Assembly: GCF_000688335.1 (NCBI RefSeq) | Contig: NZ_JHZX01000001.1 | Location: 1,612,001-1,676,000, forward strand | DNA: 64,000 nt | Origin: Sediminibacter sp. Hel_I_10 | GTDB lineage: Bacteria; Bacteroidota; Bacteroidia; Flavobacteriales; Flavobacteriaceae | Direction: 5' to 3' | Shown here: positions 1 through 64,000 of the stretch, piece by piece | Layout: every line of letters begins with the position of its first letter | Numbering within the stretch: the first letter of the stretch is position 1 | Position numbers and translations under genes: made by a program | The notes under the pieces: generated by a model | Told to the model about the DNA's origin: nothing | What the model saw: the letters and a program-made list of their open reading frames with translations, nothing else | Database searches by the model: none

Positions 1-1082
1 GAAAAAAAGCAGTGTCCTTTACAAATTACCTCTATTTGACCAAACAGGTCTTGGTACAAAAAAAGCCAGATAACTGGCGAACCATGCATTGGCACAAATT
101 AGAAAATGCATTGATACACGATGCCATAGAATTACTACAAGATACGGTCTCTATTAGAAAAGGATCTTCTTACAGTAAGCGCGTGGCCAATCTTTCCGAA
201 GAACTTGGCGGTCCTATTTTTGTCAATGAGCTTTCTGGTGAAATGTCTACAGATCAAATCATCAAGAAAGTGGTGAGCGGCGACCTTAAATATACCATTG
301 CAGACAGCAACATTGCCAAAATCATGGCTTCCTATTATCCCATACTTGATGTAGATGTGCCCGTGAGTTTTTCGCAACGGATTGCCTGGGCAACACGATC
401 TAACTCTCCCGAACTCTTAAAGGAAACCAATCTTTGGCTAGAAAACCTCAAAAAGGAAGTGGATTACAATGTGATCTATAATAAGTATTTCAAAAACAAA
501 AAAGATTTTAGAAGACGGGTCAAAAGTGATTTTTACAGTTTGAATAAAGAAGAGATTAGCCCATACGATGCGCTTATTCAAACCCATTCCCAGCGCATCA
601 ACTGGGATTGGCGCCTTGTGGCTGCGCTCATTTATCAAGAATCTCGATTTGATCCCAAAAATAGTTCTTGGGCCAATGCCGAAGGTCTCATGCAACTGAT
701 GCCGAAAACCGCAGAAGAGTTAGGCGTTACCGATAGAAGCGATCCCGTACAGAGCATTAGAGGCGGCACCACTTACCTCAATGATATTTGGAATAATTTT
801 GAGACTATTGAAGATTCCACTCAACGTGCAAAATTTACGATGGCCTCCTATAATTGCGGACTTTATCACGTAATAGACGCCCAAAATCTAGCCCAAAAAA
901 ATGGACTTGACGCCTCGCGTTGGGATGACAATGTGGAAGACATGGTTTTAGCACTCAGTTCTCCCAAACATTATAATGATCCCGTGGTAAAATACGGCTA
1001 CGTAAGAGGTGTTGAACCTTACAATTACGTCAATCAAATTTATGAGCGCTACTCACATTACAAGCAGTTTATTGGGGAATGA
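1..1082 (+). CDS. Membrane-bound lytic murein transglycosylase F-like protein (5' partial)
   Basis: This enzyme would cleave peptidoglycan glycan strands in the periplasm. The frame is open to the left edge, so the N-terminus is missing; the GTG at 12 is probably internal. Numbered from that GTG, residues 1-170 look like the end of a solute-binding (SBP_bac_3) lobe. Residues about 185-300 are a goose-lysozyme-type SLT domain with the catalytic Glu210 in YQESRFDP and the following GLMQLMP motif (225-231). This two-domain order is that of MltF, normally near 480 residues, so roughly a quarter is cut off. Family assignment is firm; the exact subfamily is inferred. Confidence 0.88.
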   Translation, partial: KKAVSFTNYLYLTKQVLVQKKPDNWRTMHWHKLENALIHDAIELLQDTVSIRKGSSYSKRVANLSEELGGPIFVNELSGEMSTDQIIKKVVSGDLKYTIADSNIAKIMASYYPILDVDVPVSFSQRIAWATRSNSPELLKETNLWLENLKKEVDYNVIYNKYFKNKKDFRRRVKSDFYSLNKEEISPYDALIQTHSQRINWDWRLVAALIYQESRFDPKNSSWANAEGLMQLMPKTAEELGVTDRSDPVQSIRGGTTYLNDIWNNFETIEDSTQRAKFTMASYNCGLYHVIDAQNLAQKNGLDASRWDDNVEDMVLALSSPKHYNDPVVKYGYVRGVEPYNYVNQIYERYSHYKQFIGE

Positions 1083-1298
1083 TGTAATACAATTCTTTTC
1101 TATCAATGAATTTTACATTTTAACACATACCCTAAATTCATGAAGTTGGTGTGCTCAGTCAAGATCGACCTGTATTTATCTTAATAATTTGTTTTGGGTT
1201 AAGTTCCATTGTATTTAAGTTCAACTACGAGCATTCAATTCCTTAAATTGAATTCCTATTGAAAACATCGATTTAAACACATTAAAGGAAAACATATT

Positions 1299-1460
1299 AT
1301 GATTATTACAAAAGTTTTAGGTTTAACAGGAGCATTTACTAAAAGTAAAAAAGCAAAGCTGGCCATATTGGGATTGGAGATGGCTATTTTAGCCTACGCC
1401 CTATACCAACAAAAAGAAGAAAAGAAAAAAGTGAAGAATATCAAACAACTGAAGCGCTAG
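1299..1460 (+). CDS. Small single-pass membrane protein, 53 aa
   Basis: This is a short reading frame of 53 residues with a basic N-terminus, one hydrophobic segment at about residues 20-36 (LAILGLEMAILAYALY) and a very basic, Lys/Glu-rich C-terminal tail (QQKEEKKKVKNIKQLKR). The layout is typical of a small inner-membrane peptide with a charged cytoplasmic tail. An A-rich stretch with AAAGGAAA lies just before the ATG. A strong intrinsic terminator follows 32 bp after the stop, which supports a real monocistronic transcript. No family is recognised and no function can be given. Confidence 0.6.
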   Translation: MIITKVLGLTGAFTKSKKAKLAILGLEMAILAYALYQQKEEKKKVKNIKQLKR

Positions 1461-1492
1461 TAGTCTAGCCTCAATACAACCCTTTTGTCCTT

Positions 1493-1524
1493 AAGTTAGA
1501 AGTTTTACCTTCTAACTTTTTTTG
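1493..1524 (+). terminator. Intrinsic terminator after the 53-aa gene
   Basis: A perfect 10-bp stem (AAGTTAGAAG with CTTCTAACTT) encloses a 6-nt loop and runs into seven T residues. Confidence 0.9.
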
Positions 1525-1770
1525 TGATCTACGATGAAAGGTTTTAAATCGAACCATTAGCGTAAATAGGCACTCTTTATTACCAATAACGCTCAATAAG
1601 TGTTCGTTTAAATGATATTTTTATTTTTTTATGTTAAAAAATGCTAATTATAAAAACCGACCTGTCCTTTTTTTCGTTAAGTATTATATATGGAGGTACA
1701 GTTTCAATAACATCACGCTTCCACCGAAGATAAGATATCAACCGAAAGTTTAATCAAAATCACAAACAAA
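1525..1770. other. AT-rich intergenic stretch
   Basis: Together with the terminator before it, this makes a gap of about 310 bp between the 53-aa gene and the first ferritin-like gene. No convincing open frame, RNA fold or canonical TAnnTTTG box was seen. It presumably carries the ferritin-pair promoter in a form that cannot be recognised by eye. Confidence 0.4.
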
Positions 1771-2508
1771 ATGAAAAACAAGCAAATTTTAAAAGTAAGT
1801 ACTACATCGAGTAGATCTTCCAAAAGTAGACGCCAATTTCTAAAACTAAGTGGAATGGCGGCCTTAGGATCAGGTCTTTTAATAGCCTGTAGTGACGATG
1901 ACGACATGATGAACAACGGTCCTCAACCTTCCATATTTGATCTTGGGTCTGGAGATTTAGGTGTTTTAAATTACGCTTATGCACTTGAGCAACTAGAAGC
2001 CGATTTTTATACTAAGGTACTTAATGGTTCTTATTGGTCTGGCGCAAACGAAATTGAAAAGCAAGTACTTCAAGACTTATATAATCACGAGGTGAACCAT
2101 AGAGAGTTTTTTAGCGCAGCAATTTCTGCAGCTGTAGGTGAAAATATTTCGGCAAAATTACCAGATTTAGAGTTTGATTATGGCGGTTTAGACTTCAATA
2201 ATCGAAATGCCGTTTTAGGAACAGCAAAGGTTCTAGAAGATACTGGAGTTTCTGCTTACAATGGTGCTGGTAAATTAATTACTGATCCAGGCTATTTGGT
2301 ACTGGCCGGTAAAATTGTTTCTGTAGAAGCAAGACATGCTTCTGCTATTAGAACCTTGATCAATCCAGGTTCTGCAGATTTCGCAGGAGATGATGTTGTA
2401 GATCCAGCTACGGGATTGGATCGCGCTCAAGATCCATCTGCAATTTTAGCGGCAGTGGGTGATACTGGATTTATTGTGACGCCTTTTACTGCAAATAACT
2501 TACCGTAA
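1771..2508 (+). CDS. Tat-exported ferritin-like lipoprotein
   Basis: This 245-residue protein has a twin-arginine-type signal (SRRQFLK, Arg20-Arg21) followed by a lipobox ending at Cys40 (LLIAC), so it is probably exported folded and lipid-anchored. The mature part fits the Ferritin_2 (PF13668, desiccation-related) four-helix family. Candidate iron ligands occur once per helix: Glu73/Glu76 in EQLEADFY, Glu107 and His110 in NHEVNH, Glu156 in LEDTG, and Glu186 and His189 in SVEARHAS. It lies 29 bp before a paralogue and is probably co-transcribed with it. A role in iron or oxidant handling is inferred; substrate is unknown. Confidence 0.85.
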   Translation: MKNKQILKVSTTSSRSSKSRRQFLKLSGMAALGSGLLIACSDDDDMMNNGPQPSIFDLGSGDLGVLNYAYALEQLEADFYTKVLNGSYWSGANEIEKQVLQDLYNHEVNHREFFSAAISAAVGENISAKLPDLEFDYGGLDFNNRNAVLGTAKVLEDTGVSAYNGAGKLITDPGYLVLAGKIVSVEARHASAIRTLINPGSADFAGDDVVDPATGLDRAQDPSAILAAVGDTGFIVTPFTANNLP

Positions 2509-2537
2509 TTAATTACTAACTCATTAAATCGAATATT

Positions 2538-3356
2538 ATGAATATTATAAAATTTTTAGACGAATTTACTAACGAAAGTCTTAACGAGAAGAAGTCTTCA
2601 AGACGTGATGCTTTCGGACAATTAGGATCATTGAGCAAAAAAGCGCTTTTAGCGGCCATTCCTTTAGGATTAGCGGCGGTTCCAAATAAAACCTATGCCT
2701 ATCAAAATGCCAATAACGCAGTAGATGCGCTTCAATTAGCATTAACCCTAGAATATTTAGAAGACGAATTTTACGATTTGGCCCTTGCCTCTAATGTGAT
2801 AACAGATCCTGATGTGATTACCGTCTACCAAAAAATATCCCAGCATGAGCAAGCGCACGTTGACTTTTTAATTGCTGGATTGACCAATGCAGGTGCTACA
2901 CCCATTGAAAAACCAGAATTTGACTTTACCGCTGGAGGTTTATTCGATCCATTCAATCCCGATAATCCAAATGCCTATGCTCAGCTTTTAGCTTTAGCAC
3001 AAGCTTTTGAAGATACTGGTGTAAGAGCATATAAAGGACAAGCAGGAAACCTGCAGGGATCTGCATTTTTAACAGCTGGTTTACAAATACATTCTGTTGA
3101 AGCCAGACATGCTTCAGAAATTAGAAGAATTAGAGGCCTAAAAGGATGGATTACAAGAGACGAGCGCGGTGCTGGCATGCCTACACAAACACAAGCCGTA
3201 TATGATGGCGAAGAGAATGTGATGCAAGGTGGTCTAGATGTAACCACACTTGGCGATGGATTACCATTTTCAGTAGATGCTTCAACCGAAGCTTATGATG
3301 AAATTTTAACTGGAGCTGAAGCAACAGCAATTGCAAGTTTATTCATTGTTAGTTAA
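2538..3356 (+). CDS. Ferritin-like protein with Tat-like signal, paralogue of upstream gene
   Basis: This 272-residue protein repeats the ligand pattern of its neighbour: Glu72/Glu75 in LEYLEDEFY, Glu104 and His107 in QHEQAH, Glu158 in FEDTG, and Glu188 and His191 in SVEARHAS. The N-terminal SRRDAF (residues 21-26) plus a hydrophobic stretch to about residue 48 resembles a Tat signal, but there is no lipobox, so it may be soluble in the periplasm. The pairing of one anchored and one soluble ferritin-like protein suggests they work together. The transcript ends at the terminator at 3373. Confidence 0.85.
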   Translation: MNIIKFLDEFTNESLNEKKSSRRDAFGQLGSLSKKALLAAIPLGLAAVPNKTYAYQNANNAVDALQLALTLEYLEDEFYDLALASNVITDPDVITVYQKISQHEQAHVDFLIAGLTNAGATPIEKPEFDFTAGGLFDPFNPDNPNAYAQLLALAQAFEDTGVRAYKGQAGNLQGSAFLTAGLQIHSVEARHASEIRRIRGLKGWITRDERGAGMPTQTQAVYDGEENVMQGGLDVTTLGDGLPFSVDASTEAYDEILTGAEATAIASLFIVS

Positions 3357-3372
3357 TTTTTGTTTCGTAATT

Positions 3373-3403
3373 AAAAAACTGCCCTACACGGCAGTTTTTT
3401 TTT
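3373..3403 (+). terminator. Intrinsic terminator of the ferritin-like pair
   Basis: An 11-bp stem (AAAAAACTGCC with GGCAGTTTTTT) with loop CTACAC runs into a long T tract 17 bp after the stop codon. Confidence 0.92.
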
Positions 3404-3483
3404 GCCCTGACATGAAGTTTTAACAAATTGATCGCTATGACTATCTATCATAAGAAATATTTCAAAATTTCGAAAGCCCGCTA

Positions 3484-3514
3484 TTTGGTAATCAAATATA
3501 TAATCGTAAATTTG
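3484..3514 (+). promoter_or_regulatory. Promoter of rplM-rpsI
   Basis: A -33 TTTG (3484-3487) and a -7 TAAATTTG (3507-3514) are separated by 19 bp. This is a full match to the Bacteroidetes primary sigma consensus. It predicts a leader of about 60 nt before rplM. Confidence 0.8.
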
Positions 3515-3580
3515 CAAACTCTTTTGGAAAGAGGAATGTTTAACTAATCACGTCACAAGGCGTGATGCAAATCAATACGT

Positions 3581-4036
3581 GTGGATACATTAAGCTACAA
3601 AACGATTTCAGCAAACAAAGCTACTGTTAATAAAGAGTGGGTTTTGGTTGACGCTGCAGATCAAACGCTAGGGCGTTTAGCTTCTAAAGTAGCGATACTT
3701 TTAAGAGGCAAACACAAGCCAAACTTCACACCACATGTTGATTGTGGAGATAACGTCATTGTTATCAACGCAGAGAAAATCAACTTAACCGGAAACAAGT
3801 GGAAAGACAAGACGTACATTCGTCACACAGGTTATCCAGGTGGTCAAAGAAGTTTAACTGCGACAGAACTGTTTGGAAAAGATCCAGCAAGGCTCGTGGA
3901 AAAATCAGTAAAGGGAATGCTGCCGAAAAACAAATTGGGTGCAGTATTATTCCGTAATCTCAATGTTGTTGTTGGTTCAGAGCACAAATACGATGCTCAA
4001 AAACCAAAAACAATTAATTTAAACGAATTTAACTAA
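3581..4036 (+). CDS. rplM: 50S ribosomal protein L13
   Basis: L13 binds 23S rRNA early in large-subunit assembly. The 151-residue length and the conserved run from [19 protein letters not shown] through RHTGYPGG and the [11 protein letters not shown] segment are family hallmarks. The start is GTG at 3581, giving an N-terminus ([13 protein letters not shown]) of the normal flavobacterial form; no ATG is better placed. The stop codon overlaps the ATG of rpsI by one base, so the two are translationally coupled, as is usual for this pair. Confidence 0.97.
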
Positions 4037-4422
4037 TGGAAGTAATTCACAAAATCGGCCGTAGAAAGACGGCTGTTGCTCGTGTGTACCTTGCCGAAGG
4101 AAACGGCAAAATCACGGTGAACAAAAAAGACGTGGCGGCTTATTTTCCTACTGCAACATTGCAGTACAAAGTAAACCAACCTTTAGCCATGACTAACAAT
4201 GATGGCAACTTTGATATTACAGTAAACGTTTTTGGTGGTGGGGTAACCGGCCAAGCAGAAGCGATCCGTTTAGCATTATCTCGCGCTATGTGTGAGCTTG
4301 ATGCAGAAAACAGATTAATATTAAAGCCAGAAGGATTATTAACAAGAGACCCAAGAATGGTTGAGCGTAAGAAATTCGGTCAGAAGAAAGCGCGTAAGAA
4401 ATTCCAATTCTCTAAACGTTAA
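4036..4422 (+). CDS. rpsI: 30S ribosomal protein S9
   Basis: S9 is a head protein of the small subunit whose C-terminal tail reaches the tRNA in the P site. The 128-residue protein starts with the usual [11 protein letters not shown] block and ends in the basic tail [12 protein letters not shown], the P-site contact in this family. It overlaps rplM by one base and is followed by a long stem-loop at 4484-4520. Confidence 0.97.
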
Positions 4423-4483
4423 GATTTACCAATCAATTGGGTATTGCTCTGCAATAATCTCAATCTGGTTCAATCAAAACAAA

Positions 4484-4528
4484 ACATCTATTTCTCAATA
4501 ATATATTGAGAAGTAGATGTCTTTTAAA
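4484..4528 (+). terminator. Long stem-loop after rpsI, probable terminator
   Basis: A 16-bp stem with one G-U pair (4484-4499 with 4505-4520) encloses a 5-nt AATAT loop. It is followed by CTTTT and then A residues rather than a clean T run. It lies 61 bp after rpsI and 120 bp before rpsB, so it may terminate or only attenuate read-through. Confidence 0.7.
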
Positions 4529-4639
4529 AAAAATTCCGGAATCAATTCGGGAGCAAAAAAGTTTAGCATCTAAATGGTTGAGGCGATCGAAAGTGACCAC
4601 TTGATCATTGCTAATTAACAGAACGTAAACAATTACAAC

Positions 4640-5461
4640 ATGGAAAAAGTAGAAGTAAAAGACTTACTTGAAGCAGGTGTACACTTTGGTCACCTTACAA
4701 GAAAATGGGATCCAAACATGGCTCCTTATATTTATATGGAACGTAATGGTATCCATATTATCAACCTTTACAAGACTGCAGCAAAAATTCAAGAAACTGG
4801 AGAAGCTCTTCAAAAAATAGCGGCTTCTGGAAAGAAAATTCTTTTTGTTGCTACAAAAAAACAAGCAAAAGATATTGTTGCTGAAAAAGCTGGCAATGTT
4901 AATATGCCTTATATCACAGAAAGATGGCCTGGTGGCATGTTAACCAACTTTATCACTATTAGAAAAGCGGTGAAGAAAATGGCCTCTATTGATAGAATGA
5001 AAAAGGACGGTACGTTCAATTCCCTTTCCAAGAAAGAGCGTTTACAAGTAGATCGTCAACGTGCTAAACTAGAAAAAAACTTAGGTTCCATTTCTGACAT
5101 GACACGTTTACCAGGTGCTTTGTTCGTAGTTGATATCAAACGTGAGCATATTGCCATTAAAGAAGCTCAAAAATTAAATATTCCAATTTTCGCAATGGTG
5201 GATACCAATTCAGATCCTCGCGAAGTAGATTATTTAATCCCGTCTAATGACGATGCTTCTAAATCTATCGAGAAAATCATGTCTTGTGTAACTTCAGCAG
5301 TTGCAGATGGTCTTTCTGAAAGAAAATCTGAGAAAACTGAAAAAGAAGCGAAGAGCGAAAAATCTTCAGCTGCTAAAAAAGAAGTAAAATCAGAATCAAA
5401 AGATGATGCTAAAGCTGAACCTAAAAAAGCAAAAGCAGTATCTAGCGAAGAAGAAGAATAA
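4640..5461 (+). CDS. rpsB: 30S ribosomal protein S2
   Basis: S2 joins the small subunit late and sits between head and body. The conserved core (LLEAGVHFGHLTRKWDP near the start; ERWPGGMLTNF; VVDIKREHIAIKEA; the DTNSDPREVDYLIPSNDDA segment) is complete by about residue 230. The last 45 residues are a low-complexity tail made almost only of Lys, Glu, Ser and Ala, so the protein is 273 residues instead of about 240. Such acidic/basic tails are known in Bacteroidetes S2. It precedes tsf, the conserved arrangement. Confidence 0.97.
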   Translation: MEKVEVKDLLEAGVHFGHLTRKWDPNMAPYIYMERNGIHIINLYKTAAKIQETGEALQKIAASGKKILFVATKKQAKDIVAEKAGNVNMPYITERWPGGMLTNFITIRKAVKKMASIDRMKKDGTFNSLSKKERLQVDRQRAKLEKNLGSISDMTRLPGALFVVDIKREHIAIKEAQKLNIPIFAMVDTNSDPREVDYLIPSNDDASKSIEKIMSCVTSAVADGLSERKSEKTEKEAKSEKSSAAKKEVKSESKDDAKAEPKKAKAVSSEEEE

Positions 5462-5481
5462 ATAACAATTTCAAAACATTT

Positions 5482-5551
5482 AAAAGTCGTTTAATTCTTT
5501 TCTTTGCACTTTGGCCCAGAGCCAGCAAAGTCAAAAAATTAAACGACTTTT
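5482..5551 (+). terminator. Nested stem-loop between rpsB and tsf
   Basis: An outer 15-bp stem (5482-5496 with 5537-5551) encloses about 40 nt containing an inner stem CTTTGC/GCAAAG (5502-5507 with 5525-5530) and a small TGGC/GCCA hairpin inside that. A run of Ts follows the outer stem. It can end the rpsB message or act as an attenuator ahead of tsf. Confidence 0.75.
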
Positions 5552-5574
5552 TTTAATTCAAAATAACATACATT

Positions 5575-6540
5575 ATGGTTAAAGTAACAGCCGCAGAAGT
5601 AAATAAATTAAGACAAGCAACTGGTGCAGGTATGATGGACTGCAAAAAAGCGTTGGTTGAAGCTGAAGGTGATTTTGATAAAGCTATCGAAGTTTTACGT
5701 AAAAAAGGTCAAAAAGTTGCTGAGAAAAGAGCCGATAGAGATTCCTCTGAAGGTGCAGCTATAGCTAATATTAATGATGACAACACTTCTGGTGTTGCTA
5801 TCGTGTTAGGTTGCGAAACTGATTTCGTTGGAAAAAACGAGAACTTCGTAGCATTGGCAAATGACATGGGAGACGTTGCTTTAAACTTTAGTACTAAAGA
5901 AGCATTTCTTGATGCTGATTTTAAAGGAATGACCGTTGCTGATAAATTAACAGAACAAACTGGTGTGATTGGTGAGAAATTAGACATCACAGCTTTTGAA
6001 AAATTAGATGCCCCTTACGTAGGTCAGTACGTGCACATCAATAAAATTGCAGCTTTGGTAGGTCTTTCTAAATCTGTTGATAATGTTGAGACGCTAGTTA
6101 AAGATGTCGCAATGCAAGTAGCCTCTATGGGCGCGACAACATTGTCTTACAAAGATTTTGATCCTGCTTACATCGCTTCAGAAACTGAAGCTAGAATTGC
6201 AGAGATCGAAAAAGATAATATTGAGTTGGGACGTTTGGGTAAAACTCAAAAAAACGTACCATCATACATCTCTATGGCACAATTAACTCCAGAAGTTATG
6301 GCAGAAGCTGAAGAAGCTGCTAAAGCAGAACTTAAAGCTGAAGGTAAGCCTGAGCAAATTTGGGATCGTATTCTTCCAGGAAAAATGGAGCGTTTCATCT
6401 CTGATAACACGACATTAGATCAAGAACAATGTCTTTTAGACCAAAAATTCATTAAAGATGATAAGCTAACCGTAGCCGAATACGTGAAGACTTACGGTGA
6501 TGTTGAAGTTACAGGATTCAAAAGAGTAACCGTTGGTTAA
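5575..6540 (+). CDS. tsf: Translation elongation factor Ts
   Basis: EF-Ts recycles EF-Tu by releasing its GDP. The N-terminal UBA-like domain (VNKLRQATGAGMMDCKKALVEAEGD) and the TDFV motif (residues 80-83, in CETDFVGKNENF) that contacts EF-Tu are intact. At 321 residues it is longer than the 280-residue E. coli form, with an extra stretch in the middle core as is normal for Bacteroidetes. It lies 113 bp after rpsB, separated by the nested hairpin at 5482, and is followed by a terminator. Confidence 0.97.
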   Translation: MVKVTAAEVNKLRQATGAGMMDCKKALVEAEGDFDKAIEVLRKKGQKVAEKRADRDSSEGAAIANINDDNTSGVAIVLGCETDFVGKNENFVALANDMGDVALNFSTKEAFLDADFKGMTVADKLTEQTGVIGEKLDITAFEKLDAPYVGQYVHINKIAALVGLSKSVDNVETLVKDVAMQVASMGATTLSYKDFDPAYIASETEARIAEIEKDNIELGRLGKTQKNVPSYISMAQLTPEVMAEAEEAAKAELKAEGKPEQIWDRILPGKMERFISDNTTLDQEQCLLDQKFIKDDKLTVAEYVKTYGDVEVTGFKRVTVG

Positions 6541-6560
6541 TTCTTAAAACCCTTTATAAA

Positions 6561-6590
6561 AAAAACCTCTCTTAACCGAGAGGTTTTTTT
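6561..6590 (+). terminator. Intrinsic terminator after tsf
   Basis: A 9-bp stem (AAACCTCTC with GAGAGGTTT) with loop TTAACC is followed by seven Ts. Confidence 0.92.
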
Positions 6591-6606
6591 ATGTCTAATA
6601 TCTACT

Positions 6607-6635
6607 TTTGTAAATTGCAATTATGATTATATTTG
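6607..6635 (+). promoter_or_regulatory. Promoter of pyrH-frr
   Basis: A -33 TTTG (6607-6610) and a -7 TATATTTG (6628-6635) are 17 bp apart. It is the only strong match before pyrH and predicts a leader of about 33 nt. Confidence 0.75.
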
Positions 6636-6673
6636 CTTAATCTAAGTTTTACAGACTCCGAAAGACATTTAAA

Positions 6674-7381
6674 ATGAAATACAAAAGAATTCTCCTAAAA
6701 TTATCTGGCGAGGCACTCATGGGATCAAGGCAATACGGCATTGACCCAGATCGTTTATCAGAGTATGCCAAAGATATTAAGGAAATTACAGAACTAGGAG
6801 TTGAAGTTGCCATTGTTATTGGCGGTGGAAACATTTTTCGTGGGGTCGCTGGCGCCATGAACGGTATGGATCGGGTTCAAGGAGATTACATGGGCATGTT
6901 GGCCACAGTAATCAATGGTTTGGCATTGCAAAATGCCTTAGAAGATGCTGAAGTAAAAACGAGATTGCAAACAGCCATTAAAATTAATGAAGTTGCCGAA
7001 CCGTTTATTAGACGTAAGGCAATGAGCCACCTTAATAAAGGACGCGTCGTTATCTTTGGTGGTGGCACAGGAAATCCTTATTTCACAACAGATTCTGCCG
7101 CCGTTTTAAGAGCTATAGAAATTGAAGCCGATGTGATTTTAAAAGGCACTCGCGTAGATGGCATCTATGACGCAGATCCTGAAAAAAACACCAATGCCAT
7201 TAAATTTGAACATATTACCTTTGATGATGTACTTAGAAAAGGATTAAAGGTGATGGATACCACTGCCTTTACCTTAAGCCAAGAGAACAACTTACCCATC
7301 ATTGTGTTTGATATGAACAAGAAAGGTAATTTGATGAAAGTGGTCACTGGCGAAAATATTGGCACCAAAGTCAATCTTTAA
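6674..7381 (+). CDS. pyrH: UMP kinase
   Basis: PyrH phosphorylates UMP to UDP with ATP, the committed step to UTP and CTP. It is an amino-acid-kinase fold enzyme of 235 residues with the opening [14 protein letters not shown], the glycine loop [10 protein letters not shown] and the [16 protein letters not shown] nucleotide-binding segment, all in family order. It is followed 62 bp later by frr, the usual bacterial arrangement, and shares its promoter at 6607. Confidence 0.96.
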
Positions 7382-7443
7382 GTCTTGCACTCAAGAATAG
7401 ACACTAAAGTTGTTGTTTTAGAACAATCAAAATTTAAAATACA

Positions 7444-8001
7444 ATGAACGAAGACATTAAATTTATAATCGATTCCACTAAGGAATCTATGCAGAACGCG
7501 ATAAAGCATCTGGAAAAACAATTTGTAAACATTAGAGCCGGTAAAGCCAGTCCTGCCATGTTAGGAAGTGTTATGGTAGATTATTACGGTTCACAAACAC
7601 CGTTAAGTCAAGTTGCCAATGTGAATACCCCAGATGGTAGAACCATAACCGTACAACCTTGGGAAAAAAACATGCTTCAAGAAATTGAGCGTAGCATTAT
7701 GAACGCCAATCTTGGATTGAATCCAATGAATAACGGAGATCTCATCATCATCAATGTACCACCTTTAACTGAGGAGCGTAGAAAAACCCTTTCTAAGCAG
7801 GCCAAAGCAGAAGCAGAAGATGCTAAAGTGAGTATTCGCGCAGCAAGAAAAGACGCCAATAATGATATCAAGGATCTTGAAGATGCTTCTGAAGATTTAA
7901 AAGCAAATGCAGAAATAGACGTACAACAATTAACAGATAAGTACGTTAAGAAAGTTGATGAAGTCTATGAGGTCAAGGAAAAAGAAATCATGACCGTTTA
8001 A
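7444..8001 (+). CDS. frr: Ribosome recycling factor
   Basis: RRF splits post-termination ribosomes together with EF-G. At 185 residues it has the normal length. The motif VNIRAGKASPAML near the N-terminus, the DGRTITVQPWEK segment and the ERRKTLSKQAKAEAEDAKVSIRAARKD helix are diagnostic. It is the second gene of the pyrH unit and ends at a strong terminator. Confidence 0.97.
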   Translation: MNEDIKFIIDSTKESMQNAIKHLEKQFVNIRAGKASPAMLGSVMVDYYGSQTPLSQVANVNTPDGRTITVQPWEKNMLQEIERSIMNANLGLNPMNNGDLIIINVPPLTEERRKTLSKQAKAEAEDAKVSIRAARKDANNDIKDLEDASEDLKANAEIDVQQLTDKYVKKVDEVYEVKEKEIMTV

Positions 8002-8006
8002 AACAT

Positions 8007-8034
8007 AAAGCGACTAAAAAAGTCGCTTTTTTTT
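8007..8034 (+). terminator. Intrinsic terminator after frr
   Basis: A 9-bp stem (AAAGCGACT with AGTCGCTTT) with an AAAAA loop is followed by a T run, starting 6 bp after the frr stop. Confidence 0.93.
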
Positions 8035-8066
8035 GCAATTAATTAATCTCCCCTTACCGTCCCTCA

Positions 8067-9347
8067 ATGCATAAACTGGTAGTTCTGCTATTTTTAATTT
8101 GTTCTTCGTTTGTGATGTACGCTCAAGTACCCACAACTGAAATTGATTCTGCCGGTGTTGATAACGATTCTTTAAGTAAAAAGCGTTACCTCAAACAGCT
8201 TGGCAACGGGTATTTTCCTACCAAGTTTTTAAATATTGATTTGAGGTACTTGGTTAAATTCAACCAGTATGAAGGCTTAAGGTCTGGATTGGGCGGCGTT
8301 ACCAATGATGCCTTCTCAGAAAAATACCGTATCAATAGTTATGTGGTTTACGGTTTTAAAGATCATCGCTTTAAATATCGCATTGGCGGTGGTTTTAGAG
8401 TTAGTGAATCGACCAATACGTGGGTCAACCTTTCCTACACCGATGATTTGACTGAAACTGGGAGCTATACCTTTATGACAGATAAACGGTTTTTCTCATT
8501 TTTTGAACCACGCCTTCTCAATATCGACCTTTTTCACAAGCACATCACAAAGGCCGTTTCTGTAGAACATGAGATTACCAAACATCTGCTTTCTGAGACA
8601 GAATTTGCCATTAGCAAAGTAAGCCCCACCTACAATTATGCTTTTAATGTAGACGATAAAGCGTTTAGGTCCTGGGATATCTCTACGGCAAAGATGTCGT
8701 TACAATGGAGCCCATTCGACAAATTTGAGGTTAATGATTTGGGGGTTTCCGAAGCAACATCAGGCTATCCAAAATTTACGCTTCAATTGACCCAGAGCTT
8801 CAAGGATGTGGCCAAGGGTGATTTCAACTTCTTTAAGGCAGATTTTAGAACCATCCACAAGTTTCAATATAATGATGAGGTATTTACAGAGGCCACTGTC
8901 ACTGGTGGTATTGCCACGGGAAAGACGCCTTTGGCTCATTTATACCATGCGTATCCAAACAATATCAATAAAGAAACGATTTTACAACGTTTTTCTGTAG
9001 CAGGAATCAACAGTTTTGAAACTATGTATTTTAATGAGTTTTTCTCAGATCGATTTGCGATCCTTCAATTAAAACATTTTGTAAAGCCTTTTAAGTTTAC
9101 AGACAGCTACCAACCGCAATTGGTACTCATCTCAAGGCATGCCATAGGTAATATGCACGACATTGAACGCCATCAAAATATTAGCTTTGGCACCCTATCC
9201 AAAGGCTATTCTGAAGCAGGGTTTGAGCTTAACAAACTACTCTTAGGCTTTGGTTTGAGCTTTGCCTACAGATATGGAAGTTATCACCTTCCTGTATTTG
9301 AAGATAATATTGCTTTAAAATTTACCTTTAATATTAGTTTAGAGTAG
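8067..9347 (+). CDS. DUF5686-like outer-membrane beta-barrel protein
   Basis: A signal peptide (about residues 1-19, ending MYAQ) precedes 400 residues rich in alternating beta-strand sequence. The segments NQYEGLRSGLGGVTNDAFSE, YVVYGFKDHRFKYRIGGGFR and the late KGYSEAGFELNKLL match the barrel part of DUF5686 proteins. Typical members are longer and carry a carboxypeptidase-regulatory-like N-terminal domain; this one has only the barrel. It ends with an aromatic/hydrophobic C-terminus suited to BAM insertion. Its role is unknown. It lies 72 bp before an MMPL exporter and may be co-transcribed with it. Confidence 0.7.
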   Translation: MHKLVVLLFLICSSFVMYAQVPTTEIDSAGVDNDSLSKKRYLKQLGNGYFPTKFLNIDLRYLVKFNQYEGLRSGLGGVTNDAFSEKYRINSYVVYGFKDHRFKYRIGGGFRVSESTNTWVNLSYTDDLTETGSYTFMTDKRFFSFFEPRLLNIDLFHKHITKAVSVEHEITKHLLSETEFAISKVSPTYNYAFNVDDKAFRSWDISTAKMSLQWSPFDKFEVNDLGVSEATSGYPKFTLQLTQSFKDVAKGDFNFFKADFRTIHKFQYNDEVFTEATVTGGIATGKTPLAHLYHAYPNNINKETILQRFSVAGINSFETMYFNEFFSDRFAILQLKHFVKPFKFTDSYQPQLVLISRHAIGNMHDIERHQNISFGTLSKGYSEAGFELNKLLLGFGLSFAYRYGSYHLPVFEDNIALKFTFNISLE

Positions 9348-9419
9348 CAATAATATATCTTTATTTTATAAGCCTTATCCTCAGCTTTTTTCTACCTTTA
9401 CGGTTCTTTCAACAGGAAA

Positions 9420-11825
9420 ATGTCTAAACTATTTACAACTAGATTTTGGGAGATTGCCGCGCGAATAATTCTTCGCAATAAAATCGGCATCCTTTTCGTC
9501 ATTATTCTCGCTACTATATTTTTTAGTTCTCAGTGGAAATACATGCGATTCACCTACTCTGAGGCTAATTTATTACCAGATGATCACGAGGTCAATATCG
9601 TGTATAACGATTTCCTCAAAGTGTTTGGAGAAGAAGGTAACCTTATTGTTTTAGGGGTTAAAGACTCCTCTTTTTTTACGGCGGAAAAGCTAAATGCTTG
9701 GAACCAACTTTCTGATGACTTTAAAGCTTATGATGCGGTAGAAACTGTAGTTTCTATAAAAGATCTTCAAAAACTGGTCAAGAATACTTCTGCCCAAAAA
9801 TTTGATTTGGAACCTTTTATAAAGGACAGCCTATCCTCTCAAGCCCAAGTTGATGAGTTGCAAAGGGAACTCTTTGAGCAATATCCATTTTACGACAATT
9901 TTCTCTTCAACAAAAAAAACAAAACGGTTAGGACCGCTATCTACCTCAAAAAAGATATCGTTAACACCGAGGCCCGTAAAGATTTTATTGTTAACACCTT
10001 AGAAAAAAGGATTAAGACCTTTGAAGAGGTCAATGATTTAGATGTTAGAGTTTCTGGCATGCCTTATATCAGGACCCTTAACTCACAAAATATTGTTGAC
10101 GAAATCGGCCTATTTATAGGTGCCGCACTGTTGGTAACCTCACTGATTTTCTTTTTGTTTTTCAGATCATTTCGGGCTACGTTCATTTCCTTAATCGTAG
10201 TTTGTGTTGGGGTAATGTGGACGTTTGGCATCATTGGATTATTACGATACGAGATCACCGTTTTAACGGCTTTAATCCCACCACTCATTATTGTTATCGG
10301 GATTCCAAACTGTATTTTCCTTATTAATAAATACCAACACGAAGTCCAGTTACATGGCAATAAGGTAAAATCGCTTCAAAGGGTCATCACCAAAATTGGG
10401 AACGCCACATTGATGACAAATGTGACTACCGCTTCAGGTTTTGCCACCTTCATCTTAACAGAAAGCACCCTTTTAAAAGAGTTTGGTATAGTAGCCTCCT
10501 TGAGTATTTTGGCCATATTTTTCTTGTGCCTGTTGGTAATCCCTATCATTTATACCTTTTTACCTTACCCTAAAGACCGTCATCTTGAGCACTTAAACAA
10601 ACGATGGATTGGCACTTTTGTAGATTGGACGGTCATGATGGTAAAAGAGCAAAAAATTGCGATTTACGCCTCGGCCCTCATTCTTGTCGTTGCAGGAATT
10701 ATAGGCATCTACCAAATCAAGATTTCTGGAAGCATGATTGAAGACATGCCCCAAGAAGAACCCTTTTTTAAGGACATCCGCTTTTTTGAAAAAGAATTCA
10801 ATGGCATTATGCCTTTAGAAATCATGATAGACACCAAACGTAAAAAAGGTGTTATGAAGTTAAGTACTTTGGAGCGTATGGAACGCTTAGAGGAGCTCAT
10901 CTCAGAGATTCCTGAGCTATCCAGACCTATTTCTATAGTAAGTCTCGTAAAGTATAGCAAACAGGCTTATTACAACGGTAATCCCAAATACTACCAACTT
11001 CCAACGAGACAAGAGAACAGCTTTATCTTAAGCTATGCTAAAAACTCGTCATCAGATGTTAACCTCCTTAAAAATTTGGTGGACAGCACTGGTCAATATG
11101 CTCGCATCACCACCTTTCTTATGGATGTGAGTACTGAACGTATTGAACGTATTGAAGAAGATCTGCAAGCCAAGATCAATAAAGAATTTCCAGAAGACCG
11201 TTATGACGTCATCTTAACCGGTAAGGCTTTGGTGTTTCAAAAAGGCACCAAGTATTTGGTCAAGAATTTAGCCATTTCATTATCGCTCGCTATTCTATTG
11301 ATTTCGTTATTTATGGCCTACATGTTCCGGTCTTTTAAAATGATTATTGTATCGCTTATCCCTAATATTCTGCCTTTGGTAGTTACCGCTGGCCTTATGG
11401 GTTATGTCGGGGTCCCGATAAAACCTTCTACTATTTTAGTGTTTAGCATCGCCTTTGGTATTTCGGTAGATGACACCATTCACTTTTTGGCAAAATACCG
11501 TCAAGAATTACAGGCCAATCATTGGAAGATTCGTAAATCGGTGTTTAAAGCCCTTAGAGAAACGGGTGTAAGCATGTTTTATACATCGATTGTGCTGTTC
11601 TTCGGCTTTAGTGTTTTCACCATATCCAGTTTTGGAGGTACTGTTGCCTTAGGGGCCTTAGTCTCTACGACCCTACTTTTTGCCATGCTATCCAATTTAC
11701 TACTGCTTCCTGCACTTCTATTGGCGTTAGAACGCAGCATTGCCAATAAGGAAGTCATGCGAGAACCAACTATCAATATCATCCCAGAGGACGACGACGA
11801 TTCTGAGGAAAAATCAAATTCATAA
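9420..11825 (+). CDS. MMPL/RND-family exporter
   Basis: This 801-residue inner-membrane protein shows the duplicated six-helix RND layout. TM1 is near residue 20-40, followed by a large periplasmic loop and a helix bundle at about 215-390, and then the pattern repeats (TM7 near 415, loop, bundle at about 615-780). Each bundle has the conserved transmembrane GxxxD-like segment (GISVDDTIHFLAKYR in the second half; the first half has an IGIPNCIFLINKYQ version lacking the acidic pair). That asymmetry suggests proton coupling through the second half. Substrate is unknown; lipid or hopanoid-type cargo is usual for the family. Confidence 0.85.
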   Translation: MSKLFTTRFWEIAARIILRNKIGILFVIILATIFFSSQWKYMRFTYSEANLLPDDHEVNIVYNDFLKVFGEEGNLIVLGVKDSSFFTAEKLNAWNQLSDDFKAYDAVETVVSIKDLQKLVKNTSAQKFDLEPFIKDSLSSQAQVDELQRELFEQYPFYDNFLFNKKNKTVRTAIYLKKDIVNTEARKDFIVNTLEKRIKTFEEVNDLDVRVSGMPYIRTLNSQNIVDEIGLFIGAALLVTSLIFFLFFRSFRATFISLIVVCVGVMWTFGIIGLLRYEITVLTALIPPLIIVIGIPNCIFLINKYQHEVQLHGNKVKSLQRVITKIGNATLMTNVTTASGFATFILTESTLLKEFGIVASLSILAIFFLCLLVIPIIYTFLPYPKDRHLEHLNKRWIGTFVDWTVMMVKEQKIAIYASALILVVAGIIGIYQIKISGSMIEDMPQEEPFFKDIRFFEKEFNGIMPLEIMIDTKRKKGVMKLSTLERMERLEELISEIPELSRPISIVSLVKYSKQAYYNGNPKYYQLPTRQENSFILSYAKNSSSDVNLLKNLVDSTGQYARITTFLMDVSTERIERIEEDLQAKINKEFPEDRYDVILTGKALVFQKGTKYLVKNLAISLSLAILLISLFMAYMFRSFKMIIVSLIPNILPLVVTAGLMGYVGVPIKPSTILVFSIAFGISVDDTIHFLAKYRQELQANHWKIRKSVFKALRETGVSMFYTSIVLFFGFSVFTISSFGGTVALGALVSTTLLFAMLSNLLLLPALLLALERSIANKEVMREPTINIIPEDDDDSEEKSNS

Positions 11826-11828
11826 AAT

Positions 11829-11836
11829 TATATTTG
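11829..11836 (+). promoter_or_regulatory. -7 box of asnS promoter
   Basis: TATATTTG lies just after the MMPL stop and 12 bp before the first plausible ATG of asnS. No good -33 element was found. It argues against using the TTG at 11834, which is part of the box. Confidence 0.6.
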
Positions 11837-11848
11837 CAAAAAAAATCA

Positions 11849-13285
11849 ATGGTAATGACCTATTCTGTTTCACAATTATTGACTAAAGATATTAACCTAC
11901 AGCCTATAGAAATCAAAGGCTGGGTAAGAACGTTTAGAGCCAATCGTTTTATTGCACTAAATGACGGTTCTACCCTACATAATATCCAATGTGTGGTAGA
12001 TTTTGAAAACACAGATGAAGCTACTTTAAAGCGTATTACGACTGGAGCTGCCGTTCACATTAAAGGCGAATTGGTAGAAAGTCAAGGAAAAGGCCAAAAA
12101 GTAGAAATTCAAGTGACCTCATTAGATATTTTGGGAGATTCACATCCAGATGAATACCCTATACAACCTAAAAAACACTCCTTTGAATTTCTTCGTGAGA
12201 ATGCGCACTTACGCACAAGAACAAGTACGTTTAGTGCCGTGATGCGTTTAAGATCTTCACTTTCTTTTGCCATTCATAAGTATTTTAATGACAATGGGTT
12301 TTACCATATGCACACGCCTATTATTACCGGAAGTGATGCTGAAGGTGCCGGCGAAATGTTTCGAGTGAGCGGCTTAGATCCTAAAAACCCACCGTTAAAA
12401 GATAACGGCGACATTAACTATAAAAAAGATTTCTTTGGAAAGGAAACCAACTTAACAGTTTCAGGACAGTTGGAAGCAGAAACCTACGCCATGGCACTTG
12501 GTAAGGTCTATACATTTGGCCCTACGTTTAGAGCAGAAAACTCAAACACCTCTCGCCATTTGGCCGAATTCTGGATGATTGAGCCAGAAGTTGCCTTTAT
12601 GGATTTGGCAGGTAACATGGATTTGGCAGAAGCCTTTATGAAGTCGGTTTTAAATTACGTGTTAGAGCACAATCGTGAAGACTTGGAGTTTCTAGAACAA
12701 CGCCTATTAGACGAAGAGAAAACCAAACCTCAGGCTGAGCGTTCAGACATGAGCCTAATTGAAAAAATAAAATTTGTTGTAGATAACAATTTTAAACGCG
12801 TTAGCTATACAGAGGCTATTGATATTCTAAAAAACAGCAAACCCAATAAGAAGAAAAAATTCAACTATATTATTGAAGAATGGGGTGCCGACTTACAAAG
12901 TGAGCACGAACGCTTCTTGGTAGAAAAACACTTTAAATGTCCTGTGATATTGTTTGATTACCCAGCAAACATCAAGGCCTTTTATATGCGCTTAAATGAG
13001 GATGGCAAAACCGTTCGCGCTATGGATATCTTGTTTCCTGGTATTGGCGAAATGGTAGGAGGCTCTCAACGTGAAGAACGTTTAGAAGTGTTAAAAGAAA
13101 AAATGAAGGCTCTAGACATTGATGAAAAAGAATTGTGGTGGTACTTAGATTTACGTAAATATGGTACAGCAGTTCACTCTGGCTTTGGTCTTGGCTTTGA
13201 ACGATTGGTGATGTTTGCTACTGGTATGGGCAACATTCGTGACGTCATTCCTTACCCAAGAACACCACAAAATGCAGAGTTCTAA
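11849..13285 (+). CDS. asnS: Asparaginyl-tRNA synthetase
   Basis: AsnRS is a class IIb enzyme that charges tRNA-Asn. An OB-fold anticodon domain (IEIKGWVRTFRANRFIALNDGS) is followed by the catalytic core with motif 2 (FGPTFRAENSNTSRHLAEFWMIEPE) and motif 3 (GFGLGFERLVMFATG). I chose ATG 11849 because the longer frame begins inside the -7 box; ATG 11855 is equally possible. Either gives a very short leader. A segment around residues 280-340 (LEQRLLDEEKTKP onward) is an insertion seen in Bacteroidetes AsnRS. Confidence 0.95.
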   Translation: MVMTYSVSQLLTKDINLQPIEIKGWVRTFRANRFIALNDGSTLHNIQCVVDFENTDEATLKRITTGAAVHIKGELVESQGKGQKVEIQVTSLDILGDSHPDEYPIQPKKHSFEFLRENAHLRTRTSTFSAVMRLRSSLSFAIHKYFNDNGFYHMHTPIITGSDAEGAGEMFRVSGLDPKNPPLKDNGDINYKKDFFGKETNLTVSGQLEAETYAMALGKVYTFGPTFRAENSNTSRHLAEFWMIEPEVAFMDLAGNMDLAEAFMKSVLNYVLEHNREDLEFLEQRLLDEEKTKPQAERSDMSLIEKIKFVVDNNFKRVSYTEAIDILKNSKPNKKKKFNYIIEEWGADLQSEHERFLVEKHFKCPVILFDYPANIKAFYMRLNEDGKTVRAMDILFPGIGEMVGGSQREERLEVLKEKMKALDIDEKELWWYLDLRKYGTAVHSGFGLGFERLVMFATGMGNIRDVIPYPRTPQNAEF

Positions 13286-13330
13286 TGTCTGCTATTAAAA
13301 TATACTAGACATCCGCTTTTTAATTGATAT

Positions 13331-13361
13331 AACCGTTCTGCACCCACAGAACGGTTTTTTT
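13331..13361 (+). terminator. Intrinsic terminator after asnS
   Basis: A perfect 10-bp stem (AACCGTTCTG with CAGAACGGTT) with loop CACCCA is followed by Ts. Confidence 0.93.
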
Positions 13362-13505
13362 GGGGATGATTGCTTCAGAAATGTTCTGAACTCAAGATGC
13401 TGTTTCGACTAAAGACTTAAATCTAACTCTTAAAAGAATCTTATCAAAACCCCTAATCTCAATAGTTTTTTTAACTTTACTCATACAGTTTATCTCAATT
13501 AACAC

Positions 13506-14972
13506 ATGCTTAAGCAATATCTTCAGTTTAAATTATCACAAAAGCTATCGCCTCAACAAATCCAGTTGATGAAGTTGATACAATTGCCTACGCAAGCTTT
13601 TGAACAACGCCTAAAACAAGAATTGGAGGAAAATCCGGCCTTGGAGACCGGTAAAGAAAATAACGATGAGTTTGACGATAATTTTGATGAGTTTGACAAC
13701 TCTGAAGATGATTACAATGATAATGATACGATTGAAGCTGAAGACATCAACATTGATGAATATCTAAGTGATGATGACGTCCCCGATTACCGCACCCAAG
13801 CTAATAACTACAGTGCCGATGATGAGGAAAAGCACGTACCCTATGCCGCAGGAACCTCTTTTACCCAGCATTTAAATAATCAGCTCAACACCTTTAGACT
13901 TACTGACGACGAGCGCGATATTGCCGAGTTTCTAGTGGGAAGTGTTGACGAAAGTGGTTACATCAGACGTTCCCTTAGTGATATTATGGATGATCTTGCC
14001 TTTACGCAAAACATCTTTACAACAGAGGCGCAAATAGAAAAAGTACTACATAAGGTTCATGAATTGGATCCTGCCGGAGTTGGAGCACGTAATCTCCAGG
14101 AATGTTTAAGCATACAGCTTCACCGAAAGGAAAAACACCCCGATGTAGAATTGGCCATAGATATCATTGATAAAGCCTTTGATCAATTTACTAAAAAGCA
14201 TTATAAAAAATTACTGCATAAATTTGACATTACCGAAGAACAACTCAAAGATGCCATTGAAGCCATTGAGCATCTCAACCCAAAACCAGGTGGCTCCTAT
14301 TCTGGAAATAATCGCATTGTAGAACATGTGGTCCCTGATTTTGCCATTAGAATTGTAGATGGCGAATTAGACTTGACCTTAAACGGCAGAAATGCACCCG
14401 AACTTCATGTCTCTCGAGAATATAGCAACATGATGAAAGGCTATAAAGAGGCCAAGGATAAAAGCAAATCACAAAAGGATGCGGTCATGTTCATCAAACA
14501 AAAATTAGACGCCGCAAAATGGTTTATAGAGGCTATTAGACAACGCCAACAAACGCTATTTGTAACCATGAGCTCGATTATGCATTATCAAAAAGAATAC
14601 TTTTTAACAGGTGATGAGCGTAAATTACGCCCAATGATCTTAAAGGATATTGCTGATGAGATTGAAATGGATGTCTCAACCGTTTCTCGTGTAGCCAATA
14701 GCAAATATGTGGACACACCCTATGGCACCAAACTCATCAAAGAGTTTTTTAGTGAATCCATGACCAATGATCAAGGCGAAGAAGTCTCCACACGAGAAAT
14801 CAAAAAGATTTTGGAAACGGTGCTTGAAGATGAAGACAAACGCAAACCCTTAACCGACGAAAAATTAGCGAAGATTCTTAAAGAAAAAGGCTACCCTATT
14901 GCAAGACGGACAGTTGCTAAATATCGGGAACAGTTAGATATTCCTGTGGCTAGGTTGCGTAAAAAGATTTGA
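13506..14972 (+). CDS. rpoN: RNA polymerase sigma-54 factor
   Basis: Sigma-54 directs RNA polymerase to -24/-12 promoters that need AAA+ activators. The 488-residue protein has all parts. An N-terminal Gln/Leu-rich activator-contact region I opens the protein (residues 1-48, KLSPQQIQLMKLIQLPTQAF). A very acidic linker of Asp/Glu/Asn follows (about 55-100). Next come the core-binding domain, a helix-turn-helix (DIADEIEMDVSTVSRVANSKYV) and, at the C-terminus, the RpoN box ARRTVAKYRE, reading -24 DNA. The stop shares a base with the start of the next gene. Its presence implies sigma-54 activators elsewhere; none lies in this window. Confidence 0.96.
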   Translation: MLKQYLQFKLSQKLSPQQIQLMKLIQLPTQAFEQRLKQELEENPALETGKENNDEFDDNFDEFDNSEDDYNDNDTIEAEDINIDEYLSDDDVPDYRTQANNYSADDEEKHVPYAAGTSFTQHLNNQLNTFRLTDDERDIAEFLVGSVDESGYIRRSLSDIMDDLAFTQNIFTTEAQIEKVLHKVHELDPAGVGARNLQECLSIQLHRKEKHPDVELAIDIIDKAFDQFTKKHYKKLLHKFDITEEQLKDAIEAIEHLNPKPGGSYSGNNRIVEHVVPDFAIRIVDGELDLTLNGRNAPELHVSREYSNMMKGYKEAKDKSKSQKDAVMFIKQKLDAAKWFIEAIRQRQQTLFVTMSSIMHYQKEYFLTGDERKLRPMILKDIADEIEMDVSTVSRVANSKYVDTPYGTKLIKEFFSESMTNDQGEEVSTREIKKILETVLEDEDKRKPLTDEKLAKILKEKGYPIARRTVAKYREQLDIPVARLRKKI

Positions 14973-15577
14973 TGAATCGTTTACTGAATCTCATATCCTA
15001 TATCTTCCACCCCTTATTGATGCCATTGCTTGGGGTGATTTTCTATTTTCATAAAACCCCGCGTTTTATTCCAGAAACCGTCGTTTATGCCAAGGTTTTT
15101 TCCTTGAGCATTTTGACCGTATTGCTTCCCATTCTGCTTTACTTTCTATTAAAAACTATAAAAAAGGTAGAGTCCATACACTTAGCAACTGCCAATGAAC
15201 GTCGTCTGCCCCTATTTATAAATGGTATTTTGATCTTATTAATCATCAATAGAGTGTTACCCATAGATGACATACCAGAACTGTATTACTTTTTCTTAGG
15301 AATTTTAATATCAACAATTACCTGTTTTGCCTTAGCGCTCGTCAATTTTAAAGCGAGTATTCATATGATTGGTGCGGCTGGATTCTTTATGTTCGCCATT
15401 GCTCTTAGCATTCATTTTAAGATCAACATTAATGGCACTATGGCCTTAATGTGCATCATTATGGGAGCCATTGCCACCTCAAGGCTTCATCTTAAGGCAC
15501 ACACCGTCATTGAACTTGTGATTGGCTTTTTTGTGGGACTATTACCCCAACTACTCATCCTAAACTATTGGATCTAG
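14972..15577 (+). CDS. Integral membrane protein, possibly degenerate PAP2-like
   Basis: This 201-residue protein has about six hydrophobic helices. The ATG at 14972 overlaps the rpoN stop by one base (TGATG); a TTG three bases earlier is less likely. The loop motifs ANERRLPL, FKASIHMIGAAG and SRLHLKAHTVIELVIG recall, in spacing, the three motifs of PAP2 phosphatases, but the SGH and SR-H signatures are not cleanly kept. I therefore call it a membrane protein of unknown function, translationally coupled to sigma-54. Confidence 0.6.
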   Translation: MNRLLNLISYIFHPLLMPLLGVIFYFHKTPRFIPETVVYAKVFSLSILTVLLPILLYFLLKTIKKVESIHLATANERRLPLFINGILILLIINRVLPIDDIPELYYFFLGILISTITCFALALVNFKASIHMIGAAGFFMFAIALSIHFKININGTMALMCIIMGAIATSRLHLKAHTVIELVIGFFVGLLPQLLILNYWI

Positions 15578-15579
15578 TC

Positions 15580-16308
15580 TCATAAGATGTAAAACATCAA
15601 TCCAATTTTAATGGCGTTCATATCTACCATTTCGCCATTATTAGCAACAATAGCATCAGAATTGAACATGGTGTTTAAGGCATAATAAATATGAAAACTG
15701 ATATTGGAATAGCCAACACTAAAGGTAAGGCCGTACTGAAGTCTATTGATATCCTCAATTTGAGAAAGCTTAACATCTCCTAGACTACTGTTAAATTTGG
15801 ATGAATTATAAACCACATATCCCAACTTAAAACCAGTATAGATGCGCCAAAAGTTATATTCTGTTGCCGTTGACGTTCGCCATCTTAGTTCTAAAGGAAT
15901 TTCAACCAGATAATTTGTAAACTTATTCTTGTCATAACTGATATCGCTATCAAGAACGGTATACTCGTAACCACTAATGCTCTCAGAGATCAACAAGGTA
16001 TTATTATAAGAGTTGGTAGATACTCCTAGCCCTAGACCAATAGCTACATTACGACGAGGATTAATAGGCATGTCTCTAATAAAACCGAAGTGATATCCTG
16101 TTGAAAACCCGCTTTGAGATACGCCAATAGGTTTATTTCCTAATAGGTTATACGTAATGGAAGCATAGAACTGATCTTCGCGATAACGATTGTCTACGAC
16201 CTTTAGCGTGTCATTCTCTATAGCTAACGTCACTGGATCGCCTTCTTCTTGTGCTGAAAGACCTGCACCTAAGAATATAAAAATTAAAATAAATAACACT
16301 TCTTTCAT
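15580..16308 (-). CDS. PorT-like outer-membrane beta-barrel protein
   Basis: A signal peptide (about residues 1-19, ending GLSAQ) is followed by an eight-strand-type barrel with repeated aromatic-alternating strands, as in the OMP_b-brl_2/PorT-like family. It lies downstream of the ExbD genes on the same strand but after their terminator (16355-16385) and with its own -7 box, so it is a separate unit. The ATG is only 4 nt from that box, so the mRNA is probably leaderless. It is only 2 bp from the convergent membrane-protein gene. Function is unknown. Confidence 0.75.
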   Translation of the reverse strand: MKEVLFILIFIFLGAGLSAQEEGDPVTLAIENDTLKVVDNRYREDQFYASITYNLLGNKPIGVSQSGFSTGYHFGFIRDMPINPRRNVAIGLGLGVSTNSYNNTLLISESISGYEYTVLDSDISYDKNKFTNYLVEIPLELRWRTSTATEYNFWRIYTGFKLGYVVYNSSKFNSSLGDVKLSQIEDINRLQYGLTFSVGYSNISFHIYYALNTMFNSDAIVANNGEMVDMNAIKIGLMFYIL

Positions 16309-16312
16309 AACT

Positions 16313-16320
16313 CAAAGATA
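16313..16320 (-). promoter_or_regulatory. -7 box of the PorT-like gene
   Basis: On the minus strand the sequence reads TATCTTTG, ending 4 nt before the start codon at 16308. No clear -33 element is visible. Confidence 0.55.
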
Positions 16321-16354
16321 AGTGAATAACCAAGTATTTGAGAAATGCTATAAA

Positions 16355-16385
16355 CAAAAAAAAGCATCCTTTTCAGAATGCTTTT
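16355..16385 (-). terminator. Intrinsic terminator of the ExbB-ExbD operon
   Basis: Read on the minus strand, an AAAGCAT/ATGCTTT stem with a 10-nt loop is followed by eight or more Ts, just past the last ExbD gene. Confidence 0.8.
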
Positions 16386-16407
16386 AATTAAAAATTTAAT
16401 TTGAATA

Positions 16408-16890
16408 TTATTTATTCATGTTATCTAGTGCGTCACCTGTACCAGTAGTATAGTTGATCTTTAATGCATTTGCTTTTCTTAATTCTTGCTTCACATCACC
16501 AACAATACCCATATTTGCATCTCTATCTACTTTAAGCGATACCGTTAAATAAGGAATCAACTCTTCTCTTAGAGCTGCACGCTCGGCATTAATAAAAGAT
16601 TGTACTTCATCAATTTGGGCAAACTTATCGTTTAACTGTAATCTTGCTTCTGTACCAAACTTTTCATAACCTTTAGCCGGCTTACCCATATAGATATAAC
16701 TAATTGGATTTTTCTTGTCTAACTTTTCGACTTGGTTAGCCAATGGCAACTTGTTTTCGATAAGCAAAGTGTCCTCTCTCATCACAGTAACCACCATGAA
16801 GAAGAATAACAACATAAATACAATATCTGGCAAAGACGCCGTATTTACAGCTGGTAATGCATTATCTTTTTTATTCTTAAATTTAGACAT
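16408..16890 (-). CDS. ExbD/TolR-family biopolymer transport protein
   Basis: ExbD-type proteins form the proton-conducting stator core with ExbB and drive TonB-like transducers. This 160-residue copy has a short basic cytoplasmic start, one transmembrane helix at about residues 20-40 (SLPDIVFMLLFFFMVVTVM) whose Asp (LPDIVFML) is the conserved proton-carrying residue, and a periplasmic domain. It is the last gene of a four-gene operon with a second ExbD 16 bp upstream. Confidence 0.92.
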   Translation of the reverse strand: MSKFKNKKDNALPAVNTASLPDIVFMLLFFFMVVTVMREDTLLIENKLPLANQVEKLDKKNPISYIYMGKPAKGYEKFGTEARLQLNDKFAQIDEVQSFINAERAALREELIPYLTVSLKVDRDANMGIVGDVKQELRKANALKINYTTGTGDALDNMNK

Positions 16891-16906
16891 CTAACTTAGA
16901 TTTTTC

Positions 16907-17512
16907 TTATTGAACTTCAGACAACTTCTCAGGATATTCATTTCTGATTTGATCAATCACATCCTTAAGTTTGTCTTTGTTTCCGTTAAATTTAGGATCT
17001 CCATAATTCTTTTCCATCTCCACAAAAGTCATATCAGGAAAACCACGTTTTGGGCCAATCTGCTCTGCTCTTCTGTTACGTAAATCATTATAAGCCGCTA
17101 CCAATTCGTTTTGAACTGAAATATATGCAGCGTATGATGTTTCACGCTCATTCTTCAATGAGATAATCGCTTTATCTGGATTATCTGAAGATTTAGGATC
17201 CTTTTCTCCCTGACAATAAGCACAGCTACCATCACCACCATTATCTAAAAATGCAATGGCCAATGATCTCACGTCCTTAAGCTCTGTCACTTCATCTTCG
17301 ACTAACAGTTGATCCTTTTTGTTAATCAAAACAGTAAAGATATTTTTCTGTTTGATCACAACATCCTCATCATTCTCTTCAATAGGAGGAAGCTTTCTGT
17401 TAATTCCAGAATCTTTAGGGATGGTTGTTGTTACCAAGAAAAATATAAGAAGCAAGAATGCGATATCTGCCATAGAACCTGCATTCACTTCTGGTGCTGC
17501 TCGTTTCGCCAT
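16907..17512 (-). CDS. ExbD-family protein with extended periplasmic domain and CxxC
   Basis: This second ExbD is longer (201 residues). Its transmembrane helix (SMADIAFLLLIFFLVTTT, residues 13-30) keeps the family Asp16. The periplasmic part holds an insertion with a CxxC motif (Cys97 and Cys100, GSCAYCQGEKDPKSS) and a charged helical C-terminus. The cysteines could form a disulfide in the periplasm. Two different ExbD subunits in one operon suggest a hetero-oligomeric stator. The insertion is familiar from flavobacterial homologues, so it is a lineage trait rather than damage. Confidence 0.9.
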   Translation of the reverse strand: MAKRAAPEVNAGSMADIAFLLLIFFLVTTTIPKDSGINRKLPPIEENDEDVVIKQKNIFTVLINKKDQLLVEDEVTELKDVRSLAIAFLDNGGDGSCAYCQGEKDPKSSDNPDKAIISLKNERETSYAAYISVQNELVAAYNDLRNRRAEQIGPKRGFPDMTFVEMEKNYGDPKFNGNKDKLKDVIDQIRNEYPEKLSEVQ

Positions 17513-17523
17513 AATTTATCTTA

Positions 17524-17967
17524 TTATTTACTTAGCATTTTCTTAACCCCAAATACCAACATTAAACCTGCTGCTAATACGATTAAGATATAAAATGCCT
17601 TGATTCCTGCTTCAATAATTTGTGATTGTGTTGCTGTTAATGTTGTGCCATCATTCAATTCTCTGGCTTCACCAGAAGATATAAAGAATGCTACAAGCAA
17701 TACTGCTGCAAAAACACCGAATGACAATAGTGATTTTTTCAATTTCTCTGGACTACTCACCAGATTAATCAAACTAAATAACACTGCTGAAATTGTTGCA
17801 ATTGCCAAAACAATATAGGCTAAAGTTGCAAAACTAGATAACACGCCTTGATTAGCAACATCTGCCTCAATTGCCTCATCACCGATCATCATGATTCTCA
17901 CCAAGAAAAACACAGCAATCAACCCAATTACTAAAGCTATTATTTTAATTATTTTTTGAATAGTCAT
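17524..17967 (-). CDS. Four-helix membrane protein of the ExbB-ExbD operon
   Basis: This 147-residue protein is almost all membrane, with hydrophobic helices at about residues 5-27, 42-68, 79-97 and 122-144. The only sizeable soluble stretch (about 98-121) is Glu/Asp/Thr-rich. No named family is recognised. Its place between ExbB and two ExbD genes, with gaps of 45 and 11 bp, makes it a likely accessory subunit of this flavobacterial energy-transduction complex. Confidence 0.75.
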   Translation of the reverse strand: MTIQKIIKIIALVIGLIAVFFLVRIMMIGDEAIEADVANQGVLSSFATLAYIVLAIATISAVLFSLINLVSSPEKLKKSLLSFGVFAAVLLVAFFISSGEARELNDGTTLTATQSQIIEAGIKAFYILIVLAAGLMLVFGVKKMLSK

Positions 17968-18012
17968 ATGTAATATGATTTATTAAATTGATCTCTATAC
18001 GCTTATCTGCAA

Positions 18013-18816
18013 TTATACAGTACGGCCGCCTTTTTGCTTATACCTTACCAATAAATCCATTAAAGTAATAGAGGCATCTTCCATATCATTAACAATACTA
18101 TCAATTTTCGCAATAATATAGTTATAAAAAATCTGCAAGATAATAGCAACAATAAGACCAAATACTGTAGTCAAAAGTGCCACTTTAATACCACCCGCTA
18201 CTAAAGATGGGTTCATATCACCCGCTGCTTCAATTTTATCGAAGGCATCAATCATACCTAATACAGTACCCATGAAACCAAGCATTGGTGCCAATGCTAT
18301 AAACAATGAAATCCATGATACGTTTTTCTCAAGTTGTCCCATTTGAACACCACCGTAAGCTACAACAGCTTTTTCAGCAGCATCAATATCTTCATCTGCA
18401 CGGTCTAAACCTTGATAAAAGATAGAGGCAACAGGACCTTTTGTATTTCTGCAAACTTCCTTAGCTGACTCGATACCACCAGAATTTAAAGCATCCTCAA
18501 CATTTTGAGTTAACTTCTTAGTGTTTGTGGTAGCAAGATTTAAATAAATGATTCTTTCAATAGCAATCGCTAAACCTAAAATCAAACATAGCAATACAAT
18601 ACCCATAAAAAATGGACCACCTTCAATAAAACGTTCTTTTACTTTTTCAGTAAAAGACAATTCAACAACCTCATCGGTTGCATCATCTGCCTCTTGAAAT
18701 GTAGTCGCAACAGCAGTTGTAGTTGCAGCTTCTACTGCATATGCATTGTTACTTGCATTTACAGTTCCGAAAGCCATTATAGTTGCTATGGCTAAGATAG
18801 AAAATAGTCTTTTCAT
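18013..18816 (-). CDS. MotA/TolQ/ExbB proton channel family protein
   Basis: ExbB homologues form the ring of the proton-driven stator around ExbD. This 267-residue copy has an N-terminal signal-like segment and Ala/Thr-rich stretch (residues 1-45), a first helix near 70-95, and then the MotA_ExbB domain with two helices (SWISLFIALAPMLGFMGTVLGMIDAF and VALLTTVFGLIVAIILQIFYNYI). It is the first gene of the minus-strand operon ExbB, four-helix protein, ExbD, ExbD. Upstream, TATCTTTA at 18850-18857 is a near-consensus -7 box. Confidence 0.93.
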   Translation of the reverse strand: MKRLFSILAIATIMAFGTVNASNNAYAVEAATTTAVATTFQEADDATDEVVELSFTEKVKERFIEGGPFFMGIVLLCLILGLAIAIERIIYLNLATTNTKKLTQNVEDALNSGGIESAKEVCRNTKGPVASIFYQGLDRADEDIDAAEKAVVAYGGVQMGQLEKNVSWISLFIALAPMLGFMGTVLGMIDAFDKIEAAGDMNPSLVAGGIKVALLTTVFGLIVAIILQIFYNYIIAKIDSIVNDMEDASITLMDLLVRYKQKGGRTV

Positions 18817-19096
18817 CGTTCTTGTTCTTAATTTTATTAGTTAAAGTGTTAAAGATATAAAAAATTTATTACTAAAAAATAAAAATGCAAACCGCCCAAC
18901 TAGGTTTAACTATGTTTAACTTTTTTTGCATTTTAGATGCGACGAATTTAAATAAAATGTTTTGGATATTCGGGTACAACTTTCAAAAATCTTCTCAATT
19001 GCCTTTAGAATCTTTAGTTTTTAGTAAAATTTCTCATAATTGATCCTGCCATTTCTAAATAAAAAACACTCCAATCGCTCTTAGATTACAGCATCT

Positions 19097-19183
19097 ATGG
19101 CTTTAATGAATTGGTTATCAATAACCGTTTTATTTCTGCCTGCATTTCTCGGACAAGAATCCTCTTATTTACAGTATGACTAA
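19097..19183 (+). pseudogene. Possible remnant: signal peptide of a lost exported or sensor protein
   Basis: A 28-codon frame encodes a clean signal peptide (LSITVLFLPAFLG) followed by QESSYLQYD and a stop. The tail resembles the start of ligand-sensor histidine kinases of the Y_Y_Y/two-component-propeller type. No continuous frame follows, although scattered coding-like stretches run to about 19386. This is a guess from composition and may be chance. Confidence 0.2.
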
Positions 19184-19405
19184 AAATACGTTTCAAAATT
19201 GATCAGTTATTAAAAAAACACATTCAATCTGTGAACGGAACGCAAAAAAGACCCCTTTAAAACACCAAATTCTAAAGGCATCATCACAAAAACCTCAGAT
19301 ATGAAGTTCAAAAAGAGTGTTTTTATCTTGATGATGGCAAAAGATTACATATAAATCTAGAACGTAATTTATTTAAAGACATCTAAGTTTGGTAACTATA
19401 ATCCT

Positions 19406-19445
19406 TAAAAAACAAGAATCCCGATCTGCATAATGCAAATCGGGA
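19406..19445 (-). terminator. Intrinsic terminator downstream of the tRNA-Ser fragment
   Basis: On the minus strand a 12-bp stem with one mismatch (19434-19445 with 19419-19430, TCCCGAT arms) is followed by TTCTTGTTTTTT. It ends any transcript running through the tRNA region. Confidence 0.8.
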
Positions 19446-19454
19446 CTTAATGAA

Positions 19455-19472
19455 GCAGGGAGGAAGGGATTC
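19455..19472 (-). repeat. Copy of the 3' end of tRNA-Ser
   Basis: Eighteen bases match the 3' end of the nearby tRNA-Ser gene (19630-19647) with one difference. They cover the discriminator base, the acceptor 3' strand and half of the T arm. The rest of the tRNA is not recognisable here. Such fragments arise by tRNA decay or by integration of a mobile element into the 3' end of a tRNA gene. Confidence 0.7.
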
Positions 19473-19593
19473 ACTCCGTGCATACCAAATTGGATTCCTG
19501 GCCAAGCATGGAAACCTCAACACCTAAATAGGTGTTTGCTTTTTCCATTTAAAAAATTATGCTTCAAGCAATTGCTTAGCAACTTTTTTAAAT

Positions 19594-19622
19594 GAAAAAA
19601 CCTACAACTTCAGTTGCAGGTT
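19594..19622 (-). terminator. Intrinsic terminator of tRNA-Ser
   Basis: Minus-strand stem CCTGCAAC/GTTGTAGG followed by TTTTTT, just past the tRNA 3' end. Confidence 0.85.
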
Positions 19623-19630
19623 TCCTTTTG

Positions 19631-19718
19631 CAGAGAGGAAGGGATTCGAACCCTCGATACCCTTTTGGAGTATACACACTTTCCAGGCGTGCGCCTTCGA
19701 CCACTCGGCCACCTCTCT
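19631..19718 (-). tRNA. tRNA-Ser (anticodon GGA)
   Basis: The gene is 88 nt and folds as a class II tRNA. The acceptor stem is AGAGAGG/CCTCTCT with discriminator G, as in Ser tRNAs. The D arm is GGCCGAGTGGTCGAAGGC. The anticodon stem CACGC/GTGTG has loop CTGGAAA, giving anticodon GGA for UCC/UCU. A long variable arm (TATACTCC..GGGTATC) and a T arm GAGGGTTCGAATCCCTT complete it. The 3' CCA is not encoded and must be added. A -7 box lies at 19732-19739 and a terminator follows at 19594. Confidence 0.97.
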
Positions 19719-19731
19719 AATTTTGAATGCG

Positions 19732-19739
19732 CAAATGTA
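19732..19739 (-). promoter_or_regulatory. -7 box of tRNA-Ser promoter
   Basis: Minus-strand TACATTTG ends 13 nt before the tRNA 5' end. The -33 element is not clear. Confidence 0.6.
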
Positions 19740-19777
19740 CAACGCAATTCAAAGTAAAAAAAATTAAATCTCAACTT

Positions 19778-20809
19778 CTAAGACATCTCTCCTCTTAAAG
19801 AGGTTTCAAAGATGGTCTTGAAACTTCCAAAAGATACTTTCTCCCCAAGCATGTACATCAATTTGGCCAAAGCGGATTCTGTAGTAATGTCTTTGCCAGA
19901 AATGACGCCAATGGTTTTTAGACGTGTACTGGTATCATACTGTCCCATGGCAACACTCCCACCAGCACATTGTGTTACATTTATAATAGGAGTTCCCTTT
20001 TTAATAGTGGTTTTTAAAACATCAATAAACCAAGGCTCGGTCATAGTATTGCCCGATCCATAGGTTTCTAAAACAAATCCTTTAATAGTATCAATGCCAA
20101 ACAAGCTTTCTACAATAGGCTGGGAAATGCCTGGAAACAATTTAATCAATAGAATATTGGTTTCAAAGGTCTTGTGCACCACTAACTTTTTTTTAGAGTT
20201 TGGCTTAAAGAGCCGATCGTTATTCACCTTTAAATGAACGCCAGATTCCGCTAAAAACGGATAATTTAATGATTCAAAAGCTTCAAAATGCTCTGTATTG
20301 ATCTTAGTGGTTCGATTTCCGCGGTATAATTTATATTCAAAATACAGGCCGACCTCTTTGATCACCGGCTTCCCATATCGCTGTAAGGATGCCATTTGTA
20401 TCGATGTGATCAGGTTTTCTTTTGCATCTGTACGAAGATCACCAATTGGCAATTGGGATCCTGTAAAAATAACGGGCTTTGCTAAATTCTCTAACATAAA
20501 ACTCAAAGCAGCGGCCGAATAGCTCATAGTATCACTGCCATGAAGCACCACAAAACCTTCAAAATTGTTGTAATTGTCCTCTATAAGCTCAGCAATTTTT
20601 ATCCAATAATCAGGATTCATATTGCTAGAATCTATGGGATCTTCAAAAGACACCGTCTCGATGTCGCAATCCAATAAACGCAATTCTGGTATTCGTTTTA
20701 AAAGATTTTTAAAGTCAAAAGCTTTTAATGCGCCATCTTTAGGATCTTTAATCATACCAATGGTGCCACCGGTGTAGATCAATAATATGTTAGGTTGGGT
20801 TGTAGGCAT
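19778..20809 (-). CDS. ansA: Type I L-asparaginase
   Basis: The enzyme hydrolyses asparagine to aspartate and ammonia in the cytoplasm. No signal peptide is present, fitting the cytoplasmic type I class. The nucleophile loop TGGTIG (residues 13-18) and the second catalytic motif HGSDT (90-94) are intact, and the 343-residue length is normal. It starts one base after the tatD stop, so the two form a tight operon. Confidence 0.95.
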   Translation of the reverse strand: MPTTQPNILLIYTGGTIGMIKDPKDGALKAFDFKNLLKRIPELRLLDCDIETVSFEDPIDSSNMNPDYWIKIAELIEDNYNNFEGFVVLHGSDTMSYSAAALSFMLENLAKPVIFTGSQLPIGDLRTDAKENLITSIQMASLQRYGKPVIKEVGLYFEYKLYRGNRTTKINTEHFEAFESLNYPFLAESGVHLKVNNDRLFKPNSKKKLVVHKTFETNILLIKLFPGISQPIVESLFGIDTIKGFVLETYGSGNTMTEPWFIDVLKTTIKKGTPIINVTQCAGGSVAMGQYDTSTRLKTIGVISGKDITTESALAKLMYMLGEKVSFGSFKTIFETSLRGEMS

Positions 20810-20810
20810 C

Positions 20811-21578
20811 TTAAATCTTAAAAATTTCTTCTGAATTTTTTGTCGTAATCTCTGCTATTTCTGCTTCGGAAATGTTATATATCTCAGCCAGTTTTTCTAA
20901 AACATTGACCACATAGGCACTTTCGTTACGTTTTCCACGGAACGGTTTTGGCGCTAGATAAGGTGAGTCTGTCTCTAAGACAATATGCTTTAGGGCAATC
21001 TCATTCAGAAACTGATCAATTTTTCCATTCTTAAAGGTCACCACGCCACCAATACCAAGTTTCATATTTAACGAAATAGCGCGCTTTGCTTGTTCTAAAG
21101 TTCCTGTAAAGCAGTGAAAAATTCCGAAGAGACGGTCATCCTTCTCTTGCTCTAAAATTTCAAAAACCTCATCAAAAGCTTCTCTGCAATGAATTACAAT
21201 AGGCAAACCATGCTTTTTAGCTAAGACTATTTGATGTCTAAAGGCCAACTGTTGAATTTCTAACGTTGATTGATCCCAATATAGATCAATTCCAATTTCA
21301 CCAACCGCATAAAATGTATGCGTGTCTAACATCTCTTCAACATGCTCAAGCTCTTCCTTATAATTTTCTTTAACGTGGGTAGGATGCAATCCCATCATTA
21401 AAAATACATGATCAGGATAATTGTTCTTGAGCTCCAACATAGATTTTGTGTAGGTAGAATCAATTGCAGGAATAAAAAAGCGTTTCACATTCTTTGCCAA
21501 GGCACGCTCAATCATTTCTGATCGATCCTCGTCAAAGGCTTCGCTATATAAATGGGTATGGGTATCTGTAATTATCAT
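20811..21578 (-). CDS. TatD-family metal-dependent hydrolase
   Basis: TatD proteins are TIM-barrel metal-dependent nucleases; some also act as D-aminoacyl-tRNA deacylases. The first metal motif THTH (His7, His9), the VGEIGID segment, the HCREA motif and the LETDSPYLAPKPFRGKRNE signature are all present in 255 residues. It is the first gene of the tatD-ansA operon. The -7 box is only 4 nt from the start codon, so translation is probably leaderless. Confidence 0.94.
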   Translation of the reverse strand: MIITDTHTHLYSEAFDEDRSEMIERALAKNVKRFFIPAIDSTYTKSMLELKNNYPDHVFLMMGLHPTHVKENYKEELEHVEEMLDTHTFYAVGEIGIDLYWDQSTLEIQQLAFRHQIVLAKKHGLPIVIHCREAFDEVFEILEQEKDDRLFGIFHCFTGTLEQAKRAISLNMKLGIGGVVTFKNGKIDQFLNEIALKHIVLETDSPYLAPKPFRGKRNESAYVVNVLEKLAEIYNISEAEIAEITTKNSEEIFKI

Positions 21579-21582
21579 ACCA

Positions 21583-21590
21583 CAAAATTA
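21583..21590 (-). promoter_or_regulatory. -7 box of tatD-ansA
   Basis: Minus-strand TAATTTTG ends 4 nt before the tatD ATG, predicting a leaderless transcript. Confidence 0.5.
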
Positions 21591-21723
21591 ATTGATTTTA
21601 TTGGCTTCGCTGAATTCGTGACCGCATAATCTGCTAGAAGAATAAAAATCAGTTTGATTGAAAACTAAGTTGATTGTTTTAAAATAAAATAAGGCCACTT
21701 CAGTACATTAAGCCCTATCGTTT

Positions 21724-21731
21724 TATATTTG
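21724..21731 (+). promoter_or_regulatory. -7 box of the retropepsin-like gene
   Basis: TATATTTG lies 19 bp before the ATG at 21751. No clear -33 match. Confidence 0.6.
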
Positions 21732-21750
21732 TGTAAATTCTTAAAGAATT

Positions 21751-22194
21751 ATGGAGCAAGAGTTACAAAGTTTTCTCATTAACAGAGGATACACCAAGGT
21801 CAAGTTGAAATTGACCAAGACCAATCATTTTGAGATCAAAGCCGTTATCAATGGCATTAAAGGCCTTTTTATTTTAGATACCGGAGCATCTACATCTTGT
21901 GTTGGTTTTGAGGCCATCAAAACCTTTAAGCTCATCGCCACCGATTCTCCTATTAAAGCGGCAGGCGCTGGAGCTACAGATATGCTCACTCAAATGTCTA
22001 AGAAAAATACCCTTAAAATCGGGAAATGGAAGAAAGAAAAAGTAGCGCTTATCTTATTTAACCTTACACACGTTAATACGGCCTTAACCAGCCATAATTC
22101 AAAACCTGTTGATGGCATCATAGGCGCAGACGTTCTTAAAAAAGGAAAGGCCATTATTGATTACGAAAAGAAATATCTTTACCTCAAGTTGTAA
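21751..22194 (+). CDS. Retropepsin-like aspartic protease
   Basis: This small (147-residue) single-domain aspartic protease of retroviral type has the catalytic triad motif LDTGAS (Asp43-Thr44-Gly45) and the C-terminal hydrophobic-Gly motif IIGADVL, which brackets the active site in this fold. Such proteins must dimerise to form an active site. No signal peptide or membrane helix is seen, so it should be cytoplasmic. It lies 68 bp upstream of the response regulator on the same strand and may be co-transcribed with it. Its substrate is unknown. Confidence 0.85.
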   Translation: MEQELQSFLINRGYTKVKLKLTKTNHFEIKAVINGIKGLFILDTGASTSCVGFEAIKTFKLIATDSPIKAAGAGATDMLTQMSKKNTLKIGKWKKEKVALILFNLTHVNTALTSHNSKPVDGIIGADVLKKGKAIIDYEKKYLYLKL

Positions 22195-22262
22195 GGGTTT
22201 TATGGCATTTTAATTAAAATCTACCTATCTTTAATGCATAATCCCTCTGATTAATAGCATTA

Positions 22263-22901
22263 ATGCCTACCTCTATAGTAATTGCAGACGATCATCCTTT
22301 AATCCTTAAAGGGTTAAACGATTTTTTAACTGAAAAAAAATACGATGTTCTTGCCAAGGCCAAAAATGGCAAAGACGCTCTAACGTTAATCAAAGCTCAT
22401 GAACCTGAAATAGCGGTTTTAGACATACAAATGCCATTTCTCACAGGTATTGAAGTCGCCAAGCAGTGCAAAGCATCTGATATTTCAACAAAAATCATTC
22501 TTATTACCTTCGAGAAAAGTGAAACTATATTTAAGGAAGCCATGTCTAATAGTAATACCTATGGTTATATTCTAAAAGAGTTTGCTATTGAAGAAATCGA
22601 GAACTGTATTGCTGAGGTTTTATTGGGACGCCGGTATTCTAGTCCTGAACTACTTGACTACCTTGAAAAAAAAGAGATTCCAGCAGAATTAAAGACACTT
22701 ACCGACACCGAATTGAAAATTTTGAAATTGGTCTTGGAGAATAAAACCGCCAAAGAAATTGGAAAATTGCTGTTTTGCTCTGATAGAACCGTTGAAAAAC
22801 ATAAAAGTCATATTAGAACAAAACTTAATTTATCTTCAAAAATGCAGAGCATGGCCATTTATGCAAAAGAATATGAAGCATTTTTATTAAAATATACGTA
22901 G
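22263..22901 (+). CDS. LuxR/NarL-family response regulator, orphan
   Basis: This is a two-domain regulator of 212 residues. The receiver domain has the acidic pair Asp9-Asp10, the phospho-acceptor Asp54 (VLDIQMP), Thr82 and Lys105, so it should be phosphorylatable. The C-terminal GerE-type helix-turn-helix starts at LTDTELKILKLVLENKTAKEIG and includes the recognition helix DRTVEKHKSHI. No histidine kinase is encoded nearby. The stop codon lies inside an 18-bp palindrome (22894-22911) that recurs at 23216-23233. Such palindromes are what NarL-type dimers bind, so it likely controls the two units that follow. Confidence 0.93.
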   Translation: MPTSIVIADDHPLILKGLNDFLTEKKYDVLAKAKNGKDALTLIKAHEPEIAVLDIQMPFLTGIEVAKQCKASDISTKIILITFEKSETIFKEAMSNSNTYGYILKEFAIEEIENCIAEVLLGRRYSSPELLDYLEKKEIPAELKTLTDTELKILKLVLENKTAKEIGKLLFCSDRTVEKHKSHIRTKLNLSSKMQSMAIYAKEYEAFLLKYT

Positions 22902-22911
22902 AACTACGTAT
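22894..22911. promoter_or_regulatory. Palindromic operator copy 1
   Basis: ATACGTAG-AA-CTACGTAT has perfect 8-bp arms around a 2-bp centre. It overlaps the stop codon of the response regulator and the TTG of the following promoter. A second copy, identical in both arms, lies 322 bp downstream. Confidence 0.8.
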
Positions 22912-22941
22912 TGACATCCTCGAATTAATTGTGCAACTTTG
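22911..22941 (+). promoter_or_regulatory. Promoter of the first small RNA-like unit
   Basis: TTG (22911-22913) and CAACTTTG (22934-22941, one mismatch to TAnnTTTG) are separated by 20 bp. The palindrome abuts the TTG, where a class II activator would sit. Confidence 0.55.
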
Positions 22942-22945
22942 TAAG

Positions 22946-23016
22946 GCTATTAATTCTTTAGGGAGAATTATATTTCTGAAACCTGAATCATTCTTTTGAT
23001 TCGGGTTTCTTTTTTT
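22946..23016 (+). ncRNA. Candidate small RNA 1 downstream of the response regulator
   Basis: The predicted transcript is about 70 nt. It begins GCTATTAAT and forms a 7-bp hairpin TAATTCT/AGAATTA (22951-22970) with loop TTAGGG. It ends in a 13-bp terminator hairpin (22978-22990 with 22997-23009) followed by seven Ts. No open frame of useful length exists. It could instead be only the 3' untranslated region of the regulator gene, but the promoter-like sequence and the second copy downstream argue for a separate RNA. Confidence 0.55.
22978..23016 (+). terminator. Strong intrinsic terminator of response regulator / small RNA 1
   Basis: A 13-bp stem with one G-U pair and a 6-nt TTCTTT loop is followed by CTTTTTTT. 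Confidence 0.93.
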
Positions 23017-23215
23017 GTTATTTTTCAAAAGCACAGATCATAAAACCACCCAATCTCTGCTCATGCGCTTTACCGCTATTTCAAGTGCAAATCGCATAAA
23101 ACTTAGGAAGCTAAGAACATCTTGAGAGCATAATTTCACGAAATCTTCTAAAAATAGAGTTTTTAAAATTAATAAATAACTGTATTTCAGTATTTTAGGT
23201 TTTAAAATTTGAAAT

Positions 23216-23233
23216 ATACGTAGTTCTACGTAT
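23216..23233. promoter_or_regulatory. Palindromic operator copy 2
   Basis: ATACGTAG-TT-CTACGTAT is identical in both arms to copy 1, with the centre as its reverse complement. Matches extend outward on both sides (AAT before, TG after). Confidence 0.8.
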
Positions 23234-23263
23234 TGTGGCGCATCTATATAATGTCGAAATTTA
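23233..23263 (+). promoter_or_regulatory. Promoter of the second small RNA-like unit
   Basis: TTG (23233-23235) and GAAATTTA (23256-23263, two mismatches to TAnnTTTG) are again 20 bp apart. The layout relative to the palindrome copies that at 22911-22941. Confidence 0.45.
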
Positions 23264-23269
23264 CACTAA

Positions 23270-23352
23270 GCTATTAATCATTCTTAGTTTTTATCCTTTA
23301 TGAATTAAGGGATTTTAAAGCCTTAGATTTCAAACCTCTAAGGCTTTTAATA
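23270..23352 (+). ncRNA. Candidate small RNA 2 or structured leader
   Basis: The unit begins with the same GCTATTAAT as the first one and ends in a perfect 11-bp hairpin (23317-23327 with 23337-23347, AAAGCCTTAGA arms). The T run after it is short (TTTT then AATAAAAA), so termination may be partial. A 36-codon frame begins 38 bp after the hairpin. It may therefore be a second small RNA, an attenuated leader for that frame, or both. Confidence 0.5.
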
Positions 23353-23384
23353 AAAAACTCAGAACTCTATAAAATTGAAAATAT

Positions 23385-23495
23385 ATGGAAACCATGAAAG
23401 ACAAAGACAGCATTACCAATAAAACATTTATTGTAGGCTTAATCTTAAGTGCCGTTTTAATTATCGCAATAAATGTTCTTGTTAATTTCTTTTAG
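23385..23495 (+). CDS. Small single-pass membrane protein, 36 aa
   Basis: The frame begins METMKDKD, with a second possible ATG three codons in, and then has one strong hydrophobic helix (residues 14-36: TFIVGLILSAVLIIAINVLVNFF). It ends right after the helix. A terminator follows at 23520. No family is recognised. Its position after the second palindrome-driven unit suggests control by the response regulator. The small size keeps confidence moderate. Confidence 0.5.
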   Translation: METMKDKDSITNKTFIVGLILSAVLIIAINVLVNFF

Positions 23496-23519
23496 TTAGT
23501 TACCTGTTAGTTAAAAACG

Positions 23520-23560
23520 AAAAAGCGCAAACCAAGTTATTGGTATTGCGCTTTTTTTAT
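23520..23560. terminator. Bidirectional terminator between the 36-aa gene and sucB
   Basis: AAAAGCGCAA and TTGCGCTTTT arms, extended by ACCAA/TTGGT, form a long hairpin. T runs lie on both sides, so it can end transcription from either direction. Confidence 0.88.
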
Positions 23561-23576
23561 ATCGTTGAAATAGAGT

Positions 23577-24851
23577 TTACATCTCTAAGGCACGCTTAAC
23601 ATCACCATCCATCAATAATTCTGTTGGATTTTCAAGTGCTTCTTTAATGGCTACTAAGAACCCTACAGATTCTTTACCATCAATAATTCTATGATCATAA
23701 GACAGCGCTACGTACATGATAGGTCTAATTTCTACGTGACCATCAATAGCAACAGGACGCTCTACAATATTATGCATTCCTAAAATTCCACTCTGTGGTG
23801 GGTTAATGATTGGGGTGGATAGCATCGATCCAAAAACACCTCCATTAGAAATGGTAAATGTTCCTCCAGTCATTTCATCAACAGTAATTTTACCATCGCG
23901 AGCTCTTAGTGCCAAACGCTTAACTTCTGCTTCAACACCTCTAAAACTCAAGTTTTCTGCATTTCTAATAACAGGTACCATTAATCCTTTTGGCCCTGAT
24001 ACCGCAATACTAATATCACAAAAATCATAACTTAGCATTTCTTTGCCATCAATCATTGAGTTTACAGCAGGATACATTTTTAACGCACGAACTACAGCTA
24101 AGGTAAAGAAACTCATAAACCCAAGTCCTACGCCATGTTTTGCCTTAAAGTCTTCTTTATACTGCTTACGCAATTCAAAAATAGGTGACATATCTACTTC
24201 GTTAAAAGTAGTTAGCATGGCTGTAGTATTCTTAGCTTCTACCAAACGCTCTGCGACTTTACGTCTCAGCATTGACATTTTACTTCTAGACTCTCCACGT
24301 TTTCCACCACCAGGTGTTCCCATAGAAGGCTTAGCATTTACAGCATCGTCTTTTGTAATGCGTCCGTCCTTTCCTGTCCCAGAAACTGAAGAAGCATCCA
24401 TACCTTTTTCTGCTAATACTTTTTTAGCTGCCGGACTAGCCGTGCCAGAAGCATAAGTTTTCTCTGCAGGATTATCCGCTTTTGCATGATTCTCCTCATT
24501 TGGTGTAGCCTTTTGGTCTTTAGCAACGTCTTCTTCTGCGCTAGAGTTGCCACCTTCATCTCCTCCTTTATAAGTATCTGGCTCATCTTTTGCCGCATCG
24601 GTACTTGGCTTTTCGGCACTAGTATCAATTAAGCAAACCACTTGACCTACTTCTACCGCATCTCCTTCTTCAGCTTTAAGGGTAATTATCCCACTCGCTT
24701 CTGCAGGAAGTTCTAATGTGGCTTTATCGCTATCAACCTCAGCAATTGCTTGGTCTTTTTCTACATAATCCCCGTCTTCTACTAACCATTCTGCAATTTC
24801 TACTTCGGTTATCGATTCGCCTGGCGAAGGCACTTTCATTTCTAGAATCAT
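23577..24851 (-). CDS. sucB: Dihydrolipoyllysine-residue succinyltransferase (E2 of 2-oxoglutarate dehydrogenase)
   Basis: E2o transfers succinyl groups from E1-bound intermediates to CoA in the TCA cycle. The 424-residue protein has a lipoyl domain with the carrier Lys43 ([10 protein letters not shown]), an acidic Glu/Asp/Lys linker (about 78-135), a peripheral-subunit-binding domain ([22 protein letters not shown]) and the acyltransferase core with His387 and Asp391 (DHRIIDG). It is downstream of sucA in the same operon with a 91-bp gap. The E3 gene is not in the window. Confidence 0.96.
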
Positions 24852-24942
24852 ACGTTTTGTTGTTTATACTTTTATTCCTGTTGTGGGAAACTATTCTTTT
24901 TTTGCTTTATTGTTATCTCCTAATCGCTATTGATCTGGCAGC

Positions 24943-27717
24943 TTAACGTTGTTGATTGTCCTTGCTTTTATCAAAAACAAAATCAATGACTTCTTGGTGA
25001 CGTTTTTTAGATCTCACGGCACTACCTGCAGCAGGAGCACCATAAGGTCGTCTTGTTGCAGCTCTAAACGTTTTAGCTTCGTCAAGATGCATCAACATAT
25101 GACTGTAAGCCCCCATGTTTCTTGGTTCTTCTTGAGCCCAAACAATATCTTTGGCCTTACTGTATTTTTTAATCATTGCCTTAATTTGCTCAGCAGGCAA
25201 AGGAAATAATTGTTCCACTCTTACCAAGGCCACATCCTTTCGTTCTAATTGGCCACGCTCTTCTAGCAAATCATAATAAAACTTACCAGTGACAAAAACT
25301 AAGGTTTTTGCGTCATCTGCCTTTATCGTCTCATCATCGATCACCATTTTAAAGCTACCATTTGCAAACTCGTCAACAGTAGATACAACCAACGGGTGGC
25401 GCAGTAAACTTTTAGGTGTAAAAATAATTAATGGCTTTCTAAATTCGGCCTTCATCTGCTTGCGCAACAAGTGATACATGTTAGCAGGTGTTGTACAGTC
25501 CATCACAAACATGTTGTCTTTAGCACATAATTGAAGGTAGCGTTCCATTCTTGCAGAAGAATGCTCTGCTCCTTGGCCTTCATACCCATGAGGCAGTAAC
25601 ATCACCAATCCGTTTTGCAGCTTCCATTTATCTTCTGCTGCGGAAATGTATTGGTCGAGCATAATTTGCGCGCCATTACTAAAATCTCCAAATTGAGCTT
25701 CCCAAATGGTAAGTGTCTTAGGGCTTGCCATGGCATAACCATAATCAAAACCTACAACGCCATATTCTGAAAGAAGCGAATTATAAATATAAAAATTCCC
25801 TTGTTTCTCGCTAATTTGGTTGAGCAGTAGGATTTCCTCTTCGCTATCTTCCACTTTAACTACGGCATGTCTATGAGAAAAAGTACCACGTTCAACATCT
25901 TGTCCAGACATTCTGACATCGTAACCTTCTTCTAATAAAGTTCCGTAAGCCAAATGTTCTGCCATGGCCCAATCCAATTTATTCTCATCAAACATGGTTT
26001 GTCGAGATTGTACTAAGCGCTCTATTTTACGAATAAACTTCTTATCCTCTGGCAAGTTGCTGATCACCTTAGTGATTTTAGCCAAACCTTCCCTAGAATA
26101 CGTCGTATCTATATCTTGAATCATCTTGTCTTCAATAACGTTATGGTAGTTTTCCCATTCGTCTTGCATGAAAGGCGTGATGACTGTTTTATCTATTTTT
26201 CTGGAATCCTCAAGGTTCTCCTCAAGTTTTTCCTTGTAATCTTTTTCTAGTTTAGAAACATAATCGTCTGAAATAACGCCGTCGGCGATCAATTTTTCAG
26301 CATAGATGTCTCTTGGATTTTGATGTTTTGAAATGGCTTTATACAACTTAGGTTGCGTAAAACGCGGCTCGTCTCCTTCGTTATGTCCATATTTACGATA
26401 GCCCAATAGATCAATAAACACGTCGCGTTTAAACGTCATTCTAAAATGAAGCGCAAACAACATGGCATGTACCACAGCTTCTGCATCATCGGCATTAACA
26501 TGCAATACTGGTGACAGCGTTACTTTACCAACATCTGTACAATAGGTACTAGACCTTCCGTCAAGATAGTTTGTGGTAAATCCAATTTGGTTATTGACTA
26601 CAATGTGAATGGTCCCATTGGTTTTGTAACCATCAAGGTTAGCCATTTGTACCACTTCGTAAACAACACCTTGCCCAGCAATGGCGGCATCTCCATGTAC
26701 AATAATTGGTAACACTTGAGAAGGATCATCTTTATATTTATGATCTTGTTTAGCTCTAACAATCCCTTCAACAACGGCACCTACAGTTTCTAGATGCGAA
26801 GGGTTTGGTGCAATATTCAAATTGATATCGTGGCCACCTTCTGTTTTGCGATTGCTCGTCCAACCTAAATGGTACTTAACATCTCCATCAAATACTTCTT
26901 GTTCGTAATCCTTTCCGTCAAATTCACTAAAAATATCCTCAGCAGATTTTCCGAAGATATTTGTTAAGGTACTCAAACGACCACGGTGGGCCATGCCCAT
27001 TACAAACTCCTTAACCCCTTTTTTGGCCGCATTTTCAATAAGAGAATCTAAGGCAGGAATTAAAGATTCGTTACCCTCTAATGAAAATCGCTTTTGACCA
27101 ACGTATTTTGTATGAAGGAAACTTTCAAAAGAAACAGCTTCATTTAACTTTTTGAGAATATGCTTTTTTTCTTCAGCAGAAAAATTAGGTTGATTGTCAT
27201 TGATGTTGAGTTGATCTTGAATCCACTGTATTTCCTTTGGATTTCTAATATACATGTACTCAACTCCAATGGCATCACAATAAATACTCTCTAAATGCTC
27301 AATGATTTTACGTAAAGACTGTTTGCCAATACCTAAAATATCACCAGCATCAAATTCGGTATCTAAATCGGAATTAGAAAGTCCAAAGTTTTCAAGAGCT
27401 AAAGTAGGCTCGTACTGCCTACGGGCTCTAACGGGGTTGGTCTTGGTGAATAAATGGCCTCGATTACGATAGCCGTCTATCAATTTAACCACTTGAAACT
27501 CTTTTTGCACATGCTCGGGAACTTGAGCTGTCGCTTTTTCTCCAGCATTAGTTTCAACAACGTAATCATCGCTGCCAACACTTTCGCTACCAAAATCGAA
27601 GCCCTGAAAAAAGGCGCGCCAACTAGGTTCAACGGAGTCTGGGTTTTCTAAATATTGGTCGTATAAATCGGCAAAATAAGCCGTATGTGCTGCGTTTAAA
27701 AAGGAATATTTATCCAT
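24943..27717 (-). CDS. sucA: 2-oxoglutarate dehydrogenase E1 component
   Basis: E1o decarboxylates 2-oxoglutarate using thiamine diphosphate. At 924 residues it has the usual length. The start NAAHTAYFADLYDQYLENPDSV is the E2-interacting N-terminus. MGMAHRGRLSTLTNI, the ThDP/Mg motif HGDAAIAGQGVVYE with NNQIGFTT, and the C-terminal WAQEEPRNMGAY are diagnostic. It is the first gene of sucA-sucB, with a -7 box at 27757-27764, and is divergent from a small barrel gene. Confidence 0.97.
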   Translation of the reverse strand: MDKYSFLNAAHTAYFADLYDQYLENPDSVEPSWRAFFQGFDFGSESVGSDDYVVETNAGEKATAQVPEHVQKEFQVVKLIDGYRNRGHLFTKTNPVRARRQYEPTLALENFGLSNSDLDTEFDAGDILGIGKQSLRKIIEHLESIYCDAIGVEYMYIRNPKEIQWIQDQLNINDNQPNFSAEEKKHILKKLNEAVSFESFLHTKYVGQKRFSLEGNESLIPALDSLIENAAKKGVKEFVMGMAHRGRLSTLTNIFGKSAEDIFSEFDGKDYEQEVFDGDVKYHLGWTSNRKTEGGHDINLNIAPNPSHLETVGAVVEGIVRAKQDHKYKDDPSQVLPIIVHGDAAIAGQGVVYEVVQMANLDGYKTNGTIHIVVNNQIGFTTNYLDGRSSTYCTDVGKVTLSPVLHVNADDAEAVVHAMLFALHFRMTFKRDVFIDLLGYRKYGHNEGDEPRFTQPKLYKAISKHQNPRDIYAEKLIADGVISDDYVSKLEKDYKEKLEENLEDSRKIDKTVITPFMQDEWENYHNVIEDKMIQDIDTTYSREGLAKITKVISNLPEDKKFIRKIERLVQSRQTMFDENKLDWAMAEHLAYGTLLEEGYDVRMSGQDVERGTFSHRHAVVKVEDSEEEILLLNQISEKQGNFYIYNSLLSEYGVVGFDYGYAMASPKTLTIWEAQFGDFSNGAQIMLDQYISAAEDKWKLQNGLVMLLPHGYEGQGAEHSSARMERYLQLCAKDNMFVMDCTTPANMYHLLRKQMKAEFRKPLIIFTPKSLLRHPLVVSTVDEFANGSFKMVIDDETIKADDAKTLVFVTGKFYYDLLEERGQLERKDVALVRVEQLFPLPAEQIKAMIKKYSKAKDIVWAQEEPRNMGAYSHMLMHLDEAKTFRAATRRPYGAPAAGSAVRSKKRHQEVIDFVFDKSKDNQQR

Positions 27718-27756
27718 TATGGGGTTTGAATCGTTTTCGCTTCAACAAAATTTAAT

Positions 27757-27764
27757 CAAAAATA
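27757..27764 (-). promoter_or_regulatory. -7 box of sucA-sucB
   Basis: Minus-strand TATTTTTG ends 39 nt before the sucA start. No consensus TTG is seen at the expected -33 distance. Confidence 0.5.
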
Positions 27765-27832
27765 CAACTTTTACTAAAAACAGTGGTGATTTTGATATAT
27801 TTATGGCAGTTTTAGACTTCAATTTTTACGAT

Positions 27833-28366
27833 ATGAACCTTTCAATAGCCATCAAGACAAAAACGTTAACAGTTTTTATGATTTGTAGCCTACTTAGCTT
27901 GGCTTCATTTACGCAAAATCAAGAAGAAAACTCTCAATTTTGGAGACATGTTCGTTTTGGTGGAGGTTTAGGTCTAAGTTTTGGTGATGGCTTTTTTAGT
28001 GCCAGCTTGGCCCCAAGTGCTATTTATCAATTTGAAGCACCTTTTGCTTTAGGTGTGGGTTTAAATGGTACCTACAACAGCTTAAAAAACGCTTATAGCT
28101 CGACGATATTTGGAGGGAGTATTATAGGCCTATTTAATCCCATAAATGAAATTCAACTTTCAGCAGAATTTGAAGAGCTCAACGTCAACCGTAAATTTGA
28201 TAGCGAGATCTTGAATGATGAAAATTACTGGTATCCTGCACTTTTTGTAGGTGTAGGCTATAGTTCTAAAAATGTGACTTTTGGAATTAGGTACGATCTA
28301 TTATATGATAAGGATAAAAGCATTTACATCGATCCGTTTGTACCGTTTGTGAGGTTCTATTTTTAA
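27833..28366 (+). CDS. Small outer-membrane beta-barrel protein
   Basis: A longer frame opens at 27719, but ATG 27833 gives a proper signal peptide (TLTVFMICSLLSLASFTQ) and clears the sucA promoter, so I use it (177 residues). The mature part is built of amphipathic strands with Gly/aromatic alternation and ends in Phe (FVRFYF), the usual BAM signal. Homologues beside sucA are sometimes labelled alpha-ketoglutarate decarboxylase; nothing in this sequence supports an enzyme role. Confidence 0.7.
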   Translation: MNLSIAIKTKTLTVFMICSLLSLASFTQNQEENSQFWRHVRFGGGLGLSFGDGFFSASLAPSAIYQFEAPFALGVGLNGTYNSLKNAYSSTIFGGSIIGLFNPINEIQLSAEFEELNVNRKFDSEILNDENYWYPALFVGVGYSSKNVTFGIRYDLLYDKDKSIYIDPFVPFVRFYF

Positions 28367-28368
28367 GT

Positions 28369-28719
28369 TTAAGAATACATCTTTCTAAACCACACCTTTT
28401 GCCACTCCCGCTGGCATATTAAAAACGTGACGTCTTCAGAGAGCTTAAACATATCACTACCATCGAGTTGCTTAATTTTATCTTCGGAAACATCTATGAT
28501 GTAAAGCACATTGAGATACTCTGCAAATTTTTGCTGAATCAACTTATAGACCACTTCATGCAACATCACCTTTAGACTTGTGGGAAGAATTTCGAGATCA
28601 AAATCTAAGTCAATATTAGCAAGTAGAAAGTCTTTATTGAGCTGTTCAACAAACTTTGTATACAAATCAGATTGCTGAGCTTCTTGTATCAAAGCATCAA
28701 AAGTGGATGGTAATACCAT
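28369..28719 (-). CDS. Conserved hypothetical protein downstream of ispA
   Basis: This is a 116-residue soluble protein with no signal peptide, mixed alpha/beta composition and a C-terminus rich in Trp, Arg and Lys (QREWQKVWFRKMYS). Its ATG overlaps the ispA stop by one base, so it is translated coupled to the prenyl synthase. I do not recognise the family. The tight coupling suggests a conserved partner, but no function can be given. Confidence 0.7.
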   Translation of the reverse strand: MVLPSTFDALIQEAQQSDLYTKFVEQLNKDFLLANIDLDFDLEILPTSLKVMLHEVVYKLIQQKFAEYLNVLYIIDVSEDKIKQLDGSDMFKLSEDVTFLICQREWQKVWFRKMYS

Positions 28720-29693
28720 TAGACCGTTCGATTCATAAGCTGGTTTCCAAAAGCTTTGAGCGCTGTTTTGTTTTCTTCTGAAATTTTAAGATCCTCTAAC
28801 ACAGAAAATGCCAACTGGGTATAGTTTTCAATTTCTTGCTTGGTAGCATTTGCCGCCCCACTAGACTCAAATAAACGCTTAACTGTCTCTATCTTATCGG
28901 TGGCATCGGTGGGGTTAATACCATATAGGTGCATCAACTGTCTTTGGTCTGCTGTATTAGAAAACTCTACTGCCTTTAAGTACAGGTATGTTTTCTTATT
29001 TTCAATAATATCCCCTCCTACTTGCTTTCCAAAAGTTTCTGGATCTCCAAAAGCATCCAAATAATCGTCTTGTAACTGAAAAGCAATTCCTAGATTTTTT
29101 CCGAAGTCATAAATAGCACGTTGACACTGTGGTGATGCTTTGGCCACAATCGCACCCATTTTCATGGCAGCGCCTACGAGTACTGCCGTTTTGAATTCAA
29201 TCATTTTGAGATATTCAGCAATAGTGACATCGTCCCTAGACTCAAAATCAACATCGTATTGCTGACCTTCACAAACTTCTAAAGCCGTTTTACTAAATAA
29301 TCTTGCTAATGCTTGAAACACCTCTGGCTCGTAATTTTCAAACAACTGATAAGCCATAATCAACATGGCGTCTCCAGAGAGAATGCCCGTATTAATATCC
29401 CATTTTTCATGTACGGTTTCTTGACCTCTACGCAAAGGGGCATCGTCCATAATATCATCATGAACCAAGGAAAAATTATGAAACACTTCAATGCTCAAGG
29501 CTGCATCTAAGCCATTATTATAGTTGCCGCCAAAGATTTCTGTAGTCATTAAGGTCAAGACTGGTCTTAGACGCTTACCTCCCAGTTGCAGGATGTAATG
29601 AATAGGATCATATAGAGAGCTAGGTTCTTGAGGCTTGACAAAAGTGTTGAGATAATTCACGAAAGCATCGTGATAAGTCTTAATGTGCTGCAT
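28719..29693 (-). CDS. Polyprenyl synthetase (farnesyl/geranylgeranyl diphosphate synthase type)
   Basis: It condenses isopentenyl diphosphate with allylic diphosphates. The two Asp-rich motifs are intact: DDIMD (79-83) and DDYLD (209-213), along with GGKRLRP near residue 38. The first motif lacks the two-residue insertion of many bacterial farnesyl synthases, and an aromatic (Phe74) lies five residues before it, so the product could be C15 or C20. It would supply quinone and carotenoid precursors downstream of dxs (43285). The -7 box is 4 nt from the ATG. Confidence 0.92.
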   Translation of the reverse strand: MQHIKTYHDAFVNYLNTFVKPQEPSSLYDPIHYILQLGGKRLRPVLTLMTTEIFGGNYNNGLDAALSIEVFHNFSLVHDDIMDDAPLRRGQETVHEKWDINTGILSGDAMLIMAYQLFENYEPEVFQALARLFSKTALEVCEGQQYDVDFESRDDVTIAEYLKMIEFKTAVLVGAAMKMGAIVAKASPQCQRAIYDFGKNLGIAFQLQDDYLDAFGDPETFGKQVGGDIIENKKTYLYLKAVEFSNTADQRQLMHLYGINPTDATDKIETVKRLFESSGAANATKQEIENYTQLAFSVLEDLKISEENKTALKAFGNQLMNRTV

Positions 29694-29697
29694 CCTG

Positions 29698-29705
29698 CAA
29701 AAATA
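29698..29705 (-). promoter_or_regulatory. -7 box of the prenyl synthase gene
   Basis: Minus-strand TATTTTTG ends 4 nt before the start codon at 29693, predicting a leaderless mRNA. Confidence 0.5.
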
Positions 29706-29749
29706 ATCGAAATTGTTTTTAAACTCAATAAATAATAGGGAGAAGTGCC

Positions 29750-29766
29750 AATGTTAAATTAACATT
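29750..29766. promoter_or_regulatory. Palindrome AATGTTAA-A-TTAACATT, possible TetR operator
   Basis: Perfect 8-bp inverted arms around one base lie between the prenyl synthase gene and tetR, about 20 bp upstream of the tetR -33 element. Symmetry and size suit a TetR dimer. The half-site also resembles the TTAACA elements of the phosphate-type boxes elsewhere in the window, but the 11-bp direct repetition is missing here. Confidence 0.5.
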
Positions 29767-29784
29767 AATACTAAGGAAACTATT

Positions 29785-29815
29785 TTTGTTTTTAAAGTTT
29801 CCTGTTGTACATTTG
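29785..29815 (+). promoter_or_regulatory. Promoter of the tetR-tolC-MFP-RND operon
   Basis: A -33 TTTG (29785-29788) and a -7 TACATTTG (29808-29815) are 19 bp apart, a full consensus match. A leader of about 40 nt is predicted. Confidence 0.8.
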
Positions 29816-29860
29816 CGCCATCGTTAAAAAGTAGTACCACTATTTTTTTAAGACCTACAA

Positions 29861-30469
29861 ATGAAACAACAAATTATAATAAAGTCTGCAGATCTGTTTT
29901 TAAACCTAGGGTTCAAAAGCGTTACTATGGATGACATTGCTCATGAGATGGGTATTTCCAAAAAAACCATCTATCAGCATTTTGACAATAAAACCAAATT
30001 GGTAGAAGCAGCGATGCTCCACGTTTTTGAGAATGTTGCCTGTGGTATAGACCACATTCGCGAACTTAATGTCAATCCTATTGAAGAAATATTTAAGATC
30101 AAGCAATTTGTAATGGAGCATTTAAAGGATGAAAAATCGTCGCCACAGTACCAGCTTCAAAAATATTATCCTAAAATATATGCTGGCTTAAGAATAAAGC
30201 AATTTGAGGTAATGCAAAGTTGTGTCAAACAAAATTTACAGCGTGGTGTTGAACTAGGCCTTTATAGAGATAGCATAAATATTGAGTTTGTATCAAGAAT
30301 TTATTTCAACGGCATGCTCGCACTAAAAGATCAGGAGCTATTCCCTCTTAAAAAGTTTTCTATGAATGCGCTTATGGAGCACTATTTAGAATATCACCTT
30401 CGAGGCATTTGCTCACCCAAAGGTGTTGAATTCTTATTATCATTAAATCAATTAAAACCAACCAATTAA
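29861..30469 (+). CDS. TetR/AcrR-family transcriptional regulator
   Basis: This 202-residue one-component regulator has an N-terminal helix-turn-helix (MDDIAHEMGISKKTIYQHFDNKTKLVEAAM, residues about 23-52) and a C-terminal all-helical ligand/dimer domain without a recognised motif. It is the first gene of a four-gene efflux operon, 10 bp before the TolC-like gene, so it probably autoregulates the pump. The palindrome at 29750 is a candidate operator. Confidence 0.93.
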   Translation: MKQQIIIKSADLFLNLGFKSVTMDDIAHEMGISKKTIYQHFDNKTKLVEAAMLHVFENVACGIDHIRELNVNPIEEIFKIKQFVMEHLKDEKSSPQYQLQKYYPKIYAGLRIKQFEVMQSCVKQNLQRGVELGLYRDSINIEFVSRIYFNGMLALKDQELFPLKKFSMNALMEHYLEYHLRGICSPKGVEFLLSLNQLKPTN

Positions 30470-30478
30470 TTAAAAGTA

Positions 30479-31825
30479 ATGACAAAGTATTTTATATATT
30501 TAGCGGTTTTACTCGCTGCTAACCTGGGTTTGGCACAAGAAGTGCCATCAAGCCTGTCCCTGCAAGAAGCTATAGACTATGCGTTAACACATAACCGTAC
30601 GGCCATTAATGCCGCACGCGATATTGACGCCGCCGAACAACAAAAATGGGAAACCACAGCAAGCGGACTTCCACAAATAAGTGCAAGTGTTGACTATCAA
30701 AATTATCTAAAACAACAAGTACAGGTTATTCCTGCAGAGTTTTTTGGTGGTGTTCAAGGCGAATTTGCAGAAGTGGTATTTGGCACAAAGCAAAGCGTTA
30801 ATGCTTTTGCACGATTAGATCAGCAAATTTTTGATGGTTCTTATATCGTGGCGTTACAATCTGCCAAAGTATTTTTAGACATCTCAAAAAATTCTAAAAT
30901 CAAGACCGATCTAGAAGTTAGAAAATCGGTAATTGATGCCTACGGAAATGTGCTTTTAGCAGAAGAAAGCGTCACTATTTTGGAACGTAATATCGAAGTG
31001 CTTGAGAAAAATCTTTATGAAACCAATAAAATCTATGAAAATGGATTGGAAGAAGAAGAGAGCGTAGAGCAACTTCAAATTACCTTATCGGGTGTTCAAA
31101 GCAACCTCAATAATACGCAGCGCCTTAAGAAATTAGCTTATCAAATGCTCAATATTAATTTAGGCATAGATGTGTATCATAATCTATCGCTTACTGATGA
31201 TCTAGAGTCACTAGCGCAAGCCAATCAGTCTTTAGCTTTATTGGAAGCAGATAATAATCCGTCTACTACGATTGATTATCAAATTGCCGAAAATGACACT
31301 AGAGCCAAAGAGCTTCAGTTAAAACTTGAAAAAAGCAAGGCACTCCCAACGCTTAATGCCTTTATAAATGGGGGCTACTCTGCTTTTGAAGATGACTTCA
31401 ATTTTCTAAAAAAAGAGCAAGACTGGTTCGGCTCATCTTTAATAGGTGTCAATCTCAGTATTCCTATTTTTAGTTCAGGAATGCGACATGCCTCAACCCA
31501 ACGTGCAAAAATAAATTTGGAAAAATCTAAAACCGAGCTGAATCAAACAGAACAGCGCTTAAAGCTAGAAATTGAATCTGCTAAAAGTGACTACCAGTTT
31601 GCTCTTGAAGATTACAATAATAAAAAAGAAAATCTCGCACTCGCAGAACGCATCGAGCAAAAAAACCAAACTAAATTCTTTGAAGGTATCGGCTCTAGTT
31701 TTGAACTGAGACAGGCTCAAACCCAATTATATACCGCACAACAAGAATTGCTTCAAGCCATGCTGGATGTCATCAATTCTAAAGCGGCATTAGAAACCGT
31801 ATTAAATTCACCAATCAACAATTAA
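30479..31825 (+). CDS. TolC-family outer-membrane efflux protein
   Basis: This is the outer-membrane channel of a tripartite efflux pump. A signal peptide (residues 1-19, ending LGLAQ) is followed by two OEP repeats made of long coiled-coil helices, with SLQEAIDYALTHNRTAINAARDIDAAEQ at the start and the second repeat from about residue 255. Its length, 448 residues, is usual. The adaptor gene follows after 13 bp. Confidence 0.93.
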   Translation: MTKYFIYLAVLLAANLGLAQEVPSSLSLQEAIDYALTHNRTAINAARDIDAAEQQKWETTASGLPQISASVDYQNYLKQQVQVIPAEFFGGVQGEFAEVVFGTKQSVNAFARLDQQIFDGSYIVALQSAKVFLDISKNSKIKTDLEVRKSVIDAYGNVLLAEESVTILERNIEVLEKNLYETNKIYENGLEEEESVEQLQITLSGVQSNLNNTQRLKKLAYQMLNINLGIDVYHNLSLTDDLESLAQANQSLALLEADNNPSTTIDYQIAENDTRAKELQLKLEKSKALPTLNAFINGGYSAFEDDFNFLKKEQDWFGSSLIGVNLSIPIFSSGMRHASTQRAKINLEKSKTELNQTEQRLKLEIESAKSDYQFALEDYNNKKENLALAERIEQKNQTKFFEGIGSSFELRQAQTQLYTAQQELLQAMLDVINSKAALETVLNSPINN

Positions 31826-31838
31826 AAATCCAATCCAA

Positions 31839-33032
31839 ATGAAACATATATTTCAAATTTTTATTTTAGCCCTTATCGTGGTCTCGTGTTCTGGAGAGAA
31901 AAAGAACTCGGTAGAGAACGTTTTAGAAAACGGTAATATTGAAACACTTAGAAAAAAACGTGGAGAACTTGTTAACGAAAGACAAGCGCTCAATGATGAC
32001 ATCAAACTTTTAGATGATAAAATAAAGACCATAGACACTACCAAGAACATTCCTCTCATCTCTACGCATAAGGTAGACACAGAAGTATTTAAACACGTAC
32101 TTGAGCTTCAAGGTAATGTTACCACCAAAAACCTTCTTACCATTACACCAGAGTACAACGGTATTTTGACCAATGTTTACGTTAAAGAAGGTCAAAAAGT
32201 AACTAAAGGTCAGTTACTTGCCAAAATTGATGATGGCGGATTAAGCCAACAGGTTGCACAATTACAAATTCAAACCGAATTGGCTAAAACCACCTATGAG
32301 CGTCAAAAGAGACTTTGGGAGCAAAACATTGGTAGTGAGATTCAATATTTACAAGCAAAATCTACTTATGAGTCTCAACAAGAGGCTGTAAACCAACAAC
32401 AGCAGCAAGTTGCTAAAACAATGATCAAGGCGCCTTTTTCAGGAACCATTGACGATGTTATTACAGAGCAAGGAAGTGTTGTTGCTGCAGGCCAAACACC
32501 ATTGATGCGCATTGTTAACCTTGATGACATGTATATTGAAACCGAAGTACCTGAGCGTTATGTCTCTGATGTTGTAAAAGGTAAAAATGTAAAAGTTGAA
32601 CTTCCTGTTCTTGGAAAAACGGTAGATACTGAAATTCGCCAAGCAAGTAATTTCATCAACCCTGCCAACAGAACATTTAAGGTTGAGGTCGAAATCCCTA
32701 ATAAGGATAAAAGCATCAAGCCCAACTTAACCGCGAGATTGAAAATAAACGACTATACCAGTGAAGATGCCATTTTGATTCCACAAAGTGTGATTTCAGA
32801 AAATGCTGAAGGTGATCAATATGTGTACGTAGTTAAAGATAAAAATTCTAAAAATGTCGGTACAGCCAAACGTGTTATTATTGAAACTGGACGTACCCAA
32901 GGCGATGTTATTGAAGTATTAAGCGGCCTAGAAAAAAATGACGAGATTATTGAAGAAGGCGCAAGAAGCGTTAGAGATGGCCAATCTGTAGAAGTTATTA
33001 ACTATAAAGAAACCCAAGTCAATGGAAACTAA
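31839..33032 (+). CDS. RND efflux periplasmic adaptor (MFP) lipoprotein
   Basis: The adaptor bridges the inner-membrane pump and the TolC channel. The lipobox IVVSC places the lipidated Cys near residue 18. A short N-terminal coiled coil (about 35-65) precedes the barrel-sandwich/lipoyl half (YVKEGQKVTKGQLLAKIDD), a hairpin of two helices (about 140-185), the return half (IKAPFSGTIDDVITEQGSVV) and a beta-barrel plus membrane-proximal domain. It overlaps the pump gene by 11 bp. Confidence 0.94.
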   Translation: MKHIFQIFILALIVVSCSGEKKNSVENVLENGNIETLRKKRGELVNERQALNDDIKLLDDKIKTIDTTKNIPLISTHKVDTEVFKHVLELQGNVTTKNLLTITPEYNGILTNVYVKEGQKVTKGQLLAKIDDGGLSQQVAQLQIQTELAKTTYERQKRLWEQNIGSEIQYLQAKSTYESQQEAVNQQQQQVAKTMIKAPFSGTIDDVITEQGSVVAAGQTPLMRIVNLDDMYIETEVPERYVSDVVKGKNVKVELPVLGKTVDTEIRQASNFINPANRTFKVEVEIPNKDKSIKPNLTARLKINDYTSEDAILIPQSVISENAEGDQYVYVVKDKNSKNVGTAKRVIIETGRTQGDVIEVLSGLEKNDEIIEEGARSVRDGQSVEVINYKETQVNGN

Positions 33033-36000
33033 AAAGAAAAAATTTGTAGACAAGGAATTTGGGATGTCTTCGTGGGCAATCAACAACAAAACCACGATGT
33101 ATGTTCTTATTCTCGTATTCTTTTACTTAGGCGTTTCTGCGTTTTTCAGCATGCCCAGGGAAAACTTCCCAGAGGTTAATGAAACAAAGATTTATATAAG
33201 CTCCATTTTTCCCGGTAATACCGCGGAAGATATTGAAAAGCTTGTCACTGATCCTTTAGAAGATCAGCTCAAAACAGTGAGTAATGTTGTAGAAATCACC
33301 TCAACCTCTCAAGAAGACTATTCTATAGTGGTGGTAGAGTTTGATGAGCACATCACTGTTGAAGAAGCTAAGCAAAAAGTCAAAGATGAAATTGATAGTG
33401 AAACTTCTGGTGAAGATTGGCCAACCTTTAATGGTGCTAAAGTAGAACCAGATGTATTTGCCTTGAGTTTATCTGAAGAACAGCCTATCTTGAACATTAA
33501 TATTTCCGGAGATTACCCTGTAGAAAAATTAAAAGATTTTGCCGAATACCTTCAAGATGAAATTGAGGATTTGCAAGAAATCAAAAAGGCAGACATTAGA
33601 GGTGCTCAAGATAAAGAGGTGGAAGTTGCTGTTGACATCTACAAAATGATGGCCGCTAAGGTCACGTTTACAGATATCATCAATGCCATAAACGGAGGCA
33701 ATACCACCATGTCTGCTGGAAATTTGAAGGCTAGCGGACAACGACGTACCATTAGAATTTTAGGAGAGATCGATGATCCTGAAGAGTTAGAGAATTTTGT
33801 GGTAAAGGCAGAAAATGGCAATCCTATCTACCTTAAAGATGTTGGCACTGTAACCTTCCATGAAGAAGACAAAACCACTTTTGCTAGAAAATCTGGTGAC
33901 CCTGTGGTCATGTTAGACGTTAAAAAACGTGCTGGTAAAAACATGGTGGCAGCGGCAGAGCAAATCCAAGTGATTGTTCAAGATGCCATTGAAAATGAGT
34001 TTCCGCAAGATTTAAATGTATCTATAACCAATGATCAATCTGAAAAGACCATTGGACAAGTAGATGATCTGGTTAACAATATCATTTTTGGTGTAATCTT
34101 GGTTGTCACTGTTTTAATGTTCTTTTTAGGATTTAAAAATGCCCTATTTGTAGGTTTTGCAATCCCTATGTCTATGTTCATGTCTCTCATGATCTTAAAC
34201 CTGATGGGCTATAGCTTAAACACCATGGTGCTTTTTGGCCTTATTATGGGACTTGGTATGTTGGTGGATAATGGTATTGTGGTTGTAGAAAACGTATACC
34301 GTTTGATGGAAGATGAAGGTATGAGTAGAACTGAAGCCGCTAAAAAAGGCATTGGTGAAATTGCCTTCCCTATTATCATTTCGACCTTAACTACGGTGGC
34401 GGCATTTGTGCCCTTAGGTCTTTGGCCTGGTATTATGGGAGAGTTCATGAAGATTTTACCAATTACCTTATCTGTAGTATTAGGATCCTCACTATTTGTG
34501 GCCATATTTTTCAACTCCGTTTTGGTGTCTCAATACATGAAAATTGATGATAAGGAAATGCCATTAAAAGAGATTATTAGAACAACGGCCATCATGACCG
34601 TAATTGGGGTGGCCATTCTTATTTTTGGAGGAGCCTACAGCGCATTGGGATCTGTAATGATCTTTACCGCTATTTTACTCTGGGCCTATCGCCTATTTCT
34701 TAGAAACTGGGCCAATAGTTTTCAGAACAAATCACTGGTCTCTTTAGAAAACTGGTATGAGCGCATGCTAAGAGGTGCACTTTCTAAAAAGCGTCCTTAC
34801 ATCTTAACCATAGGCACAGTTGTATTATTAATTGCCGCGTTTATTGCTTTTGGCATATCCTTGGGCACACAGCGTACCAAAGTGGAATTTTTTCCAGACA
34901 ACAAACCCAACCAGATTATTGTCTATATAGAATACCCTCAGGGCACCGCTATAGAAAAAACAAATGCCATTACAAAGCAAATAGAAGAGCGGGTTTATGA
35001 CGTGATCAATCAAGGTCAGTACATGGATGATGGCAGAAACTTCTTAGTAGAAAGTGCGGTTTCTCAAGTTGGCGAAGGCGCTGGAAATCCACAAACCGAT
35101 GGCGGTTCTGCTGCAGAAATGCCCCATAAAGCAAAAATAACAGCTTCTATGCGCGAGTATAAGTACAGACGTGGTGAGGACAGTGAGTTATTGAGACAAA
35201 AAGTTCAAGAAGCACTTGTTGGTATTTATCCAGGGGTACTAATTTCCGTAGAAAAAGATGCCAATGGTCCACCAGCTGGTTCTCCAATTAACATTGAACT
35301 TCAGGGTAATGATTACAATGAACTTATTGGTGCTGCAGAACAGATGCGAGCGTTTATCAATTCGAAAAACATTGCTGGTATTGATGAGCTCAAGATTGAT
35401 GTCAATAAAGATAAGCCAACAATGCTTGTTCAGGTTGATCGTGAAAAAGCAGGTGAATTAGGCATTAGTGCCTCTCAAGTAGGACAGCAGTTAAGAAATT
35501 CTATTTTTGGAGCTAAGGCAGGAATCTACAAAGAGGATGGTGACGATTTTGATATCTACGTGCGTTTTAACGAAGAGAACAGATATAATACCAGCGCCTT
35601 ATTTAACCAGAACATAACCTTTAGAGATAATACTGGTCAAATCAAGGAAGTGCCTTTGTCTGCCGTAGCAAAACAGAAAAACAATTCGGGGTTTAGCGCT
35701 ATTAAACACAAAGACACCAAGCGTGTGGTAACAGTGTATTCTGCCTTGGCTCCAGGATTTACAGATGCTGGTGCTATTGTGACCCAAATTCAAAATGAAA
35801 TGAAAAGTTTTGAGGGGCTTCCAGAAGATATCAATATTGATTACACAGGTCAAATTGAAGAACAAAATAAGCAAATGGCCTTCTTGGTTGGAGCATTCTT
35901 TACTGGTTTGGGACTGATTTTCTTTATTTTGATATTTCAGTTTAATTCGGTTTCAAAACCGGCCATCATTATGATCGCTATTTTCTTAAGTTTTATTGGA

Positions 36001-36561
36001 GTATTTGGAGGTATCGTTATCTCTGGAAGTGCCTTCGTGATCATGATGACCATGGTTGGTATTATTTCATTGGCAGGGATTGTAGTTAACAATGGGGTGG
36101 TGCTCTTGGATTATGCCCAGTTATTAGTAGACAGAAAGAAAAATGATCTGGACCTAGAAGAAGATGATTACCTCGAGACCGAAGATCTTTTTGAATGTGT
36201 TGTGAGAGCTGGTAAAGCGCGTTTAAGACCTGTATTGTTAACGGCAATTACCACTATTTTAGGATTGATTCCATTAGCAATAGGTCTGAACATTAACTTT
36301 TTTACCTTGTTTTCAGAGCTCGATGCCAATATTTATATGGGTGGAGATAACGTGGTCTTTTGGGGTCCTTTAGCTTGGACCGTGATTTACGGATTACTTA
36401 TAGCGACCTTCCTTACGCTTATTGTAGTTCCTATTTTATACTTTTTAAGCACAAAACTTAAAATGTGGAAAAGAGCAAAATTTAGTTCTAAAGAATTAAG
36501 GGATTCCAACGATAAAGAAATTGAATCTATTGGTCATGGTAAAGTTGCCCTAGACAAATAA
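33022..36561 (+). CDS. RND-family multidrug efflux permease
   Basis: This proton-driven inner-membrane pump has 1179 residues, about 130 more than AcrB. The two six-helix RND halves and the large periplasmic porter loops are present. The TM4 motif is GLGMLVDNGIVVVENVYRL, where AcrB has two Asp. Extra hydrophobic helices at about residues 515-560 (AIMTVIGVAILIFGGAYSAL and following) lie before the second half. The C-terminal bundle also has an acidic insertion (NDLDLEEDDYLETED). Such enlarged forms occur in Bacteroidetes. The substrate is unknown. Confidence 0.93.
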   Translation: METKKKKFVDKEFGMSSWAINNKTTMYVLILVFFYLGVSAFFSMPRENFPEVNETKIYISSIFPGNTAEDIEKLVTDPLEDQLKTVSNVVEITSTSQEDYSIVVVEFDEHITVEEAKQKVKDEIDSETSGEDWPTFNGAKVEPDVFALSLSEEQPILNINISGDYPVEKLKDFAEYLQDEIEDLQEIKKADIRGAQDKEVEVAVDIYKMMAAKVTFTDIINAINGGNTTMSAGNLKASGQRRTIRILGEIDDPEELENFVVKAENGNPIYLKDVGTVTFHEEDKTTFARKSGDPVVMLDVKKRAGKNMVAAAEQIQVIVQDAIENEFPQDLNVSITNDQSEKTIGQVDDLVNNIIFGVILVVTVLMFFLGFKNALFVGFAIPMSMFMSLMILNLMGYSLNTMVLFGLIMGLGMLVDNGIVVVENVYRLMEDEGMSRTEAAKKGIGEIAFPIIISTLTTVAAFVPLGLWPGIMGEFMKILPITLSVVLGSSLFVAIFFNSVLVSQYMKIDDKEMPLKEIIRTTAIMTVIGVAILIFGGAYSALGSVMIFTAILLWAYRLFLRNWANSFQNKSLVSLENWYERMLRGALSKKRPYILTIGTVVLLIAAFIAFGISLGTQRTKVEFFPDNKPNQIIVYIEYPQGTAIEKTNAITKQIEERVYDVINQGQYMDDGRNFLVESAVSQVGEGAGNPQTDGGSAAEMPHKAKITASMREYKYRRGEDSELLRQKVQEALVGIYPGVLISVEKDANGPPAGSPINIELQGNDYNELIGAAEQMRAFINSKNIAGIDELKIDVNKDKPTMLVQVDREKAGELGISASQVGQQLRNSIFGAKAGIYKEDGDDFDIYVRFNEENRYNTSALFNQNITFRDNTGQIKEVPLSAVAKQKNNSGFSAIKHKDTKRVVTVYSALAPGFTDAGAIVTQIQNEMKSFEGLPEDINIDYTGQIEEQNKQMAFLVGAFFTGLGLIFFILIFQFNSVSKPAIIMIAIFLSFIGVFGGIVISGSAFVIMMTMVGIISLAGIVVNNGVVLLDYAQLLVDRKKNDLDLEEDDYLETEDLFECVVRAGKARLRPVLLTAITTILGLIPLAIGLNINFFTLFSELDANIYMGGDNVVFWGPLAWTVIYGLLIATFLTLIVVPILYFLSTKLKMWKRAKFSSKELRDSNDKEIESIGHGKVALDK

Positions 36562-36586
36562 TAGTAAGCTTATTTTAAAACGTAGA

Positions 36587-36615
36587 AAATCCGGAGTTTT
36601 GACTTCGGATTTTTT
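36587..36615 (+). terminator. Intrinsic terminator of the efflux operon
   Basis: An 11-bp stem with one G-U pair (AAATCCGGAGT with ACTTCGGATTT) and loop TTTG runs into Ts. The T run overlaps the aspS -7 box. Confidence 0.85.
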
Positions 36616-36622
36616 ACTTTTG
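36615..36622 (+). promoter_or_regulatory. -7 box of aspS
   Basis: TACTTTTG lies 18 bp before the aspS ATG and directly abuts the upstream terminator. No -33 element at proper spacing, since the terminator stem occupies the site. Confidence 0.55.
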
Positions 36623-36640
36623 CAATTCTAATAAATTGAT

Positions 36641-38395
36641 ATGTACAGAAGTCATAATTGTGGTGAGTTAAGAGCATCACATATTCAAACAGAAGTCACA
36701 CTTGCAGGCTGGGTTCAAAAATCACGTAACAAAGGATTTATCGTTTGGGTAGATCTTCGCGATCGCTACGGCGTCACGCAACTCGTTTTTGATGAAGAGC
36801 GCACACCAAAAGAAATGATGGCTCGTGCAGAAGATCTTGGTCGTGAATTTGTAATTCAAGTTAAAGGAGAGGTGATTGAGCGTGCTTCAAAAAACCCGAA
36901 CATGCCTACTGGCGATGTGGAGATTTTAGTAAAGGAACTTACGGTATTAAATGAGGCCAAATTACCACCATTTACTATTGAAGACCAAACTGACGGCGGA
37001 GAAGAGTTACGAATGAAATACCGCTACTTGGATATTCGTCGTAATCCTGTAAAAAACAGCTTGATTTTTAGACATAAAGTGACCCAAGAGGTAAGAAACT
37101 ACCTTTCTAAAGAAGGCTTTATAGAAGTAGAAACACCTTACCTTATCAAATCTACACCAGAAGGTGCGCGTGATTTTGTAGTGCCTTCAAGAATGAATGA
37201 AGGTCAGTTCTACGCCCTCCCGCAATCCCCACAAACCTTTAAGCAATTGCTTATGGTTGGTGGTATGGATAAATATTTCCAAATTGTAAAATGTTTCCGT
37301 GACGAAGATCTTCGTGCCGATAGACAGCCAGAGTTTACTCAAATAGATTGTGAGATGGCCTTTATAGAGCAAGAGGATATCCTCAATGCTTTTGAAGGAT
37401 TGACCCGTCATTTGCTTAAAGAAGTCAATGGTGTTGCCGTTGAAAAATTTCCGCGATTACTGTATGATGATGCCATGCGTCTCTACGGAAATGATAAACC
37501 AGACACCCGTTTTGGGATGGAGTTTGGAGAACTTAACGCTGTAGCACAACACAAGGATTTTAAAGTGTTTAATACTGCTGAATTAGTTGTAGGCATCGCC
37601 GTTCCTGGCGGAAATAGTTACACCAGAAAAGAAATTGACAAATTGATTGATTGGGTGAAGCGTCCACAAGTTGGTGCTTTAGGCATGGTCTACTCAAGAT
37701 GTAATGACGATGGTAGCTATAAATCTTCAGTAGATAAATTCTATGACCAAGAAGATTTAGCGAAATGGGCAGAAGTTACTGGTGCTAAAGCCGGTGATTT
37801 AATCTGCGTACTTTCCGGAGATAAAAATAAAGTAAGAGCACAGTTAAGTGCCTTAAGAATGGAATTGGCAACGCAATTGGGCCTTAGAGACCCTAAAACT
37901 TTTGCACCACTGTGGGTCATGGATTTTCCATTATTAGAATGGGATGAAGACACAGAGCGCTACCACGCCATGCACCATCCATTTACGTCTCCAAAACCAG
38001 GACAGTTAGAACTTTTAAAAACCGATCCCGGAGCTGTTAAAGCCAATGCATATGACTTAGTACTCAACGGAAATGAAATTGGAGGTGGCTCTATTCGTAT
38101 TCATGATAGAGAAACTCAAGCTCTCATGTTTGATTACTTAGGTTTTACTAAAGAAGAAGCCCAAGCACAATTTGGATTCTTAATGGATGCCTTTCAATAC
38201 GGCGCTCCACCACACGGTGGGTTGGCGTTTGGATTGGACAGATTGGTTGCCATATTGGGCGGACAAGAAACCATACGTGACTTTATTGCTTTCCCTAAAA
38301 ACAACAACGGCCGTGATGTTATGATTGATGCACCAGCACCAATTGATGATGAACAACTGGCAGAACTGAGTTTAAAATTAAACTTGAAAAAATAA
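36641..38395 (+). CDS. aspS: Aspartyl-tRNA synthetase
   Basis: AspRS is a class IIb synthetase of 584 residues, the bacterial form with a GAD insertion domain. An OB-fold anticodon domain ([26 protein letters not shown]) comes first. The core has motif 2 ([27 protein letters not shown]) and motif 3 ([16 protein letters not shown]). The GAD domain is at about 280-420. Window content does not show whether it is discriminating, but the presence of asnS (11849) fits a discriminating enzyme. Confidence 0.97.
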
Positions 38396-38402
38396 AAAAA
38401 TG

Positions 38403-38428
38403 AATCCTGCTTCTAGCAGGATTTTTTA
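38403..38428 (+). terminator. Intrinsic terminator after aspS
   Basis: A 9-bp stem (AATCCTGCT with AGCAGGATT) with a 3-nt TCT loop and a T run begins 8 bp after the stop. Confidence 0.92.
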
Positions 38429-38441
38429 TTAGATTTATTCT

Positions 38442-38993
38442 ATGGGATTTGGTAAATTTTTAAAGCTATTAGGGATTACTTTTGGGGTAATCATGTTTAT
38501 CGTTGCTGGCGTCATCGGGTATGGATATTATATGTTTGACAGTAGCCTAATGCCAGAAAAGCAACCGTTTGAATATGCCGCGCATTATATCAATCCAGAT
38601 ACGGCACTTCTTAATGATGGTTTTAAAGTTTGTGATGACACTTATATAGCACAATATTACAATACACCCGCATCTCCATATCCCAATGGAAAAAATGGTT
38701 TTAGAACCTACATCAATTCCAATTATGAAAACCGAAATTATTCAGATTCCGGTTATTTAAATATAAGGTTCATTATCAATTGTGAAGGAGATACAGGTCG
38801 ATTTGTAATTCATGAGAATAATTTGGATCTGGAACCAAAAACCTTCAATAAAGATTTAGTAGATCAGCTTTTTAAATTGACTTCAGAATTAAAAGATTGG
38901 AAACCCACCATTTTACGTGAAGACCCTAAAGATGCATATATGTATGTTTCATACCGAATTGAACATGGCGAGATTGTTGAAATTATTCCTTAG
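38442..38993 (+). CDS. Membrane-anchored protein with a TonB-C-like domain
   Basis: This 183-residue protein has one N-terminal membrane anchor (residues 8-32). The C-terminal part (SGYLNIRFIINCEGDTGRF, about 108 onward) has the strand pattern of TonB/energy-transducer C-terminal domains, where a conserved VxFxINxxG segment is typical. A Cys pair (about Cys64 and Cys114) could bond in the periplasm. The downstream TPR lipoprotein overlaps by 29 bp, pointing to joint function. The fold call is by eye. Confidence 0.6.
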   Translation: MGFGKFLKLLGITFGVIMFIVAGVIGYGYYMFDSSLMPEKQPFEYAAHYINPDTALLNDGFKVCDDTYIAQYYNTPASPYPNGKNGFRTYINSNYENRNYSDSGYLNIRFIINCEGDTGRFVIHENNLDLEPKTFNKDLVDQLFKLTSELKDWKPTILREDPKDAYMYVSYRIEHGEIVEIIP

Positions 38994-39783
38994 TATCCTT
39001 TTTTTATGCAGTGCTTTATCTTGTGATTCTAAAAGGGAGCACGCCGAAGCCGTTTATAAAAGAGCCATTCATTATCCTCAAGGATCAATGATGAGCTTGA
39101 ACGGGATTAAACGAGCAACAGAAATTGATTCTACCTACCAACAAGCGGTCTATGAACTTTCTGTGGCCTACTTAAAAAGAGGCCTACCCCATAAATGGAA
39201 ACCACAATATAACAAAGCAGTGTTATTAGACTCGGTTGAAAGAATTCCATGGCGAGGTTATCTTTACCTTTGGTTTTATAGAGATTATAAAAAAGCTATT
39301 GCAGATTTTGATGCATCAGACAAGCTAACGCCTAATTTCATAGATCAACCCCAAGGGCACAGCGTTGATTATTGGCGAGGCATCGCTTATCTTGGGCTTA
39401 AGGACTATGATACGTCCATTACTTATTTTGACAAGTATGTTAAACAAGAAACGGAGGAGTCTGGTGAAGATTGGGTAGAATTAACTACATTTTTATACCG
39501 AGGCATTGCTTATTTTGAAAAGCAACAGTATGACGAAGCGCTTATTAACTTTGATAAACAACTTCAATACTCAAGAAATCTAAGTGCAGACGCTAAATAT
39601 TACAAAGCGCTCATTGCCCAAAAACAGGGTGATTTAATCTTAGCTAAAACATTGATAGATTCTGCTATTGAAGATTTTGAAAACGGCTACTTCAACAACA
39701 GACCCTATGTGGAAACCTTACGTCAAATTTATTTGGAAGATTTAGAAGCATTACAACTAAATATAGAAACTGAAAATGCCTAA
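38965..39783 (+). CDS. TPR-repeat lipoprotein
   Basis: The open frame extends back to 38917, but ATG 38965 gives a clean lipoprotein signal (ARLLKLFLSILFLCSALSC), so I use it (272 residues). The mature protein is made of helical TPR-like repeats, clearest at YWRGIAYLGLKDYDTSITYFDKY and YRGIAYFEKQQYDEALINFDKQL. It overlaps the preceding gene by 29 bp and the ClC gene by 8 bp, so all three form one operon. TPRs suggest a protein-binding role at the envelope. Confidence 0.8.
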   Translation: MARLLKLFLSILFLCSALSCDSKREHAEAVYKRAIHYPQGSMMSLNGIKRATEIDSTYQQAVYELSVAYLKRGLPHKWKPQYNKAVLLDSVERIPWRGYLYLWFYRDYKKAIADFDASDKLTPNFIDQPQGHSVDYWRGIAYLGLKDYDTSITYFDKYVKQETEESGEDWVELTTFLYRGIAYFEKQQYDEALINFDKQLQYSRNLSADAKYYKALIAQKQGDLILAKTLIDSAIEDFENGYFNNRPYVETLRQIYLEDLEALQLNIETENA

Positions 39784-41563
39784 AAAACCAATATTCAAAC
39801 GCTTTTTAATATGGAGGGCTAAGCATGTCTCACAAAAGCAGTTTGTGTACTTGTTGAGTATAGTGGTAGGATTTACTTCTGGAGTTGGGGCTGTAGTTTT
39901 AAAAAATGCAACACACTTTATTCAGCACCTTTTAGAAAATAGACTGGTGCAATATTACCAGCAGGCCTTTTATTTTGTATTTCCTATTATTGGTTTCACT
40001 CTGGTCTATTTGATCATGAAATACGTGATCAGGCAAAAAGTGAGTCACGGTATTCCTTCTACGCTTTTCGCTATTGCCAAACGCAAAGGTCTTATGCCCC
40101 GTTATCAAATGTTCGGTTCTATATTAACCGCTCCAATTACAGTTGGTTTTGGAGGTTCGGTTGGTTTGGAGGGGCCAACTGTAGCAACAGGTGCCGCATT
40201 AGGTTCTAATATATCGAGATTGTTTCACATGAATCAATCTACACGTAACTTATTGGTGAGCTGTGCTGCGGCAGGCGCTATGTCTTCTATTTTTAAAGCG
40301 CCTATTGCTGCTATTATTTTTGCAATTGAAGTGTTTAGTCTAGATCTCACTATTGCTTCAATGCTTCCCTTATTGCTTGCATCCCTATCGGCAATACTAA
40401 CATCCTACTTCTTTTTTGGGAGCGACGTTCTTTTGCCCTTCGAAGTAGTCGATGAGTTTAAGGCTTCAGATGCCCCTTTTTATGCTATTTTGGGTGTAGT
40501 GGCTGCTATGGTTTCTATTTATTTTACTGAAATTTATGATAGAATCCAGAAGATTTTTGATAAGATCGACTCGCCTTTTAAACGTGTCGCTATCGGCGGC
40601 ATTTCTATTGGTATTTTGGTTTATTTGATTCCCCCGCTATACGGTGAAGGTTTTGAAGTGATAAATAATCTCGTCGCAGGAAATCCTGAAAAGGCCTTGC
40701 AAAACAATTTTCTAGATATGGATCTTTCCAACGTTTGGATTGTTGTTGCCTTACTTGTTGGGTTGGTGTTTTTTAAAATTATAGCCAGCGCACTTACTTT
40801 TGGTGCTGGTGGTGTTGGAGGTATTTTTGCCCCAGTACTTTTTATGGGAAGCATTATGGGCAACTGTATTGCAAAAATTATTAATCTTAGTGGTTTGGTG
40901 ACCAATCAAGTTTCTGAAAGTAATTTCACCCTAGTAGGAATGGCAGGTCTGCTCGCAGGAGTACTACAGGCACCGCTAACTGCCATCTTTCTTATAGCAG
41001 AACTTACAGGTGGATATGATTTGTTTATCCCCTTAATGATTACCTCTGCCCTAGCCTTTAGTGTGACCAAACATTTTGTACCACATTCTGTTTATACTAT
41101 GGAATTGGGCCGTAAAGGAGATCTCATCACGCACAATAAAGATCATGCCGTGCTTACCTTAATGAATATTGACTCTGTGATTGAAACCAACTTTAAGAAA
41201 GTGAGCTCTACAATGAATTTAGGAGAAATTGTGCATGATGCCGTCACCAAATCTAGCCGAAATATATTTCCCGTAATTTCTGAAAAAACAGGAAAATTAG
41301 AAGGCATTATTCTTTTAGATGATATCCGATCCATTATGTTTGACCAAACCCTTTATAAGGAAGTTAAGGCAAGTGACGTCATGCACAGTCCCCCTGCCGT
41401 TATAGATCTTGAAAAAGATAAGATGACGGTGATTATGAAAAAATTTCAAGATAGCAATGCCTGGAATCTTCCCGTGGTGAAAGACGGGATCTATATTGGC
41501 TTCATTTCCAAATCTAAGCTATTGACCGCCTACCGAAGAAAACTAATTGCATTGACCCATTAA
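39776..41563 (+). CDS. ClC-family chloride channel/transporter with CBS domains
   Basis: This 595-residue ClC protein has about ten membrane helices followed by a pair of CBS domains (about 440-585, ending with SKSKLLTAYRRKL). The selectivity loops are recognisable: SHGIP (90-94; usual GSGIP), GSVGLEGP with the gating Glu132 (usual GREGP), and GAGGVGGIFAP. The glutamate is kept, which allows proton coupling. CBS pairs bind adenine nucleotides in relatives and may gate transport. It is the third gene of the 38442 operon. Confidence 0.92.
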   Translation: MPKKPIFKRFLIWRAKHVSQKQFVYLLSIVVGFTSGVGAVVLKNATHFIQHLLENRLVQYYQQAFYFVFPIIGFTLVYLIMKYVIRQKVSHGIPSTLFAIAKRKGLMPRYQMFGSILTAPITVGFGGSVGLEGPTVATGAALGSNISRLFHMNQSTRNLLVSCAAAGAMSSIFKAPIAAIIFAIEVFSLDLTIASMLPLLLASLSAILTSYFFFGSDVLLPFEVVDEFKASDAPFYAILGVVAAMVSIYFTEIYDRIQKIFDKIDSPFKRVAIGGISIGILVYLIPPLYGEGFEVINNLVAGNPEKALQNNFLDMDLSNVWIVVALLVGLVFFKIIASALTFGAGGVGGIFAPVLFMGSIMGNCIAKIINLSGLVTNQVSESNFTLVGMAGLLAGVLQAPLTAIFLIAELTGGYDLFIPLMITSALAFSVTKHFVPHSVYTMELGRKGDLITHNKDHAVLTLMNIDSVIETNFKKVSSTMNLGEIVHDAVTKSSRNIFPVISEKTGKLEGIILLDDIRSIMFDQTLYKEVKASDVMHSPPAVIDLEKDKMTVIMKKFQDSNAWNLPVVKDGIYIGFISKSKLLTAYRRKLIALTH

Positions 41564-41573
41564 ATCTCAACTT

Positions 41574-41813
41574 ATGAAATACCTCATTATTTTTTGTTTT
41601 TTGGCATCCTTAGGCTCAATTGCTCTTGGCGCTCTGCTAGAGGTGGAGTATTCCGAAAAACTTATTGGCTTTGGTACCGTAGGCCTTTTTATGGTGGCAT
41701 TTCCTCTATTTATCTACTACCGATGGAAAGATAAAAGCCTGAAGGATTACATGCTCAATCAAGAAAATCTCGATAAGATGCGGAAGAGTCAAAAAAAAGA
41801 AAAAGATCAATAA
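41574..41813 (+). CDS. Small membrane protein, 79 aa
   Basis: Two hydrophobic helices (about residues 3-22 and 32-49) are followed by a charged, Lys/Glu-rich cytoplasmic tail ending KSQKKEKDQ. It begins 10 bp after the ClC gene and is probably the last gene of that operon. No family is recognised. Confidence 0.7.
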   Translation: MKYLIIFCFLASLGSIALGALLEVEYSEKLIGFGTVGLFMVAFPLFIYYRWKDKSLKDYMLNQENLDKMRKSQKKEKDQ

Positions 41814-41994
41814 GATGATAAGCCTAAGGCGGCTTGATGAATTCTATCAAATTCTACTAGGGGTAAAATATAAGATTCTCAAAAATTAAGCGCTTCAATT
41901 ACCTAAACTTCAATTCTTTAAAAAATCACAATTCCTTAACATAGCATATGGTATAAAATTTTATTTTTACGTATTAATTAATATATTTTTTACC

Positions 41995-42186
41995 ATGACT
42001 GGAACAGTTAAATTTTTTAATGATTCAAAAGGATTTGGATTCATTACCAACGAAGAAACAGGAAAAGACATTTTTGTACATGTATCTAACCTTAACGGTG
42101 TAGAATTACGCGAAGGTGATCATGTAGAGTACTCAGAAGAAGAAGGAAGAAAAGGGATGGTTGCCGCTAATGTGGAAGTTCTCTAA
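41995..42186 (+). CDS. Cold-shock protein, CspA family
   Basis: This is a single cold-shock domain of 63 residues with both nucleic-acid-binding motifs: RNP1 KGFGFI (12-17) and RNP2 DIFVHV (25-30). Such proteins act as RNA chaperones. The gene stands alone, with about 180 bp before it and a terminator after it. A structured cold-responsive leader is possible, but no clear fold was seen. Confidence 0.96.
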
Positions 42187-42210
42187 GTAATATACAATAT
42201 TACAGTTTCA

Positions 42211-42240
42211 GCGCTCAACTATAGGTTGGGCGTTTTTTTT
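42211..42240 (+). terminator. Intrinsic terminator after the cold-shock gene
   Basis: An 8-bp stem with one G-U pair (CGCTCAAC with GTTGGGCG) and a long T run. Confidence 0.9.
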
Positions 42241-42326
42241 ACAAAATATTTAATTAATTAGTAATGCAGATTCAAAAATCACGAATTGCAACTGCATGAT
42301 CTTGAACTTTTTATTTTAATTAAAAA

Positions 42327-42779
42327 CTATTTAAAGGTAATTGGCAAGTCTTGTTTTTTGATTTTAGCAATATAAAAAGGCTGTGTCATAACCATAGTTG
42401 CATTTCCTTCAGGACCGTCATAAATAACCTCTATTACTATATCTTCAGAATTTCTTATGATCTCCAGATCTAAGCCATGCCCTCCAGAATTCCTCACCTC
42501 GTCGAATACAGCGATAATGGAATATTCGGAAAAATCAATGTCAGTTTCAGAAAATTCCTCAGACACTTTATTTACTGTATCCATCTTAGACATTAAGCTG
42601 CTCCATTCTTCAGTATTGGTAATGATTTCATTTTGTTTTTTTATTCCTTCGGCTCCCGCACCGTAAAGATTTCCCTTAGCGATAAGCATCTCATCTAAAT
42701 TATTAATGTTTGATTGATTTACATTTGATTTACATTGCAGTAAAACCATAGAAATTAAGACTACAACCATTTTTTTCAT
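42327..42779 (-). CDS. PrcB-C-like lipoprotein
   Basis: The lipobox LLQC puts the lipidated Cys at residue 16. The segment DIDFSEYSIIAVFDEVRNSGGHGLDLE and the ending MTQPFYIAKIKK match the PrcB C-terminal domain family (PF14343), named for a subunit of a protease complex in Treponema. No catalytic residues are visible. It is downstream of tadA by 14 bp on the same strand, so the two are probably one transcript. Its function is unknown. Confidence 0.75.
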   Translation of the reverse strand: MKKMVVVLISMVLLQCKSNVNQSNINNLDEMLIAKGNLYGAGAEGIKKQNEIITNTEEWSSLMSKMDTVNKVSEEFSETDIDFSEYSIIAVFDEVRNSGGHGLDLEIIRNSEDIVIEVIYDGPEGNATMVMTQPFYIAKIKKQDLPITFK

Positions 42780-42793
42780 TCTGAATATATTTT

Positions 42794-43243
42794 TTAATTT
42801 AAATTCCTCCTTTGTATAAAAAATCGCTTTAACAATTGAGACGCTTCATCAGCTAAAACACCTCCAGTAACCATAGTTTTGGGATGTAAAACGGTATTTA
42901 AGTTTAAGCAACCGCGTTCTTCATCTCTTGCACCATAGACAATATTTGAGATTTGACTCCAATATAAAGCTCCAGCACACATTTGACAGGGTTCCAAGGT
43001 GACATAAAGCGTACAGTTGGTTAAATATTTTCCGCCTAAAAAATTAGCAGCAGCAGTAATCGCTTGCATCTCGGCATGAGCTGTAACATCGTTTAACAAT
43101 TCGGTCAAATTGTGCGCTCTTGCGATAATCCGGTCTTTGACTACGATAACTGCTCCAACCGGTATTTCTCCTTTATCAAAAGCTATTTCGGCCTCTTGCA
43201 AGGCCCTTTTCATAAAATAAGTATCGTTAAAAGGTGTCTCCAT
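42794..43243 (-). CDS. tadA: tRNA-specific adenosine deaminase
   Basis: TadA converts A34 to inosine in tRNA-Arg(ACG). The zinc site is intact: His56-Ala-Glu58 (HAE) and Pro85-Cys86-x-x-Cys89 (PCQMC). The length, 149 residues, is normal. The gene is divergent from dxs with 41 bp between the two starts. Confidence 0.93.
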   Translation of the reverse strand: METPFNDTYFMKRALQEAEIAFDKGEIPVGAVIVVKDRIIARAHNLTELLNDVTAHAEMQAITAAANFLGGKYLTNCTLYVTLEPCQMCAGALYWSQISNIVYGARDEERGCLNLNTVLHPKTMVTGGVLADEASQLLKRFFIQRRNLN

Positions 43244-43269
43244 AGCTGTAAAAATAAGTTTTCAAGTGG

Positions 43270-43277
43270 TACATTTG
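43270..43277 (+). promoter_or_regulatory. -7 box of dxs
   Basis: TACATTTG ends only 7 nt before the dxs ATG, so the transcript probably starts at or next to the start codon. No TTG at -33. Confidence 0.6.
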
Positions 43278-43284
43278 CTATGCA

Positions 43285-45060
43285 ATGCTAAAAATATTAG
43301 ATCAAATAAATCGTCTGGAGGATTTAAGAACATTAAGTCTTAGTCAACTCCCAAAACTCGCCAAAGAGCTCAGGGATTTTATTATCAATATTGTTGCAAC
43401 AAAAGAAGGTCATTTAGGAGCGAGTCTTGGAGTTGTTGAGCTTACAATTGCTTTACATTATGTATATCATACACCAGACGATTTACTAGTATGGGATGTT
43501 GGTCATCAAGCATATGGCCATAAAATACTAACAGGAAGAAAAAGCATATTCAATACCAACAGACAGTTTGGTGGTATTAGCGGTTTCCCTAATCGCAACG
43601 AAAGTATTTATGATACGTTTGGCGTAGGACATTCCTCTACATCTATCTCTGCGGCTTTAGGAATGGCCATCGCTTCTCAATTAAAAGGCAATAATAGACA
43701 CCATGTGGCCATTATTGGCGATGCCTCTATTGCGAGCGGAATGGCTTTTGAAGGGCTCAACCATGCAGGTGTTACAACTGTTGATCTTCTTGTTATCTTA
43801 AATGATAATGCCATTGGAATCGACCCGAGTGTTGGAGCGCTTAAGCAATATCTTACCAACGTCAAAAAAGGAAATGAAAAACAAGACAACATCTTCGAAG
43901 CCTTGAATTTTGATTACTCAGGCCCTATAGATGGACATGATTTACCTTTACTAATTTCAGAACTGCAACGTTTAAAGTCTGTAAAAGGCCCTAAGTTTTT
44001 GCACGTTATCACAAAAAAAGGCAAAGGCTTAAAGCAAGCCGAAGAAGATCAGGTAAAATACCATGCCCCTGGTAAATTTGATTCTGTAACCGGCGATCTT
44101 TTTTCGAAGGAAGACAAGATTCAGCCACCAAAATTTCAAGATGTTTTTGGGCATACGCTTGTTGAATTAGCCCAACAAAACAAAGACATCGTAGGGATAA
44201 CACCGGCAATGCCCACTGGAAGTTCCTTAAAATATATGATGGAACAAATTCCCGATCGTGCTTTTGATGTAGGGATTGCAGAGCAACATGCCGTTACGCT
44301 AGCAGCAGGTATGGCAACGCAAGGTTTAATCCCTTTCTGTAACATTTATTCTACATTTTTACAACGTGCTTATGATCAAGTCATTCACGATGTGGCTCTG
44401 CAAAATCTGCCTGTTATTTTTTGTTTGGACCGTGCCGGTTTAGTGGGCGAAGATGGTGCAACACACCACGGTGTTTTTGATTTGGCTTATTTACGTTGTA
44501 TCCCAAACCTCATTATTACCGCACCAAGAAACGAGGTGGAGTTAAGAAATATTATGTATACGGCTCAATTAGGATTAGGTCAATCCATTGCCATTAGATA
44601 CCCAAGAGGACGAGGCTCTATAATTGATTGGAAACAATCGTTTTCTAAAATTAAAATTGGTGAAGGCGTTCAACTTCAAAAAGGTTCTCAATTGGCTATT
44701 TTATCGGTGGGGCCAATTGCTTATGCGGTTTCCGAGGCTATTGAAATGAGTGAACATCCCGATAACATTTCGCACTATGATATGCGTTTTATAAAACCTT
44801 TGGACGAAAAATTATTACACACTATTTTTAAAAATCACAAGTCTATTATAACAGTTGAAGATGGAGTCGCTGCTGGAGGCTTCGGAAGTGCTCTATTAGA
44901 ATTTGCATCACATCATCACTATCAACTACCCATTAAGGTGATGGGTATCGCAGATGTTTTCATAGAACATGGATCTATTCATGAACTACAAAAATTAGTG
45001 GGTTTAGATTCTGAAAACCTCAAAAAGATAATCAATCAAGAAATATCGCTCTATTCTTGA
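43285..45060 (+). CDS. dxs: 1-deoxy-D-xylulose-5-phosphate synthase
   Basis: DXS joins pyruvate and glyceraldehyde 3-phosphate with thiamine diphosphate, starting the MEP isoprenoid route. The 591-residue protein has the ThDP motif in GDASIASGMAFEGLNHAG, the DVGHQAYGHKILTGRK segment, DVGIAEQHAVTLAAG and DGATHHGVFDLAY. It is about 30 residues shorter than the E. coli enzyme but nothing essential looks missing. Its product leads to the substrate of the prenyl synthase at 28719. Confidence 0.96.
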   Translation: MLKILDQINRLEDLRTLSLSQLPKLAKELRDFIINIVATKEGHLGASLGVVELTIALHYVYHTPDDLLVWDVGHQAYGHKILTGRKSIFNTNRQFGGISGFPNRNESIYDTFGVGHSSTSISAALGMAIASQLKGNNRHHVAIIGDASIASGMAFEGLNHAGVTTVDLLVILNDNAIGIDPSVGALKQYLTNVKKGNEKQDNIFEALNFDYSGPIDGHDLPLLISELQRLKSVKGPKFLHVITKKGKGLKQAEEDQVKYHAPGKFDSVTGDLFSKEDKIQPPKFQDVFGHTLVELAQQNKDIVGITPAMPTGSSLKYMMEQIPDRAFDVGIAEQHAVTLAAGMATQGLIPFCNIYSTFLQRAYDQVIHDVALQNLPVIFCLDRAGLVGEDGATHHGVFDLAYLRCIPNLIITAPRNEVELRNIMYTAQLGLGQSIAIRYPRGRGSIIDWKQSFSKIKIGEGVQLQKGSQLAILSVGPIAYAVSEAIEMSEHPDNISHYDMRFIKPLDEKLLHTIFKNHKSIITVEDGVAAGGFGSALLEFASHHHYQLPIKVMGIADVFIEHGSIHELQKLVGLDSENLKKIINQEISLYS

Positions 45061-45224
45061 TCAATATCAATTGTAGCCAAATTTGCTTCTGATGTTGCTG
45101 GCAAAACTTCAACTTGAGCACTTTGATTTTCTAATGCGCCATTACGCTTGATATCTTGCACTACAACGATAAGTGCAATAAGTACCATTGCGAAAACTAC
45201 GGCACGAGTGGTGACATTTTTCAT
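45051..45224 (-). CDS. Small single-pass membrane protein, 57 aa
   Basis: The frame runs antisense into the last 10 bases of dxs. It encodes a short basic start (MKNVTTRAV), one hydrophobic helix (residues about 9-22, VFAMVLIALIVVV) and a polar, acidic C-terminal tail ending IDIDQE. The clear N-anchor/tail layout and 164 bp of otherwise empty sequence favour a real gene. It is convergent with dxs and 104 bp downstream of dgt on the same strand. No family is recognised. Confidence 0.6.
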   Translation of the reverse strand: MKNVTTRAVVFAMVLIALIVVVQDIKRNGALENQSAQVEVLPATSEANLATIDIDQE

Positions 45225-45327
45225 AGTAGGTATATTAGATTTGGGATTATAAAGATATTGAAATGTCGCTCATATGCAAATTTATTCGATGAAATGCATA
45301 TGTTGTATAGTTAATGATGATCTGAAT

Positions 45328-46671
45328 TTAAAATTGACTTCCATTTAATTGCTTGTAAGTGAGCATCGCATTACTATCTGACATCTTAGAGACATATAAG
45401 CAAATTGATAATAGCAAATCATAAACACTTTTTTGCTTGGCATCTATATGGTTCTCCACTAATTTTAAAATGAGATTATCATAGCTCGAGGTTTCACCAT
45501 TAAACTTATTAAATGACGATTTAATGAAATTATTTAAAAGTTCCTCAATAATTTTATAACCTACAATTTCCTTACGCACCACTTCATCCGATTGATAAAT
45601 ATTAGAAACACTCAAACTAATAATATCCTTGATTTGCGCTTCATATTGGCTACAATCCATAAGTGCCTTTGAGAACTCTCCCGCTAAAATAGCATCCTCA
45701 TTTGCCATGAAGGTCTCTACCGCTTCGTTAATAAGTGTATTTATGGCTAAAGCCCTGAGGTAGCTTAGTCTATCTTGGGTATTTTGCAGTTCATTATAGG
45801 TTTTTGTTTGTATGGATGATCTCACTAAATTAATAAGATACTCCAATGCAAACTCTTCTTGGATTAACCCTAGATTAATCCCGTCTTCAAAATCGATTAT
45901 GGTGTAGCAAATATCATCTGCAGCTTCTACCAAATAAGCTAAGGGGTGACGACAATAACTGGAGTGCTCACCATCTCCTCTTTTGATAAGCCCTAACTCA
46001 TTAGCCACATCTTCAAATTGATCTTTCTCACTTTGAAAAAAGCCGTACTTTTTATCTGCAATATGAGATGAGGGTTTCTTCGGAAGGGATTCTTTAGGGT
46101 ATTTTGTAAAGGCACCAAGCGTAGCATAGCTCAATCGAAGACCGCCGTTACGACCGCGACGACTCTCTGTTAAAATCTTAAATCCATTGGCATTGCCTTC
46201 AAAATCACATAAATCCTGATACTCCTTTTTGGTCAATTGATCTTCAAAATACCGCCCCTCTCCTGTTTTAAAAAACTGACCAATTGCTTTTTCTCCAGAA
46301 TGTCCAAAAGGAGGATTCCCAATATCATGAGCTAGCGCGGCTGCAGCTACTATTGCTCCAAAATCATTGATCTGGTAACCGTGTACATCTCGCAGTTGCG
46401 GATGTTTCTCTAAAACCCGTTGTCCCACCTTTCTACCTAAAGAACGTCCCACAACGCTTACTTCTAAACTATGGGTCAATCTGGTATGTACAAAATCTGT
46501 TTTAGATAACGGAATGACCTGAGTCTTATCTTGTAAGCTTCTAAATTCCGAAGAAAAAATGATGCGATCGTAATCTACTTCAAAACCTAATCGCGTCTCG
46601 TCTTGTTCTTTTCTAAGTCGCTTATTTTTATCACCATAACGTTTTAAAGACAGTAATTGTTCCCAGTTCAT
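45328..46671 (-). CDS. dgt: dNTP triphosphohydrolase (dGTPase family)
   Basis: Dgt-type HD hydrolases cut dNTPs to nucleosides and inorganic triphosphate. Metal-binding residues are intact: His67 (RLTHSLE) and His115-Asp116 (LAHDIGNPPFGHSGEKAI). At 447 residues it is a normal bacterial Dgt. It is divergent from the TonB receptor. Its own upstream region carries two TTAACA-like repeats 11 bp apart, placed like those of the phosphate-type promoters at 46752 and 51603, so it may respond to the same signal. Confidence 0.93.
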   Translation of the reverse strand: MNWEQLLSLKRYGDKNKRLRKEQDETRLGFEVDYDRIIFSSEFRSLQDKTQVIPLSKTDFVHTRLTHSLEVSVVGRSLGRKVGQRVLEKHPQLRDVHGYQINDFGAIVAAAALAHDIGNPPFGHSGEKAIGQFFKTGEGRYFEDQLTKKEYQDLCDFEGNANGFKILTESRRGRNGGLRLSYATLGAFTKYPKESLPKKPSSHIADKKYGFFQSEKDQFEDVANELGLIKRGDGEHSSYCRHPLAYLVEAADDICYTIIDFEDGINLGLIQEEFALEYLINLVRSSIQTKTYNELQNTQDRLSYLRALAINTLINEAVETFMANEDAILAGEFSKALMDCSQYEAQIKDIISLSVSNIYQSDEVVRKEIVGYKIIEELLNNFIKSSFNKFNGETSSYDNLILKLVENHIDAKQKSVYDLLLSICLYVSKMSDSNAMLTYKQLNGSQF

Positions 46672-46690
46672 GCTTTGTTTTTTGGGGAAG

Positions 46691-46724
46691 CAAGATAAGT
46701 ATTTGAATGTTAAATTAATGTTTC
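46691..46724 (-). promoter_or_regulatory. Possible phosphate-type promoter of dgt
   Basis: On the minus strand GAAACA (46724-46719) and TTAACA (46713-46708) are 11 bp apart. After 9 nt comes TTATCTTG (46698-46691), a weak -7 box with two mismatches. The 9-nt gap is the same as in the TonB receptor and PiT promoters. Confidence 0.4.
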
Positions 46725-46751
46725 CTAATCTATAAAAACGTCCCTACTTAG

Positions 46752-46829
46752 TTAACGTTGACATAACGGTTTTATCACTTAGGTTTAATGTCTAATTAAC
46801 CCATACTTTACAAAGTCGTGGTTTCTTTG
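46752..46829 (+). promoter_or_regulatory. 11-bp-phased PhoB/PhoP-like box array and -7 box of the TonB receptor
   Basis: TTAACG (46752), ATAACG (46763), TTAATG (46785), TTAACC (46796) and TTTACA (46807) all fall on one 11-bp register; only the slot at 46774 is poor. Nine nt after the last repeat comes TTTCTTTG (46822-46829), one mismatch from TAnnTTTG. Direct 11-bp repeats next to the -10 region are the known layout of Pho boxes; the Bacillus PhoP consensus is TTAACA-like. Confidence 0.6.
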
Positions 46830-46851
46830 CAACGTAAATTTATAACCAATA

Positions 46852-49689
46852 ATGAAGACACTATACTTAATTTTTGCTTTACTAATAACATCAGTTACTT
46901 TAGCTCAAAACGAAGGTTCTATCGTAGGAAAGTTAACCGATAAAGAATACAATGATGAGCCATTAGCTTTTGCTAATGTTTTAATTAAAGGAACCACTAC
47001 GGGGACTACTTCTGATTTTGACGGACTCTATACATTTGAAAAATTAGATCCAGGAAGCTATACATTGGTGTTTAGTTTTGTAGGCTATGAGACCCAAGAA
47101 ATCACAGTTGATGTAGTTGCAGGAAAGGTAACCGAAGTCAATGTGCCTATGGGTGCAAATTCTTCTTTGGATGAAATTATTATTACCACAACCACTAGAA
47201 AAGAGAGTCAAGCAGCTTTATTGCTAGACCAAAAGAAAGCGACCGAAATCAAACAAAGTATTGGCGCTATAGAATTGGCTCAAAAAGGGGTAAGTAACGC
47301 GGCAGGAGCAATTGCCAAGATCTCTGGGGTTTCCAAACAAGAGGGATCTAGCAACGTATATGTACGTGGATTAGGAGATCGTTACCAAAACACAACACTT
47401 AACGGCTTGTCTTTACCGTCTAATGATATCAATAAGAAAAACATTAATTTAGATTTATTTACTACAGACATTATAGAGAATGTATCTATAAGCAAGGCCT
47501 ATTCTTCTCGTTTCTATGGCGATTTCTCTGCAGGAAATGTTGACATCACATCAAAAGATTACAAAGGAAATGGTTTCTTCGATTTTGGAGTAGGGTCATC
47601 AATAAACACCAATGCTGTAGACAAGAGTTTTGTTAAAAGCGAAGGCACCAGCTATTTTGGATACTATAATAGATATGACAATAATCCTTTTGCAGTAGTG
47701 CTTTCACATGGGGTGGATCCAGTTGAGGGAGGTACACCAATTGGTGTTGATTACGGAGGATCGTTTGGTAAATCATTTGACTTGGGAGAAAATTCTCGTT
47801 TGAGCTTTTATGGTACAGGGTCTTTTTCTAACGGATACCAGTACAGAAGAGGTCTTACAAGAGATTACACCAATGTTGAGAAAAAATCTTTCGGAGATTC
47901 TGAAGAATATGAATATACAACCCAAACCACCGGGATGGCTACTGTAAACTACAAAATAGATAGCTCAAACTCTTTAAAATTCAATTCATTGTTTATCAAC
48001 AGCTCATCAGATAAGGTAGGCTACTTTGGTATCGATGGACAAGGACGAAATAGAGATGGTATTGTAAGTACAGATGAAGGTTTCTATCAAATGAACGTTC
48101 AATTCAATCAAAATCTAATTTATGTAAATCAGCTTACTGGTAATCACAAATTTGATGATCTTGAGGTTGATTGGGGTATTGGCGCTAACGTTGTTAATGC
48201 ACATGAACCAGACAGAAAACGTATCTCTTTAGAGAACTATGATACCTTATTTGATAATGATCCAAATACGAACCCAACCTTCTACAGTAACGTTGATTTT
48301 GACAACCAAAGGTATTTTCAAAACATTAAGGATGAAGAATTAAACGGAAGAATCAATCTCGCCTATACTCCAACGGAGAAAATCAAATTAAACTTTGGAT
48401 ACAATGGTCGTAACAAAGAGCGCGATTTTGACAATAGCCGTTATGGTTATGACATCTTAAGCTCAGCTTCTCAAGTTGAAGATGTCAATAATTTTAATAA
48501 TTTCTTTTCACTAAATAACCTTCAGATTAACCCTAGTGGTCAAGGGTTATATGAAATCAAAGTTTTTAGACCTATCCCAACATCTGCCGATGGAAATCAA
48601 ACTTTAGGCAACACCAATAGACCTGGTTTAAAGGAAAATACATATAAAGGAAAACTTGATGTTTATGCTGGCTACTTTAATACCGAATTAAAGGCTGGTG
48701 AAAAATGGCTTTTTGTCCCTGGAATACGTGTAGAATCTTTTACACAAGAGATAAATTACGACGTCATCAACCAAGGTAATAGTGGTATTGGAAGCCGTTC
48801 TTTTTCAGATGTGGTTTATTTACCTAGTTTAAACATTAAATATGCCTTAAATGAGGATCAAAATTTAAGATTTACGGCAAGTAAAACCATGTCCTTACCA
48901 GAATTTAAGGAAGTAGCTCCCTTTGTATATGAAGGCGTATCCCAAAGGATTGGAGGTAATCCAGACGTTTTAGGATATTCTAAAATCTACAATCTTGACT
49001 TAAAGTATGAGTGGTTTATGAGCAAAAACGAAATATTATCTGTTGCTGCTTTTTATAAAGAAATTAATGACCCTATCAACCAAGTAGTCGCTTTTGATGC
49101 TACAGGTACACAACGGTTTTTTAGAACCGGTGACAAAGCTGAAGTTTTAGGGTTTGAAGCTGAAATACGCAAAAATATTATCATGGAGAATAATGAAGAT
49201 AATCAAGACCCTAAACTATCTGTTGGTTTAAATGCAACTTACATACACACCAAACAAGATTTGTATGAATCTATAGACGGGAGCTTATTTGATGTGAGTT
49301 TTCCTAATACTTCCGAAGAAGAATTGCAAGGTGCCTCTCCATTTATCATTAATGCAGACATTAGCTATTCTCCAACTTTTGGTAATTACAAACCGAATGC
49401 CAACCTCGTGTTTTCCTACTTCTCAGATAGAATTGATGCTTTAGGATCTGGCCAATTAGGTAACGTTATAGAAAAGGGATTAGCAAATCTTGATTTGATC
49501 ATTCAAAATAAAATTTCAGATAAATTCGAAATCAATTTTTCAGCAAGAAATCTTATCAATCCAACAGTTCAATATCTAAGACAAGGCACTTCTATTGGCG
49601 ATGTTTTAGTGACTTCTCCAAACGGCAAAGATGTCACAAATTATGAGCGCGGCATTGATTTAACCTTACAACTCAAGTATAAATTTTAA
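46852..49689 (+). CDS. TonB-dependent outer-membrane receptor
   Basis: This 945-residue receptor has a signal peptide (1-18, TLAQ), a carboxypeptidase-regulatory-like domain (about 24-105: GSIVGKLTDKEYNDEPLAFANVLIKG), a plug domain (about 130-235) and a large C-terminal barrel ending in Phe (LTLQLKYKF). It is not SusC-like in its N-terminus and the next gene is not SusD. It is followed after 42 bp by a lipoprotein, probably a surface partner. The promoter carries a Pho-box-like array, so the ligand may be a phosphorus source. Confidence 0.9.
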   Translation: MKTLYLIFALLITSVTLAQNEGSIVGKLTDKEYNDEPLAFANVLIKGTTTGTTSDFDGLYTFEKLDPGSYTLVFSFVGYETQEITVDVVAGKVTEVNVPMGANSSLDEIIITTTTRKESQAALLLDQKKATEIKQSIGAIELAQKGVSNAAGAIAKISGVSKQEGSSNVYVRGLGDRYQNTTLNGLSLPSNDINKKNINLDLFTTDIIENVSISKAYSSRFYGDFSAGNVDITSKDYKGNGFFDFGVGSSINTNAVDKSFVKSEGTSYFGYYNRYDNNPFAVVLSHGVDPVEGGTPIGVDYGGSFGKSFDLGENSRLSFYGTGSFSNGYQYRRGLTRDYTNVEKKSFGDSEEYEYTTQTTGMATVNYKIDSSNSLKFNSLFINSSSDKVGYFGIDGQGRNRDGIVSTDEGFYQMNVQFNQNLIYVNQLTGNHKFDDLEVDWGIGANVVNAHEPDRKRISLENYDTLFDNDPNTNPTFYSNVDFDNQRYFQNIKDEELNGRINLAYTPTEKIKLNFGYNGRNKERDFDNSRYGYDILSSASQVEDVNNFNNFFSLNNLQINPSGQGLYEIKVFRPIPTSADGNQTLGNTNRPGLKENTYKGKLDVYAGYFNTELKAGEKWLFVPGIRVESFTQEINYDVINQGNSGIGSRSFSDVVYLPSLNIKYALNEDQNLRFTASKTMSLPEFKEVAPFVYEGVSQRIGGNPDVLGYSKIYNLDLKYEWFMSKNEILSVAAFYKEINDPINQVVAFDATGTQRFFRTGDKAEVLGFEAEIRKNIIMENNEDNQDPKLSVGLNATYIHTKQDLYESIDGSLFDVSFPNTSEEELQGASPFIINADISYSPTFGNYKPNANLVFSYFSDRIDALGSGQLGNVIEKGLANLDLIIQNKISDKFEINFSARNLINPTVQYLRQGTSIGDVLVTSPNGKDVTNYERGIDLTLQLKYKF

Positions 49690-49731
49690 CTAAATAATAA
49701 TCATAAATAATAATTTAATTAAACCAAAAAA

Positions 49732-50934
49732 ATGAAAAACAATTTAATATTAGGACTAGCAGTAATCGCATTGCTTTTTAGCGCCTGTACTTCTGACGAT
49801 ACTGCCGACATTATTATCAATGATAATAGCGTTACAAACAATAACGGTGGTGGAAACGGAACAACAGATCCTGGAACTATCTTTTTATCAGGAACCTACA
49901 CACAAGATTTAGTTTTAGATGCTAACAACACGTATAAAGTTAACGGCTCTTTAATTATGGCAGCTGGAACAACTTTAGAAATTCCTGCCTGTATGACTAT
50001 TGAAGCTTTAGCTGCTGGAGCAAACGTTTACATTGCTATTTCTCAAGGAGCGAAAATTATCGCAAACGGAACAGCAGATTGCCCAATAATTTTTACATCT
50101 GATTCAGCTAACCCAGCAGCTGGTGATTGGGGTGGAATTATTCTTTTAGGAAAAGCTCCTATCAACTCAGTAACAGGAAGTGCTACTTCTACTTCTGAAA
50201 TTGCAAGTTTACCTTACGGTGGAACTGATGCTGCAGATAACTCTGGGATCATGAGATATGTACGTGTTGATTACTCTGGAGGTGCTGCTGACGGACAATC
50301 AGAAAATAATGGTTTTTCTTTTTACGGTCTAGGAAATGGAACTACTGTAGAGTACATTCAAGCTTTTGAAGGTAAAGATGATGGTGTTGAGTTTTTTGGA
50401 GGTACAGTTAATGTAGATTACGTGTCTGTAGTTAATGCTCAAGATGATTCTATTGACTGGACTGAAGGGTATTCTGGAACAATCACTAATGCATATGTCT
50501 TGCATGGTGCAGAACACGATAAAGGTATTGAAGCTGATGGTTACAATACAGATATAGGTAACAACTCAAGCCCTATCTTTTTCTCTAAGCCTACTGTAAA
50601 TAATATTTCTATTTATGGAAATGGTTCTGGAACTGGTAACGAAGCTATTCGTTTAAGAGCTGGAACTCAAGGGATCTTTAACAATGTTTACATTCAAGGT
50701 TTTGAAGAAGGTTTTGATTTGGACGGAGATGCAGGTGCTGATAGCTCTAATCCAACTGGAACTGGTGTATTAAACGGTGATCTTGACGTTACTGATGTTA
50801 CTTTTGATGATGTGACTTTAATGGTTAAGAATGATACAGGAGAAACATTTACTGATGCTGATTTCATATCAGGAATAGGAAATGGTACTGCTACTGATTA
50901 TGCAACTTGGGGAGCCGGTTGGACAATTGAGTAA
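49732..50934 (+). CDS. Beta-helix-like lipoprotein, partner of the TonB receptor
   Basis: The lipobox FSAC puts the lipidated Cys at residue 19. A low-complexity Asn/Gly/Thr linker follows (about 30-48). The rest (about 50-400) is Gly/Asn/Asp-rich with regularly spaced short strands, typical of a right-handed parallel beta-helix (DWGGIILLGKAPINS, YVRVDYSGG and similar turns). It is strongly acidic and has no sorting domain. Homologues are often mislabelled multidrug transporter. It is probably a surface binding or processing partner of the upstream receptor. Confidence 0.75.
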   Translation: MKNNLILGLAVIALLFSACTSDDTADIIINDNSVTNNNGGGNGTTDPGTIFLSGTYTQDLVLDANNTYKVNGSLIMAAGTTLEIPACMTIEALAAGANVYIAISQGAKIIANGTADCPIIFTSDSANPAAGDWGGIILLGKAPINSVTGSATSTSEIASLPYGGTDAADNSGIMRYVRVDYSGGAADGQSENNGFSFYGLGNGTTVEYIQAFEGKDDGVEFFGGTVNVDYVSVVNAQDDSIDWTEGYSGTITNAYVLHGAEHDKGIEADGYNTDIGNNSSPIFFSKPTVNNISIYGNGSGTGNEAIRLRAGTQGIFNNVYIQGFEEGFDLDGDAGADSSNPTGTGVLNGDLDVTDVTFDDVTLMVKNDTGETFTDADFISGIGNGTATDYATWGAGWTIE

Positions 50935-50950
50935 GCTTTTATATCATAAA

Positions 50951-50984
50951 AAAATCCCCAAACTTTCGTTTGGGGATTTTTTTT
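50951..50984 (+). terminator. Intrinsic terminator of the receptor-lipoprotein operon
   Basis: A perfect 13-bp stem (AAAATCCCCAAAC with GTTTGGGGATTTT) with loop TTTC and a T run. Confidence 0.95.
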
Positions 50985-51011
50985 GCTTTGTATTCAGCAA
51001 TGAACTAAAAA

Positions 51012-51374
51012 TTAGTTATTAATTGCTAGCTGTACTTTATCTTGCCATTCGCTTACTGATGCTACTCTAGAGTCAACATACTCTACTTCTCTTAGCGTAT
51101 TGTCTGACCATAATAACCACTTCCCAACTTTCTTATTGTTGTCATAGTTACCTACCATCGTTTTGTTTCCTTCGGCATCAAAACTCGTCCAAACACCTTG
51201 CAATTTTCCTTGCTGATTAAATGTTCCGTATTGTGCAATAGCACCATTATCATGGTAATAAGTTACTGCAGTTAGGTCACCCATCTTTTCTACTTTTGGC
51301 TTTAACTGGTCTTGTGCGAAAGCGAAACTTGCTGTAAACAGTAATACTACTGTAAAAATCCTTGTCATATTCAT
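51012..51374 (-). CDS. YwqK/MORN-like exported protein
   Basis: A signal peptide (about residues 1-20, ending AFAQ) precedes a 100-residue domain of MORN-like repeats of the YwqK type: YYHDNGAIAQYGTFNQQGKLQGVWTSFD and GNYDNNKKVGKWLLWSDN. These repeats form a beta-hairpin ladder. It is convergent with the receptor operon and divergent from PiT. Three TAACATT repeats lie upstream (51446-51474), so it may share the phosphate-linked control. The function is unknown. Confidence 0.8.
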   Translation of the reverse strand: MNMTRIFTVVLLFTASFAFAQDQLKPKVEKMGDLTAVTYYHDNGAIAQYGTFNQQGKLQGVWTSFDAEGNKTMVGNYDNNKKVGKWLLWSDNTLREVEYVDSRVASVSEWQDKVQLAINN

Positions 51375-51444
51375 AGCTTTCTTAATTTTAGATTGTTAAT
51401 ACAATTCAAAGTTAATGTTTATTTTACAATTATCAAACAGTTTA

Positions 51445-51474
51445 GTAACATTTACATAACATTAAGTTAACATT
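51445..51474 (+). repeat. Three tandem TAACATT repeats with 11-bp period
   Basis: TAACATT occurs at 51446, 51457 and 51468, identical in all 7 positions with variable 4-bp spacers. This is the cleanest Pho-box-like array in the window. It reads toward PiT, about 200 bp before its start. No convincing -7 box sits at the expected distance; GAGTTTTG at 51499-51506 is a weak candidate. Confidence 0.65.
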
Positions 51475-51602
51475 GAATACTCAATCATCTGTTTTTAAGA
51501 GTTTTGTGTTTAAAAATAATTTTCATTATGTCGTTTCATTATGTTTTTGAAGGATACGCTGCTATTTGAGATATGATCTTAAACAAACATCCTAATTAGA
51601 AC

Positions 51603-51647
51603 ATAACATTTAGGTAACATTGAGTTCAATTTAAAACATGAAATTTG
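51603..51647 (+). promoter_or_regulatory. Pho-box-like repeats and -7 box of the PiT transporter
   Basis: ATAACA (51603), GTAACA (51614) and TTCAAT (51625) are spaced by 11 bp. Nine nt after the last comes GAAATTTG (51640-51647), one mismatch from TAnnTTTG. The geometry copies that of the TonB receptor promoter. It predicts a leader of about 20 nt before ATG 51672. Confidence 0.6.
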
Positions 51648-51671
51648 TTCACAATAAATCTTTTTATCTCT

Positions 51672-53966
51672 ATGGATAACATATATATCTACATGCTGAT
51701 TGCGCTGGCATTTTTAGCCGTTGCAGATCTTGTAGTTGGTGTGAGTAACGACGCTGTTAACTTCTTAAACTCTGCCATTGGTTCAAAAGCCATTTCATTT
51801 AAAACCATAATGATTGTTGCCAGTTTAGGGGTTGCCTTAGGAGCACTATCCTCAAGCGGTATGATGGAAGTGGCACGAAAGGGCATCTTTAATCCTGGAG
51901 AGTTCATGTTCGATGAGATCATGATCATCTTTACGGCGGTCATGATTACAGATATATTACTGTTAGATTTTTTCAATACGCTTGGTCTCCCTACATCAAC
52001 AACTGTCTCTATTGTTTTTGAATTGTTAGGGGCTTCTGTTTGTATTGCCATCTTAAAGATTTCTGCAGACGACTCACAAAGTTTGCTGCATTTAGGAGAA
52101 TATATCAACAACTCTAAGGCCTTAGAGATTATTCTTGGCATTCTATTGTCTGTAGTCATTGCGTTTAGTATTGGGGCCATTATTCAATTTTTTGCACGAC
52201 TCTTATTGAGTTTTAACTTTCAGAATAAGCCTTCATGGTACGGTGCTATTTTTAGCGGTATTGCCGTAAGCTCCATTTTATATTTCATTTTGGTTAAGGG
52301 TGTGAAAAATGCCACTTTTATGCCAGACACTCTCAAGGATTTAGTGTCTAGCAGCCCATTTCAAGTAATTGGTGTAAGCTTCTTATTATTTACGGTCATC
52401 TCTTATCTCATTATAAAGTTTACTAAAAATAACATTTATACCATTATCATTATTATAGGCACCTTTGCCTTGGCTGTGGCTTTTGCAGGTAATGACCTGG
52501 TTAATTTTATTGGTGTACCAATCGCGGCCTTCAACTCTTATGAAGCTTGGTCTGCTAGTGGTGTTTTACCCTCAAACTATGCCATGGTTGCCCTAAATCA
52601 GCCCGTTGGGACAAAACCCATTTTATTGCTCATTGCTGGGTTGATCATGGTGTTAACGCTGTGGTTTTCTAGTAAGGCTAAAGCAGTTGTAAAAACATCG
52701 GTTGACTTATCTCGTCAAGACAATGTCAAAGAGCGTTTTGAACCTAATTTTTTGTCTAGAAGTATCGTAAGATTAAGTATGACAGCTTCAGAGAAATTCA
52801 ACAGTCTGCTAACACCAGGATCCAAGCGTTTTATTGATAAACAATTTGCAAAACCAGTGCAGGCCTTAAAAACCAAATCTGAAGATATGCCAGCATTTGA
52901 CCTTGTGCGTGCTGCTGTTAACTTAATGGTGGCAAGTATTCTGATTTCGCTTGCAACCTCCATGAAATTACCGTTATCAACTACCTATGTGACCTTCATG
53001 GTAGCTATGGGAACTTCTTTAGCCGATCGTGCTTGGGGCAGTGAAAGTGCTGTGTACCGAGTTGCTGGTGTACTTAATGTAATAGGCGGCTGGTTTTTTA
53101 CAGCATTAAGTGCATTTGTTGCCGCAGCCATTATGGCCATTGTATTATACTACGGAAGAGTTTATGCCCTTACAGGCCTATTGATCTTAGCTATTGTACT
53201 TTTGATAAAAAATTATCTCAGTCATAAAAAACAATCTCGAGAACAAAAAGAAGCCGATAGTCTTGAAAGATCAGAAAGCAGTTCTACTCAAGGTGTGATT
53301 ATAGAGAGTGCTAAAAATATTAGTAATGTTGTTAAAAGAGGGAACAAAATTTACTCTAGTGCCATAAACGGTTTAGCTACTCAAGATTTAAAAGCACTTA
53401 AGAAAAACAAGAAGAACATCACTAAGTTATCTAATGAAATTGATGACCTTAGGGACAACATCTTTTATTTCATCAAGAATTTAGAAGAACCCAGTTTAGC
53501 GGCCAGTAATTTCTATATTAACATCCTAAGCTTTTTACAGGATATGGCGCAGTCTCTAGACTACATCTCTAGTGTGAGTTATAAGCACATCCATAATAAT
53601 CATAAAAAACTGAAGTTTACACAAATCAAGGAGCTACAGGAAATTGATGCCGTTATGGAAACACTATTTGGAGATATCAAGTCTGCTTTTGCTTCCAATT
53701 CTTTTACTGAAATTGGCACAATCTTGGCCGAAAAGAAATCCATTATCAATTTGGTTACTGAAAAGATCCAGAAACAAGTAGAGCGTACCAGAAGCGAAGA
53801 ATCGAGTCCAAAAAACACGACCTTATACTTCAGCATGCTGTTAGAGACTAAAGATCTTTTAAATGCAACGATGAATCTTTTAGAAGAGTATCACTCTGCA
53901 CACGATGAGAAAGTAGCGCCTGCCAGATTACCTGGTTCGGCTGATCCTTCCCTAGAGGAAGAATAG
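51672..53966 (+). CDS. PiT-family inorganic phosphate transporter with C-terminal PhoU-like domain
   Basis: PiT proteins import phosphate with protons or sodium. The two inverted PHO4 signatures are present: VGVSNDAVNFLNSAIGSKA near residue 22 and FAGNDLVNFIGVPIAAFNSYEAW near residue 275. About twelve helices run to residue 520. The last 230 residues are helical and charged, resembling a DUF47/PhoU-like regulatory domain, ending in an acidic tail. I chose ATG 51672 because the longer frame starts at a TTG in the -7 box. At 764 residues it is the large fused form. Confidence 0.92.
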   Translation: MDNIYIYMLIALAFLAVADLVVGVSNDAVNFLNSAIGSKAISFKTIMIVASLGVALGALSSSGMMEVARKGIFNPGEFMFDEIMIIFTAVMITDILLLDFFNTLGLPTSTTVSIVFELLGASVCIAILKISADDSQSLLHLGEYINNSKALEIILGILLSVVIAFSIGAIIQFFARLLLSFNFQNKPSWYGAIFSGIAVSSILYFILVKGVKNATFMPDTLKDLVSSSPFQVIGVSFLLFTVISYLIIKFTKNNIYTIIIIIGTFALAVAFAGNDLVNFIGVPIAAFNSYEAWSASGVLPSNYAMVALNQPVGTKPILLLIAGLIMVLTLWFSSKAKAVVKTSVDLSRQDNVKERFEPNFLSRSIVRLSMTASEKFNSLLTPGSKRFIDKQFAKPVQALKTKSEDMPAFDLVRAAVNLMVASILISLATSMKLPLSTTYVTFMVAMGTSLADRAWGSESAVYRVAGVLNVIGGWFFTALSAFVAAAIMAIVLYYGRVYALTGLLILAIVLLIKNYLSHKKQSREQKEADSLERSESSSTQGVIIESAKNISNVVKRGNKIYSSAINGLATQDLKALKKNKKNITKLSNEIDDLRDNIFYFIKNLEEPSLAASNFYINILSFLQDMAQSLDYISSVSYKHIHNNHKKLKFTQIKELQEIDAVMETLFGDIKSAFASNSFTEIGTILAEKKSIINLVTEKIQKQVERTRSEESSPKNTTLYFSMLLETKDLLNATMNLLEEYHSAHDEKVAPARLPGSADPSLEEE

Positions 53967-54015
53967 TCTGGTCTTAAGATTTCAAAATAAAAGTTTAAAT
54001 ACACCTTTTTAGAAA

Positions 54016-54531
54016 CTAAGGCGTTATCGTACCTATTTGGGCTATTTCCTCTATTTGGTCTTCTGCAATTTTTTTCTCGTTGTACTTCTTAAGGTCTACA
54101 ACGTAGGTATTTGATATAGAATCATGCCAGCCACGTGCATCTTCTCCTAGAAATGAAAATTGCTCAAAAGGGATAATTCTAGAAAATGACCGTTTCAGAA
54201 TATCTGTAAATGAAGGCTTAGAGCCATCTTCTAGAACAATCATGGTCTGGGTAATGTATTTACCAATAGATCGTGCTGTAAACGTTTCTATAATGATGTA
54301 GTAAATAAGGAGGATGATAAAACCTATCAAATAGTCTAAGGCGCTATTCTCAGACTCTACAACAATATCATATAGTGTATAATTGCCGCTAAGCTCTGCC
54401 ATAAGTGCGACTGCAATACCAAAAAGTGCTACTAATGACAATTGCACGACATAGTCTATAATATAATTGAGAAAACGTTTGCCTTTACTGGCTAAAACTT
54501 CGGAAGAAACTGTTACGGAAGATGTATTCAT
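54016..54531 (-). CDS. RDD-family membrane protein
   Basis: This 171-residue protein belongs to the RDD family, with three hydrophobic helices (about residues 25-50, 65-85 and 85-100). The family pattern is seen as KRFLNYIIDYVVQ at the start and ARSIGKYITQTMIVLEDGSKPSFTDILKRSFSRIIPF in the middle, though the name-giving Arg-Asp-Asp is NYIID here. The role is unknown; some relatives are linked to ion antiport. Confidence 0.85.
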   Translation of the reverse strand: MNTSSVTVSSEVLASKGKRFLNYIIDYVVQLSLVALFGIAVALMAELSGNYTLYDIVVESENSALDYLIGFIILLIYYIIIETFTARSIGKYITQTMIVLEDGSKPSFTDILKRSFSRIIPFEQFSFLGEDARGWHDSISNTYVVDLKKYNEKKIAEDQIEEIAQIGTITP

Positions 54532-54558
54532 TTGAAGTTTAACTTGGGGTTAGTCTCT

Positions 54559-54566
54559 CAAATTTA
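54559..54566 (-). promoter_or_regulatory. -7 box of the RDD gene
   Basis: Minus-strand TAAATTTG lies 27 nt before the start codon. No consensus -33. Confidence 0.5.
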
Positions 54567-54677
54567 ATTATAAAATGCAAAATCGCTAACAATCGTACAA
54601 AAATTATGGCATAGTCTCTTATTTCATAAAATATCAAAGATTTGTATCCCTTTACAAATAAAGACCTAGAGAATAGA

Positions 54678-55463
54678 TTAAGGGTTGTAAGTAAACTTAC
54701 CAACTAACTCATAATCGTCTGAAACTGTAATACCACAGAAGGTAAAAGTAATGTTGTTTGCGCCATCATTTTCAACATAAACCTTCTGATCAATCTGGGC
54801 AGAGCCTCCTCCCAAACTTCCGAAACCGAAATCCTGTATAGATACAACAATTTCACCATTTGATTTGATAGACTGATTGTCATATTGAGATACTGTAGTA
54901 TACTCACCCGTTAGAGGCAAATCTCCGTTTATCTCATTAAACCTTAGAAACATATACAAGGTTGACCAATTAGAATTTGTTGTAAATTCTACATTACCAT
55001 CATTAAATCCCGAAGGATTTTCATATGTCACATTATCTATAGAATAAGTGCTCTCCCCTAGATCTATAAAGTTGTCTGTTACTGGCTCGCAGGTAGGCTC
55101 ACTTGTTGTGGTAAATTCATAAATATCACCGTAGCCCACACCAATAGTATTAATGCCATAAGACGCACAATAATATGTGGTATTAGCGCTAAAACCACTA
55201 TAGCTTTCGCTAAAAAACCCAATACGATCACCTTCTATCATTTTGGTATCATTAATTGTGGGAGGAAAATTCTCGCTCCAAACAATGCCATACTCTGTGA
55301 TATTACTTCCGCCCTCGCCTAAAACTTTTCCGCTCAATACAGCAGTGTTTGTCAACACACTTTCTGGTGCATAAGTCACCATGTAGGGTTCGGTAGTGCT
55401 TATATTTTCAATTTCACAACTAAAAACCAACACACATAAGGAAAGTAGTAATACTCTTTTCAT
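54678..55463 (-). CDS. Lipoprotein with fibronectin-III-like domain
   Basis: The lipobox VFSC puts the lipidated Cys at residue 16. A domain at about 25-120 (VLTNTAVLSGKVLGEGGSNITEYGIVWSE ... YGINTIGVGYGDIYEFTT) has the pattern of flavobacterial FN3-like surface domains, including the GIVWS and YYxxxYxxN motifs. The C-terminal half (about 125-261) is a separate beta-rich domain with no recognised family. It is divergent from a barrel gene, with overlapping control regions. Confidence 0.75.
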   Translation of the reverse strand: MKRVLLLSLCVLVFSCEIENISTTEPYMVTYAPESVLTNTAVLSGKVLGEGGSNITEYGIVWSENFPPTINDTKMIEGDRIGFFSESYSGFSANTTYYCASYGINTIGVGYGDIYEFTTTSEPTCEPVTDNFIDLGESTYSIDNVTYENPSGFNDGNVEFTTNSNWSTLYMFLRFNEINGDLPLTGEYTTVSQYDNQSIKSNGEIVVSIQDFGFGSLGGGSAQIDQKVYVENDGANNITFTFCGITVSDDYELVGKFTYNP

Positions 55464-55474
55464 TGTATAATATT

Positions 55475-55504
55475 TCTGACAAATATAGTAATTATATATA
55501 TTTG
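55475..55504 (+). promoter_or_regulatory. Promoter of the 220-aa barrel protein
   Basis: TATATTTG (55497-55504), 19 bp before the ATG, is preceded by TCTG (55475-55478) with 18-bp spacing. It overlaps the divergent promoter at 55480. Confidence 0.6.
55480..55487 (-). promoter_or_regulatory. -7 box of the FN3-like lipoprotein gene
   Basis: Minus-strand TATATTTG lies 16 nt before the start codon. A TTTA sits 19 bp upstream of it as a possible -33. Confidence 0.6.
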
Positions 55505-55523
55505 CTTAAACTCTATCCAACCT

Positions 55524-56186
55524 ATGAAATATTATTTTACCCTTTTTCTCTTATGCGCTACATGGCTATCAATTGCACAATACAATGGTAAGATCGGTCT
55601 AACATTAGGCGCTACAAACTATATCACAGATACCAATCTATTATCTTCTAAATCTGGTAAAGGATTTACCTTTGGGGTCATGAGTATTTCGGAGTTTAAT
55701 GAAAATTTTACTTTTGTCTTAGAAATGAACTACAATCAACATTCGGTCAAACTGATTGGAAGGGAAAATGAGCTAGCAGATCCTGAAGATGTAAAATTTA
55801 ATCTTCAAGAATTTAGTCTTCCACTAACATTCAACTGGTTTTTTCATGAAGCTAATTACTTTAAATTTGGAGTTAATGCTGGTCCATCATTACATTTTGG
55901 TCATGAATTTAAATTGGTTGACGATGCCAAATCAAGTTATGTTCTAGACCCACTCTATGCGTCACCTGATAACCTAAGATTCGATACTTATAATGAAAAA
56001 GTTTCTTTTAATGTTTTCGCTGCCGTAGGTTTATGTGTTCAATATGATGAGATCATCATGGCCAATCTTAAGTATTATCGCAGCATAACAGACCCCTATA
56101 GACAAGCTCCTATTGTTGGTACCAGGGATGAAATTACGGGACAAGATTCTTACTTTGCCTTTGCAGTGACTTACTTCTTTTTATAA
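55524..56186 (+). CDS. Outer-membrane beta-barrel (porin-like) protein
   Basis: A signal peptide (about residues 1-18, ending LSIAQ) precedes a small barrel of the OMP_b-brl_2 family: KIGLTLGATNYITD, FGVMSISEFNENFTFVLEMNYNQH, FKFGVNAGPSLHFGHEF and a final strand AFAVTYFFL. Its 220-residue length fits eight strands. Function is unknown. It ends convergently with nrdA. Confidence 0.82.
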   Translation: MKYYFTLFLLCATWLSIAQYNGKIGLTLGATNYITDTNLLSSKSGKGFTFGVMSISEFNENFTFVLEMNYNQHSVKLIGRENELADPEDVKFNLQEFSLPLTFNWFFHEANYFKFGVNAGPSLHFGHEFKLVDDAKSSYVLDPLYASPDNLRFDTYNEKVSFNVFAAVGLCVQYDEIIMANLKYYRSITDPYRQAPIVGTRDEITGQDSYFAFAVTYFFL

Positions 56187-56213
56187 ACCCTATTACTTTT
56201 TCCTATAAAAACA

Positions 56214-56250
56214 TAAAAAAAATCCCGTTGCAAAGCTTGCAACGGGATTT
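56214..56250 (-). terminator. Intrinsic terminator of nrdB-nrdA (possibly bidirectional)
   Basis: A perfect 14-bp stem (AAATCCCGTTGCAA with TTGCAACGGGATTT) around a 3-nt loop. The T run is strong in the minus direction and weaker in the plus. Confidence 0.92.
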
Positions 56251-56274
56251 GTTATTTCAATAGTACTTAGTGCG

Positions 56275-58770
56275 TTAAGACCCGCACATTAAGCAATCAT
56301 CACCTTCGGCGTCCTTAGCTTGAGCAATTAATGCTTTCATCTCTTCTGCGCTCATAGGTTCTACATCAACATCTACTGATGATGGTTTTTTACTTGCAAA
56401 TTTTTCGGCCGTCTTAGCTGCGTGCTCTTGTTGTTTAGTAGCAACGACGGTATCTTCCAGTTCTGCAACTTTAACAACTTCTGCTAAAGGCATTTCCTTC
56501 TTTTTATAATCTAAGGTAAACTTAATAGCATCTACGGCACTCTTCGTTCTTAGATAATACATCCCTGTTTTTAATCCGCTCTTCCAAGCGTAGAAATGCA
56601 TAGACGTCAATTTGGCCATGGTAGCACCTTCCATAAATAAGTTTAGGGATTGTGACTGGTCAATAAAATAACCTCTATGACGGGACATATCAATAATATC
56701 CTTCATACTAAGCTCCCAAACTGTTTTATAAAGCTCTTTAATATCCTGTGGAATGGATTCAATACCTTGAATAGAACCGTTAGCTCTCATAATGTCTTGT
56801 TTTAAACCATCATTCCAAAGTCCTAATTCTACTAAGTCTTCTAATAAATGCTTGTTTACTACAATAAACTCTCCAGATAATACACGACGGGTATAGATGT
56901 TGGAGGTGTATGGCTCAAAACATTCGTTATTTCCTAGAATCTGCGACGTAGATGCAGTAGGCATAGGTGCTACTAACAACGAGTTACGTACGCCATGTTT
57001 TTTAATCTCACCTCTAAGCTTTTCCCAATCCCATCGGCCACTAAGCTCTTCATCCTTAATTCCCCAAAGATTATGTTGAAATTCTCCTTGGCTAATTGGT
57101 GAGCCTTCATAACTTTGGTAAGGACCGTCTGCCTTAGCTTCTTCCATACTCGCAGTAACGGCAGCAAAATAAAGCGTTTCAAAGATTTCTTGATTCAATT
57201 TTTTAGCCTCGTCACTTGTAAAAGGTAATCTTAGATTGATAAAGGCATCTGCCAATCCTTGTACACCCAATCCAACTGGTCTGTGACGAAAATTAGAGTT
57301 TTCGGCTTCTTTAACCGGGTAGTAATTTCTATCAATTACACGGTTAAGGTTTTTTGTGACGCGTTTGGTAATTTTATAAAGTTCTTTATGATCAAATGCT
57401 CCGTTCTTCACAAACATTGGCAATGCAATAGACGCTAAGTTACATACCGCTACCTCATCTGGTGACGTGTACTCCATAATCTCAGTACAAAGATTTGAAG
57501 AGCGGATGGTTCCTAAATTCTTTTGGTTAGACTTACGGTTTGCCGCATCCTTGTACAACATGTAAGGCGTTCCTGTTTCTATCTGGGATTCTAGAATTTT
57601 TTCCCAAAGCTCACGTGCTTTAATGGTTTTTCTCCCCTTGCCTTCAGCTTCATACTTTAAGTATAAGGCTTCAAACTCTTCACTATGCGCTTCAGGCAAT
57701 CCTGGGCATTCGTTAGGGCACATTAAGGTCCACTCACCATTATCTTGAACACGTTTCATGAACAAATCAGAAATCCACATGGCATAAAACAAATCTCTTG
57801 CTCTCATTTCCTCCTTTCCGTGGTTCTTTTTAAGATCCAAGAAATCAAAAATATCAGCATGCCAAGTTTCTACGTAAATCGCAAAACTTCCTTTACGCTT
57901 ACCCCCTCCTTGATCTACATAACGCGCCGTATCATTAAACACTTTTAGCATTGGTACAATCCCGTTAGAGGTGCCATTTGTACCTGCAATATAGCTTCCA
58001 GTGGCTCTAACATTGTGTATAGCTAAGCCAATACCACCTGCAGATTGTGAGATTTTAGCGGTTTGTTTTAACGTGTCATAAATACCATCAATACTATCAT
58101 CTTTCATGGTCAACAGGAAACATGAAGACATTTGTGGTTTTGGTGTTCCTGAATTAAAAAGTGTTGGCGTGGCGTGTGTAAAATATTTTTTAGACATGAG
58201 TTCATAAGTCTCTATGGCTCCTTCTAAGTCATTAAGATGGATCCCAATAGACACTCTCATAAGCATGTGCTGCGGACGTTCTGCAATTTCACCATTAATC
58301 TTTAGTAAATAGGAACGCTCTAGAGTTTTAAACCCAAAATAATCATAACTAAAATCACGATTATAAATAATGGTAGAATCTAATTTTTCCTTATTATCCA
58401 TGATGACTTTGTAAACCTCATCAGATAATAATGGTGCTTCCTTACCCGTTCTTGGATTAACGTATGTGTAAAGATCATGCATGACCTCGCTAAAGGTCTT
58501 TTTAGTATTCTTGTGTAAATTTGAAACAGAGATACGTGCTGCAAGTTTTGCGTAATCTGGGTGAGCTGTTGTTAAAGTTGCAGCAATCTCTGCCGCTAAG
58601 TTATCTAACTCACTAGTAGTGACACCATCATAAAGCCCTTCAATAACTCTCATGGCAACTTTTACAGGATCTACCAATTCATTAAGTCCATAACAAAGTT
58701 TACGAACTCTAGCCGTAATCTTATCGAACATCATTGGCTCTTTTCTGCCGTCTCTTTTTAATACATACAT
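56275..58770 (-). CDS. nrdA: Class Ia ribonucleotide reductase, alpha subunit
   Basis: The alpha subunit reduces ribonucleoside diphosphates. This 831-residue protein begins with an ATP-cone allosteric domain ([28 protein letters not shown]). The active site includes [14 protein letters not shown] and [23 protein letters not shown]. The C-terminus carries the redox-active cysteine pair (CLMCGS) that is regenerated by thioredoxin. It is downstream of nrdB on the same strand, 236 bp away with a hairpin between; the alpha-last order is common in Bacteroidetes. Confidence 0.97.
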
Positions 58771-58793
58771 AATTTTACACGTTGTTTAAATCA

Positions 58794-58816
58794 TTCTGAA
58801 ATACGCCATTTCAGAA
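58794..58816 (-). other. Hairpin in the nrdB-nrdA intergenic region
   Basis: A perfect 9-bp stem (TTCTGAAAT with ATTTCAGAA) around a 5-nt loop lies 24 bp before the nrdA start. There is no T run, so it is not a terminator. It may affect translation or processing of the joint mRNA. Confidence 0.5.
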
Positions 58817-59006
58817 CTCTTGGTTATCAATTAAATTGGATGTCATGGGTACTCTTGAAATCCAATACTTTGCTTAATTTTAAGGATAAGTTTGCCACTT
58901 CCCGATGTGGGAATTTTTAAAATGTAACTTAAAATCAATTTGAATTATACTAACGACCCTACTTCTAAAAACTTTTCAGTGTTGGTAAGTTGGACTATTT
59001 TAATCT

Positions 59007-59987
59007 TTAGAAATCAGCGTCAAAACTGAATTTATCTTTTTCTTCTTCTTTGTTAAGAACGCCAGCTTTTTGATATTCTGACACTCGTTTTTCAAAGAAG
59101 TTTGTTTTCCCTTGTAGGGAAATCATATCCATAAAATCAAATGGATTAGCGGTGTTATATTCTTTCTCACAATCTAGCTCGCTCAACAATCTATCGGTTA
59201 CGAACTCTAAATATTGAGACATCAATTTGGCATTCATACCAATCAAACTCGCCGGTAAGGACTCTGTAATAAATTCACGCTCAATGTTAAGCGCATCAAT
59301 TAAAATTTCTCTAATACGTTCTTTAGGAACTTTATTAATAAGGTGATTGTTGTGCAAGTGCACCGCAAAATCTGCGTGAACACCCTCATCTCTTGAGATC
59401 AACTCATTAGAGAAGGTCAATCCTGGCATAAGTCCGCGTTTTTTCAACCAAAAAATAGAACAGAAAGCTCCCGAAAAGAAAATACCTTCAACCGCAGCAA
59501 AAGCAATTAATCGCTCAGCGAAACTTGGTGAATCTATCCATTTTAATGCCCAATCTGCTTTTTTCTTAATCGCAGGAAAGTTTTCAATAGCGTTAAAAAG
59601 CATATCTTTTTCTTTCTCGTCCTTAACGTAAGTGTCAATTAATAGCGAATAGGTTTCACTATGGATATTCTCCATCATAATTTGGAAACCATAGAAAAAT
59701 TTAGCCTCACTATATTGCACTTCATTCACAAAGTTTTCCGCAAGGTTTTCATTAACAATGCCATCACTAGCAGCAAAAAATGCTAGAATGTGCTTGATAA
59801 AATAACGCTCGTCATCGTTGAGCTTATTTTTCCAATCGGTAAGATCTTGATGAAGATCGATTTCTTCCGCAGTCCAAAAACTAGCCTCAGATTTCTTGTA
59901 CCACTCCCAAATATCATGGTGTTGAATTGGGAAAATGACAAATCTATCTTTGTTTTCTTGTAAAATGGGTTCTGTGGCTTGAGACAT
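59007..59987 (-). CDS. nrdB: Class Ia ribonucleotide reductase, beta subunit
   Basis: The beta subunit carries the diiron centre and tyrosyl radical that start catalysis. The motif [26 protein letters not shown] holds two ligands (Glu and His) and the likely radical Tyr; the second Glu/His set lies in [13 protein letters not shown]. The length is 326 residues. It is first in the nrdB-nrdA unit. Upstream, AATCTTTG on the minus strand (60056-60049) is a one-mismatch -7 box. Confidence 0.96.
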
Positions 59988-60056
59988 GCTTCTTTTTGTT
60001 TTTTATTCGTGAAATTCGGTCTGAAAATAGTGTTCGACTCGGGACTAACAAAGATT

Positions 60057-60473
60057 GAAAAATAGAAGCGATAAATCGAACGATTCAGGCAAACCTTTTC
60101 AACAAGTTTTTAACAACGGACTCTTAAGAAAAAAATAAAACGAATTGTTAATTTTATTTTTTAAATGCTGATTAACAGTTTATTACGAATAAATTATGAT
60201 GTAGGTTTTATCCTATTAAACAACGGCTCGCAAGCGATGTTTTCTACATATTAACATTTAAAAAATCAAGTTCTAAACACCTTACACGACACGTTCATTC
60301 TATCCGTTATTTTTAACAGTTAAACCGTGATTTTAAGAAAATTCAAATAAATGAGTTTTTGATTTTGATCAACAGAAATATGTATAGCTATTTTTGAAGG
60401 CAATTAAAATTAGATTGAGCGTCACTAAAAAGAGTCAACATTAGTCTAACAAAAAACAGTGAGCAAGAAAAAC
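60057..60473. other. Long AT-rich intergenic region upstream of nrdB
   Basis: About 490 bp separate nrdB from the DUF3109 gene. No frame over 30 codons looks coding, and no RNA fold, NrdR-like box or clear TAnnTTTG box was found beyond the weak nrdB -7 at 60049-60056. It most likely holds the nrdB control region. Confidence 0.4.
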
Positions 60474-61040
60474 CTATTTGTAATCCTTTGCCACCTTCTC
60501 TAGCTCAGTGTACCAATTTTCACCAAATTTTCTAATAAGCGCCTCCTTGACAAATTTATAAATGGGCACTTGTAATTCTTTACCTAAGGTACAAGCATCA
60601 TCGCAGATTTCCCATTTGTCATAATTTATGGCTGAAAATTCTGAATAATCCTTTACACGAATTGGATACAAATGACAAGATACTGGCTTTTTCCATGAAA
60701 TCTCTCCTTGATTATAAGCCTCTTCAATACCGCAAAGCGCCGTTTTCTTATTATCAAAAATAACGTAGGCACAATCAGCCCCATTAATCAAAGGGGTTTC
60801 GTGCTCTCCAAAATCATTGGTGGTATGCGTTCCTTGGCTTTCGATAGCTTCTATACCCGCCTTTCTTAAAAATGGTTTGACTTTCGGGTAAATGTCTTTT
60901 AAGATCTGCGTTTCAGCTGCTTCTAAAGGCGCACCGGCATCTCCATCAATACAACAGGCCCCTTTGCAAGCCGATAAATTACATACAAAATCCTTTTCAA
61001 TAATATCTTCTGAAACAATCGTTTTTCCTAGTTGAAACAT
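60474..61040 (-). CDS. DUF3109 family cysteine-rich protein
   Basis: The N-terminal cysteine cluster (CNLSACKGACC) with further Cys (ADCAYVIFDN, ALCGIEEA, SCHLYPIRV, CDDACTLG) marks the DUF3109 family, likely binding a metal or Fe-S cluster. A TTG-started frame opens at 61070, but ATG 61040 gives the usual MFQLGKTIVSEDIIEKDFVCN start and leaves the -7 box at 61068 outside, so I use 61040 (188 residues). Its biochemical role is unknown. It is divergent from a MarC-like gene. Confidence 0.88.
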   Translation of the reverse strand: MFQLGKTIVSEDIIEKDFVCNLSACKGACCIDGDAGAPLEAAETQILKDIYPKVKPFLRKAGIEAIESQGTHTTNDFGEHETPLINGADCAYVIFDNKKTALCGIEEAYNQGEISWKKPVSCHLYPIRVKDYSEFSAINYDKWEICDDACTLGKELQVPIYKFVKEALIRKFGENWYTELEKVAKDYK

Positions 61041-61067
61041 GATTTTTTTTGATGAATTATTAGACTT

Positions 61068-61075
61068 CAAAAATA
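61068..61075 (-). promoter_or_regulatory. -7 box of the DUF3109 gene
   Basis: Minus-strand TATTTTTG lies 27 nt before ATG 61040. It overlaps the longer TTG-started frame and argues against it. Confidence 0.55.
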
Positions 61076-61121
61076 GCTAAACTTTACCACTTTTTAACGT
61101 TATGAATCTATGCCAATCCAG

Positions 61122-61129
61122 TACTTTTG
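61122..61129 (+). promoter_or_regulatory. -7 box of the MarC-like gene
   Basis: TACTTTTG lies 17 nt before ATG 61147 and inside the longer frame that starts at 61102. Confidence 0.6.
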
Positions 61130-61146
61130 CCGAAAATTTGAAAAAC

Positions 61147-61740
61147 ATGGATATCCAGTTAAACATCAAGGAAATTGTTACCACATTCATGGTACTCTTT
61201 GCCGTAATAGATATTATAGGCAACATCCCTATAATCATAGATCTGCGCAAGAAAGCGGGACACATTCAAAGTGAAAAGGCTTCCATAATAGCAGGTATCA
61301 TTATGGTCTTATTTTTATTTTTGGGAAAAACCATATTGTCGCTCATTGGTATTGGCGTGAACTCATTTGCTGTTGCCGGTGCATTCATTCTGTTTTTTAT
61401 TGCTTTGGAAATGATCTTGGGCATTACCTTATATAAGGAAGATGAAAACGCCGCCATGACCGCTTCTGTTTTCCCTCTGGCTTTTCCACTTATTGCAGGC
61501 CCAGGAAGTTTAACCACATTACTATCCTTAAGAGCCGAATATCGTATTGAAAACATCATCATTGCGGTTATCCTAAATGTTATCATTATCTTTATAGTCT
61601 TAAAAACCTCAGCGAGAATAGAACGCATGATAGGTCAAAACGGCATCAATATTATTAGAAAAGTGTTTGGCGTTGTTTTATTGGCCATTGCTGTGAAATT
61701 ATTTGCCCACAATATCAAAGCGTTATTTGAAATTGTCTAA
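61147..61740 (+). CDS. MarC family integral membrane protein
   Basis: This 197-residue protein has six hydrophobic helices. The MarC signature is seen in FMVLFAVIDIIGNIPIIIDL at the start and FPLAFPLIAGPGSLTTLL in the middle, where the PLAFPLIAGPG segment is the family hallmark. I moved the start from 61102 to ATG 61147 because a -7 box at 61122 lies inside the extension. MarC was once linked to antibiotic resistance, which later work did not support; its substrate is unknown. Confidence 0.92.
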   Translation: MDIQLNIKEIVTTFMVLFAVIDIIGNIPIIIDLRKKAGHIQSEKASIIAGIIMVLFLFLGKTILSLIGIGVNSFAVAGAFILFFIALEMILGITLYKEDENAAMTASVFPLAFPLIAGPGSLTTLLSLRAEYRIENIIIAVILNVIIIFIVLKTSARIERMIGQNGINIIRKVFGVVLLAIAVKLFAHNIKALFEIV

Positions 61741-61750
61741 ATTATAAAGT

Positions 61751-61957
61751 ATGAAAATTTTTAATATTATAGCTACAGTCATGGCTTTAGGGCTTATTGC
61801 TTTTAACCTCACAAAATTAGATTTTGACAACCTATTGGTTGGTCAAAGTGTTGCCGCCCTAATCACAATTTTCGCATCACTTTGCGCTATTTTGCTTTTG
61901 CAGATTTTAAGAATTTCAAAAAAAATTGAGGCGCGAGCTAAACAAAGTAAAGCCTAA
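61751..61957 (+). CDS. Small membrane protein, 68 aa
   Basis: Two hydrophobic helices (about residues 3-20 and 33-54) and a basic tail (KKIEARAKQSKA). It begins 10 bp after the marC-like gene and is likely co-transcribed. No family is recognised. Confidence 0.7.
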   Translation: MKIFNIIATVMALGLIAFNLTKLDFDNLLVGQSVAALITIFASLCAILLLQILRISKKIEARAKQSKA

Positions 61958-62001
61958 GTGTGCTTTTTGGACTAACTCTCAAAAAGAAGACACCTAGGCT
62001 T
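61950..62001. terminator. Long imperfect hairpin between convergent genes
   Basis: An outer 12-bp stem with one mismatch (61950-61961 with 61990-62001) encloses an inner CTTTTTG/CAAAAAG stem (61963-61969 with 61980-61986). It overlaps the stop codon of the 68-aa gene and sits between convergent units. It may serve both directions, though T runs are poor. Confidence 0.5.
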
Positions 62002-62044
62002 AAAACAAAAAGAAAGAACAATTGGGGTATTGCTCCTTATGCCT

Positions 62045-62512
62045 TTATAAATTAGAGTAGGTAACCTCAAATGATCCCTCTGTAAACATACAGTCTGGTC
62101 CATCTTGATTTAGCGATTGTCCACTAAAATTAAAACTTCCCGCTACTCTTTTAGCAGAAACATCATGCGACGTGATATTTAGGGTTCCTTCTTGAGATAC
62201 GCAACCTCCCCCATCGCTAGAATCAAAGCTTGCGATAAACTCTATGCCCGCTGGGAATGTATCGCCAGCCTCAACTGAAATAGGAAAGTTCAAAACCACG
62301 TTGTTTCCATTTGATTCGCTGCCGCTAATTGTAATGGCATTATTCCCCCCTATAATAAATCCGTCAATAAAGGCTGGATTATAATCTACGCCATTCATTT
62401 TAACAGAGAAGGCGTTATTGCTCCCGTTGTTATTAGATGAGTCGTCATCTCCACCGCAAGATGTTGACAATAGGGCAAATAGCATAAATAAAATTGATGT
62501 TACTAGTTTCAT
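62045..62512 (-). CDS. Small lipoprotein, tandem paralogue A
   Basis: The lipobox STSC puts the lipidated Cys near residue 19, followed by an acidic/Asn/Ser linker (GGDDDSSNNNGSNN). The 110-residue beta-rich domain starts FSVKMNGVDYNP and ends GSFNFSGQ..FTEGSFEVTY. The same start and end occur in the gene 18 bp upstream, so they are tandem duplicates in one operon. The domain resembles flavobacterial DUF6252-type proteins. It has two extra Cys (GGGCVSQ, GPDCMF) that could pair. Function is unknown. Confidence 0.7.
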   Translation of the reverse strand: MKLVTSILFMLFALLSTSCGGDDDSSNNNGSNNAFSVKMNGVDYNPAFIDGFIIGGNNAITISGSESNGNNVVLNFPISVEAGDTFPAGIEFIASFDSSDGGGCVSQEGTLNITSHDVSAKRVAGSFNFSGQSLNQDGPDCMFTEGSFEVTYSNL

Positions 62513-62529
62513 TTTAAATAAATTTTAGA

Positions 62530-63012
62530 TTATTGATTAACGTAAGTCACTTTAAATTCACCTTCAGTAAAATTGATGGTGCTACTCGAATTGTCTGGGT
62601 CTGGACCCGAAAAATTAAATCTTCCCGATATCTCATTAGTTTCTCTATTATGAGAGGCAATGGTTAAGGTGCCATTAGTTGCAAAAAAGCCTCCATTGTC
62701 TGAATCATATATAGGCATAAAAATAGCTGTTCCATTAGAGCCAAAAACCCCTGCGCTTAATACATCTCTAGCCTCTACGGTTTCTGAAAATCCAATAACC
62801 ACATCCTTGTCTTGGCTATTGATAGCCTCTATAAGTATTGATGAACCAGCTACAGTTGCATTAATTTCTAAAGGAGTAAAGTCCTGCCCATTTACTTTAA
62901 CAAAAAAAGGTTCGGTTATTGGACTTTGATCATCATTGGAATCATCATCATTACTGCAAGAAACTGCCAAAACAGCGAATGCAAAACAGAAAAGAATTTT
63001 AAATAATTTCAT
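62530..63012 (-). CDS. Small lipoprotein, tandem paralogue B
   Basis: The lipobox AVSC puts the lipidated Cys near residue 19, with an Asp/Asn/Ser linker after it. The domain starts FFVKVNGQDFTPLEI and ends GRFNFSGPDP..FTEGEFKVTY, matching paralogue A but without its extra Cys pair. It is the first gene of the pair and is divergent from an ECF sigma gene (149 bp between starts), so the sigma factor may control it. The ligand is unknown. Confidence 0.7.
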   Translation of the reverse strand: MKLFKILFCFAFAVLAVSCSNDDDSNDDQSPITEPFFVKVNGQDFTPLEINATVAGSSILIEAINSQDKDVVIGFSETVEARDVLSAGVFGSNGTAIFMPIYDSDNGGFFATNGTLTIASHNRETNEISGRFNFSGPDPDNSSSTINFTEGEFKVTYVNQ

Positions 63013-63124
63013 TTTTAAATTAAGTTTTAATTGTTAGTGATTTAAGAATTAATGACAACCATAGAAAAAAGTAAACATCAGAAACGAAAGAATTTTTACA
63101 TTCTTCACATTTCAACTATTTTTC

Positions 63125-63132
63125 TAACTTTG
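63125..63132 (+). promoter_or_regulatory. -7 box of the ECF sigma gene
   Basis: TAACTTTG lies 28 nt before the ATG at 63161. No consensus -33 is seen. Confidence 0.55.
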
Positions 63133-63160
63133 AGTTTACTTTTCAGCCTCAAAAACATAA

Positions 63161-63700
63161 ATGATAAAAGAGCCTTCCATAGACGACTTGCTAAAAGCCC
63201 CAGATCAAGCTTTTGAAGTTCTTTATAATCACTATAAGATTGATTTTATAGCATTTGCAAGAAAATTTTCTTTGAAGGATGATGTTATTATAGATATTTA
63301 TCAAGACACGTTTTTGAGCTTTTATGAAAATTTATTGAATGGAAAGATTACTGAATTTACAAGTAGCATCAAGACCTATATTTTTAGTATCGGTAAATTC
63401 AAGATCTATGAGCACCATAGGAGGTCCTCTAAATTAAAGCTTATAGATCAACCCGTAAATCCCGAAATTACAGTAGATCATTTAGATCTAGAGAATGAAC
63501 AACTAACCGAACAAGAAATGTTGGTAAATAGGCACTTTAAAACGCTTGGAAAACAATGTCAGCTAATTTTAGAACTCTTCTATTTACAAGGAAGAACGCT
63601 TAATGAGATTAAAGGAGTTGAACATTATGAAAACACAGATGTGGTCAAAAGCCTGAAATCCAGATGTCTCAAAAAGTTGAGGCAACTGGTAAATTCATAA
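63161..63700 (+). CDS. ECF-type RNA polymerase sigma factor
   Basis: This 179-residue protein has the two ECF domains. Region 2 is at about residues 20-90 (FARKFSLKDDVIIDIYQDTFLSFYENL). Region 4 is at about 115-175, with LGKQCQLILELFYLQGRTLNEIKGVEHYENTDVVKSLKSRCLKKLRQL as the helix-turn-helix. The next gene starts one base after the stop and looks like its anti-sigma factor. Divergent lipoprotein genes are possible targets. Confidence 0.92.
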   Translation: MIKEPSIDDLLKAPDQAFEVLYNHYKIDFIAFARKFSLKDDVIIDIYQDTFLSFYENLLNGKITEFTSSIKTYIFSIGKFKIYEHHRRSSKLKLIDQPVNPEITVDHLDLENEQLTEQEMLVNRHFKTLGKQCQLILELFYLQGRTLNEIKGVEHYENTDVVKSLKSRCLKKLRQLVNS

Positions 63701-63701
63701 T

Positions 63702-64000
63702 ATGAAAAAAGACGACTTAATAGCACTTTATTTTGAAGGAAAGCTCGACGCTATCCAAACGGCACGTTTTGAAGATTTACTTCAAAATGATCCTGATTTC
63801 CAAGCCCGTTTTACCTTTGAAAAACAGGTGAAGCAGGCTATTATTTCTACTAAAAAAGAGGCACTTCAAACCAAACTTAAAGGTTTAGAACAACCAAAAC
63901 CCCAATCTCGATACTATATTCTAGCCATTGCTGCATCTCTAATTGTAGCGTTAGGGCTATTTGCCCTACTAAAGCCCACAGCAGAAACTTCTAATCAAGA
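63702..64000 (+). CDS. Probable anti-sigma factor (3' partial)
   Basis: The frame starts one base after the ECF stop and runs off the right edge after 99 codons. The N-terminal part is soluble and acidic (LIALYFEGKLDAIQTARFEDLLQNDPDF), like the zinc-less anti-sigma domains of Bacteroidetes. A membrane helix follows at about residues 74-90 (YYILAIAASLIVALGLFALL), after which the extracytoplasmic part begins. The one-base spacing to the sigma gene supports the assignment. Confidence 0.75.
   Translation, partial: MKKDDLIALYFEGKLDAIQTARFEDLLQNDPDFQARFTFEKQVKQAIISTKKEALQTKLKGLEQPKPQSRYYILAIAASLIVALGLFALLKPTAETSNQ

Follow-up and report, generated by a model that had tools for sequence, protein, structure and literature searches.

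Background

In Vibrio, the sibling Qrr small RNAs (sRNAs) are activated by one response regulator, LuxO, and feed back on the mRNA of that regulator. LuxO is a sigma54-dependent regulator of the NtrC type, and the Qrr RNAs use Hfq. The Gac/Rsm system has a FixJ-type regulator (GacA), an upstream palindrome, multiple sRNAs with GGA hairpin loops (RsmY and RsmZ), and CsrA/RsmA as the protein partner. PhoP induces both an sRNA, MgrR, and a small membrane protein, MgrB, which inhibits an existing kinase. To our knowledge, trans-acting sRNA circuits are poorly known in the Bacteroidota. FopS and GibS of Bacteroides are paralogous short sRNAs; the fopS genes have a canonical sigma-ABfr promoter and FopS represses mRNAs of SusC-like transporters (PMC11697453). 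Rfp18 of Flavobacterium psychrophilum is described as a conserved sRNA with predicted pairing to protease mRNAs via its third stem-loop (PMC9723704).

The locus described here lies in a 64-kb stretch of the genome of Sediminibacter sp. Hel_I_10 (the window). In many flavobacteria, a response regulator (RR) appears to switch on neighboring sRNAs together with a very small membrane protein, and the RNAs seem capable of pairing with the mRNA of the RR. The complementarity between the RNAs and this message suggests a feedback circuit in lineages without the sensor kinase that is found beside the RR in relatives.

The response regulator and its array

The features of the locus are as follows, in positions of the window.

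22226 to 22233, forward strand: -7-like box of the RR gene, TATCTTTA, called from the sequence
22242 to 22246, forward strand: TCCCT element of the RR leader, complement of the AGGGA loop of unit 1 (in 43 of 81 RR leaders; predicted duplex)
22248 to 22258, forward strand: putative anti-seed TGATTAATAGC in the RR leader, complement of GCTATTAAT(CA) at the 5' ends of the RNAs (enrichment; predicted duplexes)
22263 to 22901, forward strand: NarL/FixJ-type RR (receiver and GerE helix-turn-helix, HTH), an orphan here (Pfam PF00072 and PF00196; alignment)
22894 to 22911, no strand: operator palindrome 1 (palindrome scan, conservation, HTH co-variation)
22946 to 23014, forward strand: sRNA unit 1, with seed GCUAUUAAU, a hairpin with AGGGA in the loop region and a strong terminator (cmsearch R1 33 bits; fold z -6.05)
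23216 to 23233, no strand: operator palindrome 2 (palindrome scan, conservation, HTH co-variation)
23270 to 23352, forward strand: unit 2, a seed-bearing RNA or probable microprotein mRNA leader with a possibly leaky terminator-like hairpin (fold z -3.60; T-run comparison)
23385 to 23495, forward strand: microprotein of 36 aa with a single hydrophobic helix, METMKDKDSITNKTFIVGLILSAVLIIAINVLVNFF (a loose filter gives a similar ORF in 91 of 99 RR loci)

The RR matched the Pfam profiles Response_reg (PF00072, 82.7 bits) and GerE (PF00196, 54.4 bits), and D54, T82, and K105 are invariant across 22 orthologues. It therefore has the receiver with GerE HTH as well as the Asp, Thr/Ser, and Lys residues of the NarL/FixJ type. 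Pfam and the alignment of orthologues agree with the first-pass annotation, which had described a complete receiver (Asp54, Thr82, Lys105) with a GerE domain. It had also placed the stop codon of the RR inside the first palindrome, and the stop is indeed at 22899-22901. The -7-like boxes were called with the Bacteroidetes promoter consensus. Transcription of the RR would be expected to start a few bases past the box at 22226-22233, which would leave a leader of only about 24 nt.

The 18-bp palindrome ATACGTAG-NN-CTACGTAT occurs exactly at 22894-22911 and 23216-23233, the two copies that had been claimed. When up to three mismatches were allowed, there were still just two in the 64 kb; 0.15 are expected and none of 100 shuffles reached two. 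Each palindrome ends in a T that also begins a TTG. The boxes CAACTTTG (22934-22941) and GAAATTTA (23256-23263) each start 20 bp past the TTG, and GCTATTAAT begins 34 and 36 bp past palindromes 1 and 2 (22946 and 23270). All of these positions, including the TTG abutment and both spacings, were reproduced from the earlier description. The genome (4.1 Mb, one contig) has six exact palindromes, and none of the four outside the window array is followed by TTG. Three of those four, with similar flanks, are found in one block at about 3.46 Mb of this genome (L007, positions 2183, 6041, and 7767), and two of these are upstream of ORFs for putative lipoproteins or secreted proteins. The array adjoins odhB (23577-24851).

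An RR orthologue with 60-71% identity was found in all 21 same-genus genomes searched. Behind it, 20 of these genomes have one to four exact palindromes and the 21st has three copies of an altered palindrome, ATACGTAAAGTTACGTAT. The conservation of the palindromes in relatives that keep the RR, proposed earlier as a check, was thus seen in 21 of 21. A relative of the RR is encoded in 418 genomes, and the best 80 named ones were used for comparison of the locus, including Psychroserpens, Gelidibacter, Winogradskyella, Xanthomarina, Mangrovimonas, Formosa, Algibacter, and Tamlana. The layout of the window is common to many of these best 80. Across the family, the RR is present at E<=1e-45 in 122 of 299 Flavobacteriaceae genomes. 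Two public metagenome-assembled genomes titled Algicola, a name read as Pseudoalteromonadaceae, have loci (L040 and L048) that fall inside Psychroserpens in the RR tree; these are probably a name clash or mislabeled records.

The sRNA units and the microprotein

Both units fold better than their shuffles (z -6.05 for unit 1 and -3.60 for unit 2). The hairpin at the end of unit 2 carries a T-run that is short. RNAs of the unit 1 type have GCUAUUAAU, then a hairpin with AGGGA in the loop region, and then a terminator. AGGGAG is invariant in 34 aligned RNAs of this type, and each has one AGGGA loop. A covariance model, R1, was built from 24 sequences. Such a search had been suggested in the first-pass annotation, and at E<=0.001 it found the sRNA in 93 of 299 Flavobacteriaceae genomes and 79 of 236 genera. 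Unit 1 of the window is a weak match (33 bits, below the cut-off) and its genome is outside the 93; its assignment to the family therefore leans on position and shared motifs no less than on score.

The sRNA (93 of 299 genomes) and the RR (122 of 299) occur together in 79 genomes, with an odds ratio of 21 and a Fisher p of 2e-26 on genomes that are related and hence non-independent. The RR was within the stretch fetched (up to 3 kb) in 28 of 30 best-match loci; the other two are L171 and L174. L174 (genome G232) has no RR between an aspartyl protease and odhB and keeps the palindrome and the sRNA. L171 (genome G188) has a strong sRNA copy, with neither an RR-type nor a PAS-LuxR-type regulator in 3 kb.

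In an alignment of 150 matches, which was fitted to the R1 structure and includes some reverse-strand terminator matches, two-sided changes were found in 19 of 21 pairs (338 cells vs. 87 in shuffled data). No Rfam family scored above its gathering cut-off on the sRNA units of the window and the five loci scanned. FopS (RF04319) was rejected as a family for these RNAs; it was matched once, at 32 bits against a cut-off of 56, at L107:4043-4111, off the sRNA units. The R1 matches inspected elsewhere in the window's own genome resemble plain terminators and were set aside. Some Psychroserpens arrays have an extra sRNA unit behind AGGTA-NNNN-TACCT (L010, L015, L029, L054, and L055; imperfect in L028).

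The microprotein ORF of the window starts 32 bp past unit 2. With a loose filter, a candidate ORF of this kind, short and with a single hydrophobic helix and a conserved end (LNILVNFF, LNIVNYFVS, and similar), was found downstream of the RR in 92 of 99 loci, or 91 of 99 once a match judged spurious by eye (L258) is removed. In the window locus and its 80 relatives, the seed lies 34-36 bp downstream of 93 of 128 operators followed by TG. Some of the 35 operators without the seed at that spacing belong to microprotein leaders. By automatic calling, the longest terminator T-run has a mean of 5.67 in 72 inner units vs. 4.07 in 67 last units, which are those before the microprotein ORF (p 5e-8). 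The shorter T-runs of last units fit a read-through of unit 2 into the microprotein, and unit 2 is probably the leader of this conserved 36-aa membrane protein. The claim of two sibling RNAs is therefore altered: the seed-bearing units are conserved, and unit 2 is probably a microprotein mRNA leader and not only a free RNA. The earlier picture of a module of two RNAs is also too narrow, since relatives have one to several units, the RNAs are complementary to the RR mRNA, and no kinase is adjacent.

The T-runs also bear on another explanation, in which the units would be successive attenuated leaders. The RR would then drive only the microprotein, and the upstream copies would be promoter duplicates that have decayed or that serve as decoys and titrate the RR. 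In favor of this, kinase-linked and kinase-less loci share the microprotein as an output, and the terminators before its ORF tend to be weaker, both in unit 2 and in the last units of relatives. RNAs of the unit 1 type, however, retain their seed, loop, and hairpin across many genera through compensatory changes, have longer T-runs, and recur behind other regulators. We consider this explanation unlikely, though it is the one that survives best after a circuit of RR-driven sRNAs.

Predicted pairing with the RR leader

The anti-seed at 22248-22258 ends 4 nt before the RR start codon. Its region is predicted to form an 11-bp duplex with unit 2 and a 10+5-bp duplex with unit 1. ATTAATAGC lies within 60 nt of the RR start codon in 35 of 81 loci, vs. 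0 of 236 control ORFs and 0.1% of shuffles. TCCCT is in the leader in 43 of 81 loci; among the control ORFs it occurs in 2 of 236, and among shuffles in 8.7%. The 236 controls were drawn from the same loci and are therefore non-independent. With an Algibacter-type RNA 5' end, the duplex energy of the RR leaders averages -14.05. Their shuffles average -10.14 and the control ORFs -8.24, so that part of the effect comes from base composition. The RR leader of the window pairs with the first 26 nt of unit 1 at -17.8 kcal/mol and of unit 2 at -14.5 kcal/mol; for either unit, 1 of 236 controls reaches so low a value. With full-length RNAs, unit 1 of the window does not stand out, since 16 of 236 controls pair as well, and unit 2 again has 1 of 236.

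The 7-base anti-seed is missing from the RR leader in 37 of 80 kinase-less loci. In several leaders of the Algibacter clade the seed and loop complements are in reverse order, so no single collinear duplex is possible there. From these matches we infer a Qrr-like feedback of the RNAs on the RR mRNA. Negative feedback is the most likely reading, and activation is the alternative.

Candidate targets beyond the RR were sought with the pattern ATTAATAGC-N1-6-ATG, which has 208 matches in 13 genomes of the genus vs. 46 for the reversed pattern. Few of the 80 sites inspected, out of 86 chosen among the matches listed, are real gene starts. Besides the RR, a desaturase-like gene (2 genomes) and a pectate lyase-like gene (3 genomes), identified by eye, recur among the matches listed, as do two pairs of other ORF fragments. 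These candidates are too weak for any one to be named as a member of a regulon.

The RNAs could instead act mainly via a protein that binds the AGGGA hairpin loop, an ANGGA-like motif, in the manner of Gac/Rsm and not by base pairing. All 34 aligned RNAs of the unit 1 type share AGGGAG, and a FixJ-type RR with palindromes and several sRNAs is the layout of GacA. Against this, there is one loop per RNA, unit 2 of the window has none, and the RR leader holds complements of both seed and loop. In addition, CsrA (PF02599) was not detected in the window's own genome (control positive in 3 of 14), and a CsrA sponge was dropped as the best explanation because of this. Hfq was not detected in this genome either (control positive in 5 of 14). 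An action mainly through protein is improbable, slightly more so than the attenuated leaders, and pairing with the RR message is preferred.

Kinase or sRNA

There are 43 genomes, the window's own included, that are positive for the RR and negative for the sRNA. In 17 of 20 such loci fetched, a histidine kinase precedes the RR. Kinase-linked loci with a palindrome mostly have it directly before the small membrane ORF, with no sRNA. Three of the 80 named loci have the kinase, and all three are without the sRNA. The resulting count covers 100 of 101 loci (L109 was left out). A promoter-linked seed is present in none of the 20 kinase-linked loci, one of which (L246) has a bare GCTATTAAT, while GCTATTAAT is found behind the RR in 78 of 80 kinase-less loci. 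TAATAGC is present in the RR leader of 0 of 20 kinase-linked vs. 43 of 80 kinase-less loci. Since 17 of the 20 kinase-linked loci were picked for lacking the sRNA, the telling side of this comparison is that these loci have the kinase and the others do not. In the unrooted RR tree, a single change separates the kinase and sRNA states (support 99/87, with a bootstrap that had not settled completely), so the 100 loci are not 100 independent cases. The kinase operon may be the ancestral state.

Five complete kinases were read, and the one that was scanned has HisKA_3 and HATPase_c above the cut-off and TPR below it. The kinase is adjacent to the RR in 20 of 100 loci and does not adjoin the RR of the window. 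An orthologue was not found in the window's own genome, which gave four partial matches of 26-34%.

These loci also bear on whether GCTATTAAT is a promoter or initial-transcription element, with its match in the RR leader a coincidence or a second start-site motif. It does sit at the expected transcription start with fixed spacing. The same kind of operator and promoter occurs in kinase-linked loci without it (0 of 20), however, and its complement is enriched by the RR start codon together with the complement of the loop. We give this explanation little weight, less than an action through protein, and retain GCTATTAAT as the putative seed.

Reading of the palindromes

The palindrome copies within one locus often change together, for example TACGTAACGTTACGTA three times in L076. 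When loci were sorted by the seventh base of the half-site, all 13 TACGTAA loci had the residue pair QN in the HTH tail, and 0 of the 49 TACGTAG loci did. These 62 loci, with these two half-sites, come from 65 with a scored operator, three without a parsed HTH having been omitted. On the receiver-domain tree, the seventh base changes seven times and gives three supported independent pairs. All three are concordant, a number that does not suffice for a formal sign test (p 0.25). The joint change of palindrome and DNA-binding domain is good evidence that the palindromes are read by the RR. Exchange of the whole HTH domain in place of point mutation could give the same pattern, and the likely link between RR and palindrome holds either way. 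That the palindromes are read by another regulator, such as a second LuxR-type protein, with the adjacent RR not the activator, has in its favor the locus that keeps palindrome and sRNA without an RR (L174) and the 23 matches to the RR in the window's own genome, but half-site and RR HTH residues change together with no exception in 62 loci, and this explanation is very improbable.

Other regulators and wider use of the operator

The same RNA was also found behind other regulators, a point missing from the first-pass annotation. In 16 of 17 loci examined, a selected set found via sRNA matches or via the protein itself, TACTCAAWTTGAGTA-TTG lies behind a PAS-LuxR protein, with a seed 34-35 bp further along. 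The one locus that departs from this is that of the relative in the window's own genome (47%), which is without such an operator. The seeds are GCTATTAAT, GCTATTTAT, or, in Psychroserpens, GTTATTAAT. The one PAS-LuxR copy scanned has a strong GerE match and PAS_3 just below the cut-off, and the PAS-LuxR leaders of the loci examined have no clear anti-seed. A third regulator, with two copies in one genome (L194), has TTACGGnnnnCCGTAA and then the sRNA. Its palindrome, TTACGG/CCGTAA, is perfect in only one of the two copies. The protein is receiver-like by eye, with no Pfam receiver match. In L112, an RR-sRNA and a PAS-LuxR-sRNA stand in tandem. Found behind several regulators, the sRNA behaves like a shared output. 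The PAS-LuxR-sRNA locus of Psychroserpens (L210-L214) adjoins a gene that by eye resembles dihydrolipoyl dehydrogenase; with odhB beside the RR array, both loci are next to genes for 2-oxoacid dehydrogenases.

Another 20 palindrome-TTG sites off the array were chosen by us from six genomes (ten from G235). An ORF of at least 60 aa follows 19 of them, and 18 were scanned with PADLOC models. Four of the 18 matched at E<1e-40 (Septu PtuA/PtuB, PDC-S60, PDC-M64A, and PDC-M49A), one was LmuA-like (1e-12), one had a weak match of PLD type (7.6e-7), and 12 had no match. The sites with defense models (L380, L382, L388, L392, L394, and L396) have the exact operator and TTG upstream of the ORF. Comparison ORFs gave weak matches in 2 of 20 (best 1.6e-5); the numbers are small, the comparison ORFs are shorter and unmatched, and PADLOC includes candidate systems. 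A link between the operator and anti-phage defense genes in other genomes is suggestive only.

The sRNA may then be a portable output cassette behind at least three regulators, each with its own palindromes, so that signals converge on one pool of RNA. The RR branch would have lost its kinase and gained RNA feedback on the RR mRNA, and in some genomes the operator would precede anti-phage defense genes. We offer this broader reading tentatively, as one a little more apt to fail than to hold.

A proposed circuit

The RR circuit itself is the best explanation and in our judgment a probable one. An RR dimer would bind the TACGTAG-NN-CTACGTA palindromes and activate promoters that overlap them, with the palindrome center 44-46 bp before the expected start; we infer activation and not repression. 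Promoter 1 would give an sRNA of about 70 nt. Promoter 2 would give a related seed-bearing RNA, part of which would terminate and part read through into the 36-aa membrane microprotein, whose role is presumptive. The seed GCUAUUAAU and the AGGGA loop (GGGAUU in unit 2) would pair with the short RR mRNA leader by the start codon, and this would most likely lower RR synthesis; the sign of the feedback and any other targets are likewise presumptive. Relatives have a block of RR, palindrome, and microprotein with an adjacent histidine kinase and no sRNA, and this clade has lost the kinase and has the sRNA units. Conservation, RNA structure, the linkage of operator and HTH, the exclusion of kinase and sRNA, and seed complementarity are supported by sequence comparison.

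The core of the first-pass annotation, that the RR acts via the palindromes on sibling RNAs, is well supported comparatively by conservation, co-variation of operator and HTH, compensatory hairpin changes, co-occurrence, and the lack of an Rfam family above threshold. It was incomplete in three points: the probable leader role of unit 2, the extent of the module, and the occurrence of the RNA behind other regulators. The module had been called one not known to its author from flavobacteria, and no description of the sRNA or the array was found in the open-access literature searched. The locus offers an sRNA family that is conserved, structured, and linked to regulators, for which a target and an operator are predicted, and that is amenable to tests in culturable marine flavobacteria. 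Related bacteria with the same regulator, with the kinase and without the sRNA, are a natural comparison, and kinase-linked and kinase-less relatives make it directly testable how a two-component system survives the loss of its kinase. The conserved membrane microprotein adds a second output that has apparently not been studied.

Comparison with known systems

Within the phylum, these RNAs resemble FopS/GibS in being paralogous short sRNAs; the sigma-ABfr promoter and SusC-like targets of FopS set it apart. Rfp18 is likewise a conserved sRNA of the Flavobacteriaceae; its predicted pairing uses a third stem-loop, and the RNAs here have two hairpins. The resemblance to PhoP with MgrB and MgrR, a regulator that induces an sRNA and a small membrane protein (here predicted), is one of layout, and the kinase is absent from the locus here.

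Qrr/LuxO would be alike in its several sibling sRNAs under a single RR, of which the arrays and the linkage of operator and HTH are seen here by comparison, and in the feedback on the RR mRNA, which is predicted here. It differs in that the RR here is of the GerE type, Hfq was not detected in the window's own genome, Rfam gave no match, and a microprotein is under the same operator. GacA with RsmY/RsmZ shares the FixJ-type RR, the upstream palindrome, the multiple sRNAs, and the GGA-containing hairpin loops. In contrast to that system, there is one GGA loop per RNA here and CsrA/RsmA was not detected in the window's own genome; the RNAs are encoded directly behind the RR and are complementary to its leader.
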